Below, one piece after another: positions 1-47,008 of a stretch of 47,008 nucleotides of DNA. The stretch is from Campylobacterota bacterium. Its GTDB lineage: Bacteria > Campylobacterota > Campylobacteria > Campylobacterales > Sulfurovaceae. Below the pieces are notes generated by a model. It did not search any database. It was given only the letters and a program-made list of their open reading frames with translations, and was not told where the DNA came from. A program made the translations under genes and the position numbers. Within the stretch, counting starts at the first letter, position 1. The number at the start of each line of letters is the position of its first letter. The DNA is taken from NCBI GenBank assembly GCA_013607775.1, contig VCAW01000002.1, positions 1 to 47,008 of the forward strand, read 5' to 3'.

Positions 1-14
1 GATATTCGACCTAC
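1..14 (-). repeat. edge of a REP-like repeat (GTAG plus palindrome arm)
   Basis: Read on the minus strand, the window edge shows GTAG followed by the arm GTCGAATATC. The first eight bases (GTAGGTCG) are the same as the head of the repeat at 42916, and GTAG next to a hairpin arm is the known hallmark of REP sequences. The rest of the hairpin would lie outside the window, so only one arm is visible. The TAG stop of the truncated amidase is formed by this GTAG. Confidence 0.4.
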
Positions 15-415
15 AGGGGTGTTGTTTGGGTTTGATAGGTGAAGTCGGGATAATATGTTTCAACACCCTCAACATCATTAAATCTACTTCTATCTGATAT
101 AGCATTGGCATGAACAGAAATAAACACTTGTGCATCTTTTTTATCGGCAATACGTGTACGTTGTCCTAACTTGAGAAAGCAGTCATTGCCTCTAGTCATA
201 TAGACTCTATACCCTTCACTTCTAAACTCTTTGTAGAGTTTTTGAGTAATTTGTAAAACCAAATCTTTCTCTCGTTTTCCAGCTTCAGTTGCACCAGTAT
301 CATGCCCACCATGTCCAGCATCAATGACAATTACACTACCTGAACGGTCTACACTTGGGCCTAAACAACCTGTTAAGAAAAACATAAAACTTATACTCAG
401 TACAATTTTTATCAT
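11..415 (-). pseudogene. truncated N-acetylmuramoyl-L-alanine amidase copy (lipoprotein)
   Basis: This 134-residue protein is the N-terminal half of an Amidase_3 zinc amidase, the enzyme that cuts the bond between MurNAc and the stem peptide. A lipoprotein signal ends in LTGC with the lipidated cysteine at residue 17. The zinc ligands H35 (DAGHGGHDTG), E49 (GKREKD) and H102 (SVHAN) are present. The protein stops about 18 residues after the third ligand, so the C-terminal catalytic glutamate seen in the neighbour (E341) is missing. Much of the sequence matches the full amidase next door, so it is probably a diverged duplicate. The frame ends in the TAG of a GTAG repeat head at the window edge. 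I infer it is a broken gene; the rest may lie beyond the window. Confidence 0.7.
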
Positions 416-437
416 GCTATTCCTTTTTTACAGTTTT

Positions 438-1595
438 TTATTGAAGATCTATCTCTTTTTTTCTATTACGTAAATAACTGTCAACACCATCGGCAATACC
501 TTTTGCCAAAAGCTCTTGATAGGTAGGAGTAAAAAGTCTTTTACGTTCACTTGGATGAGAGATATACCCTACTTCTACCAAAATAGATGGACGGCTAGCC
601 CCTACAAGCACCCAAAAAGGTGCATGACGTACACCACTGTCCTTCACACCTCTATATTTGGTACGTAACTGATGCATCATATGTCGTTGTACATCTATGG
701 CAAGTTTATTTGACTCAACAATTTTAGGACCTGTCAATACAGAATCTATAATGACATTTTTACTTAATTTTGTAGTACCTTTGAGTACCGCTTTATTCTC
801 TCTTGCGGCAATACGCTGTGATTTTGCATCTCTAGTATTCTGAAGGAAAAAAGTCTCTATACCCTGTACTTTGTTACGTTTACTTCTAGGTACAGAGTTA
901 GCATGGATAGAGATAAACGCTACAGCCTTTTTTTTGTCTGCTATCTTGGTACGCTGAGGCAGCTTCAAAAAACGGTCACTTTTTCGTGTCATATAAACAG
1001 GATAACCTCGTTTTTTTAATTGTCTTTCTAAACGTTTTGCCACTTGAAGCACCAAATCTTTTTCACGTTTACCACTACCAATTGCACCAGTGTCGTGTCC
1101 TCCATGTCCAGCATCTATAACAATAGGTTCATATTTATGAGGGTTATATGGTTTTACTTTTTTCTTTGGTTTATGTTTACTTCTCTTATGTATAGATTTA
1201 GCTACACTTCCCTTAGGTAAAGAAATATGATACTCTTTAGCCGAAAGCATAGGTTGATACACTAAAGGCTTATATCCTTTAGTTGCGGTAATAACCACAC
1301 GTACAATATCTTTTTTATATTGTGCCATACGTACATATTTCCCTAGTCCCAAAGGTACTTTTTTATGTGCCAATTGTGTATGTTTAAAATCATATACTTC
1401 TCTATGTGGTTTAGAAAGAATAAAGTGTCTTACATTGTGTATATCAAAAGATTTAGAGAAAAAAAGGTTAAGTTCACCTTTTTTTACTGTGGCTTTTTGT
1501 AGTGAATTAAAGCCCGAGAAGAGCAGTGTATTTACCAATAGTATTAGAAAAAATACTCTGCTTAATATTGGCATGATTTTACTTATCTTCTCCAT
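438..1595 (-). CDS. amiA: N-acetylmuramoyl-L-alanine amidase (AmiC/AmiA type)
   Basis: Periplasmic zinc amidase that splits septal peptidoglycan during cell separation. At 385 residues it has an N-terminal signal or anchor (about 11-28), an AMIN-like beta domain (about 38-128), a lysine/proline-rich linker (135-155) and Amidase_3 (157-378). Zinc ligands H164, E178 and H231 and the catalytic glutamate E341 in VEVGYISHP are all present. Its start overlaps the end of the nitronate monooxygenase gene by 17 bases, so it is probably the last intact gene of the tyrS-containing operon. A truncated paralogue follows directly downstream. The EnvC-like protein and FtsEX encoded at 7.1-10 kb are the likely activators, as known for this system in other bacteria. 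The symbol follows Helicobacter usage. Confidence 0.9.
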   Translation of the reverse strand: MEKISKIMPILSRVFFLILLVNTLLFSGFNSLQKATVKKGELNLFFSKSFDIHNVRHFILSKPHREVYDFKHTQLAHKKVPLGLGKYVRMAQYKKDIVRVVITATKGYKPLVYQPMLSAKEYHISLPKGSVAKSIHKRSKHKPKKKVKPYNPHKYEPIVIDAGHGGHDTGAIGSGKREKDLVLQVAKRLERQLKKRGYPVYMTRKSDRFLKLPQRTKIADKKKAVAFISIHANSVPRSKRNKVQGIETFFLQNTRDAKSQRIAARENKAVLKGTTKLSKNVIIDSVLTGPKIVESNKLAIDVQRHMMHQLRTKYRGVKDSGVRHAPFWVLVGASRPSILVEVGYISHPSERKRLFTPTYQELLAKGIADGVDSYLRNRKKEIDLQ

Positions 1596-2682
1596 TCATA
1601 AGTTTATCCATAAGCTCTTTTACTGTAATAATCTCTTGTAACCGGTAGCCATTTGCACCAGTAAAGAAAAGTCCAGATTCTGCGATACCATCATAGGCAT
1701 CAGAGAGTCTGTCTGCGATACAATACCCAACAATCTTCGCCTCTTCACCACGGTTACATGGTGCTACACAGTTAGAGATACAAGCTACTTTTGGTGCTGT
1801 ACCTTTTTCTATATCTTCATGGAGTTGTGTTTTCACGCCACGTGCAGGGTAACCTACTGGAGATTTAAAGAGTTTAATATCATCAGATTTAGCATCAATA
1901 ATAATATCTTTCATCACTTGAGACGCATCACACTCAACAGTTCCTATGAAACGTGTTCCCATCTGTACAGCATCGGCACCAAGTTTCATCATTTTAACGA
2001 TATCGTCATGATCCCAAACACCACCTGCAGCGATAATAGGCATAGAACCCCAATTCTTTGCTTCTTCAACTACAGGGCCTAAGATATTTTCAAGTTGATT
2101 CTCTTCCAAAAAACATTCATCATATTTAAAACCTTGGTGTCCACCGGACAAAGGACCTTCTACAATGACTGCATCAGGGAGTCTGTCATGTGTCTTTTTC
2201 CAACGACGACATAAAATACGCAATGCTTTTGCAGTAGAGACAATAGGTACCAATGCAACATCTGGGTAGTCCTTAGTTGCTTCTGCCATTGTCAAAGGAA
2301 GTCCTGCACCGGTAATAATAATATCTGCACCTGCTTTACATGCATCTTCAACCACACGGTTGTATTCACTCTGAGCATAGAGTACATTTGCAGCCAGTGG
2401 GGCATCACCACATATCTCTCTTGCATTGTCAAAGATTTTCTTCAATGCCGGGTATGAATAAAAGTTAATAGCATCAAGTGGGCGCTCTTCTTTTCCTACC
2501 GTTTTTTCTACATAGGATCTATTTTTATAGACACCCGTACCCACTGCAGAGATAACACCAAGTCCACCCTCTTTTGAAACATTCCCCGCAAGCTGATCCC
2601 ATGAGATACCTACACCCATTCCACCTTGAATGATAGGTTTTTCAATCGTATATTTACCGATTTTAAAAGATTTAAATTCCAT
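1579..2682 (-). CDS. nitronate monooxygenase / NPD-family flavin oxidoreductase
   Basis: A TIM-barrel FMN enzyme of the 2-nitropropane dioxygenase family (367 residues), which oxidises alkyl nitronates such as propionate 3-nitronate; FabK-like enoyl reductases share the fold. The N-terminal QGGMGVG (19-25), the GGHQG segment around H182 and the flavin phosphate-binding AAGGVWDHDD (218-227) are visible. A cysteine group C301, C305, C309 and C321 near the C-terminus recalls a cysteine-containing branch of the family. Its ATG overlaps the tyrS stop (TAATG), so the two are translationally coupled. The exact substrate cannot be told from sequence. Confidence 0.85.
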   Translation of the reverse strand: MEFKSFKIGKYTIEKPIIQGGMGVGISWDQLAGNVSKEGGLGVISAVGTGVYKNRSYVEKTVGKEERPLDAINFYSYPALKKIFDNAREICGDAPLAANVLYAQSEYNRVVEDACKAGADIIITGAGLPLTMAEATKDYPDVALVPIVSTAKALRILCRRWKKTHDRLPDAVIVEGPLSGGHQGFKYDECFLEENQLENILGPVVEEAKNWGSMPIIAAGGVWDHDDIVKMMKLGADAVQMGTRFIGTVECDASQVMKDIIIDAKSDDIKLFKSPVGYPARGVKTQLHEDIEKGTAPKVACISNCVAPCNRGEEAKIVGYCIADRLSDAYDGIAESGLFFTGANGYRLQEIITVKELMDKLMNGEDK

Positions 2683-3881
2683 TACTTCACCTTCACTTTT
2701 GCAAATCTTTTTTTACCTACTTGCAAGATGTATTCACCAGTTTCCAGATTGAGCTTGTCATCACTAATTTTCTCTTGGTTAATGCTCACAGCATTTTGCT
2801 TAATATCACGTCTCGCTTGAGAGGTAGATGGTTCAAGCCCAGCATCTAAAAGTGCTTGACATATCCAAATACCTTTCTCCATCTCAAACTCAGGCATCTC
2901 AGTAGGTATCTTCTTTGCCTTAAATACGGAGTTAAACTCCTCTTTGGCTAGTGTAGCCAACTCTTCATTATAAAACCTAGTAGTTATCTCTAACGCAAGG
3001 TTTTCTTTGGCAGTTTTAGGGTGAACAGTACGAGATGCTACATCCTCTTTTAGTTGTGCTATCTCAACCAATGACTTTTCACTTAACAATTCATAGTAAC
3101 GCCACATCAATTCATCAGAGATAGAGAGTACTTTCCCATAAATATTTTTAGGCTCTTCTGTAACACCAATATAGTTACCCAAAGATTTAGACATCTTCTG
3201 TACCCCATCAAGCCCTTCTAAGATAGGCATCATAAGTACAGCTTGTTGTTTTTTAATATCATAGGCTTTTTGTAGCTGTCTCCCCATAAGCAGGTTAAAC
3301 TTCTGATCAGTTCCACCTATCTCTATATCACTTTTAAGATGTACAGAGTCATAACCTTGAAGCAATGGATACATGAACTCACTCACAGCGATAGGTGTAT
3401 TGGAAGCATAACGTTTAGAAAAATCATCACGCTCCAGCATTCTTGCTACTGTAAGGTTAGATGCCAATTGTAACATACCCGCAGCTCCGAGTTCTTCCAA
3501 CCAGTCGTTGTTGTAAACAATCGTTGTTTTACTCTCATCGAGTATCTTAAATGCTTGCTCTGTATAGGAAGTAATATTTTTAATAATATCTTCTTTGGTA
3601 AGTACTTTACGTGTGGCACTTTTCCCTGTTGGGTCACCTATCATCGCAGTAAAATCACCAATAAGAAACTGCACACGCCCACCAAATTTTTGGAATGTTG
3701 CCAATTTTTGTAAAAGTACAGTATGTCCAAGGTGTAAATCAGGTGCTGTAGGGTCAAAACCTGCTTTTACAGTATAAGTAGTACCATCATCATAATATTT
3801 TGTTACGAGTTTCTCAATTGCCTCAATATCTATGATTTCTGCTGTACCTCTACCAATCTCTTCTAATGCCTGTTTTACCAT
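2682..3881 (-). CDS. tyrS: tyrosyl-tRNA synthetase
   Basis: Class I synthetase charging tRNA-Tyr, cytoplasmic. The 399-residue protein shows the HIGH-type motif HLGH at 50-53, a KMSKS loop near residue 230 and a C-terminal S4 RNA-binding domain (about 335-399) ending in KKRFAKVKVK. Length and order fit the TyrZ-like bacterial branch. It sits between spoT (17 bases upstream) and the nitronate monooxygenase (TAATG overlap), in what looks like one operon starting near rpoZ. Confidence 0.97.
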   Translation of the reverse strand: MVKQALEEIGRGTAEIIDIEAIEKLVTKYYDDGTTYTVKAGFDPTAPDLHLGHTVLLQKLATFQKFGGRVQFLIGDFTAMIGDPTGKSATRKVLTKEDIIKNITSYTEQAFKILDESKTTIVYNNDWLEELGAAGMLQLASNLTVARMLERDDFSKRYASNTPIAVSEFMYPLLQGYDSVHLKSDIEIGGTDQKFNLLMGRQLQKAYDIKKQQAVLMMPILEGLDGVQKMSKSLGNYIGVTEEPKNIYGKVLSISDELMWRYYELLSEKSLVEIAQLKEDVASRTVHPKTAKENLALEITTRFYNEELATLAKEEFNSVFKAKKIPTEMPEFEMEKGIWICQALLDAGLEPSTSQARRDIKQNAVSINQEKISDDKLNLETGEYILQVGKKRFAKVKVK

Positions 3882-3898
3882 TCTTTGCTTTCCTGTAT

Positions 3899-6052
3899 TT
3901 ATTTGTTATATGCGTCATCTAAACTTATTATTTCAATGAGTTTAAATTTTTGTCCTATTTTATCTTCTAAATTTTGCTTTTTAGATTCATGACTTTCGAC
4001 TTCTGTTTGACAATACTCTGCCTCTTCTGAACTACGAATACCTAGTTCTATACTCAAAATATTGAGATCAAGTTCAGAAAGTTTAGCCAGTAAATCTGCC
4101 AGAATACCTTTTTTATTTTGTAGGCTGATTGTTAGTCTGTATCGTGACATTTTAGACCCTGACCAAGAAACAAAAATCATCTCTTCCTGATCTAAAATTT
4201 TAGCATAGGCTTTCTTACATAATTTATGGTGTATGATAGCCTTACTGTCCTTATAAAATGCAACGATTTGGTCACCAACTTTAGGATGACAACAGTAATC
4301 AAACTCTACACCATCCAAAGGTCTATTGGTAAAGAAAGTAAAATGTTCTATCTCTTTGATTTTAGGTTTTTTATAGCCTTTTTTAAGTAACTCCCAAAAA
4401 CGTACTTCTTTTTTTCCCATATAGTCAGCCACTTGGTGAATGACCTCTTTATAATAATCAATTTTTGTAGGCAGCTTATAAATAGATTCTTGTAAATCAA
4501 GTCTCTCTATCAATGCTTTCATATCATTACTCAACTGTCCAAAGAGTGTACCCAATATATTATAGGCACTTAATGTATCTGTTTCTTTAATGCGTGCTCT
4601 ACATGCACTCCTAATACCATCTTGTGCCTTGGAAGTCTTCACCGTATCCAACCAAGAACAATGAAGGTGCGGTTTATTATCTTTGATGATTTTTACAATG
4701 TCACCATTTTTAAGAACGGTCAACAAAGAGCTGTTATGTTTGTTTACCAGCGCATCTACCGCATTACATCCTACTTCAGAGTGAATAGCATAGGCAAAGT
4801 CAAGCGCCGTTGAGCCCTTAGGAAGTGTATAGTAGTCCCCCTTAGGTGAGAACACTGTAATGTCTTCAGAGAACAAATCAGATTTAGCAAGTTCATAAAA
4901 CTCTTCTACAGACTCATTTTGATAATGTAACGATTCTAGCCATTCAAGATTCACACTGTCATTACCACCCTTATATTTCCAGTGTGCAGCAACACCATAC
5001 TCAGCGAGTCTATGCATCTCTTCTGTACGTATCTGTGCTTCCAGGATACCCTCTTCACTAAAGAGTGTGGTATGAATAGTCTTATATCCATTCTCTTTAG
5101 GTACAGCGATATAGTCTTTAAAACGGGAGATAAGTGGGGTAAAACTAAGGTGCATAAGCCCCAATACTTTATAACACTCAATAGGCTCCTGTATGATAAT
5201 ACGTACAGCTAAAAGGTCAAGTACCTCTTCTATCCCTACCCCTTTTCTATGCATTTTCATATAGATGGAATAGTAATGTTTCACCCGTCCAAAAATGTCA
5301 AATTCATCTTCATCAAATCCATTTTGCACCATATACTTTTTAATCTTCTGAACAAAAGTATTGAGTTTAACTTGTAAATTTTGGGTATTTGATTGTATAT
5401 AGTTGTCTATATTTGTATAGTCTTCAGGATAGATATATTTAAAACTGAGGTCTTCTAAATGGTTTTTCAAGCGTGAAATACCAAGTCTATGTGCGATAGG
5501 AGCATAGACCACCAGCGTCTCTTCTGCGATACGTTTTTGTTTTTCTACTCTGAGTGCATCAAGTGTGAGCATATTGTGCAGTCTATCACAAAGTTTGATG
5601 ACCAATACACGTACATCTTTAATTGAGGCAATAAGCATCTTTCTAAAAGTAAGTGCTGAATTTATAAGTCTCTCATCCGAATCTGAAGGCGCAAGTTCCT
5701 CATCACGGATTTCAACAATTTTAGTCAACCCTTCAACTAAGTGTGCAACATCATCCCCAAAAATCTCTTCAAGTTCTTCAATGGTAAAACTTGTATCTTC
5801 TACCACATCATGAAGCAGTGCTGCTTGCACCATAGTTTCATCATTGGAAATTTTAGCGGTAATGGCTGCTACAAGTATGGGGTGTACGATATAAGGCTCA
5901 CCACTTTTACGCGTCTGACCATCATGTGCAGTCAACGCAAGGTCTAGTGCCTTTTGCGTGATAGGTGAGGGAGAGGAGAGTTCACTCCAAAGAAGCTTTT
6001 TTGCTTCTTCTATTGTATGTATATTTTTAGCTTTATCTAAAAAAACTTCCAC
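3899..6052 (-). CDS. spoT: bifunctional (p)ppGpp synthetase/hydrolase
   Basis: A RelA/SpoT homologue of 717 residues that makes and degrades the stringent-response alarmone. An N-terminal HD hydrolase domain has H57 and H81-D82 (LLHDVVEDT). It is followed by the synthetase domain (motifs RVKHYYSIYMKM, DLLAVRII and GYKTIHTT), a TGS domain starting at DITVFSPKG and a C-terminal ACT domain. Both catalytic halves look intact, which fits the single bifunctional Rsh enzyme usual in this phylum. The start is GTG at 6052, preceded by AAAGGA at good spacing. It lies between rpoZ and tyrS on the same strand. Confidence 0.96.
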   Translation of the reverse strand: MEVFLDKAKNIHTIEEAKKLLWSELSSPSPITQKALDLALTAHDGQTRKSGEPYIVHPILVAAITAKISNDETMVQAALLHDVVEDTSFTIEELEEIFGDDVAHLVEGLTKIVEIRDEELAPSDSDERLINSALTFRKMLIASIKDVRVLVIKLCDRLHNMLTLDALRVEKQKRIAEETLVVYAPIAHRLGISRLKNHLEDLSFKYIYPEDYTNIDNYIQSNTQNLQVKLNTFVQKIKKYMVQNGFDEDEFDIFGRVKHYYSIYMKMHRKGVGIEEVLDLLAVRIIIQEPIECYKVLGLMHLSFTPLISRFKDYIAVPKENGYKTIHTTLFSEEGILEAQIRTEEMHRLAEYGVAAHWKYKGGNDSVNLEWLESLHYQNESVEEFYELAKSDLFSEDITVFSPKGDYYTLPKGSTALDFAYAIHSEVGCNAVDALVNKHNSSLLTVLKNGDIVKIIKDNKPHLHCSWLDTVKTSKAQDGIRSACRARIKETDTLSAYNILGTLFGQLSNDMKALIERLDLQESIYKLPTKIDYYKEVIHQVADYMGKKEVRFWELLKKGYKKPKIKEIEHFTFFTNRPLDGVEFDYCCHPKVGDQIVAFYKDSKAIIHHKLCKKAYAKILDQEEMIFVSWSGSKMSRYRLTISLQNKKGILADLLAKLSELDLNILSIELGIRSSEEAEYCQTEVESHESKKQNLEDKIGQKFKLIEIISLDDAYNK

Positions 6053-6108
6053 AAAAATCCTTTACAAAAATTTTCACAGAATTTTTCATAAAAAAGCTCT
6101 CAAGGTAT

Positions 6109-6315
6109 TTACCCTTCTAGACTTACAGTTATCTTACCTTCAGCAATTTCTTGAAGTGCAATGTCAGTAAATTTCATATCTGATGTATCAATATCAAGTA
6201 CAGATGGTGCACCATTAGCAATGGCTTCTGCTCTTTTACCTACGGCATTTGCCAAAAGATATTTATCGAAATCTACTCTTTCTAGTGCTTGTGCGGTTAG
6301 TTGTTCTGTTCTCAT
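6109..6315 (-). CDS. rpoZ: RNA polymerase omega subunit
   Basis: A 68-residue protein that supports assembly of the beta-prime subunit. The sequence around RVDFDKYLLANAVGKRAEAIANGA is the conserved omega core, followed by the KFTDIALQEIAEGKI helix. It is encoded 56 bases upstream of spoT and 35 bases downstream of pyrH on the same strand, an arrangement also found in Helicobacter. In many bacteria rpoZ and spoT are neighbours. Confidence 0.95.
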   Translation of the reverse strand: MRTEQLTAQALERVDFDKYLLANAVGKRAEAIANGAPSVLDIDTSDMKFTDIALQEIAEGKITVSLEG

Positions 6316-6350
6316 AGGATTCCTTTTAGAATTAAGTTAAATTAGTATTG

Positions 6351-7067
<717 letters not shown>

Positions 7068-7084
7068 TTATATATAATTTCGCG

Positions 7085-7090
7085 ATTATA
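7085..7090 (-). promoter_or_regulatory. -10 box for pyrH operon
   Basis: A perfect TATAAT on the minus strand in the context TTTAGATATAATCGCG, 27 bases before the pyrH start. Campylobacterota sigma-70 promoters are known to rely on the -10 box and to lack a clear -35, and none is seen here. Confidence 0.6.
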
Positions 7091-7129
7091 TCTAAAGGTT
7101 GGTTAGGAGGGGTTGAAAGCAAGAATAAA

Positions 7130-8497
7130 CTAAATTTTAATGAGCTTCAGAGGGTTAATATGTTTCGAGTTTTTTGTTGCTTGAAAAATGAGCTTTTGAC
7201 TCACTTTTCCAACCACATAACCTCTTTTAATCTTACTTCCCACATGAATAGTCGGAGCAATTTTGGAGAGTCCTGCATAGACTGTATGCATTTTATGACT
7301 ATGTGCAACCACAACTACTTTACCCAACATAGAACTTTTACCTGCAAAAACCACTTTACCATTAAGTACATTTTTCACTTTGGCATCAGGTGTAGAAGAC
7401 TTTAACGTGATAGACTCATTAAAGATTTTAATTTTATAAATAGGGTCAATGTAGGTACCAAACTTTTTCGTTACCCTAGCATGTGCCAAAGGAGAGATGG
7501 TTTTCTTTCCTCTGTATTTATAAGTCTGAGACTTTGTATATGAAGAGTTTATCTGTCTGACTTTATCACTCTCTTTGTAAACCTTTTTATTTTCTGCCTC
7601 TGCCTCTTTGGCTGCAAGTCTCGCTTCTACACGTTCTTTTTCTGTTGTTGCTTTTCGTAATGCCTCTTTGGCTTTACGCGCTTTGGCCCGTGCAAGTGCT
7701 TTGGCTTTACGTATCTTTCTCTGACGCTCTTTTTCCAGACGCATTGCTTCTTTTTTAGCTGCCGCGCGTCTTTTGGCCTCTTCAACTTCCTGTGTATGTA
7801 AAATGTTAAGTTTTGCCAGTGTAGAACGTAAAGAGTTTTGCTTGTCTACCAGTTTTTCCAGCTTGGCATTATATTTCTCTTCATCCACAGAGAGCTTTTT
7901 CAACAACTTCTCTTTTGCTAACTTTTTCTGAGCATAAGAGTCTCTTTTTTTGATGATAGAAGCTATCTCTTTTTTGGTTTTATTACGCAGATATAATTTT
8001 GATTTTTTACGCTTTTTTAGCGCTAAAATATCTGACCGAAGTGAAGCTAAAGCTTTGGTATTTTGCTTTTTATATGCACGGTAAATTTCATGAAGTATGA
8101 TGGACTCTTGCGTAGCTTCATGGGCTTGTTCCATTGCAAAAACGATAGAAAACTGATCGGAGAGTAGTGAGATAAAGGTTTTTCTTTTTTTCTCTAAAGC
8201 GGCACTGGTAGTTTCAAAATCTTTTTCAAAAGTTTTTAACTCTTTTTTAAGTGATTCATATTTTTTTTCTGTTTTAACCTGATCACGGGCAAGTTTATCT
8301 ATCTTATTTTCAAGATAGACAACATCTTTTTCAGCAGACTTAATATCTTTGGCAATCTTTCCCAAACGTCTACTTGTTTTTTTCTTTTCAGAGGCTGTAT
8401 GAGAGAGTGTCTGTTTAGATTTTTTAATCTTCGTTGTCGTTGTTGCCCCGTAAAGCACAGTGAACATAAGTAAGAAAGTTAAGACAAGAGGTTTCAC
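7130..8497 (-). CDS. envC: EnvC-like murein hydrolase activator with degenerate LytM domain
   Basis: A 455-residue periplasmic protein with a signal peptide, a long charged coiled coil (about 25-320, rich in Lys/Glu/Arg and Ala) and a C-terminal M23/LytM fold (about 335-455). The zinc-binding residues of active M23 peptidases are not seen: the first His/Asp motif reads as FNESITL and the final HxH strand reads LIFQATK. Loss of these residues is the known condition of EnvC, which activates amidases instead of cutting peptidoglycan. The gene follows ftsX with a GTGA overlap; FtsEX controls EnvC in other bacteria. The GTG start at 8497 has AAGGGAG upstream. The amidase at 438 is the likely partner. 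Confidence 0.85.
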   Translation of the reverse strand: MKPLVLTFLLMFTVLYGATTTTKIKKSKQTLSHTASEKKKTSRRLGKIAKDIKSAEKDVVYLENKIDKLARDQVKTEKKYESLKKELKTFEKDFETTSAALEKKRKTFISLLSDQFSIVFAMEQAHEATQESIILHEIYRAYKKQNTKALASLRSDILALKKRKKSKLYLRNKTKKEIASIIKKRDSYAQKKLAKEKLLKKLSVDEEKYNAKLEKLVDKQNSLRSTLAKLNILHTQEVEEAKRRAAAKKEAMRLEKERQRKIRKAKALARAKARKAKEALRKATTEKERVEARLAAKEAEAENKKVYKESDKVRQINSSYTKSQTYKYRGKKTISPLAHARVTKKFGTYIDPIYKIKIFNESITLKSSTPDAKVKNVLNGKVVFAGKSSMLGKVVVVAHSHKMHTVYAGLSKIAPTIHVGSKIKRGYVVGKVSQKLIFQATKNSKHINPLKLIKI

Positions 8498-9309
8498 TCC
8501 TGTACTCCCTTATTGGAAAATACTACAGTATAGACTGCAACGATGACAATGAATATTTCCGAACCAAATAAAATCCCAATATCACCTACTTGGAACAAAG
8601 CTTCTTGATTGTCAGCCAAAATATCAATACCACTTTGTGCTGCCCAATAAAATTTAACATAGAAGAAAATACCTGAAACAAGAATGGTAGCAAAAATAGC
8701 ATCTACAAATGCCACACGAAACAACACACCTGAACGTAACATCAAAGGCGCACCAAAGATTTCCATAACTTGCATTCGCTCCTTGTGTGCATACTTCCAT
8801 ATTTCCATCTGTTTAATAATAAGGAATAGACTCACCACTCCCATAAAAATAATAAACACTTTCAAGGTAAATTTGATAAATGCAAAGAGTCTGTAACTTG
8901 AATTATACGAAGATCCAAAGGTTTCAACTCTTTTAATATTTTTATCTATCTCAAGGTCTTTTTTAATTTCATCAAGCTCACTTGTCTTCAAATAAGAATC
9001 CAAACTGAGGTTATAAAAATAAGGTAGCACTGCAAGTATCTCTTTTGAACTGCTTTTACTCACACCTTTTGCTACTTCAGAGATAATATTGGAACGCTGT
9101 ATCTGTTTGGAGGTAATAATATGTTTATTCAACTCCTGGAATGTTTCTAATGTTACAGGTTTTTTACTGACTACAAGCATGGTATAGCCTTCTGTCAATG
9201 TCTTTTCATAGCTATCAGTGGTTCGGTCAAACACAAGATAAAACTCCACCCCTAGCAAAATTGCCATAAGCGGTAATATAAACATAAGATGGTTTTTAAT
9301 GAACTTCAT
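8494..9309 (-). CDS. ftsX: cell division protein FtsX
   Basis: Inner-membrane partner of FtsE. It has a TM segment at about residues 8-27, a periplasmic loop (about 35-150) and a C-terminal block of three TM helices separated by KYAHKERMQVMEIFGAP, the cytoplasmic helix typical of FtsX. I prefer the ATG at 9309 (271 residues) over the GTG two codons earlier, because that GTG lies inside the AAGGG ribosome-binding site. It overlaps ftsE by 14 bases and the envC start by 4, so ftsE-ftsX-envC are translationally coupled. The complex transmits an ATP-driven signal across the membrane to the amidase activator. Confidence 0.92.
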   Translation of the reverse strand: MKFIKNHLMFILPLMAILLGVEFYLVFDRTTDSYEKTLTEGYTMLVVSKKPVTLETFQELNKHIITSKQIQRSNIISEVAKGVSKSSSKEILAVLPYFYNLSLDSYLKTSELDEIKKDLEIDKNIKRVETFGSSYNSSYRLFAFIKFTLKVFIIFMGVVSLFLIIKQMEIWKYAHKERMQVMEIFGAPLMLRSGVLFRVAFVDAIFATILVSGIFFYVKFYWAAQSGIDILADNQEALFQVGDIGILFGSEIFIVIVAVYTVVFSNKGVQE

Positions 9310-9970
9310 ATACACCCTTGCTTTCGATAATAAAATGTCTATATGGCAAAGAGAAGATTGTCGGTATTTTGTGTGTCACAACCAACACAGTGGTATCTAA
9401 CTGCTGACAGGCATTTTCCATCAAATCCCATATTACATTAGAAGAGTAGTCATCAAGGTTACCTGTTGGCTCATCTGCGAGTATCACTACAGGGTTTTTA
9501 GAGAGAGCCCTTGCTACACCTACACGTTGCTGTTCTCCTCCTGAAAGTTCTAAAGGAAATTTATCACCATGCTCCGAGAGTTTCACATGCTTAAGTAGTC
9601 TACGTGCCTGTGTATCTTGGATTTCACTTGAATACCCTGCTATCATCAATGGAAGCACTACATTTTTAGAGATAGTCCATTCATTAACAAGTTTATAATC
9701 CTGAAAAATAATACCCATATGTGTACGTAGCTCTTGGAGTTTACTTCGTCTGATATGTGACAAATCATTGCCACCTACTACCAAACTTCCAGACGTTGGT
9801 CTAAGCTGTCCATAGAGTGCTTTAAGAAGTGTTGATTTACCTGAACCACTTGGTCCCGTGATAAATACAAATTCACCCTTTTTTATAGTAAAATTGGCAT
9901 CTTTTATAATCTCTTTAGCACCATTGTCATAGGCAAGTGTAAGTTGTGAAGCTTGAATGACATTAGACAT
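9296..9970 (-). CDS. ftsE: cell division ATP-binding protein FtsE
   Basis: ABC ATPase of 224 residues. Walker A is GPSGSGKST (about 39-47), the signature is [16 protein letters not shown] and Walker B is [13 protein letters not shown], followed by the His switch in VVTHK. It pairs with FtsX in the inner membrane at the division site. The ATG at 9970 is preceded by AAGGG at ideal spacing and lies three bases after trmB. Confidence 0.95.
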
Positions 9971-9973
9971 AAA

Positions 9974-11155
9974 CTACCCTTCTGTAAGCATTAACTGCTC
10001 TGCTAATTTTTGATGTGCTTCGTAATTCACCATCGTTCTCACAGGTAGCGATACAAAATAGCGACATCCACCATGACTCAACAAAATATATTTGTGTTCA
10101 GGTCTATCGAAACTTCCAAACGCACATTTGATAAACAGACTGCCATCTACCTGCTTAAATATACGTTCAAAATGTACAAAATAACCATCAAAGACAAGTG
10201 CTTTTTTAGGCAAACGTTCTTCTATGCCTTTAGTATATTTTACATCATTAAAATTAAAGTCTAGCCTACTCTCTTTCTCTTCAGAATCTTGCGTACATTT
10301 TACATACACATCATAAATATCTTTCTCTTGTCTGAGCCATCTTGCTTCATATTTAGAGGTTACTTCCAATGCCTCATTTTTACGTACTTCTACTTCTGTT
10401 TTTGGCACAGAGAAGAAAGTCTCCAGCGAATACCAAAAATAATTATCGCTGTCTGTACGTAACTCTAGACGTCCCTCTTTGTGTAATACTCTCATGGACT
10501 CAGCTAAAAAGCTTTTACTGATGACTCTTCTTTGAGGCTTTTTATCCCAAGGCACTGGAAAATGCACAAAGATTTGTGTACAAAGATTGGAAGGGAGCAT
10601 CTCTAAAAAGAGTCTTGCATCATAGTTCACTACCCAAATATTCTCTATACCTTGCAGCTCTATCTGTTTGAGTACCTGCTGTGCTGATGGTGTATGGATT
10701 TCGAGTCCTATAAAAAGTGTATCTGGGTTTTTCTCAGCCTGATACAAAAGGTGTCTCCCTGAACCAAAGCCAACTTCAACAGAGACTTTCTCTTTAGGAT
10801 AGTCAATATTTTCAAAATCTTCTATCTTTTTAAAATACTCTGAAGAGAGTGCTGCTTTAGTATTGGAAAGTGCAATATTGGAAGAAAGCACTTCTAAGTT
10901 TAGTGCTTCAGAAACCATACCCAAGGCTTCTTTCAAAATATTCACTTTAAGTGGTCGTGTCACTTTGTCGTATTTGAGCAGATAGGCTTTCTCATCAGGC
11001 TTAAGTTGAAGAAGAAACTCCTCACCTTTGTGTTCCACCCCAATAACCATATCTGAACTCGTCATTGATGTAGCAAAAGAGGTCATCACAGTACTGTGTG
11101 CAACTTTTTCCTCTATGGTTGCAGTATCAAATGGTTTAACTTTTAAATGTGGCAT
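9974..11155 (-). CDS. trmB: tRNA (guanine-N7)-methyltransferase
   Basis: Makes m7G46 in the tRNA variable loop using S-adenosylmethionine. The 393-residue protein has the SAM-binding EVGFGSGRHLLYQAEKNP in its middle (about 127-145) and the TrmB signature HFPVPWDKKPQRRVIS, followed by ELRTDSDNYFWYSLE. It is longer than the E. coli enzyme, with about 110 extra residues before the methyltransferase fold and a C-terminal tail, as is usual in Campylobacterota. It lies upstream of ftsE by three bases and downstream of the pseudouridine synthase gene. Confidence 0.93.
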   Translation of the reverse strand: MPHLKVKPFDTATIEEKVAHSTVMTSFATSMTSSDMVIGVEHKGEEFLLQLKPDEKAYLLKYDKVTRPLKVNILKEALGMVSEALNLEVLSSNIALSNTKAALSSEYFKKIEDFENIDYPKEKVSVEVGFGSGRHLLYQAEKNPDTLFIGLEIHTPSAQQVLKQIELQGIENIWVVNYDARLFLEMLPSNLCTQIFVHFPVPWDKKPQRRVISKSFLAESMRVLHKEGRLELRTDSDNYFWYSLETFFSVPKTEVEVRKNEALEVTSKYEARWLRQEKDIYDVYVKCTQDSEEKESRLDFNFNDVKYTKGIEERLPKKALVFDGYFVHFERIFKQVDGSLFIKCAFGSFDRPEHKYILLSHGGCRYFVSLPVRTMVNYEAHQKLAEQLMLTEG

Positions 11156-11194
11156 ATTCCCTGCTTTTATAAATCTCTAACTATAATATAACCA

Positions 11195-12148
11195 TTAAAT
11201 GTGTCTAAAAAGTGTCCCCATGGTTTCAGGATTAATTTTTTTATCGACACTCTCTTGATCAAAATATTTTGTTATATAATCTTTCATATCATCAAAAAGT
11301 GGGGCAACAAACTCCATTTTTTCACCCGTTTTAGGATGGACTAAATATAGCAAATATGCATGTAGATTAACTCGCGCTATTTTATCTCTTTTGGTCTTAA
11401 ATCCATATAAATCATCACCCAGTATATGACGCCCTAAAGTATTGAGATGCACACGTATCTGATGAGTACGTCCTGTAAAGAGTTTGGCTGCTATGAGTTC
11501 TACATCATAGATTGTCTGTGCCAGCTTCACAAACTCTGTTTTTGCTGTCTTTCCATGTGGTACAACATCCATTTTGAGTCTATTGTTAGGGTTACGCCCT
11601 ATTGGCTTGTCTACCACTGTATCATCTTTGAGTGGACAGTCTATTAATGCCAAGTAGTAACGTCCCATACTTTTGTCTTGAAGCTGTTCACTTAACTTTT
11701 CATGTGCTTCATTGGTCTTTGCCACGACCAAGGCACCCGTTGTTTCTTTATCAATTCGATGGACAATACCATGGCGCTCTTCACCACTTATAGTAGAGAG
11801 TGAAATACCTTTATGAATAAGCCAGTCCACAAGTGTAGGTTCTTTGACTGAAGGAGCGGGATGTACCACAAGCCCTGAAGGTTTATTGACCACAAGTAAG
11901 TAGTCATCTTCGTACAACACTTCCACATCAAAGTCTATAGGAGGCGCGACACGTTTTTGCGCTTCTTTTATTTCATACTCTACCTCATCGCCTTCAACGA
12001 CTTTAAAACTGGTTTTAGAGACACCCTTCCCATTGACCAAGACAAGTCCATCTTTGATTAGTTTTTCAACTTGGTTACGACTCACATCAAGTTCTTTTGC
12101 AAGTATTTTGTCTATGCGGCCTGCAGATGTTGTTTTAAAGTTACTCAA
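11195..12148 (-). CDS. rluD: RluD-family 23S rRNA pseudouridine synthase
   Basis: A 317-residue protein with an N-terminal S4 domain (about 10-70) and a catalytic domain carrying HRIDKETTGALVVAKT, whose aspartate is the nucleophile, then GRTHQIRVHL. It converts uridines in large-subunit rRNA (helix 69 for RluD) to pseudouridine; RluC/D type cannot be separated by eye. The start is TTG at 12148, overlapping the stop of the small secreted protein gene (TTGA). Confidence 0.88.
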   Translation of the reverse strand: MSNFKTTSAGRIDKILAKELDVSRNQVEKLIKDGLVLVNGKGVSKTSFKVVEGDEVEYEIKEAQKRVAPPIDFDVEVLYEDDYLLVVNKPSGLVVHPAPSVKEPTLVDWLIHKGISLSTISGEERHGIVHRIDKETTGALVVAKTNEAHEKLSEQLQDKSMGRYYLALIDCPLKDDTVVDKPIGRNPNNRLKMDVVPHGKTAKTEFVKLAQTIYDVELIAAKLFTGRTHQIRVHLNTLGRHILGDDLYGFKTKRDKIARVNLHAYLLYLVHPKTGEKMEFVAPLFDDMKDYITKYFDQESVDKKINPETMGTLFRHI

Positions 12149-12501
12149 TCGTCTTCACCACAAGGTTTGTCTGCTAAAAACTGCTTACGTACCCAACCAC
12201 GTTTTCCATCCGAGTCTACTTTACACCATACAGGATATTTCCATGCCATAAAAGCACGTTTTGTTTCATTGTGTTCATCATCAAGTTGTTTCTGCGTAAT
12301 CTCTCTTATGCATCCCAAATTTTGTACACAACTTCCCGTATGTCCATGAGAATAAATTTTAGCTGCCTTACGGCTAGGCTCTTTACTTAAACCTAAAACT
12401 TCACAGCGTTTAATAAGTTCTACTTTAAACTGAGTAGGTCTAATGCTCTCATCTGCAAGTAAAAAAACAAAAAAAAGATTCAGTATCAGGATGACTCTCA
12501 T
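12145..12501 (-). CDS. secreted SH3-like domain protein
   Basis: Small 118-residue protein with a signal peptide (about 1-16) and a mature part resembling bacterial SH3 domains: GLSKEPSRKAAKIYSHGHTGSC is the first strand pair and WCKVDSDGKRGWVRKQFL the last. Four cysteines (positions about 33, 57, 63 and 92, with another near the C-terminus) suggest disulfides. SH3-like domains often bind cell-wall peptides. Its ATG overlaps the ttcA-like stop (ATGA) and its stop overlaps the rluD-like start, so it is wedged in an RNA-modification operon. Specific function unknown. Confidence 0.75.
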   Translation of the reverse strand: MRVILILNLFFVFLLADESIRPTQFKVELIKRCEVLGLSKEPSRKAAKIYSHGHTGSCVQNLGCIREITQKQLDDEHNETKRAFMAWKYPVWCKVDSDGKRGWVRKQFLADKPCGEDD

Positions 12502-13298
12502 ATATCATCCCTATCCCAACGCTCTGGGTCTAAAAAGGTATCGTCATGAATATGTTTGAAAGAGGCTTTAAACATCTTAAAGGCATCTTTGTTCTTCTCT
12601 TCTATCTCTGCCAACCAAGCTTTTGTTGAAGCCCTTGCATGGGGCATCTTTACATCTTTCAGCATCGCAGGACAAGCTTCATCACCGATGATTTGCAAGT
12701 TATTCTCAGTTGCAAAATCACGCAGCTGACGTTCTCTTACCTGTATGAGTGGACGTATAAGGTGTACACCCCTGCTTGTTTTATAGATAGGCGCTAAGGC
12801 TCTCATGCTTCCATTGTAAAACATGTTCATAAAAAAGCTTTCTACTGTGTCATCAAAATGGTGACCAAGCGCTAATTTATTAAATCCATGTTCTTCTGCA
12901 AAACTGTAGAGTGCCCCACGTCGCATACGTGAAAAGTAGCTACAAAAAGAGGAGTTTTCACGTATGGTGTCTTGAGAGACATCAAAAATATTGGTATCGT
13001 ATACGGTATGTTTAATATCATACTCTTCACAATGTTTGGTGAGAAATTCATAATGTTCATCTGGCATACCATACTTGATTGTACACGCTTCAAACTCAAA
13101 ACGAAAGGGTGCGTGACGTTGTATGTGTTTCATCGCATGGATGAGAGAAAGAGAATCTTTTCCTCCACTTAACCCCACAAGTATTTTATCACCCTCACCT
13201 ATGAGTTTAAACTCTGCATTGGTTTTACCTATGACTTTTAAGAGTTTTTTACTCATTGGGATGGTTTTTGTTTTGCTACGTCTTTCGTTATCGTTCAC
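12498..13298 (-). CDS. ttcA: TtcA-like PP-loop tRNA thiolation protein
   Basis: ATP-pyrophosphatase family protein of 266 residues related to TtcA, which makes 2-thiocytidine at position 32 of tRNAs. The PP-loop GLSGGKDSL is at 42-50 and GHHFDDTVESFFMNMFYNG is the second conserved block. In E. coli TtcA three cysteines hold an iron-sulfur cluster (a CxxC pair and a later Cys). Here the pair region reads CSYFSRMRRG, so C119 is present but the second position is F122; a later C209 is kept. It may be a divergent subfamily with changed cluster chemistry. The start is GTG at 13298 with AAGGA at good spacing; the gene lies 8 bases after mtnN. Confidence 0.8.
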   Translation of the reverse strand: MNDNERRSKTKTIPMSKKLLKVIGKTNAEFKLIGEGDKILVGLSGGKDSLSLIHAMKHIQRHAPFRFEFEACTIKYGMPDEHYEFLTKHCEEYDIKHTVYDTNIFDVSQDTIRENSSFCSYFSRMRRGALYSFAEEHGFNKLALGHHFDDTVESFFMNMFYNGSMRALAPIYKTSRGVHLIRPLIQVRERQLRDFATENNLQIIGDEACPAMLKDVKMPHARASTKAWLAEIEEKNKDAFKMFKASFKHIHDDTFLDPERWDRDDI

Positions 13299-13306
13299 GT
13301 GGTTCC

Positions 13307-14005
13307 TTATTTACTATGGATTGCATCAACCATAGACAAGATAAAATCAGCAGATATCTTCGCAGAAGACTCTAAAAATTCATCAAAATTAAAACTTGCA
13401 TCCATATCTGCACTGTCGCTGATAGCACGCAAAATGAAAAAAGGTACTTCAAGCGCAGAACAAACCACAGCCACAGAAGCCCCTTCCATCTCTAAGGCAT
13501 CAGCTTTAAACTCAGACCCTATCCAATCTTTACGTTCTGCATTGGCTACAAACTGGTCACCGGTTGCAATGACACCTTCTCTAAGTGTCAGTCCTTTAGA
13601 TGCAGCCACCTCTTTGGCAATCTTTCTAAGGTTTACATCGGTAGGAATACATACTTCACCCTCTGGCACAAACCCATAAGGGTGCCCAAAAGCCGTAATA
13701 TCCAAGTCATGCTGACACAAACCATCTGCGATGATAAGATCCCCTATCTTCAGCTCATCAGATATCGCTCCCGCAACACCAGAAAAGAGCAAAGTATCAC
13801 AACCAAATTTTTCTATAAGCATCGTAGCAGTCAGTGTAGCAAATACTTTACCTATCTTAGAATATGCTACAACAACCTCTTGACCATGATAGACACCTTC
13901 ATAGTATGTATTTGCACCATACGTCATCGTCTGCAAATTATCTAACTTGGCAACTATCGGCTCTACCTCTTCGGGCATCGCTCCCATTATGGCAATTTTA
14001 GACAT
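13307..14005 (-). CDS. mtnN: 5'-methylthioadenosine/S-adenosylhomocysteine nucleosidase
   Basis: Cleaves MTA, SAH and, in this phylum, 6-amino-6-deoxyfutalosine of the menaquinone route, releasing adenine. The 232-residue protein starts [14 protein letters not shown] with the conserved acid E12, and has the purine-binding ALEMEGASVA and the catalytic ISDSAD near the C-terminus. Its ATG overlaps the fabD stop (TAATG), so it is coupled to fabD. Confidence 0.94.
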   Translation of the reverse strand: MSKIAIMGAMPEEVEPIVAKLDNLQTMTYGANTYYEGVYHGQEVVVAYSKIGKVFATLTATMLIEKFGCDTLLFSGVAGAISDELKIGDLIIADGLCQHDLDITAFGHPYGFVPEGEVCIPTDVNLRKIAKEVAASKGLTLREGVIATGDQFVANAERKDWIGSEFKADALEMEGASVAVVCSALEVPFFILRAISDSADMDASFNFDEFLESSAKISADFILSMVDAIHSK

Positions 14006-14943
14006 TAAAGCTCTTTTATGGCTTCAATAGTAGCTTCGAGTGAAGCCATATCAGACACATTAAAGTGTGGTTTTTTAGTTGCCTTACGGTTAAGACCTTT
14101 AAGTACATTTCCATTACCAAACTCTATATAACAATCTACCTCATCATCAATATTTGCCATAGAGTGTTTATACAACACTGGTTTCACAAGTTGTTGTGGA
14201 AGTAACTCTAATGCTTCTGCTTTAGTGTTGTATGCTTTTGCTGTAACGTTGGAAATCACCGGTGCGATAAAGTCATCTTTTAACATCTCTTGAAGTTTTG
14301 CTTCAAGTGGTGCAGATGCAGACTCAAGCAGTGGACAGTGAGATGCCACAGACATATCAAGCAACATCGCTCTTTTTGCCCCTGCTTCTTTTACCATCGG
14401 TGCAAGTAACTCCAAATCTTTTTTAATCCCTGCGATAACAATCTGCCCATCTGCATTGTAATTTACTGCCCATACTTGAAGCCCGGCATCTCTTTGTGCA
14501 GCACAGAGTTCCTCTACTGCTTCATCAGAAAGCCCAAGTGAGACCATCATCCCCACTTCTTGTTTAGAACATGCATCTGCCATCAGTTTACCTCTAAGGT
14601 TTACAAGTTCTACTGCATCGACAGCGTCCAGTGCTCCAGCAGCTACAAGTGCCGTAAACTCACCCAAAGAGTGTCCCATAGTAAGTGCAGGTGTAATGTT
14701 TGTTGCATCTGTGAAGAGTTTATGTGACATAGCCCCTACAAGTAAGATAGCCGGTTGAGTAAACTCTGTTTTACCCAAATTATCATTTTCTTCAAAAAGT
14801 AGATTCTCAAAATCTATCCCTGTTCTCTCACTCGCTTCAGTAAGCATTTGCTTTGCTACCTCTGAATTGTTAAAAAAATCTTGTCCCATTCCTGTAGACT
14901 GTGACCCTTGACCTGGAAATAAAAATGCACATTTAATTGACAT
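14005..14943 (-). CDS. fabD: malonyl-CoA-ACP transacylase
   Basis: Loads malonate onto acyl carrier protein for fatty-acid synthesis. The 312-residue protein begins with [14 protein letters not shown], and carries the nucleophile motif [14 protein letters not shown] (Ser near residue 92) and a conserved His in VASHCPLLE. It is the first gene of a run with mtnN and ttcA-like and is divergent from the rubredoxin gene, with 55 bases between them. Confidence 0.95.
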
Positions 14944-14998
14944 ACGCGTCCTTTTGTTGTATAAAATAAGTATAACATTTTACCTAAAGGAGTTTAAG

Positions 14999-15166
14999 AT
15001 GAGTCAAAAGTACATTTGTACCGTTTGTGAGTATATTTATGACCCCAAGTTGGGCGACCCAGACAGTGGCATTGCACCAGGTACTGCCTTTGAAGATATC
15101 CCTGATGATTGGGAGTGTCCAGACTGTGGTGTTAGTAAAGAAGATTTTGAAAAGTATGAAGAGTAA
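14999..15166 (+). CDS. rubredoxin
   Basis: One-iron electron carrier of 55 residues. The iron ligands are the two CxxC-type pairs CTVC near the start and CPDC near the end, with the usual [16 protein letters not shown] segment between. I chose the ATG at 14999 because AAAGGAG lies seven bases upstream; an earlier in-frame ATG at 14954 would add 15 unrelated residues and has no such site. Rubredoxins often deliver electrons to peroxide or superoxide reductases or diiron proteins; no obvious partner is adjacent. Confidence 0.95.
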
Positions 15167-15170
15167 TACC

Positions 15171-16463
15171 CTAACGAATATGTAAATACTTTTTAATCTC
15201 ACCTATAAGTTTTTGAAGTTCCATATGATATCTTCCGGGGTATATAGGTAACATATCAAGCTTGTCATAGACAAAAATGAGGCTAATAATATCGGTAAAT
15301 TTAAGCATCCCCTCTGCACCTATAAGTTTTGCCTGTTTTTCCAAATCAATACAAAATTCTTTGATTTTATGACTCGATTTTTCATTGGCTATTTGCCTAA
15401 AATATAAGTCAGATTTTCCAAAGCTATCTAAAAATTCTTCTAATGCATCAGAATAGGTCGCTCCCATTTTTTTAGCATTTTCCAAGCCCTGTCTTGTATC
15501 AAGTACAAAGGTATGTTTCCCTTTTTTTTCTTCAATCAGATGACTTAATGCACTGCTTTCTTGACTATTGTCTTGAAAAGTAGGTGTTTTAGGGATATAG
15601 GCAGTATCTACATTACGTTCAATATTTATACTCTCTACCGGTGTGGGTTTTACTTTCATAGATTTTGCATTAGCATCAAAAATTGAAAGTATAAGCTCAA
15701 AGATACTCTCTTGTGTCACTGGTTTTAGTAAATGTGTATAAACAACAGCACCAGCTGTATTTACAGACACCTGCCCAGCTCCTAAAATAACAAATTTTAA
15801 ATTTTCTTTCTCTTGTATCTCCTGTACCTTCTTGATAAAAGATTCATTGACAAGATTCTCTTCGATAATAAGTAAATCATATACTGATAAATCAACACCA
15901 TTCTCTGTATGTTTTACTTCTACATCATAAGGGAAATACTTAAACATCTTGGTAATACTGCGTCCAAGGTTTTCACTCTTGACTATGAGCAGTACTTTTT
16001 TGTCTAACATAGATTTAGTAGGTAAACGATAGTGTCTTCTAAACCCTAATTCTCCAATGGTAAAAGGTATCTCCAGATGTATATCTACCTCTTTATCATT
16101 CACAATTTTACCCTCTAAAGTTTGCAGAGTATTACCTAGACCTGTTTCTAAAAATGCAAGTATTTTTTCTCTAGGAATTTCACTGTTTTTAATCTTAAAA
16201 GAGATAAACTCTTCATATAAAAAGTCTTCTGGTGCACTCAATGATAAAAGTATCTCATGACTATGGGTATTTTGATAGATAAATGTCAGTATAGTAGTCA
16301 ATAAACGTTCAAAAACAATATCATTGCCTCTTAATTCACGAGGTATTGTTGTGTCCATTTCAAAAATTAGATCAATTTTTTTCTCAGTATTAGTATTTTT
16401 TAACGTTAAAAAACTGCTACGCAGTACTTTATTAATGTCAAAAAGGTTTTCTATATTACTCAT
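15171..16463 (-). CDS. phosphorelay-like protein lacking phospho-sites (HATPase-REC-Hpt-like)
   Basis: This 430-residue protein looks like the back half of a hybrid sensor kinase with its chemistry lost. Residues about 28-140 follow the HATPase fold (RGNDIVFERLLTTILTF in place of the N-box region, without the usual asparagines). Residues 154-262 follow a receiver: VLLIVKSEN replaces the acidic pair, YDLLIIEEN puts E201 where the phospho-aspartate should be, and the switch Lys-Pro (K247-P248) is kept. Residues about 330-425 follow an Hpt bundle, LEKQAKLIGAEGML, with isoleucine at the expected histidine. No histidine-kinase H-box is seen. I infer a scaffold or signal-sensing role; the domain calls are by eye. 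Confidence 0.55.
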   Translation of the reverse strand: MSNIENLFDINKVLRSSFLTLKNTNTEKKIDLIFEMDTTIPRELRGNDIVFERLLTTILTFIYQNTHSHEILLSLSAPEDFLYEEFISFKIKNSEIPREKILAFLETGLGNTLQTLEGKIVNDKEVDIHLEIPFTIGELGFRRHYRLPTKSMLDKKVLLIVKSENLGRSITKMFKYFPYDVEVKHTENGVDLSVYDLLIIEENLVNESFIKKVQEIQEKENLKFVILGAGQVSVNTAGAVVYTHLLKPVTQESIFELILSIFDANAKSMKVKPTPVESINIERNVDTAYIPKTPTFQDNSQESSALSHLIEEKKGKHTFVLDTRQGLENAKKMGATYSDALEEFLDSFGKSDLYFRQIANEKSSHKIKEFCIDLEKQAKLIGAEGMLKFTDIISLIFVYDKLDMLPIYPGRYHMELQKLIGEIKKYLHIR

Positions 16464-16490
16464 CTGTTGTATCCCCTCATTCTTGCATAG

Positions 16491-16520
16491 TTTATAATAA
16501 AAATGTCAAAAATAGGTCAA
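16491..16520 (-). promoter_or_regulatory. promoter of the phosphorelay-like gene
   Basis: On the minus strand TTGACC (16515-16520) and TATAAA (16491-16496) are separated by 18 bases, ending about 28 bases before the start at 16463. This is one of the few places in the window with a recognisable -35 box. Confidence 0.4.
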
Positions 16521-16592
16521 TATTGTGTAAATGTGAATATTTTTTAGTAAAAAAAGGAAAGTAAGTTAAAAAAAGTGTTTGTAGAATATAAT

Positions 16593-16618
16593 GTATCCTC
16601 CTTTTTCAAAGAAGATAC
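16593..16618 (-). terminator. hairpin after slyD
   Basis: A 10-pair stem (two G-U pairs on the minus-strand RNA) between GTATCTTCTT and AAGGAGGATAC-side bases, followed by ATTATATTC. It lies 15 bases past the slyD stop. The U-tract is weak, so termination is plausible but not certain. Confidence 0.4.
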
Positions 16619-16632
16619 TTTAAAAAAAGGGC

Positions 16633-17145
16633 TTAGTGACAACCACATCCTGTTCCACATGACTCACCTTCAGCAGCGCCACCAACAACACCTGAAGTGA
16701 TCTCATCTTCTGTTGCAGCTCTTTCGCTAAGTACTGTTACAAAGAACATCAAGTCTTTACCAGCCAATGGGTGGTTAAAGTCTACGTTTACTTCTTTGTC
16801 ATCAAATGATTTTACTGTTACTTGTACAGTTTGACCATCTTCACCTTGACCATAAAGTGTCATACCTTCTACAAGATCTACACCTTCAAATTGCTCTTTT
16901 GGAAGTGTTTGCATTGCTTCTGGGTTTACATCACCATATGCATCTGCAGCTTTAACCATAATGTCTCCGCTTTCACCCTCGTTCATACCAACGAGTGCAT
17001 TTTCAAGACCAGGAATAATCTGACCTTTTCCCATGATAAACTCTAGTGGCTGACCACCTTTGTTTGTATCTACTACTGCGTCTGTACCCGCTTCTTTTAC
17101 TTCGTATTCTATTCCGACTACAGAGTTTTGTGCTTCAATTGCCAT
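16633..17145 (-). CDS. slyD: FKBP-type peptidyl-prolyl isomerase SlyD
   Basis: A 170-residue cytoplasmic prolyl isomerase and chaperone. The FKBP core (about 1-70 and 125-150: GKGQIIPGLENALVGMNEGE) is interrupted by the insert-in-flap chaperone domain (about 70-125), followed by NHPLAGKDLMFFVTVLS. The C-terminal tail ESCGTGCGCH is a short cysteine/histidine metal-binding end like those that handle nickel for hydrogenase or urease assembly. Monocistronic by its surroundings. A TAGAAT box at 17175-17180 could be the -10. Confidence 0.93.
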   Translation of the reverse strand: MAIEAQNSVVGIEYEVKEAGTDAVVDTNKGGQPLEFIMGKGQIIPGLENALVGMNEGESGDIMVKAADAYGDVNPEAMQTLPKEQFEGVDLVEGMTLYGQGEDGQTVQVTVKSFDDKEVNVDFNHPLAGKDLMFFVTVLSERAATEDEITSGVVGGAAEGESCGTGCGCH

Positions 17146-17324
17146 AATGTATTCCTAATATTAAATTTGATGTTATTCTAGCTAATCAAACTTTGGTAAA
17201 ACTTATCCTGTCTCACCATTTCTATAAATCTAAGTGTTTTGTTAGGAATGTATAGAGAGGTCAACTAAAAGTAGTCTCTTTGTTTCACCCTTTATTCTAT
17301 TTTAAAGTGGAACCAAAAAGATAG

Positions 17325-17762
17325 CTATCCTTTATTATAAAGTAGGCTATACAAATTATTTTCTTCAAACTCTATACGTTCACCTAAAATGCCTACAAGA
17401 CTATTAAACATATTAAAGAACTCTTCATCCAGCACAATATCATCTTGCGTATATTTTGTTAATAAGTTCATTAAAGCCATTTTCGTACCTTTAAAAGTAT
17501 CAGTGAACTCACGAACCATAGATTCACTCTTAGTCGTGATTCTTTTTTGATCTTTCATAAGTTTATAAAATTCGATATCTTCATTCATTACGTGATCTAC
17601 AGCAAGGTTATTTAACTCTTTGAGTGCATTTCTTGCATTGTCATGATTGTTTTTAGAATATTCTCCAATTACCTTATGTGCTAAAACTACGATATCCTCG
17701 TGTTCTTTTGTCCATTTCTTAACTAATTTTTGATTTTTCGATAAAAATAATCCTGATAACAT
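17325..17762 (-). CDS. hemerythrin-like HHE domain protein
   Basis: A 145-residue helical protein with the hemerythrin-type metal motif: H21 in KEHEDI, H57 and E61 in DHVMNEDIEFY, and an acid-rich last helix (GERIEFEENNLYSLL). Such proteins bind O2 or NO or sense iron and redox state through a diiron site; the last-helix histidine usual in the family appears replaced by glutamate, so metal binding may differ. It is divergent from the globin gene, with 151 bases between the start codons holding one symmetric FNR/CRP-type site. I infer a shared response to oxygen or nitric oxide. Confidence 0.7.
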   Translation of the reverse strand: MLSGLFLSKNQKLVKKWTKEHEDIVVLAHKVIGEYSKNNHDNARNALKELNNLAVDHVMNEDIEFYKLMKDQKRITTKSESMVREFTDTFKGTKMALMNLLTKYTQDDIVLDEEFFNMFNSLVGILGERIEFEENNLYSLLYNKG

Positions 17763-17798
17763 TTATTGCCTTTTCCCCTAAAAGATTTAAAAAATTAT

Positions 17799-17804
17799 AG
17801 TATA
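17799..17804 (-). promoter_or_regulatory. -10 box toward the hemerythrin-like gene
   Basis: TATACT on the minus strand, centred 31 bases from the centre of the FNR/CRP-type palindrome. This is the spacing expected for a class II activated promoter. Confidence 0.5.
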
Positions 17805-17825
17805 TTTAATTATAAATAATTATTA

Positions 17826-17839
17826 TTGATATATATCAA
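17826..17839. promoter_or_regulatory. perfect FNR/CRP-family operator between hemerythrin and globin genes
   Basis: TTGAT-ATAT-ATCAA, a perfect inverted repeat matching the consensus bound by FNR and related CRP-superfamily regulators. It lies nearly midway between the two divergent genes, 64 bases from the hemerythrin start and 75 from the globin start. A TATACT box lies on each side at 31 and 33 bases centre to centre, so one bound dimer would sit near -41.5 of both promoters. In Campylobacter the globin is controlled by the CRP-family protein NssR; which regulator binds here is unknown. Confidence 0.7.
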
Positions 17840-17862
17840 TAAAAGTATAACCATTATATAGA

Positions 17863-17868
17863 TATACT
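17863..17868 (+). promoter_or_regulatory. -10 box toward the globin gene
   Basis: TATACT on the plus strand, centred 33 bases from the FNR/CRP-type palindrome, putting the predicted start of transcription near 17875 and the operator near -42. Confidence 0.5.
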
Positions 17869-17913
17869 TTCCAGCAAAAATTTTGCACACATTAAATTTT
17901 ACTTAGGGAAAAG

Positions 17914-18366
17914 ATGGGATCATCACCAAAACACCAAGAGCAATTATCACCAAAAACACAAGAGATATGTAAAGCAACTGCACCAGTTGTAGCTGAGCAT
18001 GGAGAAGCTATTACTACAAGAATGTATGAGATACTTTTCAAAAATTATCCTGAAACAAGAGCACTTTTTGGAGATGTACCAACAGACCAGCATAAAAAAC
18101 TTGCAAGTGCTATAGCAGCATATGCAGCAAACATTGACAACCTTGGTGCACTTAGTGGTGCAGTGGAAGGTATGGCACAACGTCACGTAAGAACAAATGT
18201 AAAACCAGAACACTACCCGATGGTAGGTGTGTCTTTACTTCAAGCCATCAAAGATGTACTTGGCGATGCAGTGACAGATGATGTTGTAAATGCATGGAAA
18301 GAAGCTTACTTCTTCCTTGGTGATATTCTTATCGCTAGAGAAAAAGAACTTTACGCAGAAAAATAA
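17914..18366 (+). CDS. single-domain bacterial globin (Cgb/VHb type)
   Basis: A 150-residue globin without a reductase domain. By comparison with Vitreoscilla haemoglobin the residues are B10 Tyr Y38, CD1 Phe F52, E7 Gln Q59 and proximal His H91, followed by the conserved EHYPMVG and the C-terminal VVNAWKEAYFFLGDI helix. Proteins of this type bind O2 and, in Campylobacter (Cgb), oxidise NO to nitrate. The gene stands alone on plus and shares its upstream region and operator with the hemerythrin-like gene. NO detoxification or O2 handling is the likely job. Confidence 0.9.
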   Translation: MGSSPKHQEQLSPKTQEICKATAPVVAEHGEAITTRMYEILFKNYPETRALFGDVPTDQHKKLASAIAAYAANIDNLGALSGAVEGMAQRHVRTNVKPEHYPMVGVSLLQAIKDVLGDAVTDDVVNAWKEAYFFLGDILIAREKELYAEK

Positions 18367-18378
18367 TCATCTACACAA

Positions 18379-18408
18379 ATTATCTCTTGATTTCTTTCAA
18401 GAGATAAT
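18379..18408 (+). terminator. hairpin after globin gene
   Basis: A perfect 12-base-pair stem (ATTATCTCTTGA with TCAAGAGATAAT) and a 6-base loop, starting 12 bases after the globin stop. There is no strong T-run after it, so it may be a terminator or a 3' stabilising stem. Confidence 0.5.
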
Positions 18409-18441
18409 CTACATAAACTTACTTTAGCTACAATTAGCTAT

Positions 18442-18585
18442 GAAAACAACAAACATCCAAGCCAAGATACAAAAAAACTTAAACTCCTTTTTCGCATAGA
18501 AGATAAAATACACTACGATGAAGGCTACCTAATCTAGTACTTCATTGTACGTAACCCCAGATGTACCTATAGAGGGCTCACATAA
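18442..18585 (+). pseudogene. possible decayed coding remnant
   Basis: Between globin and proA the plus frame starting at 18442 reads like protein (KHPSQDTKKLKLLFRIEDK then HYDEGYLI, a TAG at 18535, then YFIVRNPRCTYRGL and TAA at 18583), with no start codon at its head. I do not recognise the family. It may be a decayed gene or chance. The remaining bases to 18660 hold two short palindromes (18604-18613 and 18630-18641) and nothing else I can name. Confidence 0.25.
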
Positions 18586-18660
18586 AGATGAGCCAAGATG
18601 TTACTCATATGAGAGGGTTAGAAGGAGAGCAACAATTGTTGGATTGGGAATAGGTTTCTT

Positions 18661-19893
18661 TTACCTAGTCTCTCCATTCCCATAAATTTTATATTTGTAC
18701 GTCGTCAGTTCACTCACACCCATCGGTCCTCTTGCATGTAGCTTGTTGGTACTGATACCTACCTCTGCACCAAAACCGAACTCTCCACCATCGGTGAACT
18801 GCGTAGAGGCATTAAGGTAGACACACGCTGCATCAACACTGTTTAAGAAGTGCTCTGCCGTGGTATAGTTTTCTGTGATGATAGCTTCAGAATGTTGTGA
18901 TCCATACTGTTCTATATGAGAAATAGCACCCTCTACACCCTCTACTACTCTAATGGTCAATATATTGTCCAAATACTCCGTAGCATAGTCTTCAGTGTTT
19001 GCAGCATTCACTTCTATCATTTCTTGTGTCTTAGGACAACCTCTTATCTCTGTATCCTGTGCATCATACGCCTCTTTGATACTTGGCAAAATCTCCAATG
19101 CAATAGTCTCATCTATCAAGAGTGTCTCCAATGCCCCACAGATACCTGTACGACGACATTTTGCATTGATCATCACAGCTAAGGCTTTTTCAAAGTCTGC
19201 ATCTTCATCCACATAAGTATGGCAGAGTCCTTTGTCATGTTTTACTACTGGTACGGTAGCATTGGAAGAGACATACTTAATGAGAGCCTCACCACCACGA
19301 GGGACTATGAGGTCTACATATTCATCTTGTTTGATGAGTTTTGCTACACCCTCACGAGAAGAGTCTGGTAAAAGCGCAATAGCACCTTTTGGTAAATCAT
19401 GTGCTTCAAGTACACCTTGTAAAACTGATGCTATAACTCTGTTAGAGTGTTCTGCCTCTTTCCCACCTTTAAGAATCGCGACATTCCCTGACTTAAAGCA
19501 GAGCGCCCCTACATCTGCTGTGACATTTGGACGAGACTCATAAATCACCCCTATCACACCAATAGGCACAGAGACTTTTTCTATCTTAAACCCAGCATCT
19601 GCATACCAACCATCTAATACACGTCCTACAGGCTCTTTTAGGGCTGCTATCTCTTCGATAGCTACTGCCATTCCCTCAACACGTCCCTCATCTAAAAGAA
19701 GTCTGTCTTTGAGTGCTGCAGTTAAGTTGTTTGTTTCAGCATCTGCCATATCAAGAGCGTTGGCTTCAAGTATCTGTGCCTTACTGTCACGTAAGCCCTG
19801 TGCCATAGCTTTGAGTATAGTATTTTTCTGCGTACCACTCAGTGTTGAAAGTACACGGCTTGAGGCTTTGGCTTCTTGTAAAAATGTTTCCAT
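18661..19893 (-). CDS. proA: gamma-glutamyl phosphate reductase
   Basis: Second step of proline synthesis: NADPH-dependent reduction of gamma-glutamyl phosphate to the semialdehyde. The 410-residue aldehyde-dehydrogenase-fold protein has YESRPNVTADVGALCFKSGN, VPRGGEALI and the catalytic cysteine region NAKCRRTGICGALETLL, and ends with FGFGAEVGISTNKLHARGPMG in separate segments. It is on its own; proC lies 1.3 kb away on the other strand and proB 16 kb away, so proline genes are not in one operon here. Confidence 0.96.
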   Translation of the reverse strand: METFLQEAKASSRVLSTLSGTQKNTILKAMAQGLRDSKAQILEANALDMADAETNNLTAALKDRLLLDEGRVEGMAVAIEEIAALKEPVGRVLDGWYADAGFKIEKVSVPIGVIGVIYESRPNVTADVGALCFKSGNVAILKGGKEAEHSNRVIASVLQGVLEAHDLPKGAIALLPDSSREGVAKLIKQDEYVDLIVPRGGEALIKYVSSNATVPVVKHDKGLCHTYVDEDADFEKALAVMINAKCRRTGICGALETLLIDETIALEILPSIKEAYDAQDTEIRGCPKTQEMIEVNAANTEDYATEYLDNILTIRVVEGVEGAISHIEQYGSQHSEAIITENYTTAEHFLNSVDAACVYLNASTQFTDGGEFGFGAEVGISTNKLHARGPMGVSELTTYKYKIYGNGETR

Positions 19894-19986
19894 TATCTGT
19901 CCTAAAATAGTATTGGAGTCATTTTAACAAACTAATACTAATAATGATATAAACCCATATATACATTCTAAGCAGAAGAGAATTAG

Positions 19987-19992
19987 TATAAT
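19987..19992 (+). promoter_or_regulatory. possible -10 box for the diguanylate cyclase gene
   Basis: TATAAT on plus followed by a T-run, 114 bases before the start codon. Other AT-rich near-matches lie closer to the gene, so the assignment is weak. The 19894-20106 spacer holds nothing else I can name. Confidence 0.3.
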
Positions 19993-20106
19993 ATTTTTTT
20001 ATCTTATATCATAATTAGATTAGCAAACTTTAATAAATATCGATGCAGACTAGACAAAAGAACGATATAGCATAAATATATACTCACATGAGAGGAGAAA
20101 TAACTA

Positions 20107-21177
20107 ATGCACACGGAACAATATAGATTGCTAGAAAAAGAAAACCAAGAACTTAAACATCTTATTAACCAATTTAAAAATTTGCTAGATTCTATCCCCG
20201 ATCCTGTTTTTATGAAAGATGAAAATCTAAAATGGATTTATGGTAACCCTATTATTTTAAATCTCTACTCTATAGACAAAGACAATTACGTGGGTAAAAC
20301 AGTGGATCAGCTTTTACCCGCTGAGTTTGCTGAGTCATGTATGGAAAGTGACAGAAAAGCTGTTGCTAAAGGTACCATTAGTAAGTCTGAAGAGCAGGCA
20401 CGTGATGCTGAAGGCACACTACACTATTTCGAAGTCTTTAAAGTACCTTCTTATGACAAAGACAATGGAGAATTTAAAGGCCTCATTGGAGTGGGCAGAG
20501 ATATTACCAAGCGTAAAGAGACCCAAGAAGCCCTGGAAGAAGAAAACCGTAAACGTAAAGAACATGAAGAGAAATTAGCCAACTTAACAGCGACACTTGA
20601 AGAAAAGGTAACACTCAGAACACGCCAACTCGAAGAAGAGAAACGTAAGGCGGTACAACTCTCATATGTTGATACATTAACCCAACTCAATAACAGACGG
20701 GCTTACTATGAACAAAGTTTAGCTGTAGATACCCATGCACGTACAATGCATACACACTATGCTGTCATACTTTTAGATATAGACTATTTTAAAAAAATAA
20801 ATGATACCCATGGGCATGCCATAGGAGATGAAGTACTTAAATCTCTAGCCAATGTACTGAAAACAAATTTACGTGAAGACGATATAGAAGGTCGCGTAGG
20901 AGGAGAAGAGTTTGCTATTACTCTTGTAGATACCACACTCACTGAAGCAACAGTTATTGCAGAAAAATTATGTGATGCTATCGCGAATATTCAACTGGAA
21001 AACTTTGAGGAAGTATCTGTTACCGCTAGTTTTGGTGTCACAGAGTATCATAAAGAATCTGCACACTTTGAAGATATCTTATCCAAAGCAGATGAAGCAC
21101 TTTATCATGCTAAAGTCTCAGGACGAAATAGTGTCAAAGCAACTACCTTTGATGCGCAAACATCTACAGAGGCATAA
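20107..21177 (+). CDS. PAS-GGDEF diguanylate cyclase
   Basis: A 356-residue cytoplasmic c-di-GMP synthase. A short N-terminal coiled coil precedes a PAS domain (about 20-140, LLDSIPDPVFMKDENLKWIY) with a PAC-like end GVGRDITKRKETQ, a signalling coiled coil (about 140-185) and GGDEF (about 188-345). The active-site loop RVGGEEF is intact and the upstream R-E-D-D is a product-inhibition I-site (RxxD, five residues before GGEEF). No TM segments are seen. GAGGAG lies nine bases before the ATG. The PAS ligand is unknown. Confidence 0.92.
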   Translation: MHTEQYRLLEKENQELKHLINQFKNLLDSIPDPVFMKDENLKWIYGNPIILNLYSIDKDNYVGKTVDQLLPAEFAESCMESDRKAVAKGTISKSEEQARDAEGTLHYFEVFKVPSYDKDNGEFKGLIGVGRDITKRKETQEALEEENRKRKEHEEKLANLTATLEEKVTLRTRQLEEEKRKAVQLSYVDTLTQLNNRRAYYEQSLAVDTHARTMHTHYAVILLDIDYFKKINDTHGHAIGDEVLKSLANVLKTNLREDDIEGRVGGEEFAITLVDTTLTEATVIAEKLCDAIANIQLENFEEVSVTASFGVTEYHKESAHFEDILSKADEALYHAKVSGRNSVKATTFDAQTSTEA

Positions 21178-21192
21178 GGCACTAGAAACCTT

Positions 21193-21201
21193 TGCTATAA
21201 T
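21193..21201 (+). promoter_or_regulatory. extended -10 box for proC
   Basis: TGCTATAAT, a perfect extended -10 (TGnTATAAT), 30 bases before the proC start and just past the cyclase stop. It suggests proC has its own promoter. Confidence 0.6.
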
Positions 21202-21230
21202 ATTTAAAAAGTTGTACGAAGCGAGTAATT

Positions 21231-21989
21231 ATGCAAACCATCACATTTATAGGTAACGGAAATATGGGACTTAGCATTGCTAAGGGTCTCAAAGGAAAAT
21301 ACATCATCGAAGTTGTAGGTCGAGATATGGCAAAACTTGATGCCTTTGAACATGCCTTAGGACATAAAATAGAAAAAGCTCTGTTGGATGATTTTGATGT
21401 CACTGAAAAGACCCTACTCCTCTGTGTCAAACCTGCCAATGTTGAAGAGGTCACTGCCAAGCTTAAAGGTACAGCACGTGTTATATTCTCTGTATTAGCC
21501 GGCACTACAGTTGAAAAACTCAAATATAACTTTGAAACCCAAGCCGTTGTCAGATGTATGCCAAACCTTGCTGCTTATGTAGGCAAATCTATGACCACAC
21601 TCACTGGAGACAAACAGCACAAAAAAGAAGCCGAGTCACTCTTAGGGGCTGTTGGTACAACATTATGGCTAGGAAGCGAAAAAGAGATAGACATTGCTAC
21701 AGCACTTGCAGGCTCTGGTCCTGCCTATCTTGCACTCATTGCTGAAGCACTTGCTGATGGTGCAGTGAAACAAGGTCTTAAAAGAGAAGATGCTATGGCA
21801 ACTATGCGAGGTTTATTTGAAGGCTTTGGAACACTCATACAAGAAGTACACCCTGCCACACTAAAAGATGGCGTCATGAGTCCTGGGGGCACAACAGCCG
21901 CAGGTTATGGTGCACTCGAAGAGGGAAATGTCAGAGCATCTTGCATCAATGCTATTGAGGCAGCTTATAAAAGAGCCAAAGAACTTTAA
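21231..21989 (+). CDS. proC: pyrroline-5-carboxylate reductase
   Basis: Last step of proline synthesis, NAD(P)H-dependent reduction of pyrroline-5-carboxylate. The 252-residue protein has the dinucleotide loop FIGNGNMGLSIAKGL at the start, VVRCMPNLAAYVGKSMT in the middle and the family signature region LKDGVMSPGGTTAAGYGALE near the C-terminus. Its stop overlaps the convergent L,D-transpeptidase stop by 4 bases. Confidence 0.95.
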   Translation: MQTITFIGNGNMGLSIAKGLKGKYIIEVVGRDMAKLDAFEHALGHKIEKALLDDFDVTEKTLLLCVKPANVEEVTAKLKGTARVIFSVLAGTTVEKLKYNFETQAVVRCMPNLAAYVGKSMTTLTGDKQHKKEAESLLGAVGTTLWLGSEKEIDIATALAGSGPAYLALIAEALADGAVKQGLKREDAMATMRGLFEGFGTLIQEVHPATLKDGVMSPGGTTAAGYGALEEGNVRASCINAIEAAYKRAKEL

Positions 21990-22549
21990 TAAATTCTTCT
22001 TAAATCTACTCTGGCAAAAGGCATATAGGTATGCCTTGTCACAATAATTTTCGTTTTAAAATTACTCCATCTATAAATCACCGGTACATCTCTGGGGTCT
22101 ATATGTATACAACCATGTGAGAGCCAATCAACACTGCCTTTGTGCAGGGCGTGACCTCGTTTGGTAAACTTCATCATAAAATCCATATTGTTTACCCCAC
22201 TCTCTTCAGGAAAGTCTCTAGACATATGGTAACGCTTTTTTTTGATAATATGGAAAATACCAGAAGGACTTCTAAACTCAGGTGTACCAGAGGTAATAGC
22301 ACCACTCCACCATACTGTACCGTCACGATCAACTGCATAAAAGCGTCCATCACTTCCAGGCTCACGTACAGAGACTACAATGAAGTTTTTACCTGTGAGG
22401 TCAATGATTTTTTCTCTATCACCTCGGTATTGTTTAAAGACGGTCTTGGCAATGGGTATGGTTTCTACACCTTTGAATGGGTACTGTTCATATGCATCTG
22501 CGGTTAAAAATGTGAAAGTTAAAATGATTGAAAAAATAACTTTCAGCAT
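21986..22549 (-). CDS. L,D-transpeptidase (YkuD family)
   Basis: A 187-residue secreted enzyme with a signal peptide (about 1-19). The YkuD catalytic motif is ALHKGSVDWLSHGCIHIDPRD, with the nucleophilic cysteine in SHGCIH and the upstream His in ALHKG. These enzymes make 3-3 peptidoglycan cross-links, attach lipoproteins or trim stem peptides; Helicobacter Csd6, a shape protein, is a YkuD carboxypeptidase. Which activity applies here cannot be told. It lies 8 bases downstream of cpoB on the same strand, at the end of the Tol-Pal cluster. Confidence 0.88.
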   Translation of the reverse strand: MLKVIFSIILTFTFLTADAYEQYPFKGVETIPIAKTVFKQYRGDREKIIDLTGKNFIVVSVREPGSDGRFYAVDRDGTVWWSGAITSGTPEFRSPSGIFHIIKKKRYHMSRDFPEESGVNNMDFMMKFTKRGHALHKGSVDWLSHGCIHIDPRDVPVIYRWSNFKTKIIVTRHTYMPFARVDLRRIY

Positions 22550-22557
22550 TCTGTCTC

Positions 22558-23367
22558 CTAAAGTTTTTTCATTCTGTCTTTAGCAATCTTTGCCGTTTTC
22601 TTCCCTGGATAATTGTCTATAATATTTTGGTAAAAAACCTTTGCCTGTTGCTTTTCACCTGTTTTATCTAGAGAGATTGCTGTATGTAAAAGCAATGTAT
22701 CTATATAACTTGCTTTGTCATAAAGTCCTGCACTCTTTTTAAAGTAAAAAATAGCATCTTCATACTGCCTGGTATAGTAAGTTATCTCTCCCAAGTAGTA
22801 GTTTGATGCTGCCGGTTTATAGCCTTTGGTATCAGTAATACTAAATCGCTTTTTTGCTTCACTGTAACGATGTTTTACAAAGTGCCGTACCCCTTCACTG
22901 TAAAGTGTCGCATTATTTTTCCCACTCAGTGTACTATCGTCTGTTTTCGTAGTGCTTTTCTTGACTTTTGCTTTAGATGTTGTTTTCTGTTTGCCTAACA
23001 TACGTGCCAATTCATCTTTGCTCACATAGTTCGCATTGATTTCATCTATCATTCCTGCGAGCTTTTGTAGCAAAGCATCACTGTTGCCTGTAGTTTCTGT
23101 TATTGCCCCTGTATTCGCCGAACGGAGTTCATTCATGGAAGCACTTAAGCCTTCGATGATAGTCGTCAGTCCATCTATACGTTCTTGCTGTTCAAGTATT
23201 TTCTGACGCATGGCAGACATAGAGTTCAGTGGTGCACTTGGTTGTTGCACATTCATCGTCTCCTCTTCAGCCCCAAAACCATACAAAGAAGACTCAGCAT
23301 ACATTGCAGTACTACTGAGTGCTACAAATCCAACACAAGAGAGAATCGTTTTACGTAACATGGTCAA
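22558..23367 (-). CDS. cpoB: Tol-Pal coordinator CpoB/YbgF
   Basis: A 269-residue periplasmic protein with a signal peptide (about 1-24), an N-terminal trimerising coiled coil (about 50-125) and C-terminal TPR repeats (about 150-269; ARHRYSEAKK-type helices and YYLGEITYYTRQYEDAIFYF). In other bacteria it couples cell-wall synthesis to outer-membrane constriction with the Tol machine. It begins one base after the pal stop and ends the tol run. Confidence 0.88.
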   Translation of the reverse strand: MTMLRKTILSCVGFVALSSTAMYAESSLYGFGAEEETMNVQQPSAPLNSMSAMRQKILEQQERIDGLTTIIEGLSASMNELRSANTGAITETTGNSDALLQKLAGMIDEINANYVSKDELARMLGKQKTTSKAKVKKSTTKTDDSTLSGKNNATLYSEGVRHFVKHRYSEAKKRFSITDTKGYKPAASNYYLGEITYYTRQYEDAIFYFKKSAGLYDKASYIDTLLLHTAISLDKTGEKQQAKVFYQNIIDNYPGKKTAKIAKDRMKKL

Positions 23368-23368
23368 C

Positions 23369-23899
23369 TTATCTTACTAAACGAAGGTCAACCCTTCTGT
23401 TACTGTCATAACAGCTGTCACTAGGTGTCTGACATACAGGACTACTCTCACCGAAACTCACCATAATCATCTTAGACGATGCAACCCCTTGTGCTACAAG
23501 ACTGTCTTTCACAGCTTTTGCACGTTTTAATCCAAGTGCATAGTTGTACTCATCTGTACCAAATTCATCACAGTTACCTTCAAGCTTAATTTTAGCCCCT
23601 GCAGCTGTTGCCACCTGAATATTGGTTTGCATATTTGCTTCCATCTTTGAAGAGACACTATAATTATCAAAAGCAAAATAGATAGATTTAAAACCATCAC
23701 TACTGCTATTGTAATTCCCATTGGCGTCTATACCACTTTCATTATTCCCATAGTTGTTTTCATTGATACTTACGGTATCTCCATTAATGGCATCTGTACC
23801 GGAAACATTGTTTTTACCATTAAGGTCTGGTGCATTTTGTGCACATCCAGAAAATAGTAAAGCCGCTAGTGAAGTAATGATGAAGAGTTTGTGTGTCAT
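23369..23899 (-). CDS. pal: peptidoglycan-associated lipoprotein Pal
   Basis: A 176-residue outer-membrane lipoprotein. The signal ends in LFSGC (lipidated Cys about residue 19), followed by an Asn/Asp/Gly-rich linker (about 20-65) and an OmpA-like domain (about 67-176) with LEGNCDEFGTDEYNYALGLKRA and NRRVDLRLVR binding diaminopimelate. It has the usual Pal order and lies between tolB and cpoB. Confidence 0.95.
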   Translation of the reverse strand: MTHKLFIITSLAALLFSGCAQNAPDLNGKNNVSGTDAINGDTVSINENNYGNNESGIDANGNYNSSSDGFKSIYFAFDNYSVSSKMEANMQTNIQVATAAGAKIKLEGNCDEFGTDEYNYALGLKRAKAVKDSLVAQGVASSKMIMVSFGESSPVCQTPSDSCYDSNRRVDLRLVR

Positions 23900-23922
23900 A
23901 TGTAATCCTTATTTAAGATGTA

Positions 23923-25176
23923 TTACCAATCGATTGATTGTATTTTGTTGCCGCTATACGGGAAAAGTAAACTTTGAAAACTGGCTAAATTTGTATACCC
24001 TACTGAAGTACGGTTGCCTTGTTGTTTTAAGAACAATACCACAGCACCATCACGGGAAAAACGAGGGAATTGATTGCTCCCTGTTGTTGTAATAGGTCTG
24101 GTACTTCCACTACTAGCCGATGCCAGATAGATATTGAAAGTATTGTCACCAAATGCATGGTTACTCTCTCTACTTGCATAGACTATTTTATCTCCATAGG
24201 CATCACAGGCATTATTGTTACGCCCATGATACACAACTTGTGAAGTGGCTGCAGAGCGTATTGATTTTTTAAATACATTTGCATATCCTAAACGGTTAGA
24301 AACAAACAAGACCCTCTGCTCATTGTCTGTATAACGTCCATTTACATCGATACCGTTAAATTTTGTCACCCTAGTTTTAGAACGTGATGCCAAATTGAGC
24401 TCATAGATATCAGCCTGCCCATTAGGTGCCATAGTAAGAAGAAGTTTAGAACCGTCTTTACTTACATCAGAACACACTAGCATTCCTTCAGAACTAATAA
24501 TCTTACTTTTTGCACCCGTATAGATGTCTAACTTATAGAGTGTCGGTAACAGACCATTGTATGATGTATAGTACAAACTACGCTGCTTTGCATTCGCCCA
24601 TTTAGGAAAAAGATTTAACCCGCCTCTGACGATGGTTTTTCTATAGTTAAATGTATAGTCTGCCAAACGTATTTCACTCAGACCTGGTTTTGAATAGGTT
24701 GCATAGACTACATAACGGTTGATCCATGAGATATCTGGATATTTCAATACTTTATTGATGTCGCTTATAGCTTTATGAAGTAAGAAAGGTGTCTTCGCAG
24801 TACCAGAGATAGCGTAGCTCTTCTTGAAAAGTTGTGTACCATTTGAGGCTTTTAAAAGACGAACTAGTAGTTTACTGCCATTGCTTTGGTTTAGCGTGTA
24901 CTTTAAAACATATTCACTGTTTTTCAGTACCGGTAATATAAAACTGCTTGTAACATCTCCCACATTGTGTGTTTTGTTGGCTAAAAAATGTCCCGATATC
25001 TTCAAGTCAGAAAGTAAGATCTTAAACATACGTTCATCAGGTACAGCCGAGCCATCCACCAAAGCGATGCGTGCTCTTTGTTCTACATCTTTTTCTATCT
25101 TCAACGTTGCATCTACAGCAAACAATGTCCCACTCAATATACTTAATGAGACTAAAATAAATAATACATTTCGCAC
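23923..25176 (-). CDS. tolB: Tol-Pal system protein TolB
   Basis: A 417-residue periplasmic protein with a signal peptide (about 1-21), an N-terminal domain (about 22-140) and a six-bladed beta-propeller seen as repeated segments such as NLFPKWANAKQRSLYYTS, SKDGSKLLLTMAP and GSNQFPRFSRDGAVVLFL. TolB shuttles between Pal and TolA. The start is GTG at 25176 with AAGGA six bases upstream. A 184-base gap separates it from tolA; a weak TATATT at 25203-25208 (minus) may be its -10, otherwise I see nothing there. Confidence 0.93.
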   Translation of the reverse strand: MRNVLFILVSLSILSGTLFAVDATLKIEKDVEQRARIALVDGSAVPDERMFKILLSDLKISGHFLANKTHNVGDVTSSFILPVLKNSEYVLKYTLNQSNGSKLLVRLLKASNGTQLFKKSYAISGTAKTPFLLHKAISDINKVLKYPDISWINRYVVYATYSKPGLSEIRLADYTFNYRKTIVRGGLNLFPKWANAKQRSLYYTSYNGLLPTLYKLDIYTGAKSKIISSEGMLVCSDVSKDGSKLLLTMAPNGQADIYELNLASRSKTRVTKFNGIDVNGRYTDNEQRVLFVSNRLGYANVFKKSIRSAATSQVVYHGRNNNACDAYGDKIVYASRESNHAFGDNTFNIYLASASSGSTRPITTTGSNQFPRFSRDGAVVLFLKQQGNRTSVGYTNLASFQSLLFPYSGNKIQSIDW

Positions 25177-25360
25177 TCTTTTTCCTTCACTTTTTGGACG
25201 TTAATATAGTATTGTATCAAGGCAGTCTTGAAGTGTTCATTAATTAATATCAAAATGCACTCTCAATCATTTTACTACACAAACTTTACCCATATCATAC
25301 TCTATAATAGTGAACGAAGTGTGAAGGGTATGTAGTGAAGAACTAACATTGGAAAAGGTT

Positions 25361-26182
25361 TTACTCCGTAGCCACAAACTCTACACTCAAAGTATACGCT
25401 CTATTGCCTTTATGTGGACCAAAACCTATACGCTGCAGTTGTTCAAGGTAGGCTATCAAGCCTGTATTGAAATCTTCATTGGCTGATGCAGTGGTTACTT
25501 TAAATGTAAAATGACCATTAGGGTCTATTTTGAACCATACTTTTGCCATCTCACCAGCATAGTCACTCTGTGCAGGCCAACCTTTGAGTTTCTCTTCTAC
25601 AAGTGCAAAATAAGCATTTTCTATCCCTCTATCTGACTTTTTCTGTGTCTTTAAAGAAGAGGAAACCAAGTCACTCGCACTGGCTTTTTTAGAAACTTTG
25701 ATAGGATTATTTTGTTTTGGCTTTACAGGTTTACTACTCACCTTGATAATATTTTTAGGCTTTTTCGTGGAACTGACGTTAGCAAATAAGTCTTTTGGTT
25801 TATTGACTTTTTTAGGTGGTTCTTTTTTAACAATTTTTTTAGGCTTTTTCTTTTTCTTTACTTTTTTTACAACCTTCTCTTTGATGACTTTTTTACGCGT
25901 ATCTTTCTGTTTTTTAACCGTATCTTTTGTTTTCACTTTAGGTTTTTTAACAGGTTTCTTTTTATGCGTTGTTTTCTTCTTTGCAGGCTGTTTCTTTTTT
26001 GTTTTTGCTTTATTCTTGGGTGCTGCCATCGTCACTCTTATTCGGTCTTCATTTTTCTTCACATAGTGTATAGGTTTTTGAGATTCACGAGAGTTAAAAT
26101 AAAAAAGAAGTAGTCCTATCACAAAGACATAAATACCTATGGCAAAAACACCAGAGATAAAGGTAGAAGATTTTTTATTCAT
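25361..26182 (-). CDS. tolA: TolA/TonB-like energy-transducing protein
   Basis: A 273-residue inner-membrane protein with one TM helix (about 8-30), a long Lys/Pro-rich periplasmic stalk (about 48-175) and a C-terminal TonB-like domain (about 185-273; ENAYFALVEEKLKGWP). Position after tolQ and tolR and before tolB points to TolA, though the short Lys-Pro stalk is also TonB-like. Its ATG overlaps the tolR stop (ATGA). Confidence 0.85.
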   Translation of the reverse strand: MNKKSSTFISGVFAIGIYVFVIGLLLFYFNSRESQKPIHYVKKNEDRIRVTMAAPKNKAKTKKKQPAKKKTTHKKKPVKKPKVKTKDTVKKQKDTRKKVIKEKVVKKVKKKKKPKKIVKKEPPKKVNKPKDLFANVSSTKKPKNIIKVSSKPVKPKQNNPIKVSKKASASDLVSSSLKTQKKSDRGIENAYFALVEEKLKGWPAQSDYAGEMAKVWFKIDPNGHFTFKVTTASANEDFNTGLIAYLEQLQRIGFGPHKGNRAYTLSVEFVATE

Positions 26183-26565
26183 AGCGTGATGAGTGAGACC
26201 TGCTCAAAACCGGCAGCTTTGACACTTTTTAAGATGTATATCACATTTTTATATTGTAGGTTTTCATCTGCGCGTATGTAGACATCTGAAGTTTTATCAT
26301 ATTTTACAGATTGATTGACAAAATCATCTGCAAAGGTATCCATCTCATAGACATCTTTACCTAAATATATCTTTTTATTTTTATCCATACGAATGGTAAG
26401 TGTTTTGGGCTTGGTGACACTGACAGTTTTTGAACCTTGAGGTAAGGTGATTTGTTCTTGAAAAGTGATTGTGGGTGCAGTGACCATCAAAATAGCCATG
26501 AGAACAAGCATCACATCTACCAAAGGAGTAATGTTTAGATCTGGACTATCATCCCATGAAAACAT
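26179..26565 (-). CDS. tolR: TolR/ExbD biopolymer transport protein
   Basis: A 128-residue protein with one TM helix (about 12-32) holding the proton-path aspartate in the NITPLVDVMLVLMAILM segment, and a periplasmic domain ending KSVKAAGFEQVSLIT. It forms the proton-driven motor with TolQ. It starts directly at the tolQ stop with no gap. Confidence 0.92.
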   Translation of the reverse strand: MFSWDDSPDLNITPLVDVMLVLMAILMVTAPTITFQEQITLPQGSKTVSVTKPKTLTIRMDKNKKIYLGKDVYEMDTFADDFVNQSVKYDKTSDVYIRADENLQYKNVIYILKSVKAAGFEQVSLITL

Positions 26566-27162
26566 CTAATCGACCTGTGATAAAATGACTTCAGATTGTG
26601 AAGAGAGCAAAGAGGAGAGCTCATACGCCTTACGTTTTAAAATAAGATGGAAAGTGTAGGCAAATATTGCTACAGCAATCCCTGCTGCAGTTGCTATGAG
26701 CGCTTCTGAAATAGCCGGTGCGACAACAGAAAGTGAAGCACTTGACTGAGAGCCTAGCTTGGTAAATGTCTCAAGTATTCCTATAACCGTACCAAATAGA
26801 CCGATAAAAGGTGAAGTAGAGGCGATAATAGAGAGCCATGTCAACCCTTTGGTTGAAACACGGATAGCATCTGAAGATGCTGCTTCCATAATGGCTTTAT
26901 TTGGTGTACTTACACGAGACAGATAAGTAAAAATAAGTGAGTTTTGTGCCACTGATTTTGACTGACCTGTGTAGAGTGCTTTAAGTGATTTTGCTTCTGC
27001 AGATATACGAGAAGTCAAAATGTAGAATCTGTCTAAAAATACCCAGAAGGTAGCGATAAAGTACGTAGATAGCAAAAGCAGTACAAAAATGGTTATTGCA
27101 CTGCTTTGACTGAAATAAGTAGTTAAGGCACTCAAGTTAGAGAGACTTTCCGATTTGTTCAA
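26566..27162 (-). CDS. tolQ: TolQ/ExbB proton channel protein
   Basis: A 198-residue inner-membrane protein with three TM helices (about 20-42, 108-130 and 150-172) and the conserved GLTWLSIIASTSPFIGLFGT and EALIATAAGIAVAIFAY. There is no ATG near the start. The open frame begins at TTG 27162, overlapping atpC by 26 bases; a second TTG at 27135, just after the atpC stop and with GGAAAG ten bases before it, would give 189 residues. The overlap shows that the tol genes follow directly on the ATP synthase operon, as is usual in this phylum. Confidence 0.9.
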   Translation of the reverse strand: MNKSESLSNLSALTTYFSQSSAITIFVLLLLSTYFIATFWVFLDRFYILTSRISAEAKSLKALYTGQSKSVAQNSLIFTYLSRVSTPNKAIMEAASSDAIRVSTKGLTWLSIIASTSPFIGLFGTVIGILETFTKLGSQSSASLSVVAPAISEALIATAAGIAVAIFAYTFHLILKRKAYELSSLLSSQSEVILSQVD

Positions 27163-27523
27163 CTTTACTTACTGCTGAAGCGATAGCCGCTGCAGAAGAT
27201 TCAGTTTTCTTCAATAATTCTTTTGCTGCTTCAAGTGCTTTTGCAAGATCACTGTCATCACCAGAGAGAGCAACTGCACCATCTACGATACATGTTGTTT
27301 TCTCTTCTTCAACTTTTACATATCCAGAGTTGATAGCTACGGCTACTTCACTTCCGTCAGCTTTGTCGATAACGATAACACCTGTATCAAGTAATGATAC
27401 CAAAGTCGCGTGCTTGGCTAAAACACCAAACTCACCTTCAGACCCTGGAAATGTTACTTGTTTCACTTCAGCATCAAAAATCACACCATTAGGAGTAACT
27501 ATTTCTAGCTTCATAAGTTCCAT
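27137..27523 (-). CDS. atpC: ATP synthase epsilon subunit
   Basis: A 128-residue central-stalk subunit that regulates ATP hydrolysis. It has KLEIVTPNGVIFDAEVKQV at the N-terminus, GSEGEFGVLAKHA in the beta domain and a two-helix C-terminal part. The first ATG has AAAGGAT at good spacing. It is the last F1 gene and overlaps the tolQ frame. Confidence 0.96.
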   Translation of the reverse strand: MELMKLEIVTPNGVIFDAEVKQVTFPGSEGEFGVLAKHATLVSLLDTGVIVIDKADGSEVAVAINSGYVKVEEEKTTCIVDGAVALSGDDSDLAKALEAAKELLKKTESSAAAIASAVSKVEQIGKSL

Positions 27524-27546
27524 ATTAATCCTTTTAAGATTAATGC

Positions 27547-28959
<1,413 letters not shown>

Positions 28960-28966
28960 CTATCTC

Positions 28967-29854
28967 TTATTTCATTGATTCCATACCACTGATAATCTCG
29001 ATGAGTTCAGTAGTAATCGATTCTTGTCTTGCTTTGTTATACTTAACGTTTAACTCTTTGACCATCTCTTTAGCATTTTTAGTTGCTGCGTCCATTGCTT
29101 GCATACGTGCTGAGTGTTCAGCTGCAAGCGAATCAATGAGTGAGTAGTACATTGTGTACTCTACATAACGCTTCACCAATGCATCCAAAAGTGTGTCATC
29201 GTCATCTGGCTCTACTTCAAGTTCTGAAGTTGAAACTGTATTAAGTTCTAATTTAGATGTATCTACAGGTAAAACCTGATCTTCTCTAATCTCTTGAGTA
29301 ATCATGTTTACATAACCATTGTGTACTAAAATAATCTTATCTGTTTCACCATTAACATATGATTCCGCCACTTCAGAGATAAACTCTGCAGCTTGCTTAA
29401 AGTCTGGTGCAGCAGAAAGTCCTACAATTTCATTATTTAATTCAACACTGTTGAATTTAAAGAAATCAATTCCTTTTCTACCTACAGCTCTAAGACGTAC
29501 TTTCACATCTTTTGCTTGGTACTCTTCAATCAATTGACGTGCGCGCTTGATTGTTTGTGAGTTAAAACCACCACAAAGACCTTTGTCTGCAGTAATAAAC
29601 ACAATGTCAACAACTTTAGGATTTTGAACATCCTTAAAGTAAACATTGTCTATACCGTCAGCATTTGACTGTTGCATTTTTTGTGCAATCTCATTTAAGA
29701 GTTCAGTCAATTTTGCTGCATAGACTCTAGATCTTTTAGCAAGCTCTTCTGTTCTTTTTAATTTTGCAGAAGAGACAAGCTTCATAGCGTTAGTGGTTTT
29801 CTGTGTATTCTTAACAGACCCTATCTTACGCTTTATCTCTTTTAAATTAGCCAT
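28967..29854 (-). CDS. atpG: ATP synthase gamma subunit
   Basis: A 295-residue rotating shaft of F1. The N-terminal coiled coil MANLKEIKRKIGSVKNTQKTTNAM and the C-terminal MDAATKNAKEMVKELNVKYN regions are recognisable, with the Rossmann-like ITADKGLCGGFN in between. Twelve bases separate it from atpA. Confidence 0.97.
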   Translation of the reverse strand: MANLKEIKRKIGSVKNTQKTTNAMKLVSSAKLKRTEELAKRSRVYAAKLTELLNEIAQKMQQSNADGIDNVYFKDVQNPKVVDIVFITADKGLCGGFNSQTIKRARQLIEEYQAKDVKVRLRAVGRKGIDFFKFNSVELNNEIVGLSAAPDFKQAAEFISEVAESYVNGETDKIILVHNGYVNMITQEIREDQVLPVDTSKLELNTVSTSELEVEPDDDDTLLDALVKRYVEYTMYYSLIDSLAAEHSARMQAMDAATKNAKEMVKELNVKYNKARQESITTELIEIISGMESMK

Positions 29855-29866
29855 TGTAAGCCTTTC

Positions 29867-31381
29867 TTATCCAGCAAATGAAGCTTTGAAATCTTCGATA
29901 GCTTTTCTTAATTCTGCATCTGTGTCATCAGAGATTTTTTTCTCATTTCTGATAGCATCAAGAATGTTTGCATATTTTGCTTCCATAAATGGCATAAGAT
30001 CTGCTTCGAACTTAACCACTGAAGATGCAGGAATATCATCAAGGTATCCTTGTGCACCAGCAAAAATAATAACAACTTGCTTTTCAATAGCAACAGGAGC
30101 ATAAGGCCCTTGTTTCAATACTTCAACCATTCTTTGTCCACGCTCTAGTTGACCTCTTGTATATTCATCAAGGTCAGAGGCGAACTGTGCAAATGCTTGA
30201 AGCTCTCTAAATGAAGCAAGGTCGAGTCTCAATGTACCAGAAACTTGTTTTGTTGCTTTAATCTGAGCAGCACCACCAACACGTGAAACAGAAAGTCCAA
30301 CGTTAATCGCTGGTCTGATACCTGAGTTAAAGAGGTCAGTCTCAAGGAAGATTTGACCATCAGTAATAGAGATAACGTTTGTTGGGATATATGCCGCAAC
30401 ATCACCCGCTTGTGTTTCAATAATTGGGAATGCAGTAATAGAACCAGCACCTAAATCATCAGAAAGCTTTGCAGCTCTCTCAAGTAGTCTTGAGTGTAGG
30501 TAGAAAACATCCCCTGGGTATGCTTCACGACCCGGAGGTCTTCTCAAGATAAGTGACATCTCTCTGTATGCAACTGCGTGCTTAGAAAGGTCATCATAGA
30601 AGATAACTGCATGTCTACCATTGTCTCTGAAATACTCAGCCATAGTTACACCTGCATAAGGAGCAAGGAACTGTAATGCTGAAGACTCAGCTGCACCTGC
30701 AGTTACTATGATTGTGTAATCCATTGCACCGTACTCTTCAAGTTTTTTCACTGTTGCAGCTACTGTTGATTGTTTTTGACCAATCGCAACGTAGATACAT
30801 ACAACATCTTGACCTTTTTGGTTGATGATTGTATCGATAGCCAAAGTTGTTTTACCAGTTTGTCTATCACCAATGATAAGCTCTCTTTGCCCTCTACCAA
30901 CCGGTACAAGTGCATCAATCGCCTTGATACCTGTTTGAAGTGGCTCATGTACTGATTTTCTAGCCATGATTCCTGGTGCTTTTTCTTCGATAAATCTTTG
31001 CTCTGCAGCTTCGATTGTACCTTTTCCATCTACAGGCTCACCAAGTGAATTTACCACTCTACCCATCAATGCATCACCTACTGGTGTTTTAAGAAGATCG
31101 CCTGCTCTTTTTACGCTCATACCTTCTTTAATCCCTGCACTAGTTCCAAGAACAACAACACCAACGTTTGCTTCTTCAAGGTTTAATACAAGACCTTTTG
31201 CACCATTATCGAACTCTACAACTTCTCCAGCCATAACATTGTTAAGACCATATACTGTTGTAATACCATCCGCGATACCTACTACTTTTCCTATTTCATT
31301 GATGCCAACATCAATTTCAAAGTTTTCAATTCTTTCTTTGATAATCGAAGAGATTTCATCTGCTTGCAATTTGTTTGCCAC
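29867..31381 (-). CDS. atpA: ATP synthase alpha subunit
   Basis: The non-catalytic nucleotide-binding F1 subunit (504 residues), with Walker A GDRQTGKT (about 170-177), [19 protein letters not shown] and the [13 protein letters not shown] arginine-finger region. Length and motifs are standard. Confidence 0.98.
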
Positions 31382-31404
31382 TACTACTCCTTTACTTTAG
31401 ATAA

Positions 31405-31932
31405 CTATAGTGATTTCTTAATGAAATCAATTAATTGTTCTTTAACTCTCTGCTTAGAGAAGTTTACCTCTATACCCAAATCATCCACTGATACACGTAA
31501 TCCTTCAAGATCCGTCTTTTCTTGTGTCAATTTAATCGTTGAACCTGTGTACTTTTTAAGTGTCTTCTCAAGATCAGCCAATGCTTTTGCATTGAGTGTA
31601 GATGTACTTTTTACTACACCTTCATACTCGTTAGAAATACGTTGTTGATCTGCATTAAGTACTTTAGCAATAGCTGGAATCAAATCCAATCTACTGTTTT
31701 CACCTAAAATTTTAATAAAATTTACAAGTGAAACATCTGCATCTTTACCAAGTGTTGAAAGAATCATTTCTGTTTTCTTTTCACTTGCTATGATTGGAGA
31801 TGTTAATGCTGACTTTACTTCTACACTGCTTGTTACTTCAGAAAGTACATTCAGTACTTCTAAAATAGCAGGCAGGTCTTTTGTTACAGAAGAGAGTGCT
31901 TGTGCATATCTTTTAGCGATTAATTCTTCCAT
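31405..31932 (-). CDS. atpH: ATP synthase delta subunit
   Basis: A 175-residue peripheral-stalk cap joining F1 to the b subunits. N-terminal IAKRYAQALSSV and C-terminal GLRVSVDDLGIEVNFSKQRVKEQL are typical of the delta/OSCP family. It directly abuts atpF. Confidence 0.95.
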   Translation of the reverse strand: MEELIAKRYAQALSSVTKDLPAILEVLNVLSEVTSSVEVKSALTSPIIASEKKTEMILSTLGKDADVSLVNFIKILGENSRLDLIPAIAKVLNADQQRISNEYEGVVKSTSTLNAKALADLEKTLKKYTGSTIKLTQEKTDLEGLRVSVDDLGIEVNFSKQRVKEQLIDFIKKSL

Positions 31933-32481
31933 CTATACCACCTTCTTAGAGATAATGTCAACAACTTTAGTTTCATCAAGGTTGATATCGTCAGTCGTAA
32001 TGTTTTCACTCAATACTTCATCAATAGCTTCTCTTGCTGATTTACGTTCTTCAAAATTCATTTTTTCTGCAAGTTGTTTTTCAAGCACTGCTAACTCATT
32101 TTCGTTAGCTGTAGCGATTTTTTCAGCTAAGATAACTGCTTCAGCTTTCGCATCTGCAAGAATCTCTTCTGCTTTTTTCTCACTTGCATCTAAACGTGCT
32201 TGCGCCTCTTTTTTCTCATTTTTAGCCGCTTGAAGTTTCTCTTCTATTTCATTAAGCTGTGATGCGATACCTTCAGATCTTCCTTTGAAGAACTCTTTGA
32301 TTGGGTTAGCAACCAAATAGTAAAGCAATGCTGCAAAAATCGTGAAGTTAATCACTCTAGGCCAAAAGTCACTCTCTCTACCTGTTTGCATAAAGTAACG
32401 ACTTGTCTCACTTTCTGCATGACCACTAGCTACAAGAATAGCTGGCACTACAAGTAGAGACAATAGTATAATTTTTTTCAT
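31933..32481 (-). CDS. atpF: ATP synthase b subunit
   Basis: A 182-residue peripheral-stalk protein. A signal-like hydrophobic start (about 1-18) precedes the true membrane helix (FWPRVINFTIFAALLYYLV, about 39-58) and a long charged coiled coil rich in Glu/Lys/Ala. The extra N-terminal segment is usual for this phylum. It pairs with the b' subunit encoded just upstream. Confidence 0.94.
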   Translation of the reverse strand: MKKIILLSLLVVPAILVASGHAESETSRYFMQTGRESDFWPRVINFTIFAALLYYLVANPIKEFFKGRSEGIASQLNEIEEKLQAAKNEKKEAQARLDASEKKAEEILADAKAEAVILAEKIATANENELAVLEKQLAEKMNFEERKSAREAIDEVLSENITTDDINLDETKVVDIISKKVV

Positions 32482-32495
32482 ATTTTCATCCCTTC

Positions 32496-32918
32496 CTATA
32501 ACTTGCTAAATTTAGTTTTGAGGCTCTCTTTGAAAAGAGGCATTTGTGAAAGAAGAGAATTTTTAAGGTTCTCTTTGTCAGAGTTAAGCTTTTCTACAAA
32601 CTTGTTGTACTCAGTATCTAGTTCATTTTGTTTAGTCTCAACTTTACTTGCAGCCAATGTTTTCTCATCATCGATTGCTTTCTGTCTGATAGACGCAGCT
32701 TCATTCTTAGCATTGCTAATAATTTCATCTGCCTTTGCATTGAGTTCGTCAGTGTTGCCACTAAGCCCTTTTGCCGCTTCTAAATCTTTTGCTATAGAGG
32801 CATCTCTGTCATCCATAAATTTCACCAATGGCTGAAATAGCATATTATTTAAAAGAACAAGTAGGATTAGAAACAACGCTAAGACGAACAACATCAATGG
32901 TAAATGTATGTCAAGCAT
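32496..32918 (-). CDS. atpF2: ATP synthase b' subunit
   Basis: A 140-residue second stalk subunit: one membrane helix near the start (MLFVLALFLILLVLLNNML, about 10-28) then a charged coiled coil to the C-terminus. Two different b-type subunits side by side form a heterodimeric stalk, as in photosynthetic bacteria and Campylobacterota. It opens the atp operon; a TAAAAT box lies about 27 bases upstream. Confidence 0.92.
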   Translation of the reverse strand: MLDIHLPLMLFVLALFLILLVLLNNMLFQPLVKFMDDRDASIAKDLEAAKGLSGNTDELNAKADEIISNAKNEAASIRQKAIDDEKTLAASKVETKQNELDTEYNKFVEKLNSDKENLKNSLLSQMPLFKESLKTKFSKL

Positions 32919-32944
32919 TAAAACTCCTCATGTAATTTCGCGCT

Positions 32945-32950
32945 ATTTTA
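32945..32950 (-). promoter_or_regulatory. possible -10 box for the ATP synthase operon
   Basis: TAAAAT on the minus strand in the context GCTAAAATAGCGCG, 27 bases before the b' start and within the 62-base parB-atpF' gap. One mismatch to consensus. Confidence 0.4.
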
Positions 32951-32980
32951 GCATTTTAGAGATGAGAGGTCGGTTAAAAA

Positions 32981-33850
32981 TTAGTGTTTATTGAGGAATG
33001 TAAGAAAGTTTTTTAACTCTTCTTCATCACTAAATGAGATTTCAATACTTTTTGCTTTGAGTTTATGGGTGAAAGGGAGTAGTTTCTTCAAACTTTGGGC
33101 ATGTGTTTTTGTAAAATTTTCTACACTTTTTGCCTGTAAGGTTTTAGCTGGATTTTCTTTATGGTTCTTCACCATATTTTCTGTATCTCGCACAGAGAGT
33201 TTCTGCCCGATGATACTGTCAATAAGTACTTTTTGCTTTTTATCGTCAAGCCCAACCAATACTTTTGCATGCCCTTGTGAAATCTTACCTTTTATCAGCT
33301 GTTCCTGAGCATACGTCGTAAGAGAAAGAAGTCGCATAGTGTTTGTAATTTGAGATCTACTTTTATGCACAATAGAAGAGAGTTCATCATGTGTAATTTC
33401 ATGTACATCTATCAGTTCAGCATACGAGTTTGCAAGCTCGATAGCATTGAGGTTTTCTCTTTGTATATTTTCAAGGAGTGCGAGTTCACGAAGCTTAACA
33501 TCATCAATCCCCGCATCAGCGATAATTGCCTTAACTGTATCTATTTTTGCAAGTTTATGGGCACGTAGACGACGCTCACCTGCAATGAGAAGATAGCCCT
33601 CTTCTTTTTCTATCACAACAATAGGCTGTAGCAACCCATGTTCAGCAATAGACTCACTTAACTCTTTAAGCGCCTGCTCATCGAAGTGTTTACGTGGTTG
33701 AAAAGGGTTAGGCGTAATACTTTCAACATCAATCTCTTCAACACGCGCACCCTGCGCTTCGAGTTCAAAATTATCAATGGTTGAGAGATCTTTTTCGTAT
33801 GCTTCTTCTACTTCTGAGAGTATCGCTCCCAGTCCTCTACCTAGTGCCAT
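32981..33850 (-). CDS. parB: chromosome partitioning protein ParB
   Basis: A 289-residue DNA-binding CTPase-family protein. The N-terminal ParB domain has ITPNPFQPRKHFDEQALKEL and the CTP-binding GERRLRAHKLA; the helix-turn-helix includes SQITNTMRLL and SQGHAKVLVGL; a C-terminal dimer part follows. It lies 3 bases after parA and before the atp operon, the usual Campylobacterota place for the chromosomal pair. I saw no parS site close by. Confidence 0.95.
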   Translation of the reverse strand: MALGRGLGAILSEVEEAYEKDLSTIDNFELEAQGARVEEIDVESITPNPFQPRKHFDEQALKELSESIAEHGLLQPIVVIEKEEGYLLIAGERRLRAHKLAKIDTVKAIIADAGIDDVKLRELALLENIQRENLNAIELANSYAELIDVHEITHDELSSIVHKSRSQITNTMRLLSLTTYAQEQLIKGKISQGHAKVLVGLDDKKQKVLIDSIIGQKLSVRDTENMVKNHKENPAKTLQAKSVENFTKTHAQSLKKLLPFTHKLKAKSIEISFSDEEELKNFLTFLNKH

Positions 33851-33853
33851 ATG

Positions 33854-34642
33854 TTAACCTCTTGCTATAACAGTAGCTAAATCTCTGTATGCAACAGAAC
33901 CTTTGGAACTTGAAGCGTAGGTAGTTACAGGTTTACCAAAACTTGGACTCTCAGCAATTTTTACATTACGAGGTACCACAATACACTCTTTAGAATTCTT
34001 TTTCATATGAAAAAGTTTATCTTTAAAGTGATGAGACAAGTCAGCCAAAACTTGCTTGGAAAGGTTGTTTTGTCCTGAGAACATCGTCGGTAAGAAACCT
34101 TTGATTTTCAACTTCGGATTAATCGTTTTTTTGAGTAGTGATACCGTGTTCAATAACTGTGCCAAACCTTCTAAAGCGAAAAATTCACACTGAATAGGAA
34201 TGATTACAGAATCAGATGCACCCAATGCGTTGATAGTAATAGGACCCAATGCTGGAGGTGAATCAATAATCACAAAGTCAAACTTGCTAGAGACCTCTTT
34301 TAGTTTCTCTTTTAAGACCAATTCTCTATTTTTCTTTTTAGGGTTATAAAACTCTTTTTCTATCCCTACAAGACCAATATTTGAAGGGGCAAGTTTAAGA
34401 TTTTTGATACTTGTTTCAAGAAGTACTTCAGAGAGTTTTTTTGTACCAATAAGCACATGGTAAATGTTAAACTCATAATCGCCTCTTGAGAACCCAAAAC
34501 TTGTTGTTGCATTAGACTGGGGATCGATATCTAAAAGAAGTACTTTTTTACCTTTTTCGGCCAAAGATGCTGCCAAGTTTACGGCTGTTGTTGTTTTCCC
34601 TACGCCACCTTTTTGGTTGGCTATGCTAATTACTTCACTCAT
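33854..34642 (-). CDS. parA: chromosome partitioning ATPase ParA (Soj)
   Basis: A 262-residue deviant-Walker ATPase that works with ParB in segregating replication origins. The deviant Walker A is KGGVGKTT (about 10-17), the A' motif is LLLDIDPQSNAT and the Walker B is DFVIIDSPPALG. Its ATG overlaps the birA stop (ATGA). No plasmid features are present, so it is the chromosomal system. Confidence 0.96.
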   Translation of the reverse strand: MSEVISIANQKGGVGKTTTAVNLAASLAEKGKKVLLLDIDPQSNATTSFGFSRGDYEFNIYHVLIGTKKLSEVLLETSIKNLKLAPSNIGLVGIEKEFYNPKKKNRELVLKEKLKEVSSKFDFVIIDSPPALGPITINALGASDSVIIPIQCEFFALEGLAQLLNTVSLLKKTINPKLKIKGFLPTMFSGQNNLSKQVLADLSHHFKDKLFHMKKNSKECIVVPRNVKIAESPSFGKPVTTYASSSKGSVAYRDLATVIARG

Positions 34643-35274
34643 CGTAAACTATACACCTTTTTTCCTCCAATAATTAAAGAGCCATCATCGCACAACAGTG
34701 CGTCCCCTAGGCTCTTTTGATAGTTTTCAATATGAACTGAAAACTTTCTGCTTAACTCAAATTCTATCTCATATTCACTAAAAACCTGCTTCCATTTCGG
34801 AAACTTTTCGAGTGCCAAAAGGTATTTATCAAGTAATACTTTAGGTGAAATATCGCTCTGTAAGGCACTGTAGCCATTTTGATATTTTTTCAAATTTATA
34901 CCTATTCCACACACCAAAGTATCATTTACTTTTTTCGTAATGGTTCCGCCTACTTTTTCATCATTTTTATAGAAGTCATTGGGCCACTTTAACCAGATAT
35001 TTTCACCTAAATCCAACAGTGTCTGCTTCATAATAAATGAGAAATAGATAGAAGCAGAGGAGAGCAATAAATCTTCGGGTAACTCTTCTAATTTTATGGC
35101 AAATGAAGCAAAAAAGTTTCCCTCTCCACCTGACCATTCATTATCACGACTTCCTACACCTGCATTTTGTTCTAAAGCAAGTACTGCTACAGGTGGCGTT
35201 AATCTCTTTTGTTGAAGCGCTTCCACAAGATATTTTTGCGTAGAAGGCAAGCTATCAAAACAGTGTATGTCCAA
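34639..35274 (-). CDS. birA: biotin-[acetyl-CoA carboxylase] ligase
   Basis: Attaches biotin to the carboxyl-carrier protein. At 211 residues it has the catalytic domain only, with no DNA-binding helix-turn-helix, so it is a ligase but not a repressor. Motifs include FDSLPSTQKYL, AGVGSRDNEWSGGEGN (biotinyl-AMP loop), LKWPNDFYKNDEKVGG and VCGIGINL. The best start is TTG at 35274, overlapping fmt by 20 bases; there is no nearby ATG. Confidence 0.92.
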   Translation of the reverse strand: MDIHCFDSLPSTQKYLVEALQQKRLTPPVAVLALEQNAGVGSRDNEWSGGEGNFFASFAIKLEELPEDLLLSSASIYFSFIMKQTLLDLGENIWLKWPNDFYKNDEKVGGTITKKVNDTLVCGIGINLKKYQNGYSALQSDISPKVLLDKYLLALEKFPKWKQVFSEYEIEFELSRKFSVHIENYQKSLGDALLCDDGSLIIGGKKVYSLR

Positions 35275-36169
35275 TTTTAATCCCTCTCCCTACACAATAT
35301 GCCTTCGCAGACATAGCTTTTTTAGAGGCTGGCTGTAATGTACCAATCTTCAATGCCCCTCTGTCACATCCAACAACAATACTTTCATCTTCAAAAGCAA
35401 GCAATTCAGAAGCTTTGTGGTTTTTCTGGGTTTCAACCAAAGCTATCTCATCAAACTTTGTGCCATTACTAGCAAATATCCCAGGCCATCCTTCAAATGC
35501 TCTATATTTATTATAAATACTCTGAGCATCGTTAAAATCAATCTGTCCATCAGATTTTTTTATCTTTTTACAGAGTGTTGCCTGAGATTCATCTTGCTTG
35601 AGTGGTGTGAGCTTTTCAAAGTTGCGTACGGTACTTAAAGTAAGTTTGCATGCATCTTCCGTCAATTGTTGCATCAAAGCATGTAGTCTCATATCATCAG
35701 GAATAACAAACTCTATTTTTTCAAGTATATATCCCGTATCTAAGCCCTCTTCCATCAACATGGAAGTCACACCTGTTTTTTCATCACCATTGAGCAGTGA
35801 CTGTTGTACAGGTGATGCACCTCTATATTGTGGTAAAAGTGAAGCATGTAAATTTATACATGGTGCAATATCTAGTATATTTTTAGGCAATATCTGCCCA
35901 AATGCCGCCACGATGATAAAATCTGGTTTCTCTTTTTCTATAGCCTCAAAAATACCCTCTTCAGAGAGTCTATTTGGCTGTAATACTTCTATACCACGTT
36001 CTTCAGCCAAAACCTTCACGGGTGGTGGTGTCAAAACCTTCTTACGTCCCACTGGTCTGTCTGGTTGTGTGAGCACCAATGACACATCCATATCTTCAGC
36101 ATTCACCAAAGTCTCTAATATCTCTTTTGCATAATGGGGTGTACCCATATAAACTATTTTTGTTTTCAT
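35255..36169 (-). CDS. fmt: methionyl-tRNA formyltransferase
   Basis: Formylates initiator Met-tRNA. The 304-residue protein has the N-terminal formyl-transfer fold with FIIVAAFGQILPK and the signature NLHASLLPQYRGASPVQ, and a C-terminal OB-like domain (about 205-304). It lies 14 bases after proB and overlaps birA. Confidence 0.96.
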   Translation of the reverse strand: MKTKIVYMGTPHYAKEILETLVNAEDMDVSLVLTQPDRPVGRKKVLTPPPVKVLAEERGIEVLQPNRLSEEGIFEAIEKEKPDFIIVAAFGQILPKNILDIAPCINLHASLLPQYRGASPVQQSLLNGDEKTGVTSMLMEEGLDTGYILEKIEFVIPDDMRLHALMQQLTEDACKLTLSTVRNFEKLTPLKQDESQATLCKKIKKSDGQIDFNDAQSIYNKYRAFEGWPGIFASNGTKFDEIALVETQKNHKASELLAFEDESIVVGCDRGALKIGTLQPASKKAMSAKAYCVGRGIKIGHTLF

Positions 36170-36183
36170 ATATATTCTCTTAT

Positions 36184-36948
36184 TTAGTTTGTTTTAAAGA
36201 GTGTTCCACCCACATGTTTACCATCAACAAGAAAAGCCTTTACATCATCAAGATGAAAACCTGAAGCCAAGAACATCTCTTTTTTGTGTTTCATTAGAAA
36301 ATCTGCTGATTGCAGTTTAGTGACGATGCCTCCCGTTGCAAATTCATTGTTAGGTGTATGTGTCGCTTCGAGTTCATCTTTGGTGATTTGTGTCACGATG
36401 TCTCTACGTTTAGCATCATCATATTTATTTGGGTCTTTGTCATAAAAGGCATCTATATCAGAGAGGATTACCAGCATCTTTGCATCAAAATGATGTGCCA
36501 CATGTGCGGAGAGTCTATCATTGTCTCCAAAAACAAGCTCTTCTACACTCACTGTGTCATTTTCATTGATGATAGGTACAACATTATTCTCTAAAAGTGT
36601 ATCGATAGCTACTTTGGCATGTTTAATGTGCTCACCCGCATCAAAAACATCTGCACTCAGAAGTACTTGTGAACAAAGTAGTCCAAACTTGGCAAATTTT
36701 TCTTGATACATCTTAAGTAAAAGTGGCTGACCAATAGCTGCAAGAGCTTGTTTGTTCGCTACACTCCCTCTGTCTAAGGGTAATAACGTATAGCCAGCTG
36801 CTACAGCACCAGAACTTACAAGAATGACTTCATACTTATGGGCTTTGAGTTCTGCTATAAGCTGTACCAGTGCCAACATACGTATTTTGGCGATAGTGCC
36901 ATCTTGAGTAAGAACATGAGAACCAACTTTTATGACTATACGCTGCAT
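36184..36948 (-). CDS. proB: glutamate 5-kinase
   Basis: First step of proline synthesis, phosphorylating glutamate at the gamma-carboxyl. I take the ATG at 36948 (254 residues), because AGGAG lies five bases before it, while the GTG two codons earlier would be almost on top of that site. It has [39 protein letters not shown] and [12 protein letters not shown]. It ends at the kinase domain, without the C-terminal PUA domain of E. coli ProB, as is common in this phylum. It lies just downstream of obgE. Confidence 0.94.
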
Positions 36949-36956
36949 ACTCACTC

Positions 36957-38069
36957 CTAAGCCTCGTTTTCTTCTTTTACACTCTTTATAAAATCACCCA
37001 GTGCATAACGTAACGCTTCTGTATTTATGTGTGCTACCGAAGAGATAGGGAGTACAAAAAGTGGTTTCTTTTCAGGAAGCTTTACACCAAAGTCTTTTTC
37101 AAAACCATAAGAGATATACTCCTCTTTTGCCTTATACTGACTAAGTGTTGTATTGGCTTCAAGGTCAATATCTTTTAAAAATGTTTCTGTTAAGGTATTG
37201 ACTTCATCTACAGAAAGAGAATCTATCTTTGTAATAGCAATAGCATGTTTACGTGTTGCAAGAGTCTCAGAGTAACGCGTGAGTTCAACAAGCAATGTTT
37301 CATACTGATATTTCATCTCTCTGTAGTTTGCTGCATCAATCATAAGCAATAGCGTCTTCGTACGTTCAATGTGCTTTAAAAACTCTAATCCAAGCCCTCT
37401 ACCATCACTTGCACCTTCTATGATACCAGGGATATCTGCCATCATAAAAGAATCATAATCTCCGATATGTACCACACCTAGTTTTGGTGCAAGTGTCGTA
37501 AACTCATAGTTGGCGACTTGCGGTCTCGCATTTGAAAGTGTCGCAATCAGTGTTGACTTCCCAACATTAGGATAACCCACAAGACCAACATCTGCTATGA
37601 GCTTCATCTCAAGACGTATTTTTTTAGTAATCCCTGGAAGTCCTGGCTGTGCATAGGTTGGTCTTTGGTTAGAAGAAGATTTAAAGTGCATGTTTCCAAG
37701 ACCACCTTTACCACCTTCCAAAAAGAGTATTACCTCACCTTCTATAAGAAGATCCATAAGCTCTTCACCAGTCTCCATATCTACTACTGTAGTACCAGGA
37801 GGTACAGTAATAATCATATCTTGACCTTTACGCCCATAACACTTACGTCCCTCTCCAGGACGTCCATTTTCAGCTTTCATATGGACACGTCCACGAAGAC
37901 CTGAGAGGGTATCTGTATTGTTATCTACTTTAAAAAATACAGCACCACCACGACCACCATCACCACCATCTGGACCACCATTTGCCACAAATTTCTCTGT
38001 CCAGAAAGAAATGGAACCCGCTCCACCTTTTCCAGAACTAACCATAAGTTCTACGCTATCTACAAACAT
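36957..38069 (-). CDS. obgE: Obg family GTPase
   Basis: A 370-residue essential GTPase linked to 50S ribosome maturation and stress responses. The glycine-rich Obg fold is residues about 1-158 ([20 protein letters not shown]), followed by the G domain with G1 [10 protein letters not shown]3 DIPGIIEGA and G4 TKID. The C-terminal variable part is short. A TATAAT box lies about 63 bases upstream. The L27 and L21 genes lie upstream on the same strand, a widespread neighbourhood for obgE. Confidence 0.96.
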
Positions 38070-38131
38070 TTATTACACCTTTACTTCTATGAAAACTATT
38101 GCAAAAATGCCAATAGTAAATTAATTATGTG

Positions 38132-38137
38132 ATTATA
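38132..38137 (-). promoter_or_regulatory. -10 box for obgE-proB-fmt run
   Basis: A perfect TATAAT on minus in the context TTTAGATATAATCAC, nearly the same as the pyrH promoter context, 63 bases before the obgE start. Confidence 0.55.
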
Positions 38138-38156
38138 TCTAAATTGAGGAAATTAT

Positions 38157-38165
38157 TGCTATACT
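38157..38165 (+). promoter_or_regulatory. extended -10 box for the small lipoprotein gene
   Basis: TGCTATACT on plus (TGn plus TATACT), 41 bases before the start of the small lipoprotein gene. It lies 20 bases from the divergent obgE -10 box, so the two promoters are close. Confidence 0.5.
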
Positions 38166-38205
38166 TTTTTTAGAGGTTCCCCATATAAAGACAAAAGGTT
38201 GACAG

Positions 38206-38514
38206 ATGATAAAAAGTAGCAAAACATCATTACTTCTCTTAAGTGGTACACTTTTCCTGTTTTTAGGATGCGGTTCGTCAAAAGTACCTGAAAGTCAAGG
38301 TGGATTTACGCACAGTGGTATCTACTTTGGAAAGAACTTCAGCCCAAATTATGAGCAAGGTATAGCGGATGGATGTACTAATTCAAAAGGTAAATACAAA
38401 AAATCTCATAGACTGTTTAATATAAACAATGATTATAATAAAGGTTGGTTTTTAGGACGTAAAAGATGTAGAAATCTTCTGAAATTAGATGAAAATGGGG
38501 ATTTAATATTATAA
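38206..38514 (+). CDS. small lipoprotein, function unknown
   Basis: A 102-residue protein with a lipoprotein signal ending LFLGC (Cys about residue 22). The mature part has a pattern I associate with a small Campylobacterota family: YEQGIADGCTNSKGKYKKSH, then FNINNDYNKGWFLGRKRC. The two mature cysteines (near residues 57 and 87) could form a disulfide. It stands alone on plus between obgE and rpmA, with its own promoter and a hairpin overlapping the stop codon. I cannot assign a function. Confidence 0.8.
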   Translation: MIKSSKTSLLLLSGTLFLFLGCGSSKVPESQGGFTHSGIYFGKNFSPNYEQGIADGCTNSKGKYKKSHRLFNINNDYNKGWFLGRKRCRNLLKLDENGDLIL

Positions 38515-38534
38515 GAAGCCAAAAAGCTTCTTAT
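38511..38534. terminator. hairpin between the lipoprotein and rpmA genes
   Basis: A perfect 9-base-pair stem (ATAAGAAGC with GCTTCTTAT) and a 6-base loop, overlapping the stop codon of the plus-strand lipoprotein gene and lying 14 bases past the convergent rpmA stop. It could act in both directions; the U-tracts are poor. Confidence 0.5.
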
Positions 38535-38547
38535 AGAGATAGAGAAA

Positions 38548-38802
38548 TTACGCAGGTACTACTGAAACTTTTTTCTGAGTAGCACTTCTGTTATCAAACT
38601 TCACTACACCTTCAACAAGTGCAAATATAGTATGGTCTTTACCCATTCCTACACCATTACCTGGGTGAACTTTAGTTCCTCTTTGTCTAATGATGATGTT
38701 ACCAGGAATAACTGCTTCCCCACCAAATTTTTTAACGCCTAAACGACGTCCAGCTGAATCACGGTTATTTTGAGTGGACCCTTGTCCTTTCTTATGTGCC
38801 AT
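38548..38802 (-). CDS. rpmA: 50S ribosomal protein L27
   Basis: An 84-residue ribosomal protein with the N-terminal [21 protein letters not shown] reaching the peptidyl-transfer centre and [20 protein letters not shown]. No N-terminal prepeptide like that of Firmicutes L27 is present. It follows rplU by 12 bases. Confidence 0.98.
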
Positions 38803-38814
38803 ATCATTCTCTCC

Positions 38815-39120
38815 TTATGCTATTTTAGTAATTCTAACTCTTGTAAAGTCTCTTCTGAAACCACGTTTGAGTTTTGAATCTTTTCTTCTTCTTTTCTTGT
38901 AGATGATAACTTTTTTATCTCTACCTTCATTGATTACTTCACCTTTAACTACTGCGCCTTCTACGAAAGGAGTACCTACAGTTAAGTCACCATTGTCTAG
39001 TACTAGAACTTCTTTAAATTCTACAGCTGATTTTGGATCAAGACCCATGTTGTCAAAACAGATGACATCACCCTCTTGAACTTTGAATTGTTGACCACTT
39101 GCTTTAATGATTGCGTACAT
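38815..39120 (-). CDS. rplU: 50S ribosomal protein L21
   Basis: A 101-residue protein starting [18 protein letters not shown], with [19 protein letters not shown] near the C-terminus that binds 23S rRNA. It opens the rplU-rpmA pair behind a strong TATAAT box. Confidence 0.98.
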
Positions 39121-39161
39121 TGCAAACCCTTTGTTATTCGATGTTTTTTAAAAAGTTCGTG

Positions 39162-39167
39162 ATTATA
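39162..39167 (-). promoter_or_regulatory. -10 box for rplU-rpmA
   Basis: A perfect TATAAT on minus in GGGTATAATCACG, 42 bases before the rplU start. The region upstream is A/T-rich with no clear -35, as usual in this phylum. Confidence 0.65.
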
Positions 39168-39221
39168 CCCAAAACTATTTTAATCTAATTTGAAATATAG
39201 ATACTATTTGACTAGATAAGC

Positions 39222-39611
39222 CTAAAAAGTATAATCTGCTCCCGCAAGTGCTATACATTCTATCTCAACCAATGCATTTTTAGGTAAGGCTTTCACAGCT
39301 ATCGTACTACGTGCCGGTTTATGTGCACAAAAGTAATGTGCGTATACATTATTGACTGTAGCAAAGTCATCCATATCTGCCAAATAGATAGTTGTTTTAA
39401 TGACATCATTAAAGTGTGCTCCAGCAGCTTCAAGTACATAAAAAAGGTTTTTCATCACTTGATGTGTTTGATGTTCAACATCTCTTGTTTCCATAGTACC
39501 ATCTGGTTTTAATGCAATCTGTCCAGAAGTATAGATAAAGCCATTGGCTTCTATCGCCTGTGAGTATGGTCCTATTGCTGCTGGTGCCTCTTTTGTTTCT
39601 ATAAATTTCAT
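39222..39611 (-). CDS. ridA: RidA-family enamine/imine deaminase
   Basis: A 129-residue YjgF/RidA protein that clears reactive 2-aminoacrylate from PLP enzymes. It has KEAPAAIGPYSQAIEANGF, the conserved arginine in ARSTIAVKALPKNALVEIE and the usual glycine/tyrosine turns. It follows a small lipoprotein gene by 12 bases. The link to the PLP-using metY 4 kb upstream is only suggestive. Confidence 0.95.
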   Translation of the reverse strand: MKFIETKEAPAAIGPYSQAIEANGFIYTSGQIALKPDGTMETRDVEHQTHQVMKNLFYVLEAAGAHFNDVIKTTIYLADMDDFATVNNVYAHYFCAHKPARSTIAVKALPKNALVEIECIALAGADYTF

Positions 39612-39623
39612 GTTTTGTTCCCT

Positions 39624-39965
39624 TTAATTTGTATTTCTTTCATAGAAGATGTAAGATGTTGAGTAGTCCGAAAATTCAAAATAGACTTTTTTCTCATTTT
39701 TGTCTCTTGTAAAGTTGAAATTCATATCATCATATCCATATCCATATCTGTATGGTCTCATTTTTGAATCATTACTCCCGTAGGCAGTAGAGACTTTATC
39801 GATTTTTATAAAACGATGTACAAGTTTATCTCCTGCATAGATATCAAGCACTCCATTGGTTCCTGTCCAGTTTTGAAGTGAACGGCTCAAGCTGTTTTGT
39901 GTCTCTTGTGTACATGCAGTTAAAAGTAACAATGCGACACCTATTAAAAATAATTTCAATTTCAT
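39624..39965 (-). CDS. small lipoprotein, function unknown
   Basis: A 113-residue protein with a lipoprotein signal ending LLTAC (Cys about residue 18). The mature part contains WTGTNGVLDIYAGDKLVHRF and a tyrosine-rich YRYGYGYDDMNFNF, ending in beta-rich sequence. It may be a small periplasmic beta protein. It lies between the E1-like gene (31 bases) and ridA (12 bases) on the same strand. Family not recognised. Confidence 0.75.
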   Translation of the reverse strand: MKLKLFLIGVALLLLTACTQETQNSLSRSLQNWTGTNGVLDIYAGDKLVHRFIKIDKVSTAYGSNDSKMRPYRYGYGYDDMNFNFTRDKNEKKVYFEFSDYSTSYIFYERNTN

Positions 39966-39996
39966 CTTTTACCCCTTTTTTATAATTCTATCAAGC

Positions 39997-40671
39997 TTAA
40001 GCTTTAGGCATACCAAACTTTTGCGTTATCAATTCACCTTCATCATTAAAGTATAAATAATACAACTTATCTTTCTTTACAGGTAATCCTGCAAGGTATC
40101 TTAATGCCAAGTTCGCTTGCAATGACCCAATGTGCATCACAATAGGTGCAGTAATACCACCGGGTTTATGATCTGAGATATTAAAGACTTGAAAATTTGC
40201 CTCATCGAAGAAACAAACTTGTCCATTGAACTCTTCTACTGAGGCATAGACCCATGGCGTCTTTGTTGCTTTTGCATGTTTGTCTATCTCTACACGTACA
40301 GGCAGGTTATCAGTAGCATCAAGTATGAGGTCATAGCTGTTACCCATCTCTTTAAAGTCTTCAAAACGCATATCAAAAGCTACTGCTTTGACAAAAGGAT
40401 TTTTCGACTCCACAAGTGCACATACTGCTTTGGCTTTATTTTTGCCTTCATCATTCAGTGTAAAAGCTATCTGTCGATGAATATTATGAGAAGAGACCGT
40501 ATCAAAGTCAACCATATGTATCTCACCTATGCCTGAAGTTCCCAGTGCCATAGCAAGCGTACAGCCAAGTCCACCAGAACCGATAATAGCAATTTTCTTT
40601 TTCTCCAAACTCTGTTGTACATTTGAACCCCATAGTTGTATCTGTCTGTTAAAGTATTCGCTTTGTGTCAT
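39997..40671 (-). CDS. E1-like adenylyltransferase (ThiF/MoeB/HesA family) without zinc motifs
   Basis: A 224-residue protein that would adenylate a C-terminal Gly-Gly carrier or another carboxylate. The nucleotide loop is IIGSGGLGCTLAMALG (about 29-44), then HNIHRQIAFT with the conserved Arg, NKAKAVCALV with the conserved Lys, and LDATDN with the catalytic-site Asp. MoeB and ThiF carry two CxxC pairs for zinc; neither is present here, and the region is shortened to FNISDHKPGGITAPIV. Its ATG overlaps the stop of the hydrolase-like gene (TAATG). Its carrier protein is not apparent in the window. Annotated as moeB or thiF in relatives, but the true substrate is open. Confidence 0.75.
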   Translation of the reverse strand: MTQSEYFNRQIQLWGSNVQQSLEKKKIAIIGSGGLGCTLAMALGTSGIGEIHMVDFDTVSSHNIHRQIAFTLNDEGKNKAKAVCALVESKNPFVKAVAFDMRFEDFKEMGNSYDLILDATDNLPVRVEIDKHAKATKTPWVYASVEEFNGQVCFFDEANFQVFNISDHKPGGITAPIVMHIGSLQANLALRYLAGLPVKKDKLYYLYFNDEGELITQKFGMPKA

Positions 40672-41483
40672 TACGCTTGCTCCTCTCTTAATTTTAATTC
40701 TCTCTCAAATCCCCATGCTTTTCGATGTTCTGTAACCTCAGCTTTGTCTATGACTTCTACCAGCATAGACTCTTTATCTTCAAGCATCATCTCTACTTCA
40801 CCTTCAGGGGAAACAAGCATCGTATCACCATAAAACTTCCACTTCACTTCATCATCACTGTACTCTCCAAGTCTGTTGGCACGTAGCACATAACAGCCAT
40901 GTAAAAAGGCTTTGGTTTTAATGATCTCTCTCCATCTGTTATGTGAACCAAATGTAGAAGCCGCAGGAAGTAGAACCAAATCTACTTTTTTACGTGTCAC
41001 CTGCTCCCAAAAAGGGTCAAAATGCAATTCAAATCCTGCAAGGATCATCACTTTAAAACCTTTAATCGTAAAGGTCATTGCATCTTTCAGAGGTGCTACT
41101 TTATTGGAAAAAAACTTCTTCTCATTCCAATGAGTATAAGGCAGTAAAATCTGTTGTTCATAATAACGTGTATTTTTAGGTGTTATTTTGACAATAGTTT
41201 TATGGTAGCCATCTTTTTTTGTAATGATAATAGGTGCCACAAAAACAATGTCATATTTAATAGAAAGATTTTTAAGTAGTTCAAGATGCTTAGTCGTTTG
41301 CGCTTTCACCATATTTGGTGCCATGGTTGCGAACTCTTTAAAAAAGTGGTTTAGCACATACTCGCCAAGAAGCATAATATCTGCACCACGTTCATGTGCT
41401 TTTTTTAGGTAAAACTCTAGTCTAGTGGCATTCATACCAAGTGTTGGTAGCTGCAGTGCTGCGACGACTAGCTGTTTAGACAT
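40671..41483 (-). CDS. carbon-nitrogen hydrolase-like protein with altered active site
   Basis: A 270-residue nitrilase-superfamily fold. The family triad is Glu-Lys-Cys. The Glu is present in IMLLGEYVLNHFF (about E41). The Lys position falls in YYEQQILLPYTHWNEKKFF and reads Gln. The Cys position falls in VMILAGFELHFDPFW, where the usual C-[YWF]-[DE] reads G-F-E. PAASTFGSHNRWREII and CYVLRANRLGEY follow as in active members. I infer a pseudoenzyme or one with different chemistry; the alignment is by eye. It is coupled by TAATG overlaps to xseB upstream and the E1-like gene downstream. Confidence 0.65.
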   Translation of the reverse strand: MSKQLVVAALQLPTLGMNATRLEFYLKKAHERGADIMLLGEYVLNHFFKEFATMAPNMVKAQTTKHLELLKNLSIKYDIVFVAPIIITKKDGYHKTIVKITPKNTRYYEQQILLPYTHWNEKKFFSNKVAPLKDAMTFTIKGFKVMILAGFELHFDPFWEQVTRKKVDLVLLPAASTFGSHNRWREIIKTKAFLHGCYVLRANRLGEYSDDEVKWKFYGDTMLVSPEGEVEMMLEDKESMLVEVIDKAEVTEHRKAWGFERELKLREEQA

Positions 41484-41683
41484 TAGTCACTCTCCACATT
41501 CTGATTGGCTTGTTCGATAACAGTTATCTTCGTTTTTGCCTCTTCTATCAGTGTTTGTGCTTCTTTAATGTTCTTTAAACCCTCTTCATAAAGCTTCACT
41601 GACTCTTCTAGTGTTATCTCAGGATCCATAAGCTTTTCAAGTAACTCTTTTGAGTGCTCTAATTTTTCTTCAAAGGTTGCCAT
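41483..41683 (-). CDS. xseB: exodeoxyribonuclease VII small subunit
   Basis: A 66-residue helical protein with TFEEKLEHSKELLEKLMDPE and ITLEESVKLYEEGLKN, the standard XseB pattern. It works with XseA, which is not in this window. It is coupled to the small ORF upstream (TAATG) and to the hydrolase-like gene downstream (TAATG). AAGGAGAAAG lies just before its ATG. Confidence 0.93.
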   Translation of the reverse strand: MATFEEKLEHSKELLEKLMDPEITLEESVKLYEEGLKNIKEAQTLIEEAKTKITVIEQANQNVESD

Positions 41684-41766
41684 TATATCTTTCTCCTTTC
41701 ATATGAGCAAAGCTCACATGAAATTCCTCTCACTAAAGCTTCACATAAATGTTCAGTTTTTTTCAT
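41683..41766 (-). CDS. 27-residue cysteine-containing small ORF between metX and xseB
   Basis: A short frame encodes 27 residues beginning MKKTEHLCEALVRG and continuing ISCELCSYERRKI, with C8, C17 and C20 (a CxxC-like pair). Its ATG overlaps the metX stop (ATGA) and its TAA overlaps the xseB ATG (TAATG), so it fits exactly between two genes. The end of the frame also encodes the xseB ribosome-binding site. A stem of 10 pairs (one G-U in minus RNA, at 41699-41721) lies inside it. It could be a leader peptide that controls xseB translation, a real metal-binding microprotein, or both. No known family recognised. Confidence 0.5.
   Translation of the reverse strand: MKKTEHLCEALVRGISCELCSYERRKI
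41699..41721 (-). promoter_or_regulatory. RNA hairpin ahead of the xseB ribosome-binding site
   Basis: On the minus RNA TCATGTGAGC pairs with GCTCATATGA (ten pairs, one G-U) around a UUU loop. It ends about 2 bases before the AAGGAGAAAG of xseB, so it could affect xseB start or mRNA processing. It lies inside the small ORF. Confidence 0.4.
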
Positions 41767-42857
41767 TTTAGTACGTCCTTAATATGCTCATCAAATTTAT
41801 CTAACTCTACCAAAAAGGCATCATGTCCATAATCACTCTCTACTTCCAAGTATGTATGCTTCTGCCCATTTCGCTCCATCATCTTAGCGATGTGTTCCAT
41901 CTCCGAAGGGAAAAACAGATAGTCCGAAGAAAAACTTATAAGATGCACATTCGCTTTAATACGATTAATAGCATCATGTAAAGAGTCATATCCACGGCTC
42001 AAGTTAAATGTATTAATCGCTTTGACGATATAGAGGTAAGAGAGTGGGTCAAAAATACGTGAAAAATTGTTCGTATTGTACTCCATATATCGCTCTACTT
42101 CATAACGTCCGAAGAGTTCAAAAAGTCCATCATTATTTACATAGTTACGTCCAAACTTCTCATCCATAGACTCAGGAGAAAGATAAGAGATATGCCCTGC
42201 AATACGCCCGATGGCAAGTCCATCTAAGCCCTCTTCTTTAAAGTCATCTTTCTCATAGTTACCATGTTTAAAACGCGGGTCTCTGCGTATAGCTTCTACT
42301 GCTACCTTGTTAAAGGCTATCGTCCAAGGACGTGTCGCATACGTAGCAGCCAAAGAGATGATGTCATCTGCAAAGTTCGGATAGTCTACAGCAAATTGAA
42401 GTGCTTGCATACCACCCATAGAACCACCCACTACAGCCCGTACATGGTGTATGCCAAGATCAGAGAGTAGATGCATTTGCGCACGTATCATATCTTTGAT
42501 AGTTACGACTGGGAACTTAAGTCTGTAAGGAGCTTGTGTGGTGTAGTTGTTGCTCATAGGTCCTGTACTACCAAAACAAGAACCTATAACATTTGTAGAG
42601 ATGACAAAATATTTGTCCGTATCTAAGGCTTTGCCTTCACCGATAAGTCCATCCCACCAACCAGCTTTACGCTCACCCTCATACACACCTGCAGCATGGT
42701 GCGAACCAGAGAGTGCATGACAAACCAAGATGACATTAGATTTGTCCTCATTTAACTCGCCATAGGTCTCATACGCTATCTCATAAGGCTCTAAGATACG
42801 CCCACTTTCTAGGTACAAAGGGGAGCTAAAATGGGCTGTTTTGGTTTCGATTTTCAT
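41763..42857 (-). CDS. metX: homoserine O-acetyltransferase
   Basis: An alpha/beta hydrolase of 364 residues that acylates homoserine for methionine synthesis. It has VILVCHALSGSHHA, the nucleophile motif VVGGSMGGMQALQFAVDYP (Ser about 145), FSSDYLFFPSEM with the Asp and SDYGHDAFL with the His near the end. The last reaction partner, MetY, is encoded upstream with a REP doublet between them. Whether acetyl or succinyl is used cannot be read by eye. Confidence 0.94.
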   Translation of the reverse strand: MKIETKTAHFSSPLYLESGRILEPYEIAYETYGELNEDKSNVILVCHALSGSHHAAGVYEGERKAGWWDGLIGEGKALDTDKYFVISTNVIGSCFGSTGPMSNNYTTQAPYRLKFPVVTIKDMIRAQMHLLSDLGIHHVRAVVGGSMGGMQALQFAVDYPNFADDIISLAATYATRPWTIAFNKVAVEAIRRDPRFKHGNYEKDDFKEEGLDGLAIGRIAGHISYLSPESMDEKFGRNYVNNDGLFELFGRYEVERYMEYNTNNFSRIFDPLSYLYIVKAINTFNLSRGYDSLHDAINRIKANVHLISFSSDYLFFPSEMEHIAKMMERNGQKHTYLEVESDYGHDAFLVELDKFDEHIKDVLK

Positions 42858-42915
42858 AGACTGCTTTTGTGCTTAAATTTATTGATAATATTTTATCGTA
42901 TTTGTGCTTTGTTTT

Positions 42916-43007
42916 GTAGGTCGGGGTGTCCTCTCCCCGACATGAAGTTGAAAATCATAATATATTTGCATGCAAAGTGATGTCGGGGAGAGGACACCCC
43001 GACCTAC
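42916..43007. repeat. REP doublet (REPIN-like) between metY and metX
   Basis: Two copies of a 28-base unit, perfect inverted repeats of each other, at 42916-42943 and 42980-43007, separated by 36 bases. Each unit starts with GTAG (reading inward) followed by a hairpin with arms GTCGGGG and CCCCGAC around an 8-base loop. The GTAG head plus hairpin is the known mark of REP sequences moved by RAYT (IS200/IS605-like) transposases. The element starts 3 bases after the metY stop. It could stop or modulate transcription from metY into metX. Confidence 0.75.
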
Positions 43008-43010
43008 GAT

Positions 43011-44270
43011 TTACCCCAATGCCTTCTTCAAATCCTCTATCAAATCTTGTGTATCTTCAAGCCCAACAGAAAGACGTACAAGACCACCAGGTACACCTGC
43101 ATCTATCAGCTCTTGCGCAGAAAGTTGTTGGTGTGTAGTACTTGCTGGATGCGTAATAATAGACTTACTATCACCAATGTTAACGACCAGTGAGAAAATA
43201 TCTGTACTGTCGGCTATCTTTTGTGCAGTCTCTTTGTCTGCTACTTCAAATGAGAGTAGTCCTGAGTGTCCACCTTTGAAGTACTTTTGTCCTAACGCAT
43301 AGTTAGCATCAGACTTCAATCCAGGGTAGTTTACTTTTCCTACTTTTGGATGTGCTTCTAAAAACTCTGCAATGGCAAGTGCAGAACTTGAGTGCTGTTT
43401 CATACGTAGTGGCAGTGTCTCTAAACCTTGTATGTTTAACCAAGAATTAAATGGTGCAGGTGTAGCACCCAAGTCACGTAAGAGTGCTAGTCTTACTCTA
43501 AGCGTAAAAAGTGGTAAAGGTAAATCACTATAGACAAGCCCATGATAACTCTCATCTGGCTCATTAAAGTGTGAGTAACGTGGGTTATCTTTTATCTTCT
43601 CTACCAAGTTATGACGCTCTACAAGCATACCACCAAGAGCCGTTCCTTGTCCTATGGTGTATTTACTCGTACTATGTACAGTCAAGTCAACACCATGATC
43701 AAACGGCTTACAAAGTATTGGTGTACCCACAGTATTATCTACACATGTCAAGATGTTATGCTTGTTAGCAATAGCCACAATCGCATCAAAATCTGCTACA
43801 TCAATGCTAGGATTTGTGATACTTTCAAAAATGATGATTTTTGTCTTATCATCTACTAATGCTTCTATCTCGTTAGGGTTACGTACATCAAAGTAACGTG
43901 TCTCTATACCAAAACGCTTAATGGTATGCCCCGTAAGCGTAGTTGTTCCACCATACACTTGCTTTGCAACGATGATATTATCACCAGCTTCAGCCACGTT
44001 AGCAATGGCATAAAAGATAGCTGCCATTCCAGATGCCGTAGCGATCCCTGCCAATCCACCTTCAAGTGCAGCAAAACGCTTTTCAAATACATCTGAAGTA
44101 GGATTCATAAGCCGTGTATAGATATTCCCAAGTTCTTTGAGTGCAAATAGGTTTGCTGCATGTTCTGTATCTCTAAACTCATATGCCGTAGTCTGATAAA
44201 TAGGCACAGCCATAGTCCCCATCGCATCTTTTTCATATCCTGCGTGTATTGCTAGTGTTTGTTCGTGCAT
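43011..44270 (-). CDS. metY: O-acetylhomoserine sulfhydrylase
   Basis: A PLP enzyme of 419 residues that joins O-acetylhomoserine and sulfide to make homocysteine. It is of the Cys/Met metabolism family: the Schiff-base lysine lies in VHSTSKYTIGQG, with YQTTAYEFRDTEHA near the N-terminus and VDNTVGTPILCKPF before the lysine. It is separated from the toxin gene upstream by only 12 bases, with AAGGA before its ATG, so it may be transcribed from the toxin-antitoxin promoter. Confidence 0.92.
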   Translation of the reverse strand: MHEQTLAIHAGYEKDAMGTMAVPIYQTTAYEFRDTEHAANLFALKELGNIYTRLMNPTSDVFEKRFAALEGGLAGIATASGMAAIFYAIANVAEAGDNIIVAKQVYGGTTTLTGHTIKRFGIETRYFDVRNPNEIEALVDDKTKIIIFESITNPSIDVADFDAIVAIANKHNILTCVDNTVGTPILCKPFDHGVDLTVHSTSKYTIGQGTALGGMLVERHNLVEKIKDNPRYSHFNEPDESYHGLVYSDLPLPLFTLRVRLALLRDLGATPAPFNSWLNIQGLETLPLRMKQHSSSALAIAEFLEAHPKVGKVNYPGLKSDANYALGQKYFKGGHSGLLSFEVADKETAQKIADSTDIFSLVVNIGDSKSIITHPASTTHQQLSAQELIDAGVPGGLVRLSVGLEDTQDLIEDLKKALG

Positions 44271-44282
44271 TGTTTTTCCTTT

Positions 44283-44579
44283 TTATTTTAAATATCTTTT
44301 TATATCTAATGCCCCATGAAATACACCCAAGACAAATATTGTATTTGTATCTTTTATCAAATAGGCAATCCCGTAATGTCCATAAAGCAATATACGTATT
44401 TCCAAATTATCATCATTGCGATAAGCATATCCTATCTGAGGAAAGGTAGCTAATATTTGTACTTTACTGTAAATCTCTTTTGTAATCTTTTTGGCAATAC
44501 GCTTGTTATCTTGAGCAATATAATCATGTATATCTTTAAGCCAAAACTTGGCTTCTTCAGTACACTCAATTTTTACCAT
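44283..44579 (-). CDS. ParE/RelE-family toxin
   Basis: A 98-residue protein starting VKIECTEEAKFWLKDIHDYI and ending VFVLGVFHGALDIKRYLK-like, the ParE/RelE superfamily pattern. ParE toxins poison gyrase and RelE toxins cut ribosome-bound mRNA; the branch cannot be settled by eye. The start overlaps the end of the antitoxin by 7 bases, and the stop is 12 bases before metY. Confidence 0.85.
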   Translation of the reverse strand: MVKIECTEEAKFWLKDIHDYIAQDNKRIAKKITKEIYSKVQILATFPQIGYAYRNDDNLEIRILLYGHYGIAYLIKDTNTIFVLGVFHGALDIKRYLK

Positions 44580-44752
44580 TGGGCTATATCATTTTCCATC
44601 TCTTTATTTGAAATCACTTTACCAGCATCAACATCATTAAGCCCTCGCCGTATCATCGTGTCAAAGGCTAGCTCTCGCACTATCTCTTCATATGTCGAAT
44701 CCTCAGGTAAAGCATCTATAATTTTCTTAGCTTCTTCTTTAGGTGCAGTCAT
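44573..44752 (-). CDS. antitoxin of the ParE/RelE pair
   Basis: A 59-residue acidic protein starting MTAPKEEAKKIIDALPEDS and ending EMENDIAQW, with a helical middle EEIVRELAFDTMIRRGLND. The size, position just before the toxin and the 7-base overlap fit the antitoxin of a type II module. AAGGATG lies before the start. Confidence 0.8.
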   Translation of the reverse strand: MTAPKEEAKKIIDALPEDSTYEEIVRELAFDTMIRRGLNDVDAGKVISNKEMENDIAQW

Positions 44753-44780
44753 AGAACATCCTTCTATTTGTATTGGAAAT

Positions 44781-44786
44781 ATTATA
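44781..44786 (-). promoter_or_regulatory. -10 box of the toxin-antitoxin operon
   Basis: A perfect TATAAT on the minus strand, 29 bases before the antitoxin start. It overlaps one arm of the inverted repeat at 44784-44814. Confidence 0.6.
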
Positions 44787-44814
44787 ACATAATTTGATTA
44801 TTGGATTATGTTAT
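44784..44814. promoter_or_regulatory. operator-like inverted repeat of the toxin-antitoxin promoter
   Basis: ATAACATAAT (44784-44793) and ATTATGTTAT (44805-44814) are a perfect 10-base inverted repeat with an 11-base spacer, 21 bases centre to centre. One arm overlaps the -10 box and the other covers the -35 position. Type II antitoxins usually repress their own promoter by binding such sites, so I infer autoregulation. Confidence 0.55.
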
Positions 44815-44846
44815 TTATGTACTGAACGAGAGAAATTTTATTTTTC
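44800..44846. repeat. direct repeat copy A
   Basis: This stretch matches 45005-45078 in two blocks: a first block of 26 bases (23 identical) and a second A/T-rich block of about 21. Copy B has 27 extra bases between the blocks. The two copies flank the REP doublet at 44876. See the matching entry. Confidence 0.55.
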
Positions 44847-44875
44847 AAAATAAAATTCTATACTTGATAATTCCC

Positions 44876-44984
44876 GTAGGGTGTTGTACCCCTACAACAC
44901 CAATAATTTGAAGGGTAAACACATTCATATAGGCACAAATTATTATATTCATATTAACGGTGTTGTCATGGGACAACACCCTAC
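44876..44984. repeat. REP doublet (REPIN-like), second family
   Basis: Two GTAG-headed hairpins face each other: GTAG + GGTGTTGTA/TACAACACC with a 4-base loop (to 44901), and, inverted, GGTGTTGTC/GACAACACC + CTAC (44959-44984). The outer 12 bases are perfect terminal inverted repeats. The spacer is A/T-rich. The layout is the same as the element at 42916 but the arms differ, so it would be a second REP family. The stretch 44753-45068 holds this element, the toxin-antitoxin promoter and the flanking direct repeats, and no gene. Confidence 0.7.
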
Positions 44985-45004
44985 ACCTTTATATCAGAAT
45001 ATGA

Positions 45005-45078
45005 ATTGGTTTATGTTATTTGTGTGCTGATAGAGGTACAACAGCAGGAGCTGTTGAACGAAAAAAACTTATTTTTGG
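45005..45078. repeat. direct repeat copy B with 27-base insertion
   Basis: It matches copy A at 44800-44846 but contains 27 extra bases (45031-45057) bounded by TGA. The insertion forms a small hairpin CAACAGC-AGGA-GCTGTTG. The copy covers the end of the ORF at 45069. Confidence 0.5.
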
Positions 45079-45371
45079 ATTAAAGTAGGTGGTACACCTT
45101 TTGATTTTAAAACTCTATTTACTTCTCCAAGTAAATATTTTAAATTGTATTTTTTATCTATAATTTCAATACATTGAGTAAGTTTTTTTTGTATTCGAAT
45201 TAAACTTTTTTCTGAGAAACTATCATATGAATATTGCATCATTGGTTTATATAAAATATTACACTCTTCTTTTAATAATGGCTTTTCTTCTATTAATAGG
45301 AGTTTTTGTGTATATCCAAACCATATATCTTGTGTTTTACTATTCGAGTCCATTTTTATTGTTTGCACCAA
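45069..45371 (-). CDS. hypothetical protein, perhaps truncated at the start
   Basis: A 100-residue protein with no family I recognise, helical and lysine-rich: it contains DIWFGYTQKLLLIEEKPLLK and ends GVPPTLIQK. The first usable start is TTG at 45371. The same frame stays open for about 28 codons upstream (ISIYNIKKYPKYQEVINNNQ and RTCYALLVQ) without ATG, GTG or TTG, then meets TAA. Those residues look protein-like, so the gene may have lost its true start, or use a rare start codon. It lies in a repeat-rich, A/T-rich gap next to the toxin-antitoxin pair, which fits an accessory spot. Confidence 0.45.
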   Translation of the reverse strand: MVQTIKMDSNSKTQDIWFGYTQKLLLIEEKPLLKEECNILYKPMMQYSYDSFSEKSLIRIQKKLTQCIEIIDKKYNLKYLLGEVNRVLKSKGVPPTLIQK

Positions 45372-45495
45372 TAATGCATAACACGTTCTTTGATTATTAT
45401 TGATAACTTCCTGATATTTTGGATATTTTTTGATATTATAAATTGAGATATTTTATCTAAAATGTGGTTATTGTGAGGTAAAATGGTTGTAAGAG

Positions 45496-45530
45496 GATAC
45501 TATCATGCTCTTAATGAGCATGATAGTATC
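45496..45530 (-). terminator. strong hairpin after the Cys-repeat lipoprotein gene
   Basis: A perfect 15-base-pair stem (GATACTATCATGCTC with its complement) and a 5-base loop, 7 bases past the stop of the lipoprotein gene on minus. Downstream bases are T-rich but broken by C. It is the longest perfect stem-loop in the window with a small loop. Confidence 0.65.
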
Positions 45531-45536
45531 AAAGGT

Positions 45537-45956
45537 TTATAGATAAAACACACACTGATCATCGATATCATAGTAAAAACTACCATCACCAAATGTCATA
45601 CTTGCACCAAAAGAGGCACATTCATATGGGATATCCCCTTTTCCTCTATTGAGGTCGTCTGTAATACGTACAATATCATCAACAGCAGGGTTTACATTGT
45701 AGTCACCTTCTAGACCTGTAAAGTCAAATTCACAATTATCTGGTGGTAAAAAAGTAAACTCTCCATTAGGTGCAGTCAATTCCCAATCTCTCATAGAATC
45801 ACATTTATAAGGAATACCCCCATAAGAGAAACCTGCTTCATCTACAAGAAACAATGTCGTCAAATTATCATTATAATTATCACCGCCACCACCTCCACAG
45901 CCACTCAATCCTATTACGGCCACAATTGAAACAACCAATGCTATTAATTTTTTCAT
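45537..45956 (-). CDS. lipoprotein with two cysteine repeats
   Basis: A 139-residue protein with a lipoprotein signal ending GLSGC (Cys about residue 20) followed by a glycine run. The mature part holds two similar units: GGIPYKCDSMRDWELTAPNG then EFTFLPPDNCEFDF; and GDIPYECASFGASMTFGDGS then FYYDIDDQCVFYL. Each unit has IPYxC at the start and a Cys followed by x-F near its end, so each may close one disulfide. This looks like a small cell-surface beta repeat. Function unknown. It has its own promoter (TATAAT 45987-45992) and terminator. Confidence 0.75.
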   Translation of the reverse strand: MKKLIALVVSIVAVIGLSGCGGGGGDNYNDNLTTLFLVDEAGFSYGGIPYKCDSMRDWELTAPNGEFTFLPPDNCEFDFTGLEGDYNVNPAVDDIVRITDDLNRGKGDIPYECASFGASMTFGDGSFYYDIDDQCVFYL

Positions 45957-45986
45957 ACTTTAACTCCTTTTATGAATTATATGTAT

Positions 45987-45992
45987 ATTATA
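45987..45992 (-). promoter_or_regulatory. -10 box for the Cys-repeat lipoprotein gene
   Basis: A perfect TATAAT on minus in GGTTATAATATAC, 31 bases before the start and within the 50-base gap after murG. AAAGGAG precedes the ATG. Confidence 0.55.
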
Positions 45993-46006
45993 ACCTAATA
46001 ATTGTG

Positions 46007-47008
46007 TTAAATTTGTGACAACAGTGCTGCAATCTTTTTACTGCCCTCTTTTTCGACTATTTCTATGAGTCCTTGACTTTTTGATGTTAAATCTTCATCT
46101 AACAACTTTAAAACATTGTCTATAGATATCTCTTTTTCTCTCATAATCCATACCAAGTTTTGTTCAACCAAAAACTGTGCATTATAGTACTGATGGTCAG
46201 AGGCTGCATAGGGGTAAGGAATGTAAAGTGTAGGTACTGCTGTAGCACTGAGTTCCCAAAGTGTGGAGGCTCCCGAACGTGCTATGGCAAAATCTGCTTC
46301 ATTCATATACTCTGCAAGTTTTGTCGTAAAACCAAATACCTCTGCTTCTATACCTAATGCTTCATAAGCTTTTTGCACTTCATCAATATTATTTACCCCA
46401 GCTTGATGGATGATTTTGATACCTTTTTCTTTTAATTTTGGTGCTATTTCAAGTGCCAAATTGTTAATGGCTCTAGCACCTTGTGAACCACCTAAAAAGA
46501 TAATCGTTTTAACTTTGCTCCGTAGATGTGCATTGTCAAAAAAGATTTGTTTAATGGGGTATGCTTTGATGGGACTCTCCTCCAGATAAGAAGAGATAAA
46601 ATAGTTTGCATAGGGTTTTAATAGTTTATTGAGTGAGCCAAGTGCAGCATTTTGCTCATGGATGACCAGTGGTGTTCCTGCAAGCTTGGCTGCAAATGCC
46701 ATGGGTGCTGCAGAAAATCCACCCACAGAAAAAACTACTTTAGCTTTATGTTTACGTAGTATTTTTACTGCTTTAAGTGTAGCACTTCCCATCATAAAAA
46801 GTGATTTTATTTTTCCTAATTTCCCTTGATTGACAACACCACGTGTTTCAAAAAAGTATTTTTCTTTAAAATCATCATCATGCTCAAACCACTGTTTGTC
46901 TTGTCCTTTTGTAGAACCTACATACACCAAATCCTCATTTTTAACTGCTACCAATGCTTCTTTGACTGCCTTAACAATAGCCAAGTGTCCACCTGTACCA
47001 CCACCTGT
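46007..47008 (-). CDS. murG: UDP-GlcNAc:lipid I transferase MurG, partial (start beyond window)
   Basis: Makes lipid II from lipid I in peptidoglycan synthesis, on the inner face of the membrane. The frame is open to the window edge and starts with TGGGTGGHLAIVKAVKE, the N-terminal glycine-rich loop of MurG, so only a few residues are missing. Later motifs are VVFSVGGFSAAPMAFAAKL, HEQNAALGSLNKLL, IIFLGGSQGARAINNL and SGASTLWELSATAVPTLYIP, the last being the UDP-GlcNAc site. It ends 50 bases before the lipoprotein gene. Confidence 0.95.
   Translation of the reverse strand, partial: TGGGTGGHLAIVKAVKEALVAVKNEDLVYVGSTKGQDKQWFEHDDDFKEKYFFETRGVVNQGKLGKIKSLFMMGSATLKAVKILRKHKAKVVFSVGGFSAAPMAFAAKLAGTPLVIHEQNAALGSLNKLLKPYANYFISSYLEESPIKAYPIKQIFFDNAHLRSKVKTIIFLGGSQGARAINNLALEIAPKLKEKGIKIIHQAGVNNIDEVQKAYEALGIEAEVFGFTTKLAEYMNEADFAIARSGASTLWELSATAVPTLYIPYPYAASDHQYYNAQFLVEQNLVWIMREKEISIDNVLKLLDEDLTSKSQGLIEIVEKEGSKKIAALLSQI

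Follow-up and report, generated by a model that had tools for sequence, protein, structure and literature searches.

A conserved, predicted Nss/DNR-type activator site between divergent globin and HHE-fold genes of a Sulfurovum-like bacterium

A perfect palindrome lies in the 151-bp intergenic region (17763-17913, 81% A+T) that separates divergent HHE and globin genes of a Sulfurovum-like bacterium. It is most likely a conserved class II activator site, centered near -41.5, for a Crp/Fnr protein of the Nss/DNR type. We consider it probable that this operator turns on the globin gene and that it is also able to act on the HHE gene. What we computed directly is the presence of the palindrome and its spacing, how well it is conserved beside globin genes and which genes accompany its site class in the genome. 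The window, by which we mean the whole stretch of DNA analyzed, spans 47,008 nucleotides and belongs to a genome assembly of 2.26 Mb in 268 contigs. The relevant features are:

17325..17762, minus strand: small HHE/hemerythrin-like four-helix protein, 145 residues (PF01814, 25.5 bits for a cut-off of 25.3)
17794..17799, minus strand: alternative HHE -10 element TATAAT, 36 bases from the palindrome center, unchanged in the sister genome G108
17799..17804, minus strand: candidate HHE -10 element TATACT, 31 bases from the palindrome center, predicted +1 at ~17792
17826..17839, no strand assigned: predicted Crp/Fnr (Nss/DNR)-type binding palindrome TTGATATATATCAA, supported by shuffles, the genomic site class and conservation among globin orthologues
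17863..17868, plus strand: predicted globin -10 element TATACT, 33 bases from the palindrome center, predicted +1 at ~17875
17914..18366, plus strand: single-domain globin of the Vgb/Cgb/flavohaemoglobin-head type, 150 residues (PF00042, E = 1.3e-14)

Architecture of the intergenic region

An earlier, sequence-only reading of this DNA had placed one perfect palindrome between the two divergent genes. Our analysis confirmed its presence at 17826-17839, where it is the sole TTGATN4ATCAA copy in the window, and direct reading extends the perfect palindrome to 20 bp (17823-17842). Dinucleotide-shuffled versions of the whole window held 0.18 copies of TTGATN4ATCAA on average, and 0.02% of 20,000 shuffles of the intergenic region contained the palindrome.

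The two TATACT boxes were also found as described, with centers measured at 31 bases (HHE side) and 33 bases (globin side) from that of the palindrome. They lie 64 bases apart with the palindrome one base off their midpoint and, with each -10 hexamer set as -12 to -7, the site centers at -42.5 for globin and at -40.5 for HHE. Because these centers are unequal, the mirror symmetry that had been proposed is approximate and not exact. When the flanks are shuffled, -10 matches of at least 5/6 at 31-33 bases on both sides occur with a chance probability of 0.0037. The 31-base HHE box reads TATGCT in the sister genome G108, and TATGAT is found at 31 bases in L073. A search for standard -35/-10 promoters of both genes returned one weak 9/12 match, fewer than in shuffles, and upstream of the HHE gene there is no good -35 hexamer to pair with TATAAT.

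The globin gene and its conserved box

The globin open reading frame encodes a globin fold with no reductase domain, as in single-domain globins of the Vgb/Cgb type. Its closest solved chains are a thermoglobin, 7dih, and 1vhb, and 2wy4 also matches; 1vhb is Vitreoscilla haemoglobin and 2wy4 the C. jejuni single-domain haemoglobin. The closest named records with a matching globin are Sulfurovum sp. metagenome assemblies.

Counting boxes within 120 bases of the start, we detected the palindrome upstream of 21 of the 29 globin loci of the family (25 genomes), for a background of 0.006 per upstream region. The globin -10 element sits at 32 bases in most orthologues, that is, in 19 of these 21 boxed loci, and at 33 bases in the window genome and its sister G108. 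A class-wide sample, in which the box count admits TTAAC half-sites, gave 18 boxed loci out of 29, 16 of the 18 with a -10 element at 32 bases. Two orthologues, L038 and L041, lack a box though a regulator is present. In two relatives, a Crp/Fnr gene (MTAETFSR/MTAETLSR helix) is located directly upstream of the globin gene. The expectation that the palindrome would be conserved beside the globin gene in relatives was thus borne out, and the conservation of both sequence and spacing indicates that the globin box is an old promoter element, in a known arrangement that matches the NssR-cgb relation.

The globin N-terminus, MGSSPKHQEQLSPKTQEI (17914-17970), resembles the product of a tandem, in-frame duplication of ~24 bases; the globin of the sister genome G108 begins MGLSPQIQEI. 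Second globin copies occur in G089, G137, G138 and G097 (L042-L045). They have no TTGAY box, and three of them are instead preceded by a TACAAT-N2-ATTGTA-like palindrome.

The site class across the genome and its candidate regulators

The genome contains 35 TTGAYN4RTCAA sites, compared with 7 for a reversed-pattern control. Their neighbors include a napA-type gene (so labeled, from sequence and neighbors, as a large molybdoprotein gene heading a nap-type cluster), a Crp/Fnr gene, nosZ (Pfam nos_propeller), siroheme/haem-d1 and NirDL-like genes, a radical-SAM gene and c-type cytochromes. We defined a -10-like hexamer as one with at least 5/6 matches to TATAAT and counted gene-facing flanks from intergenic sites. 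Of the 29 gene-facing flanks, 11 have such a hexamer at exactly 32 bases from the site center and no other distance accounts for more than 2; of the 28 flanks of sites within open reading frames, none has one at 32 bases. This fixed peak is the spacing of class II activation and fits the site-to-start distances reported for napA, norE and nosB in a campylobacterial case, where exact TTGA-N6-TCAA sites begin 48-49 bases ahead of the predicted starts (PMC11539149).

The globin locus has sequence features of an Nss/DNR-type class II Crp/Fnr regulon: a TTGA-N6-TCAA palindrome lies upstream of the target, the spacing follows the ~32-base, ~-41.5 arrangement with 33 and 31 bases here, each one off the genome peak, and the genome encodes Crp/Fnr proteins with an E-x-x-S-R helix (L017 and L018). 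Two further sites, L095:13932 (siroheme synthase/NirDL) and L108:1624 (SDR/ribonucleotide reductase beta, NrdB), are flanked on either side by a -10-like box at 32 bases; both loci are two-sided at a 4/6 threshold, and only SDR/NrdB keeps both sides at 5/6. Since other sites of the genome have this 32/32 arrangement, two-way use of the HHE-globin site is plausible, and shared class II operators between divergent genes may be a recurrent feature here.

A Pfam HTH_Crp_2 search of the genome identified four Crp-family genes, of which L017 and L018 alone have the E-x-x-S-R recognition helix. These two candidate regulators are 56% identical over 217 residues. One is encoded directly upstream of the napA-type gene, the other in the siroheme/haem-d1-type cluster, and the solved DNR protein is among the matches of the latter. 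No third, globin-dedicated E-x-x-S-R regulator was found in the genome, where the globin-linked regulator of a relative matches only L017 and L018. Either of the two may act at the site, and the signal may be NO, nitrate or N2O. L019 and L020 were dropped as candidates, their recognition helices not being of the E-x-x-S-R type. L020 (G000:C119:3984-7139) has an in-frame stop between its sensor half and its helix-turn-helix half, which may reflect a mutation, recoding or an assembly error.

Pairing and promoter of the HHE gene

The divergent HHE-globin pair occurs in three genomes: the window genome (G000), G108 and G035, which belongs to another genus. In G035, a genome only 83% complete, the pair has no box and no match for the regulator was detected. 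In five more genomes of the family the two genes are found on separate contigs. Upstream boxes were found at 6 of the 30 HHE loci (G000, G108, G059 and the G069/G072/G132 group) and not at the other 24; the HHE genes of G059 and of the G069/G072/G132 group have -10-like hexamers at 31-32 bases from theirs. Judged from these comparisons, the HHE-globin pairing is a lineage-limited, local addition to an old globin site. The HHE gene is probably a second target of the site, a plausible assignment that is less certain than that of globin.

These data divide several proposals of the sequence-only reading. The idea of a single dimer near -41.5 of both promoters has good support for globin and is probable for HHE, where the -10 element may be placed at either 31 or 36 bases. 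As to the same pair and box recurring in relatives, the globin box is kept, and the pair is restricted to three genomes, with G035 boxless. The suggested redox- or NO-responsive switch is consistent with the denitrification/NO-type regulon outlined by the other sites of the genome; its HHE-globin link, in turn, appears lineage-limited, with one pair lacking the box.

A model for the shared site and its alternatives

From the above we infer a model covering the binding regulator, its signal, activation as opposed to repression, use of the site in the HHE direction and the functions of both proteins. Nitrate, nitrite or NO would activate an Nss/DNR-type Crp/Fnr regulator, whose dimer at ~-41.5 would contact RNA polymerase in the class II manner and switch on the globin gene; the globin would then detoxify the NO that denitrification produces. 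From its one position the dimer would also act in the opposite direction on the divergent HHE-fold gene via the -10 box at 31 bases. Several observations count against this model: the spacing is 33/31 instead of 32, the HHE gene has a competing TATAAT at 36 bases, most HHE loci and the G035 pair are boxless, and so are the globin orthologues L038 and L041.

Alternatively, the site would serve globin only and the HHE gene would be divergent by accident, with its own constitutive TATAAT promoter. In favor of this reading, which we regard as possible but rather unlikely, the TATAAT at 36 bases is identical in the sister genome, in which the 31-base box has drifted to TATGCT, most HHE relatives (24 of 30) are boxless and the pair is confined to three genomes. 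It is at odds with the HHE genes of two other lineages, which have a box of their own and a -10-like hexamer at 31-32 bases, with the apparently bidirectional 32/32 sites elsewhere in the genome and with the lack of a good -35 partner for TATAAT upstream of HHE.

The identity of the regulator could also differ. An oxygen-sensing Fe-S FNR-type protein would make the switch answer low O2 and not nitrogen oxides; the palindrome core is the E. coli FNR consensus, and Sulfurovum-type bacteria are microaerophilic or anaerobic. We nonetheless consider this improbable, as neither E-x-x-S-R regulator (L017 or L018) carries a cluster of N-terminal cysteines of the FNR kind, which speaks against an Fe-S FNR, both sit in nap/nir-type clusters and the site neighbors are mainly denitrification genes. 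What was initially called an FNR/CRP-type palindrome is hence retained as a Crp/Fnr-type class II site, strict FNR being unlikely. A repressor operator, or a palindrome arisen by chance, might be entertained in DNA as AT-rich as this intergenic region. Both are extremely unlikely given the rarity of the palindrome in shuffles and a 32-base spacing fixed over family, class and genome, which is the geometry of an activator.

Comparison with known systems

In C. jejuni, the gene for the single-domain globin, cgb, is activated by NssR (excerpts of PMC1274295 and PMC4601167) through the motif TTAACN4GTTAA (excerpt of PMC1274295). The present locus resembles NssR-Cgb in combining a Crp/Fnr-family activator, a single-domain globin and an FNR-like palindrome upstream of the globin gene. 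It differs from it in that the half-site is TTGAT and not TTAAC, the candidate regulators lie in denitrification clusters and not beside the globin gene, and the divergent HHE gene would use the same site.

NssA, NssB and NssC of Wolinella succinogenes and two Crp/Fnr proteins of Nitrosophilus labii have TTGA-N6-TCAA sites (PMC11539149). These systems and ours have in common such sites and the placement of regulator genes ahead of nap and nor/nir-type clusters, whereas the text of PMC11539149 names no globin or hemerythrin target (0 occurrences). The excerpt of PMC1274295 gives TTGATN4ATCAA as the DNR motif, with nir/nor/nos targets, and states that HcpR regulons often hold hemerythrin-like genes. 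Our site class shares this motif and these targets with DNR of Pseudomonas and the presence of a hemerythrin-like gene with HcpR, but DNR and HcpR are other regulator lineages, for which no bidirectional globin-HHE promoter is described in that excerpt.

The locus adds a member to the known Nss/NssR-globin regulons, one whose second target is specific to its lineage. An Nss-type NO/denitrification regulon can be read from sequence in Sulfurovum-like bacteria, and the box together with its fixed 32-base distance to the -10 element yields a list of targets that can be tested in these bacteria, which are difficult to cultivate. A small and hitherto unstudied family of HHE-like proteins, in which metal ligands are replaced, becomes a probable member of the NO response in some lineages; a link in function between the chemistry of the HHE protein and globin-based defence is hypothetical and lineage-limited.

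The HHE protein

The HHE protein belongs to Hemerythrin (PF01814) by a marginal 0.2 bits over the curated cut-off. All 27 aligned relatives match this family at E <= 0.01; among the ones compared with the cut-off, two score below it. The AlphaFold2 model is a four-helix bundle (pLDDT 88.5), and its comparison with known folds gave weak matches to the DcrH hemerythrin domain and to designed bundles, none below E 0.001.

Residues H21, H57, E61, K94, R129, E133 and E134 are invariant in the 27 aligned sequences. Assigning ligand positions by reading the alignment, we found that the full His/carboxylate di-iron set, with His in helices A-D, is incomplete, Lys94 and Arg129 occupying helices C and D. 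Since these residues are invariant where His is expected, a canonical O2/NO-binding di-iron site is not supported. Binding of O2 or NO, which had been attributed to both gene products, is doubtful for this one. C. jejuni HerA and HerB are likewise small hemerythrin-type proteins of the same phylum; HerA has all its His ligands and is spectroscopically di-iron (PMC4257069), unlike the present family with Lys and Arg at the expected ligand positions.

Membership of Rsd/AlgQ (PF04353) was considered and rejected: the two nearest relatives, L066 and L067, score 28.7 and 29.9 bits over nearly the full length, under the cut-off of 35, the window protein is not among the matches listed, and no Rsd/AlgQ protein was found in its own genome. 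The two groups of proteins may nevertheless be related. We consider it very improbable that the HHE protein, instead of carrying O2 or NO, is a helical bundle whose metal site has degenerated, possibly related to the sigma70-binding Rsd/AlgQ proteins, and that its joint production with the globin lets nitrosative stress also tune transcription or shield a partner protein.
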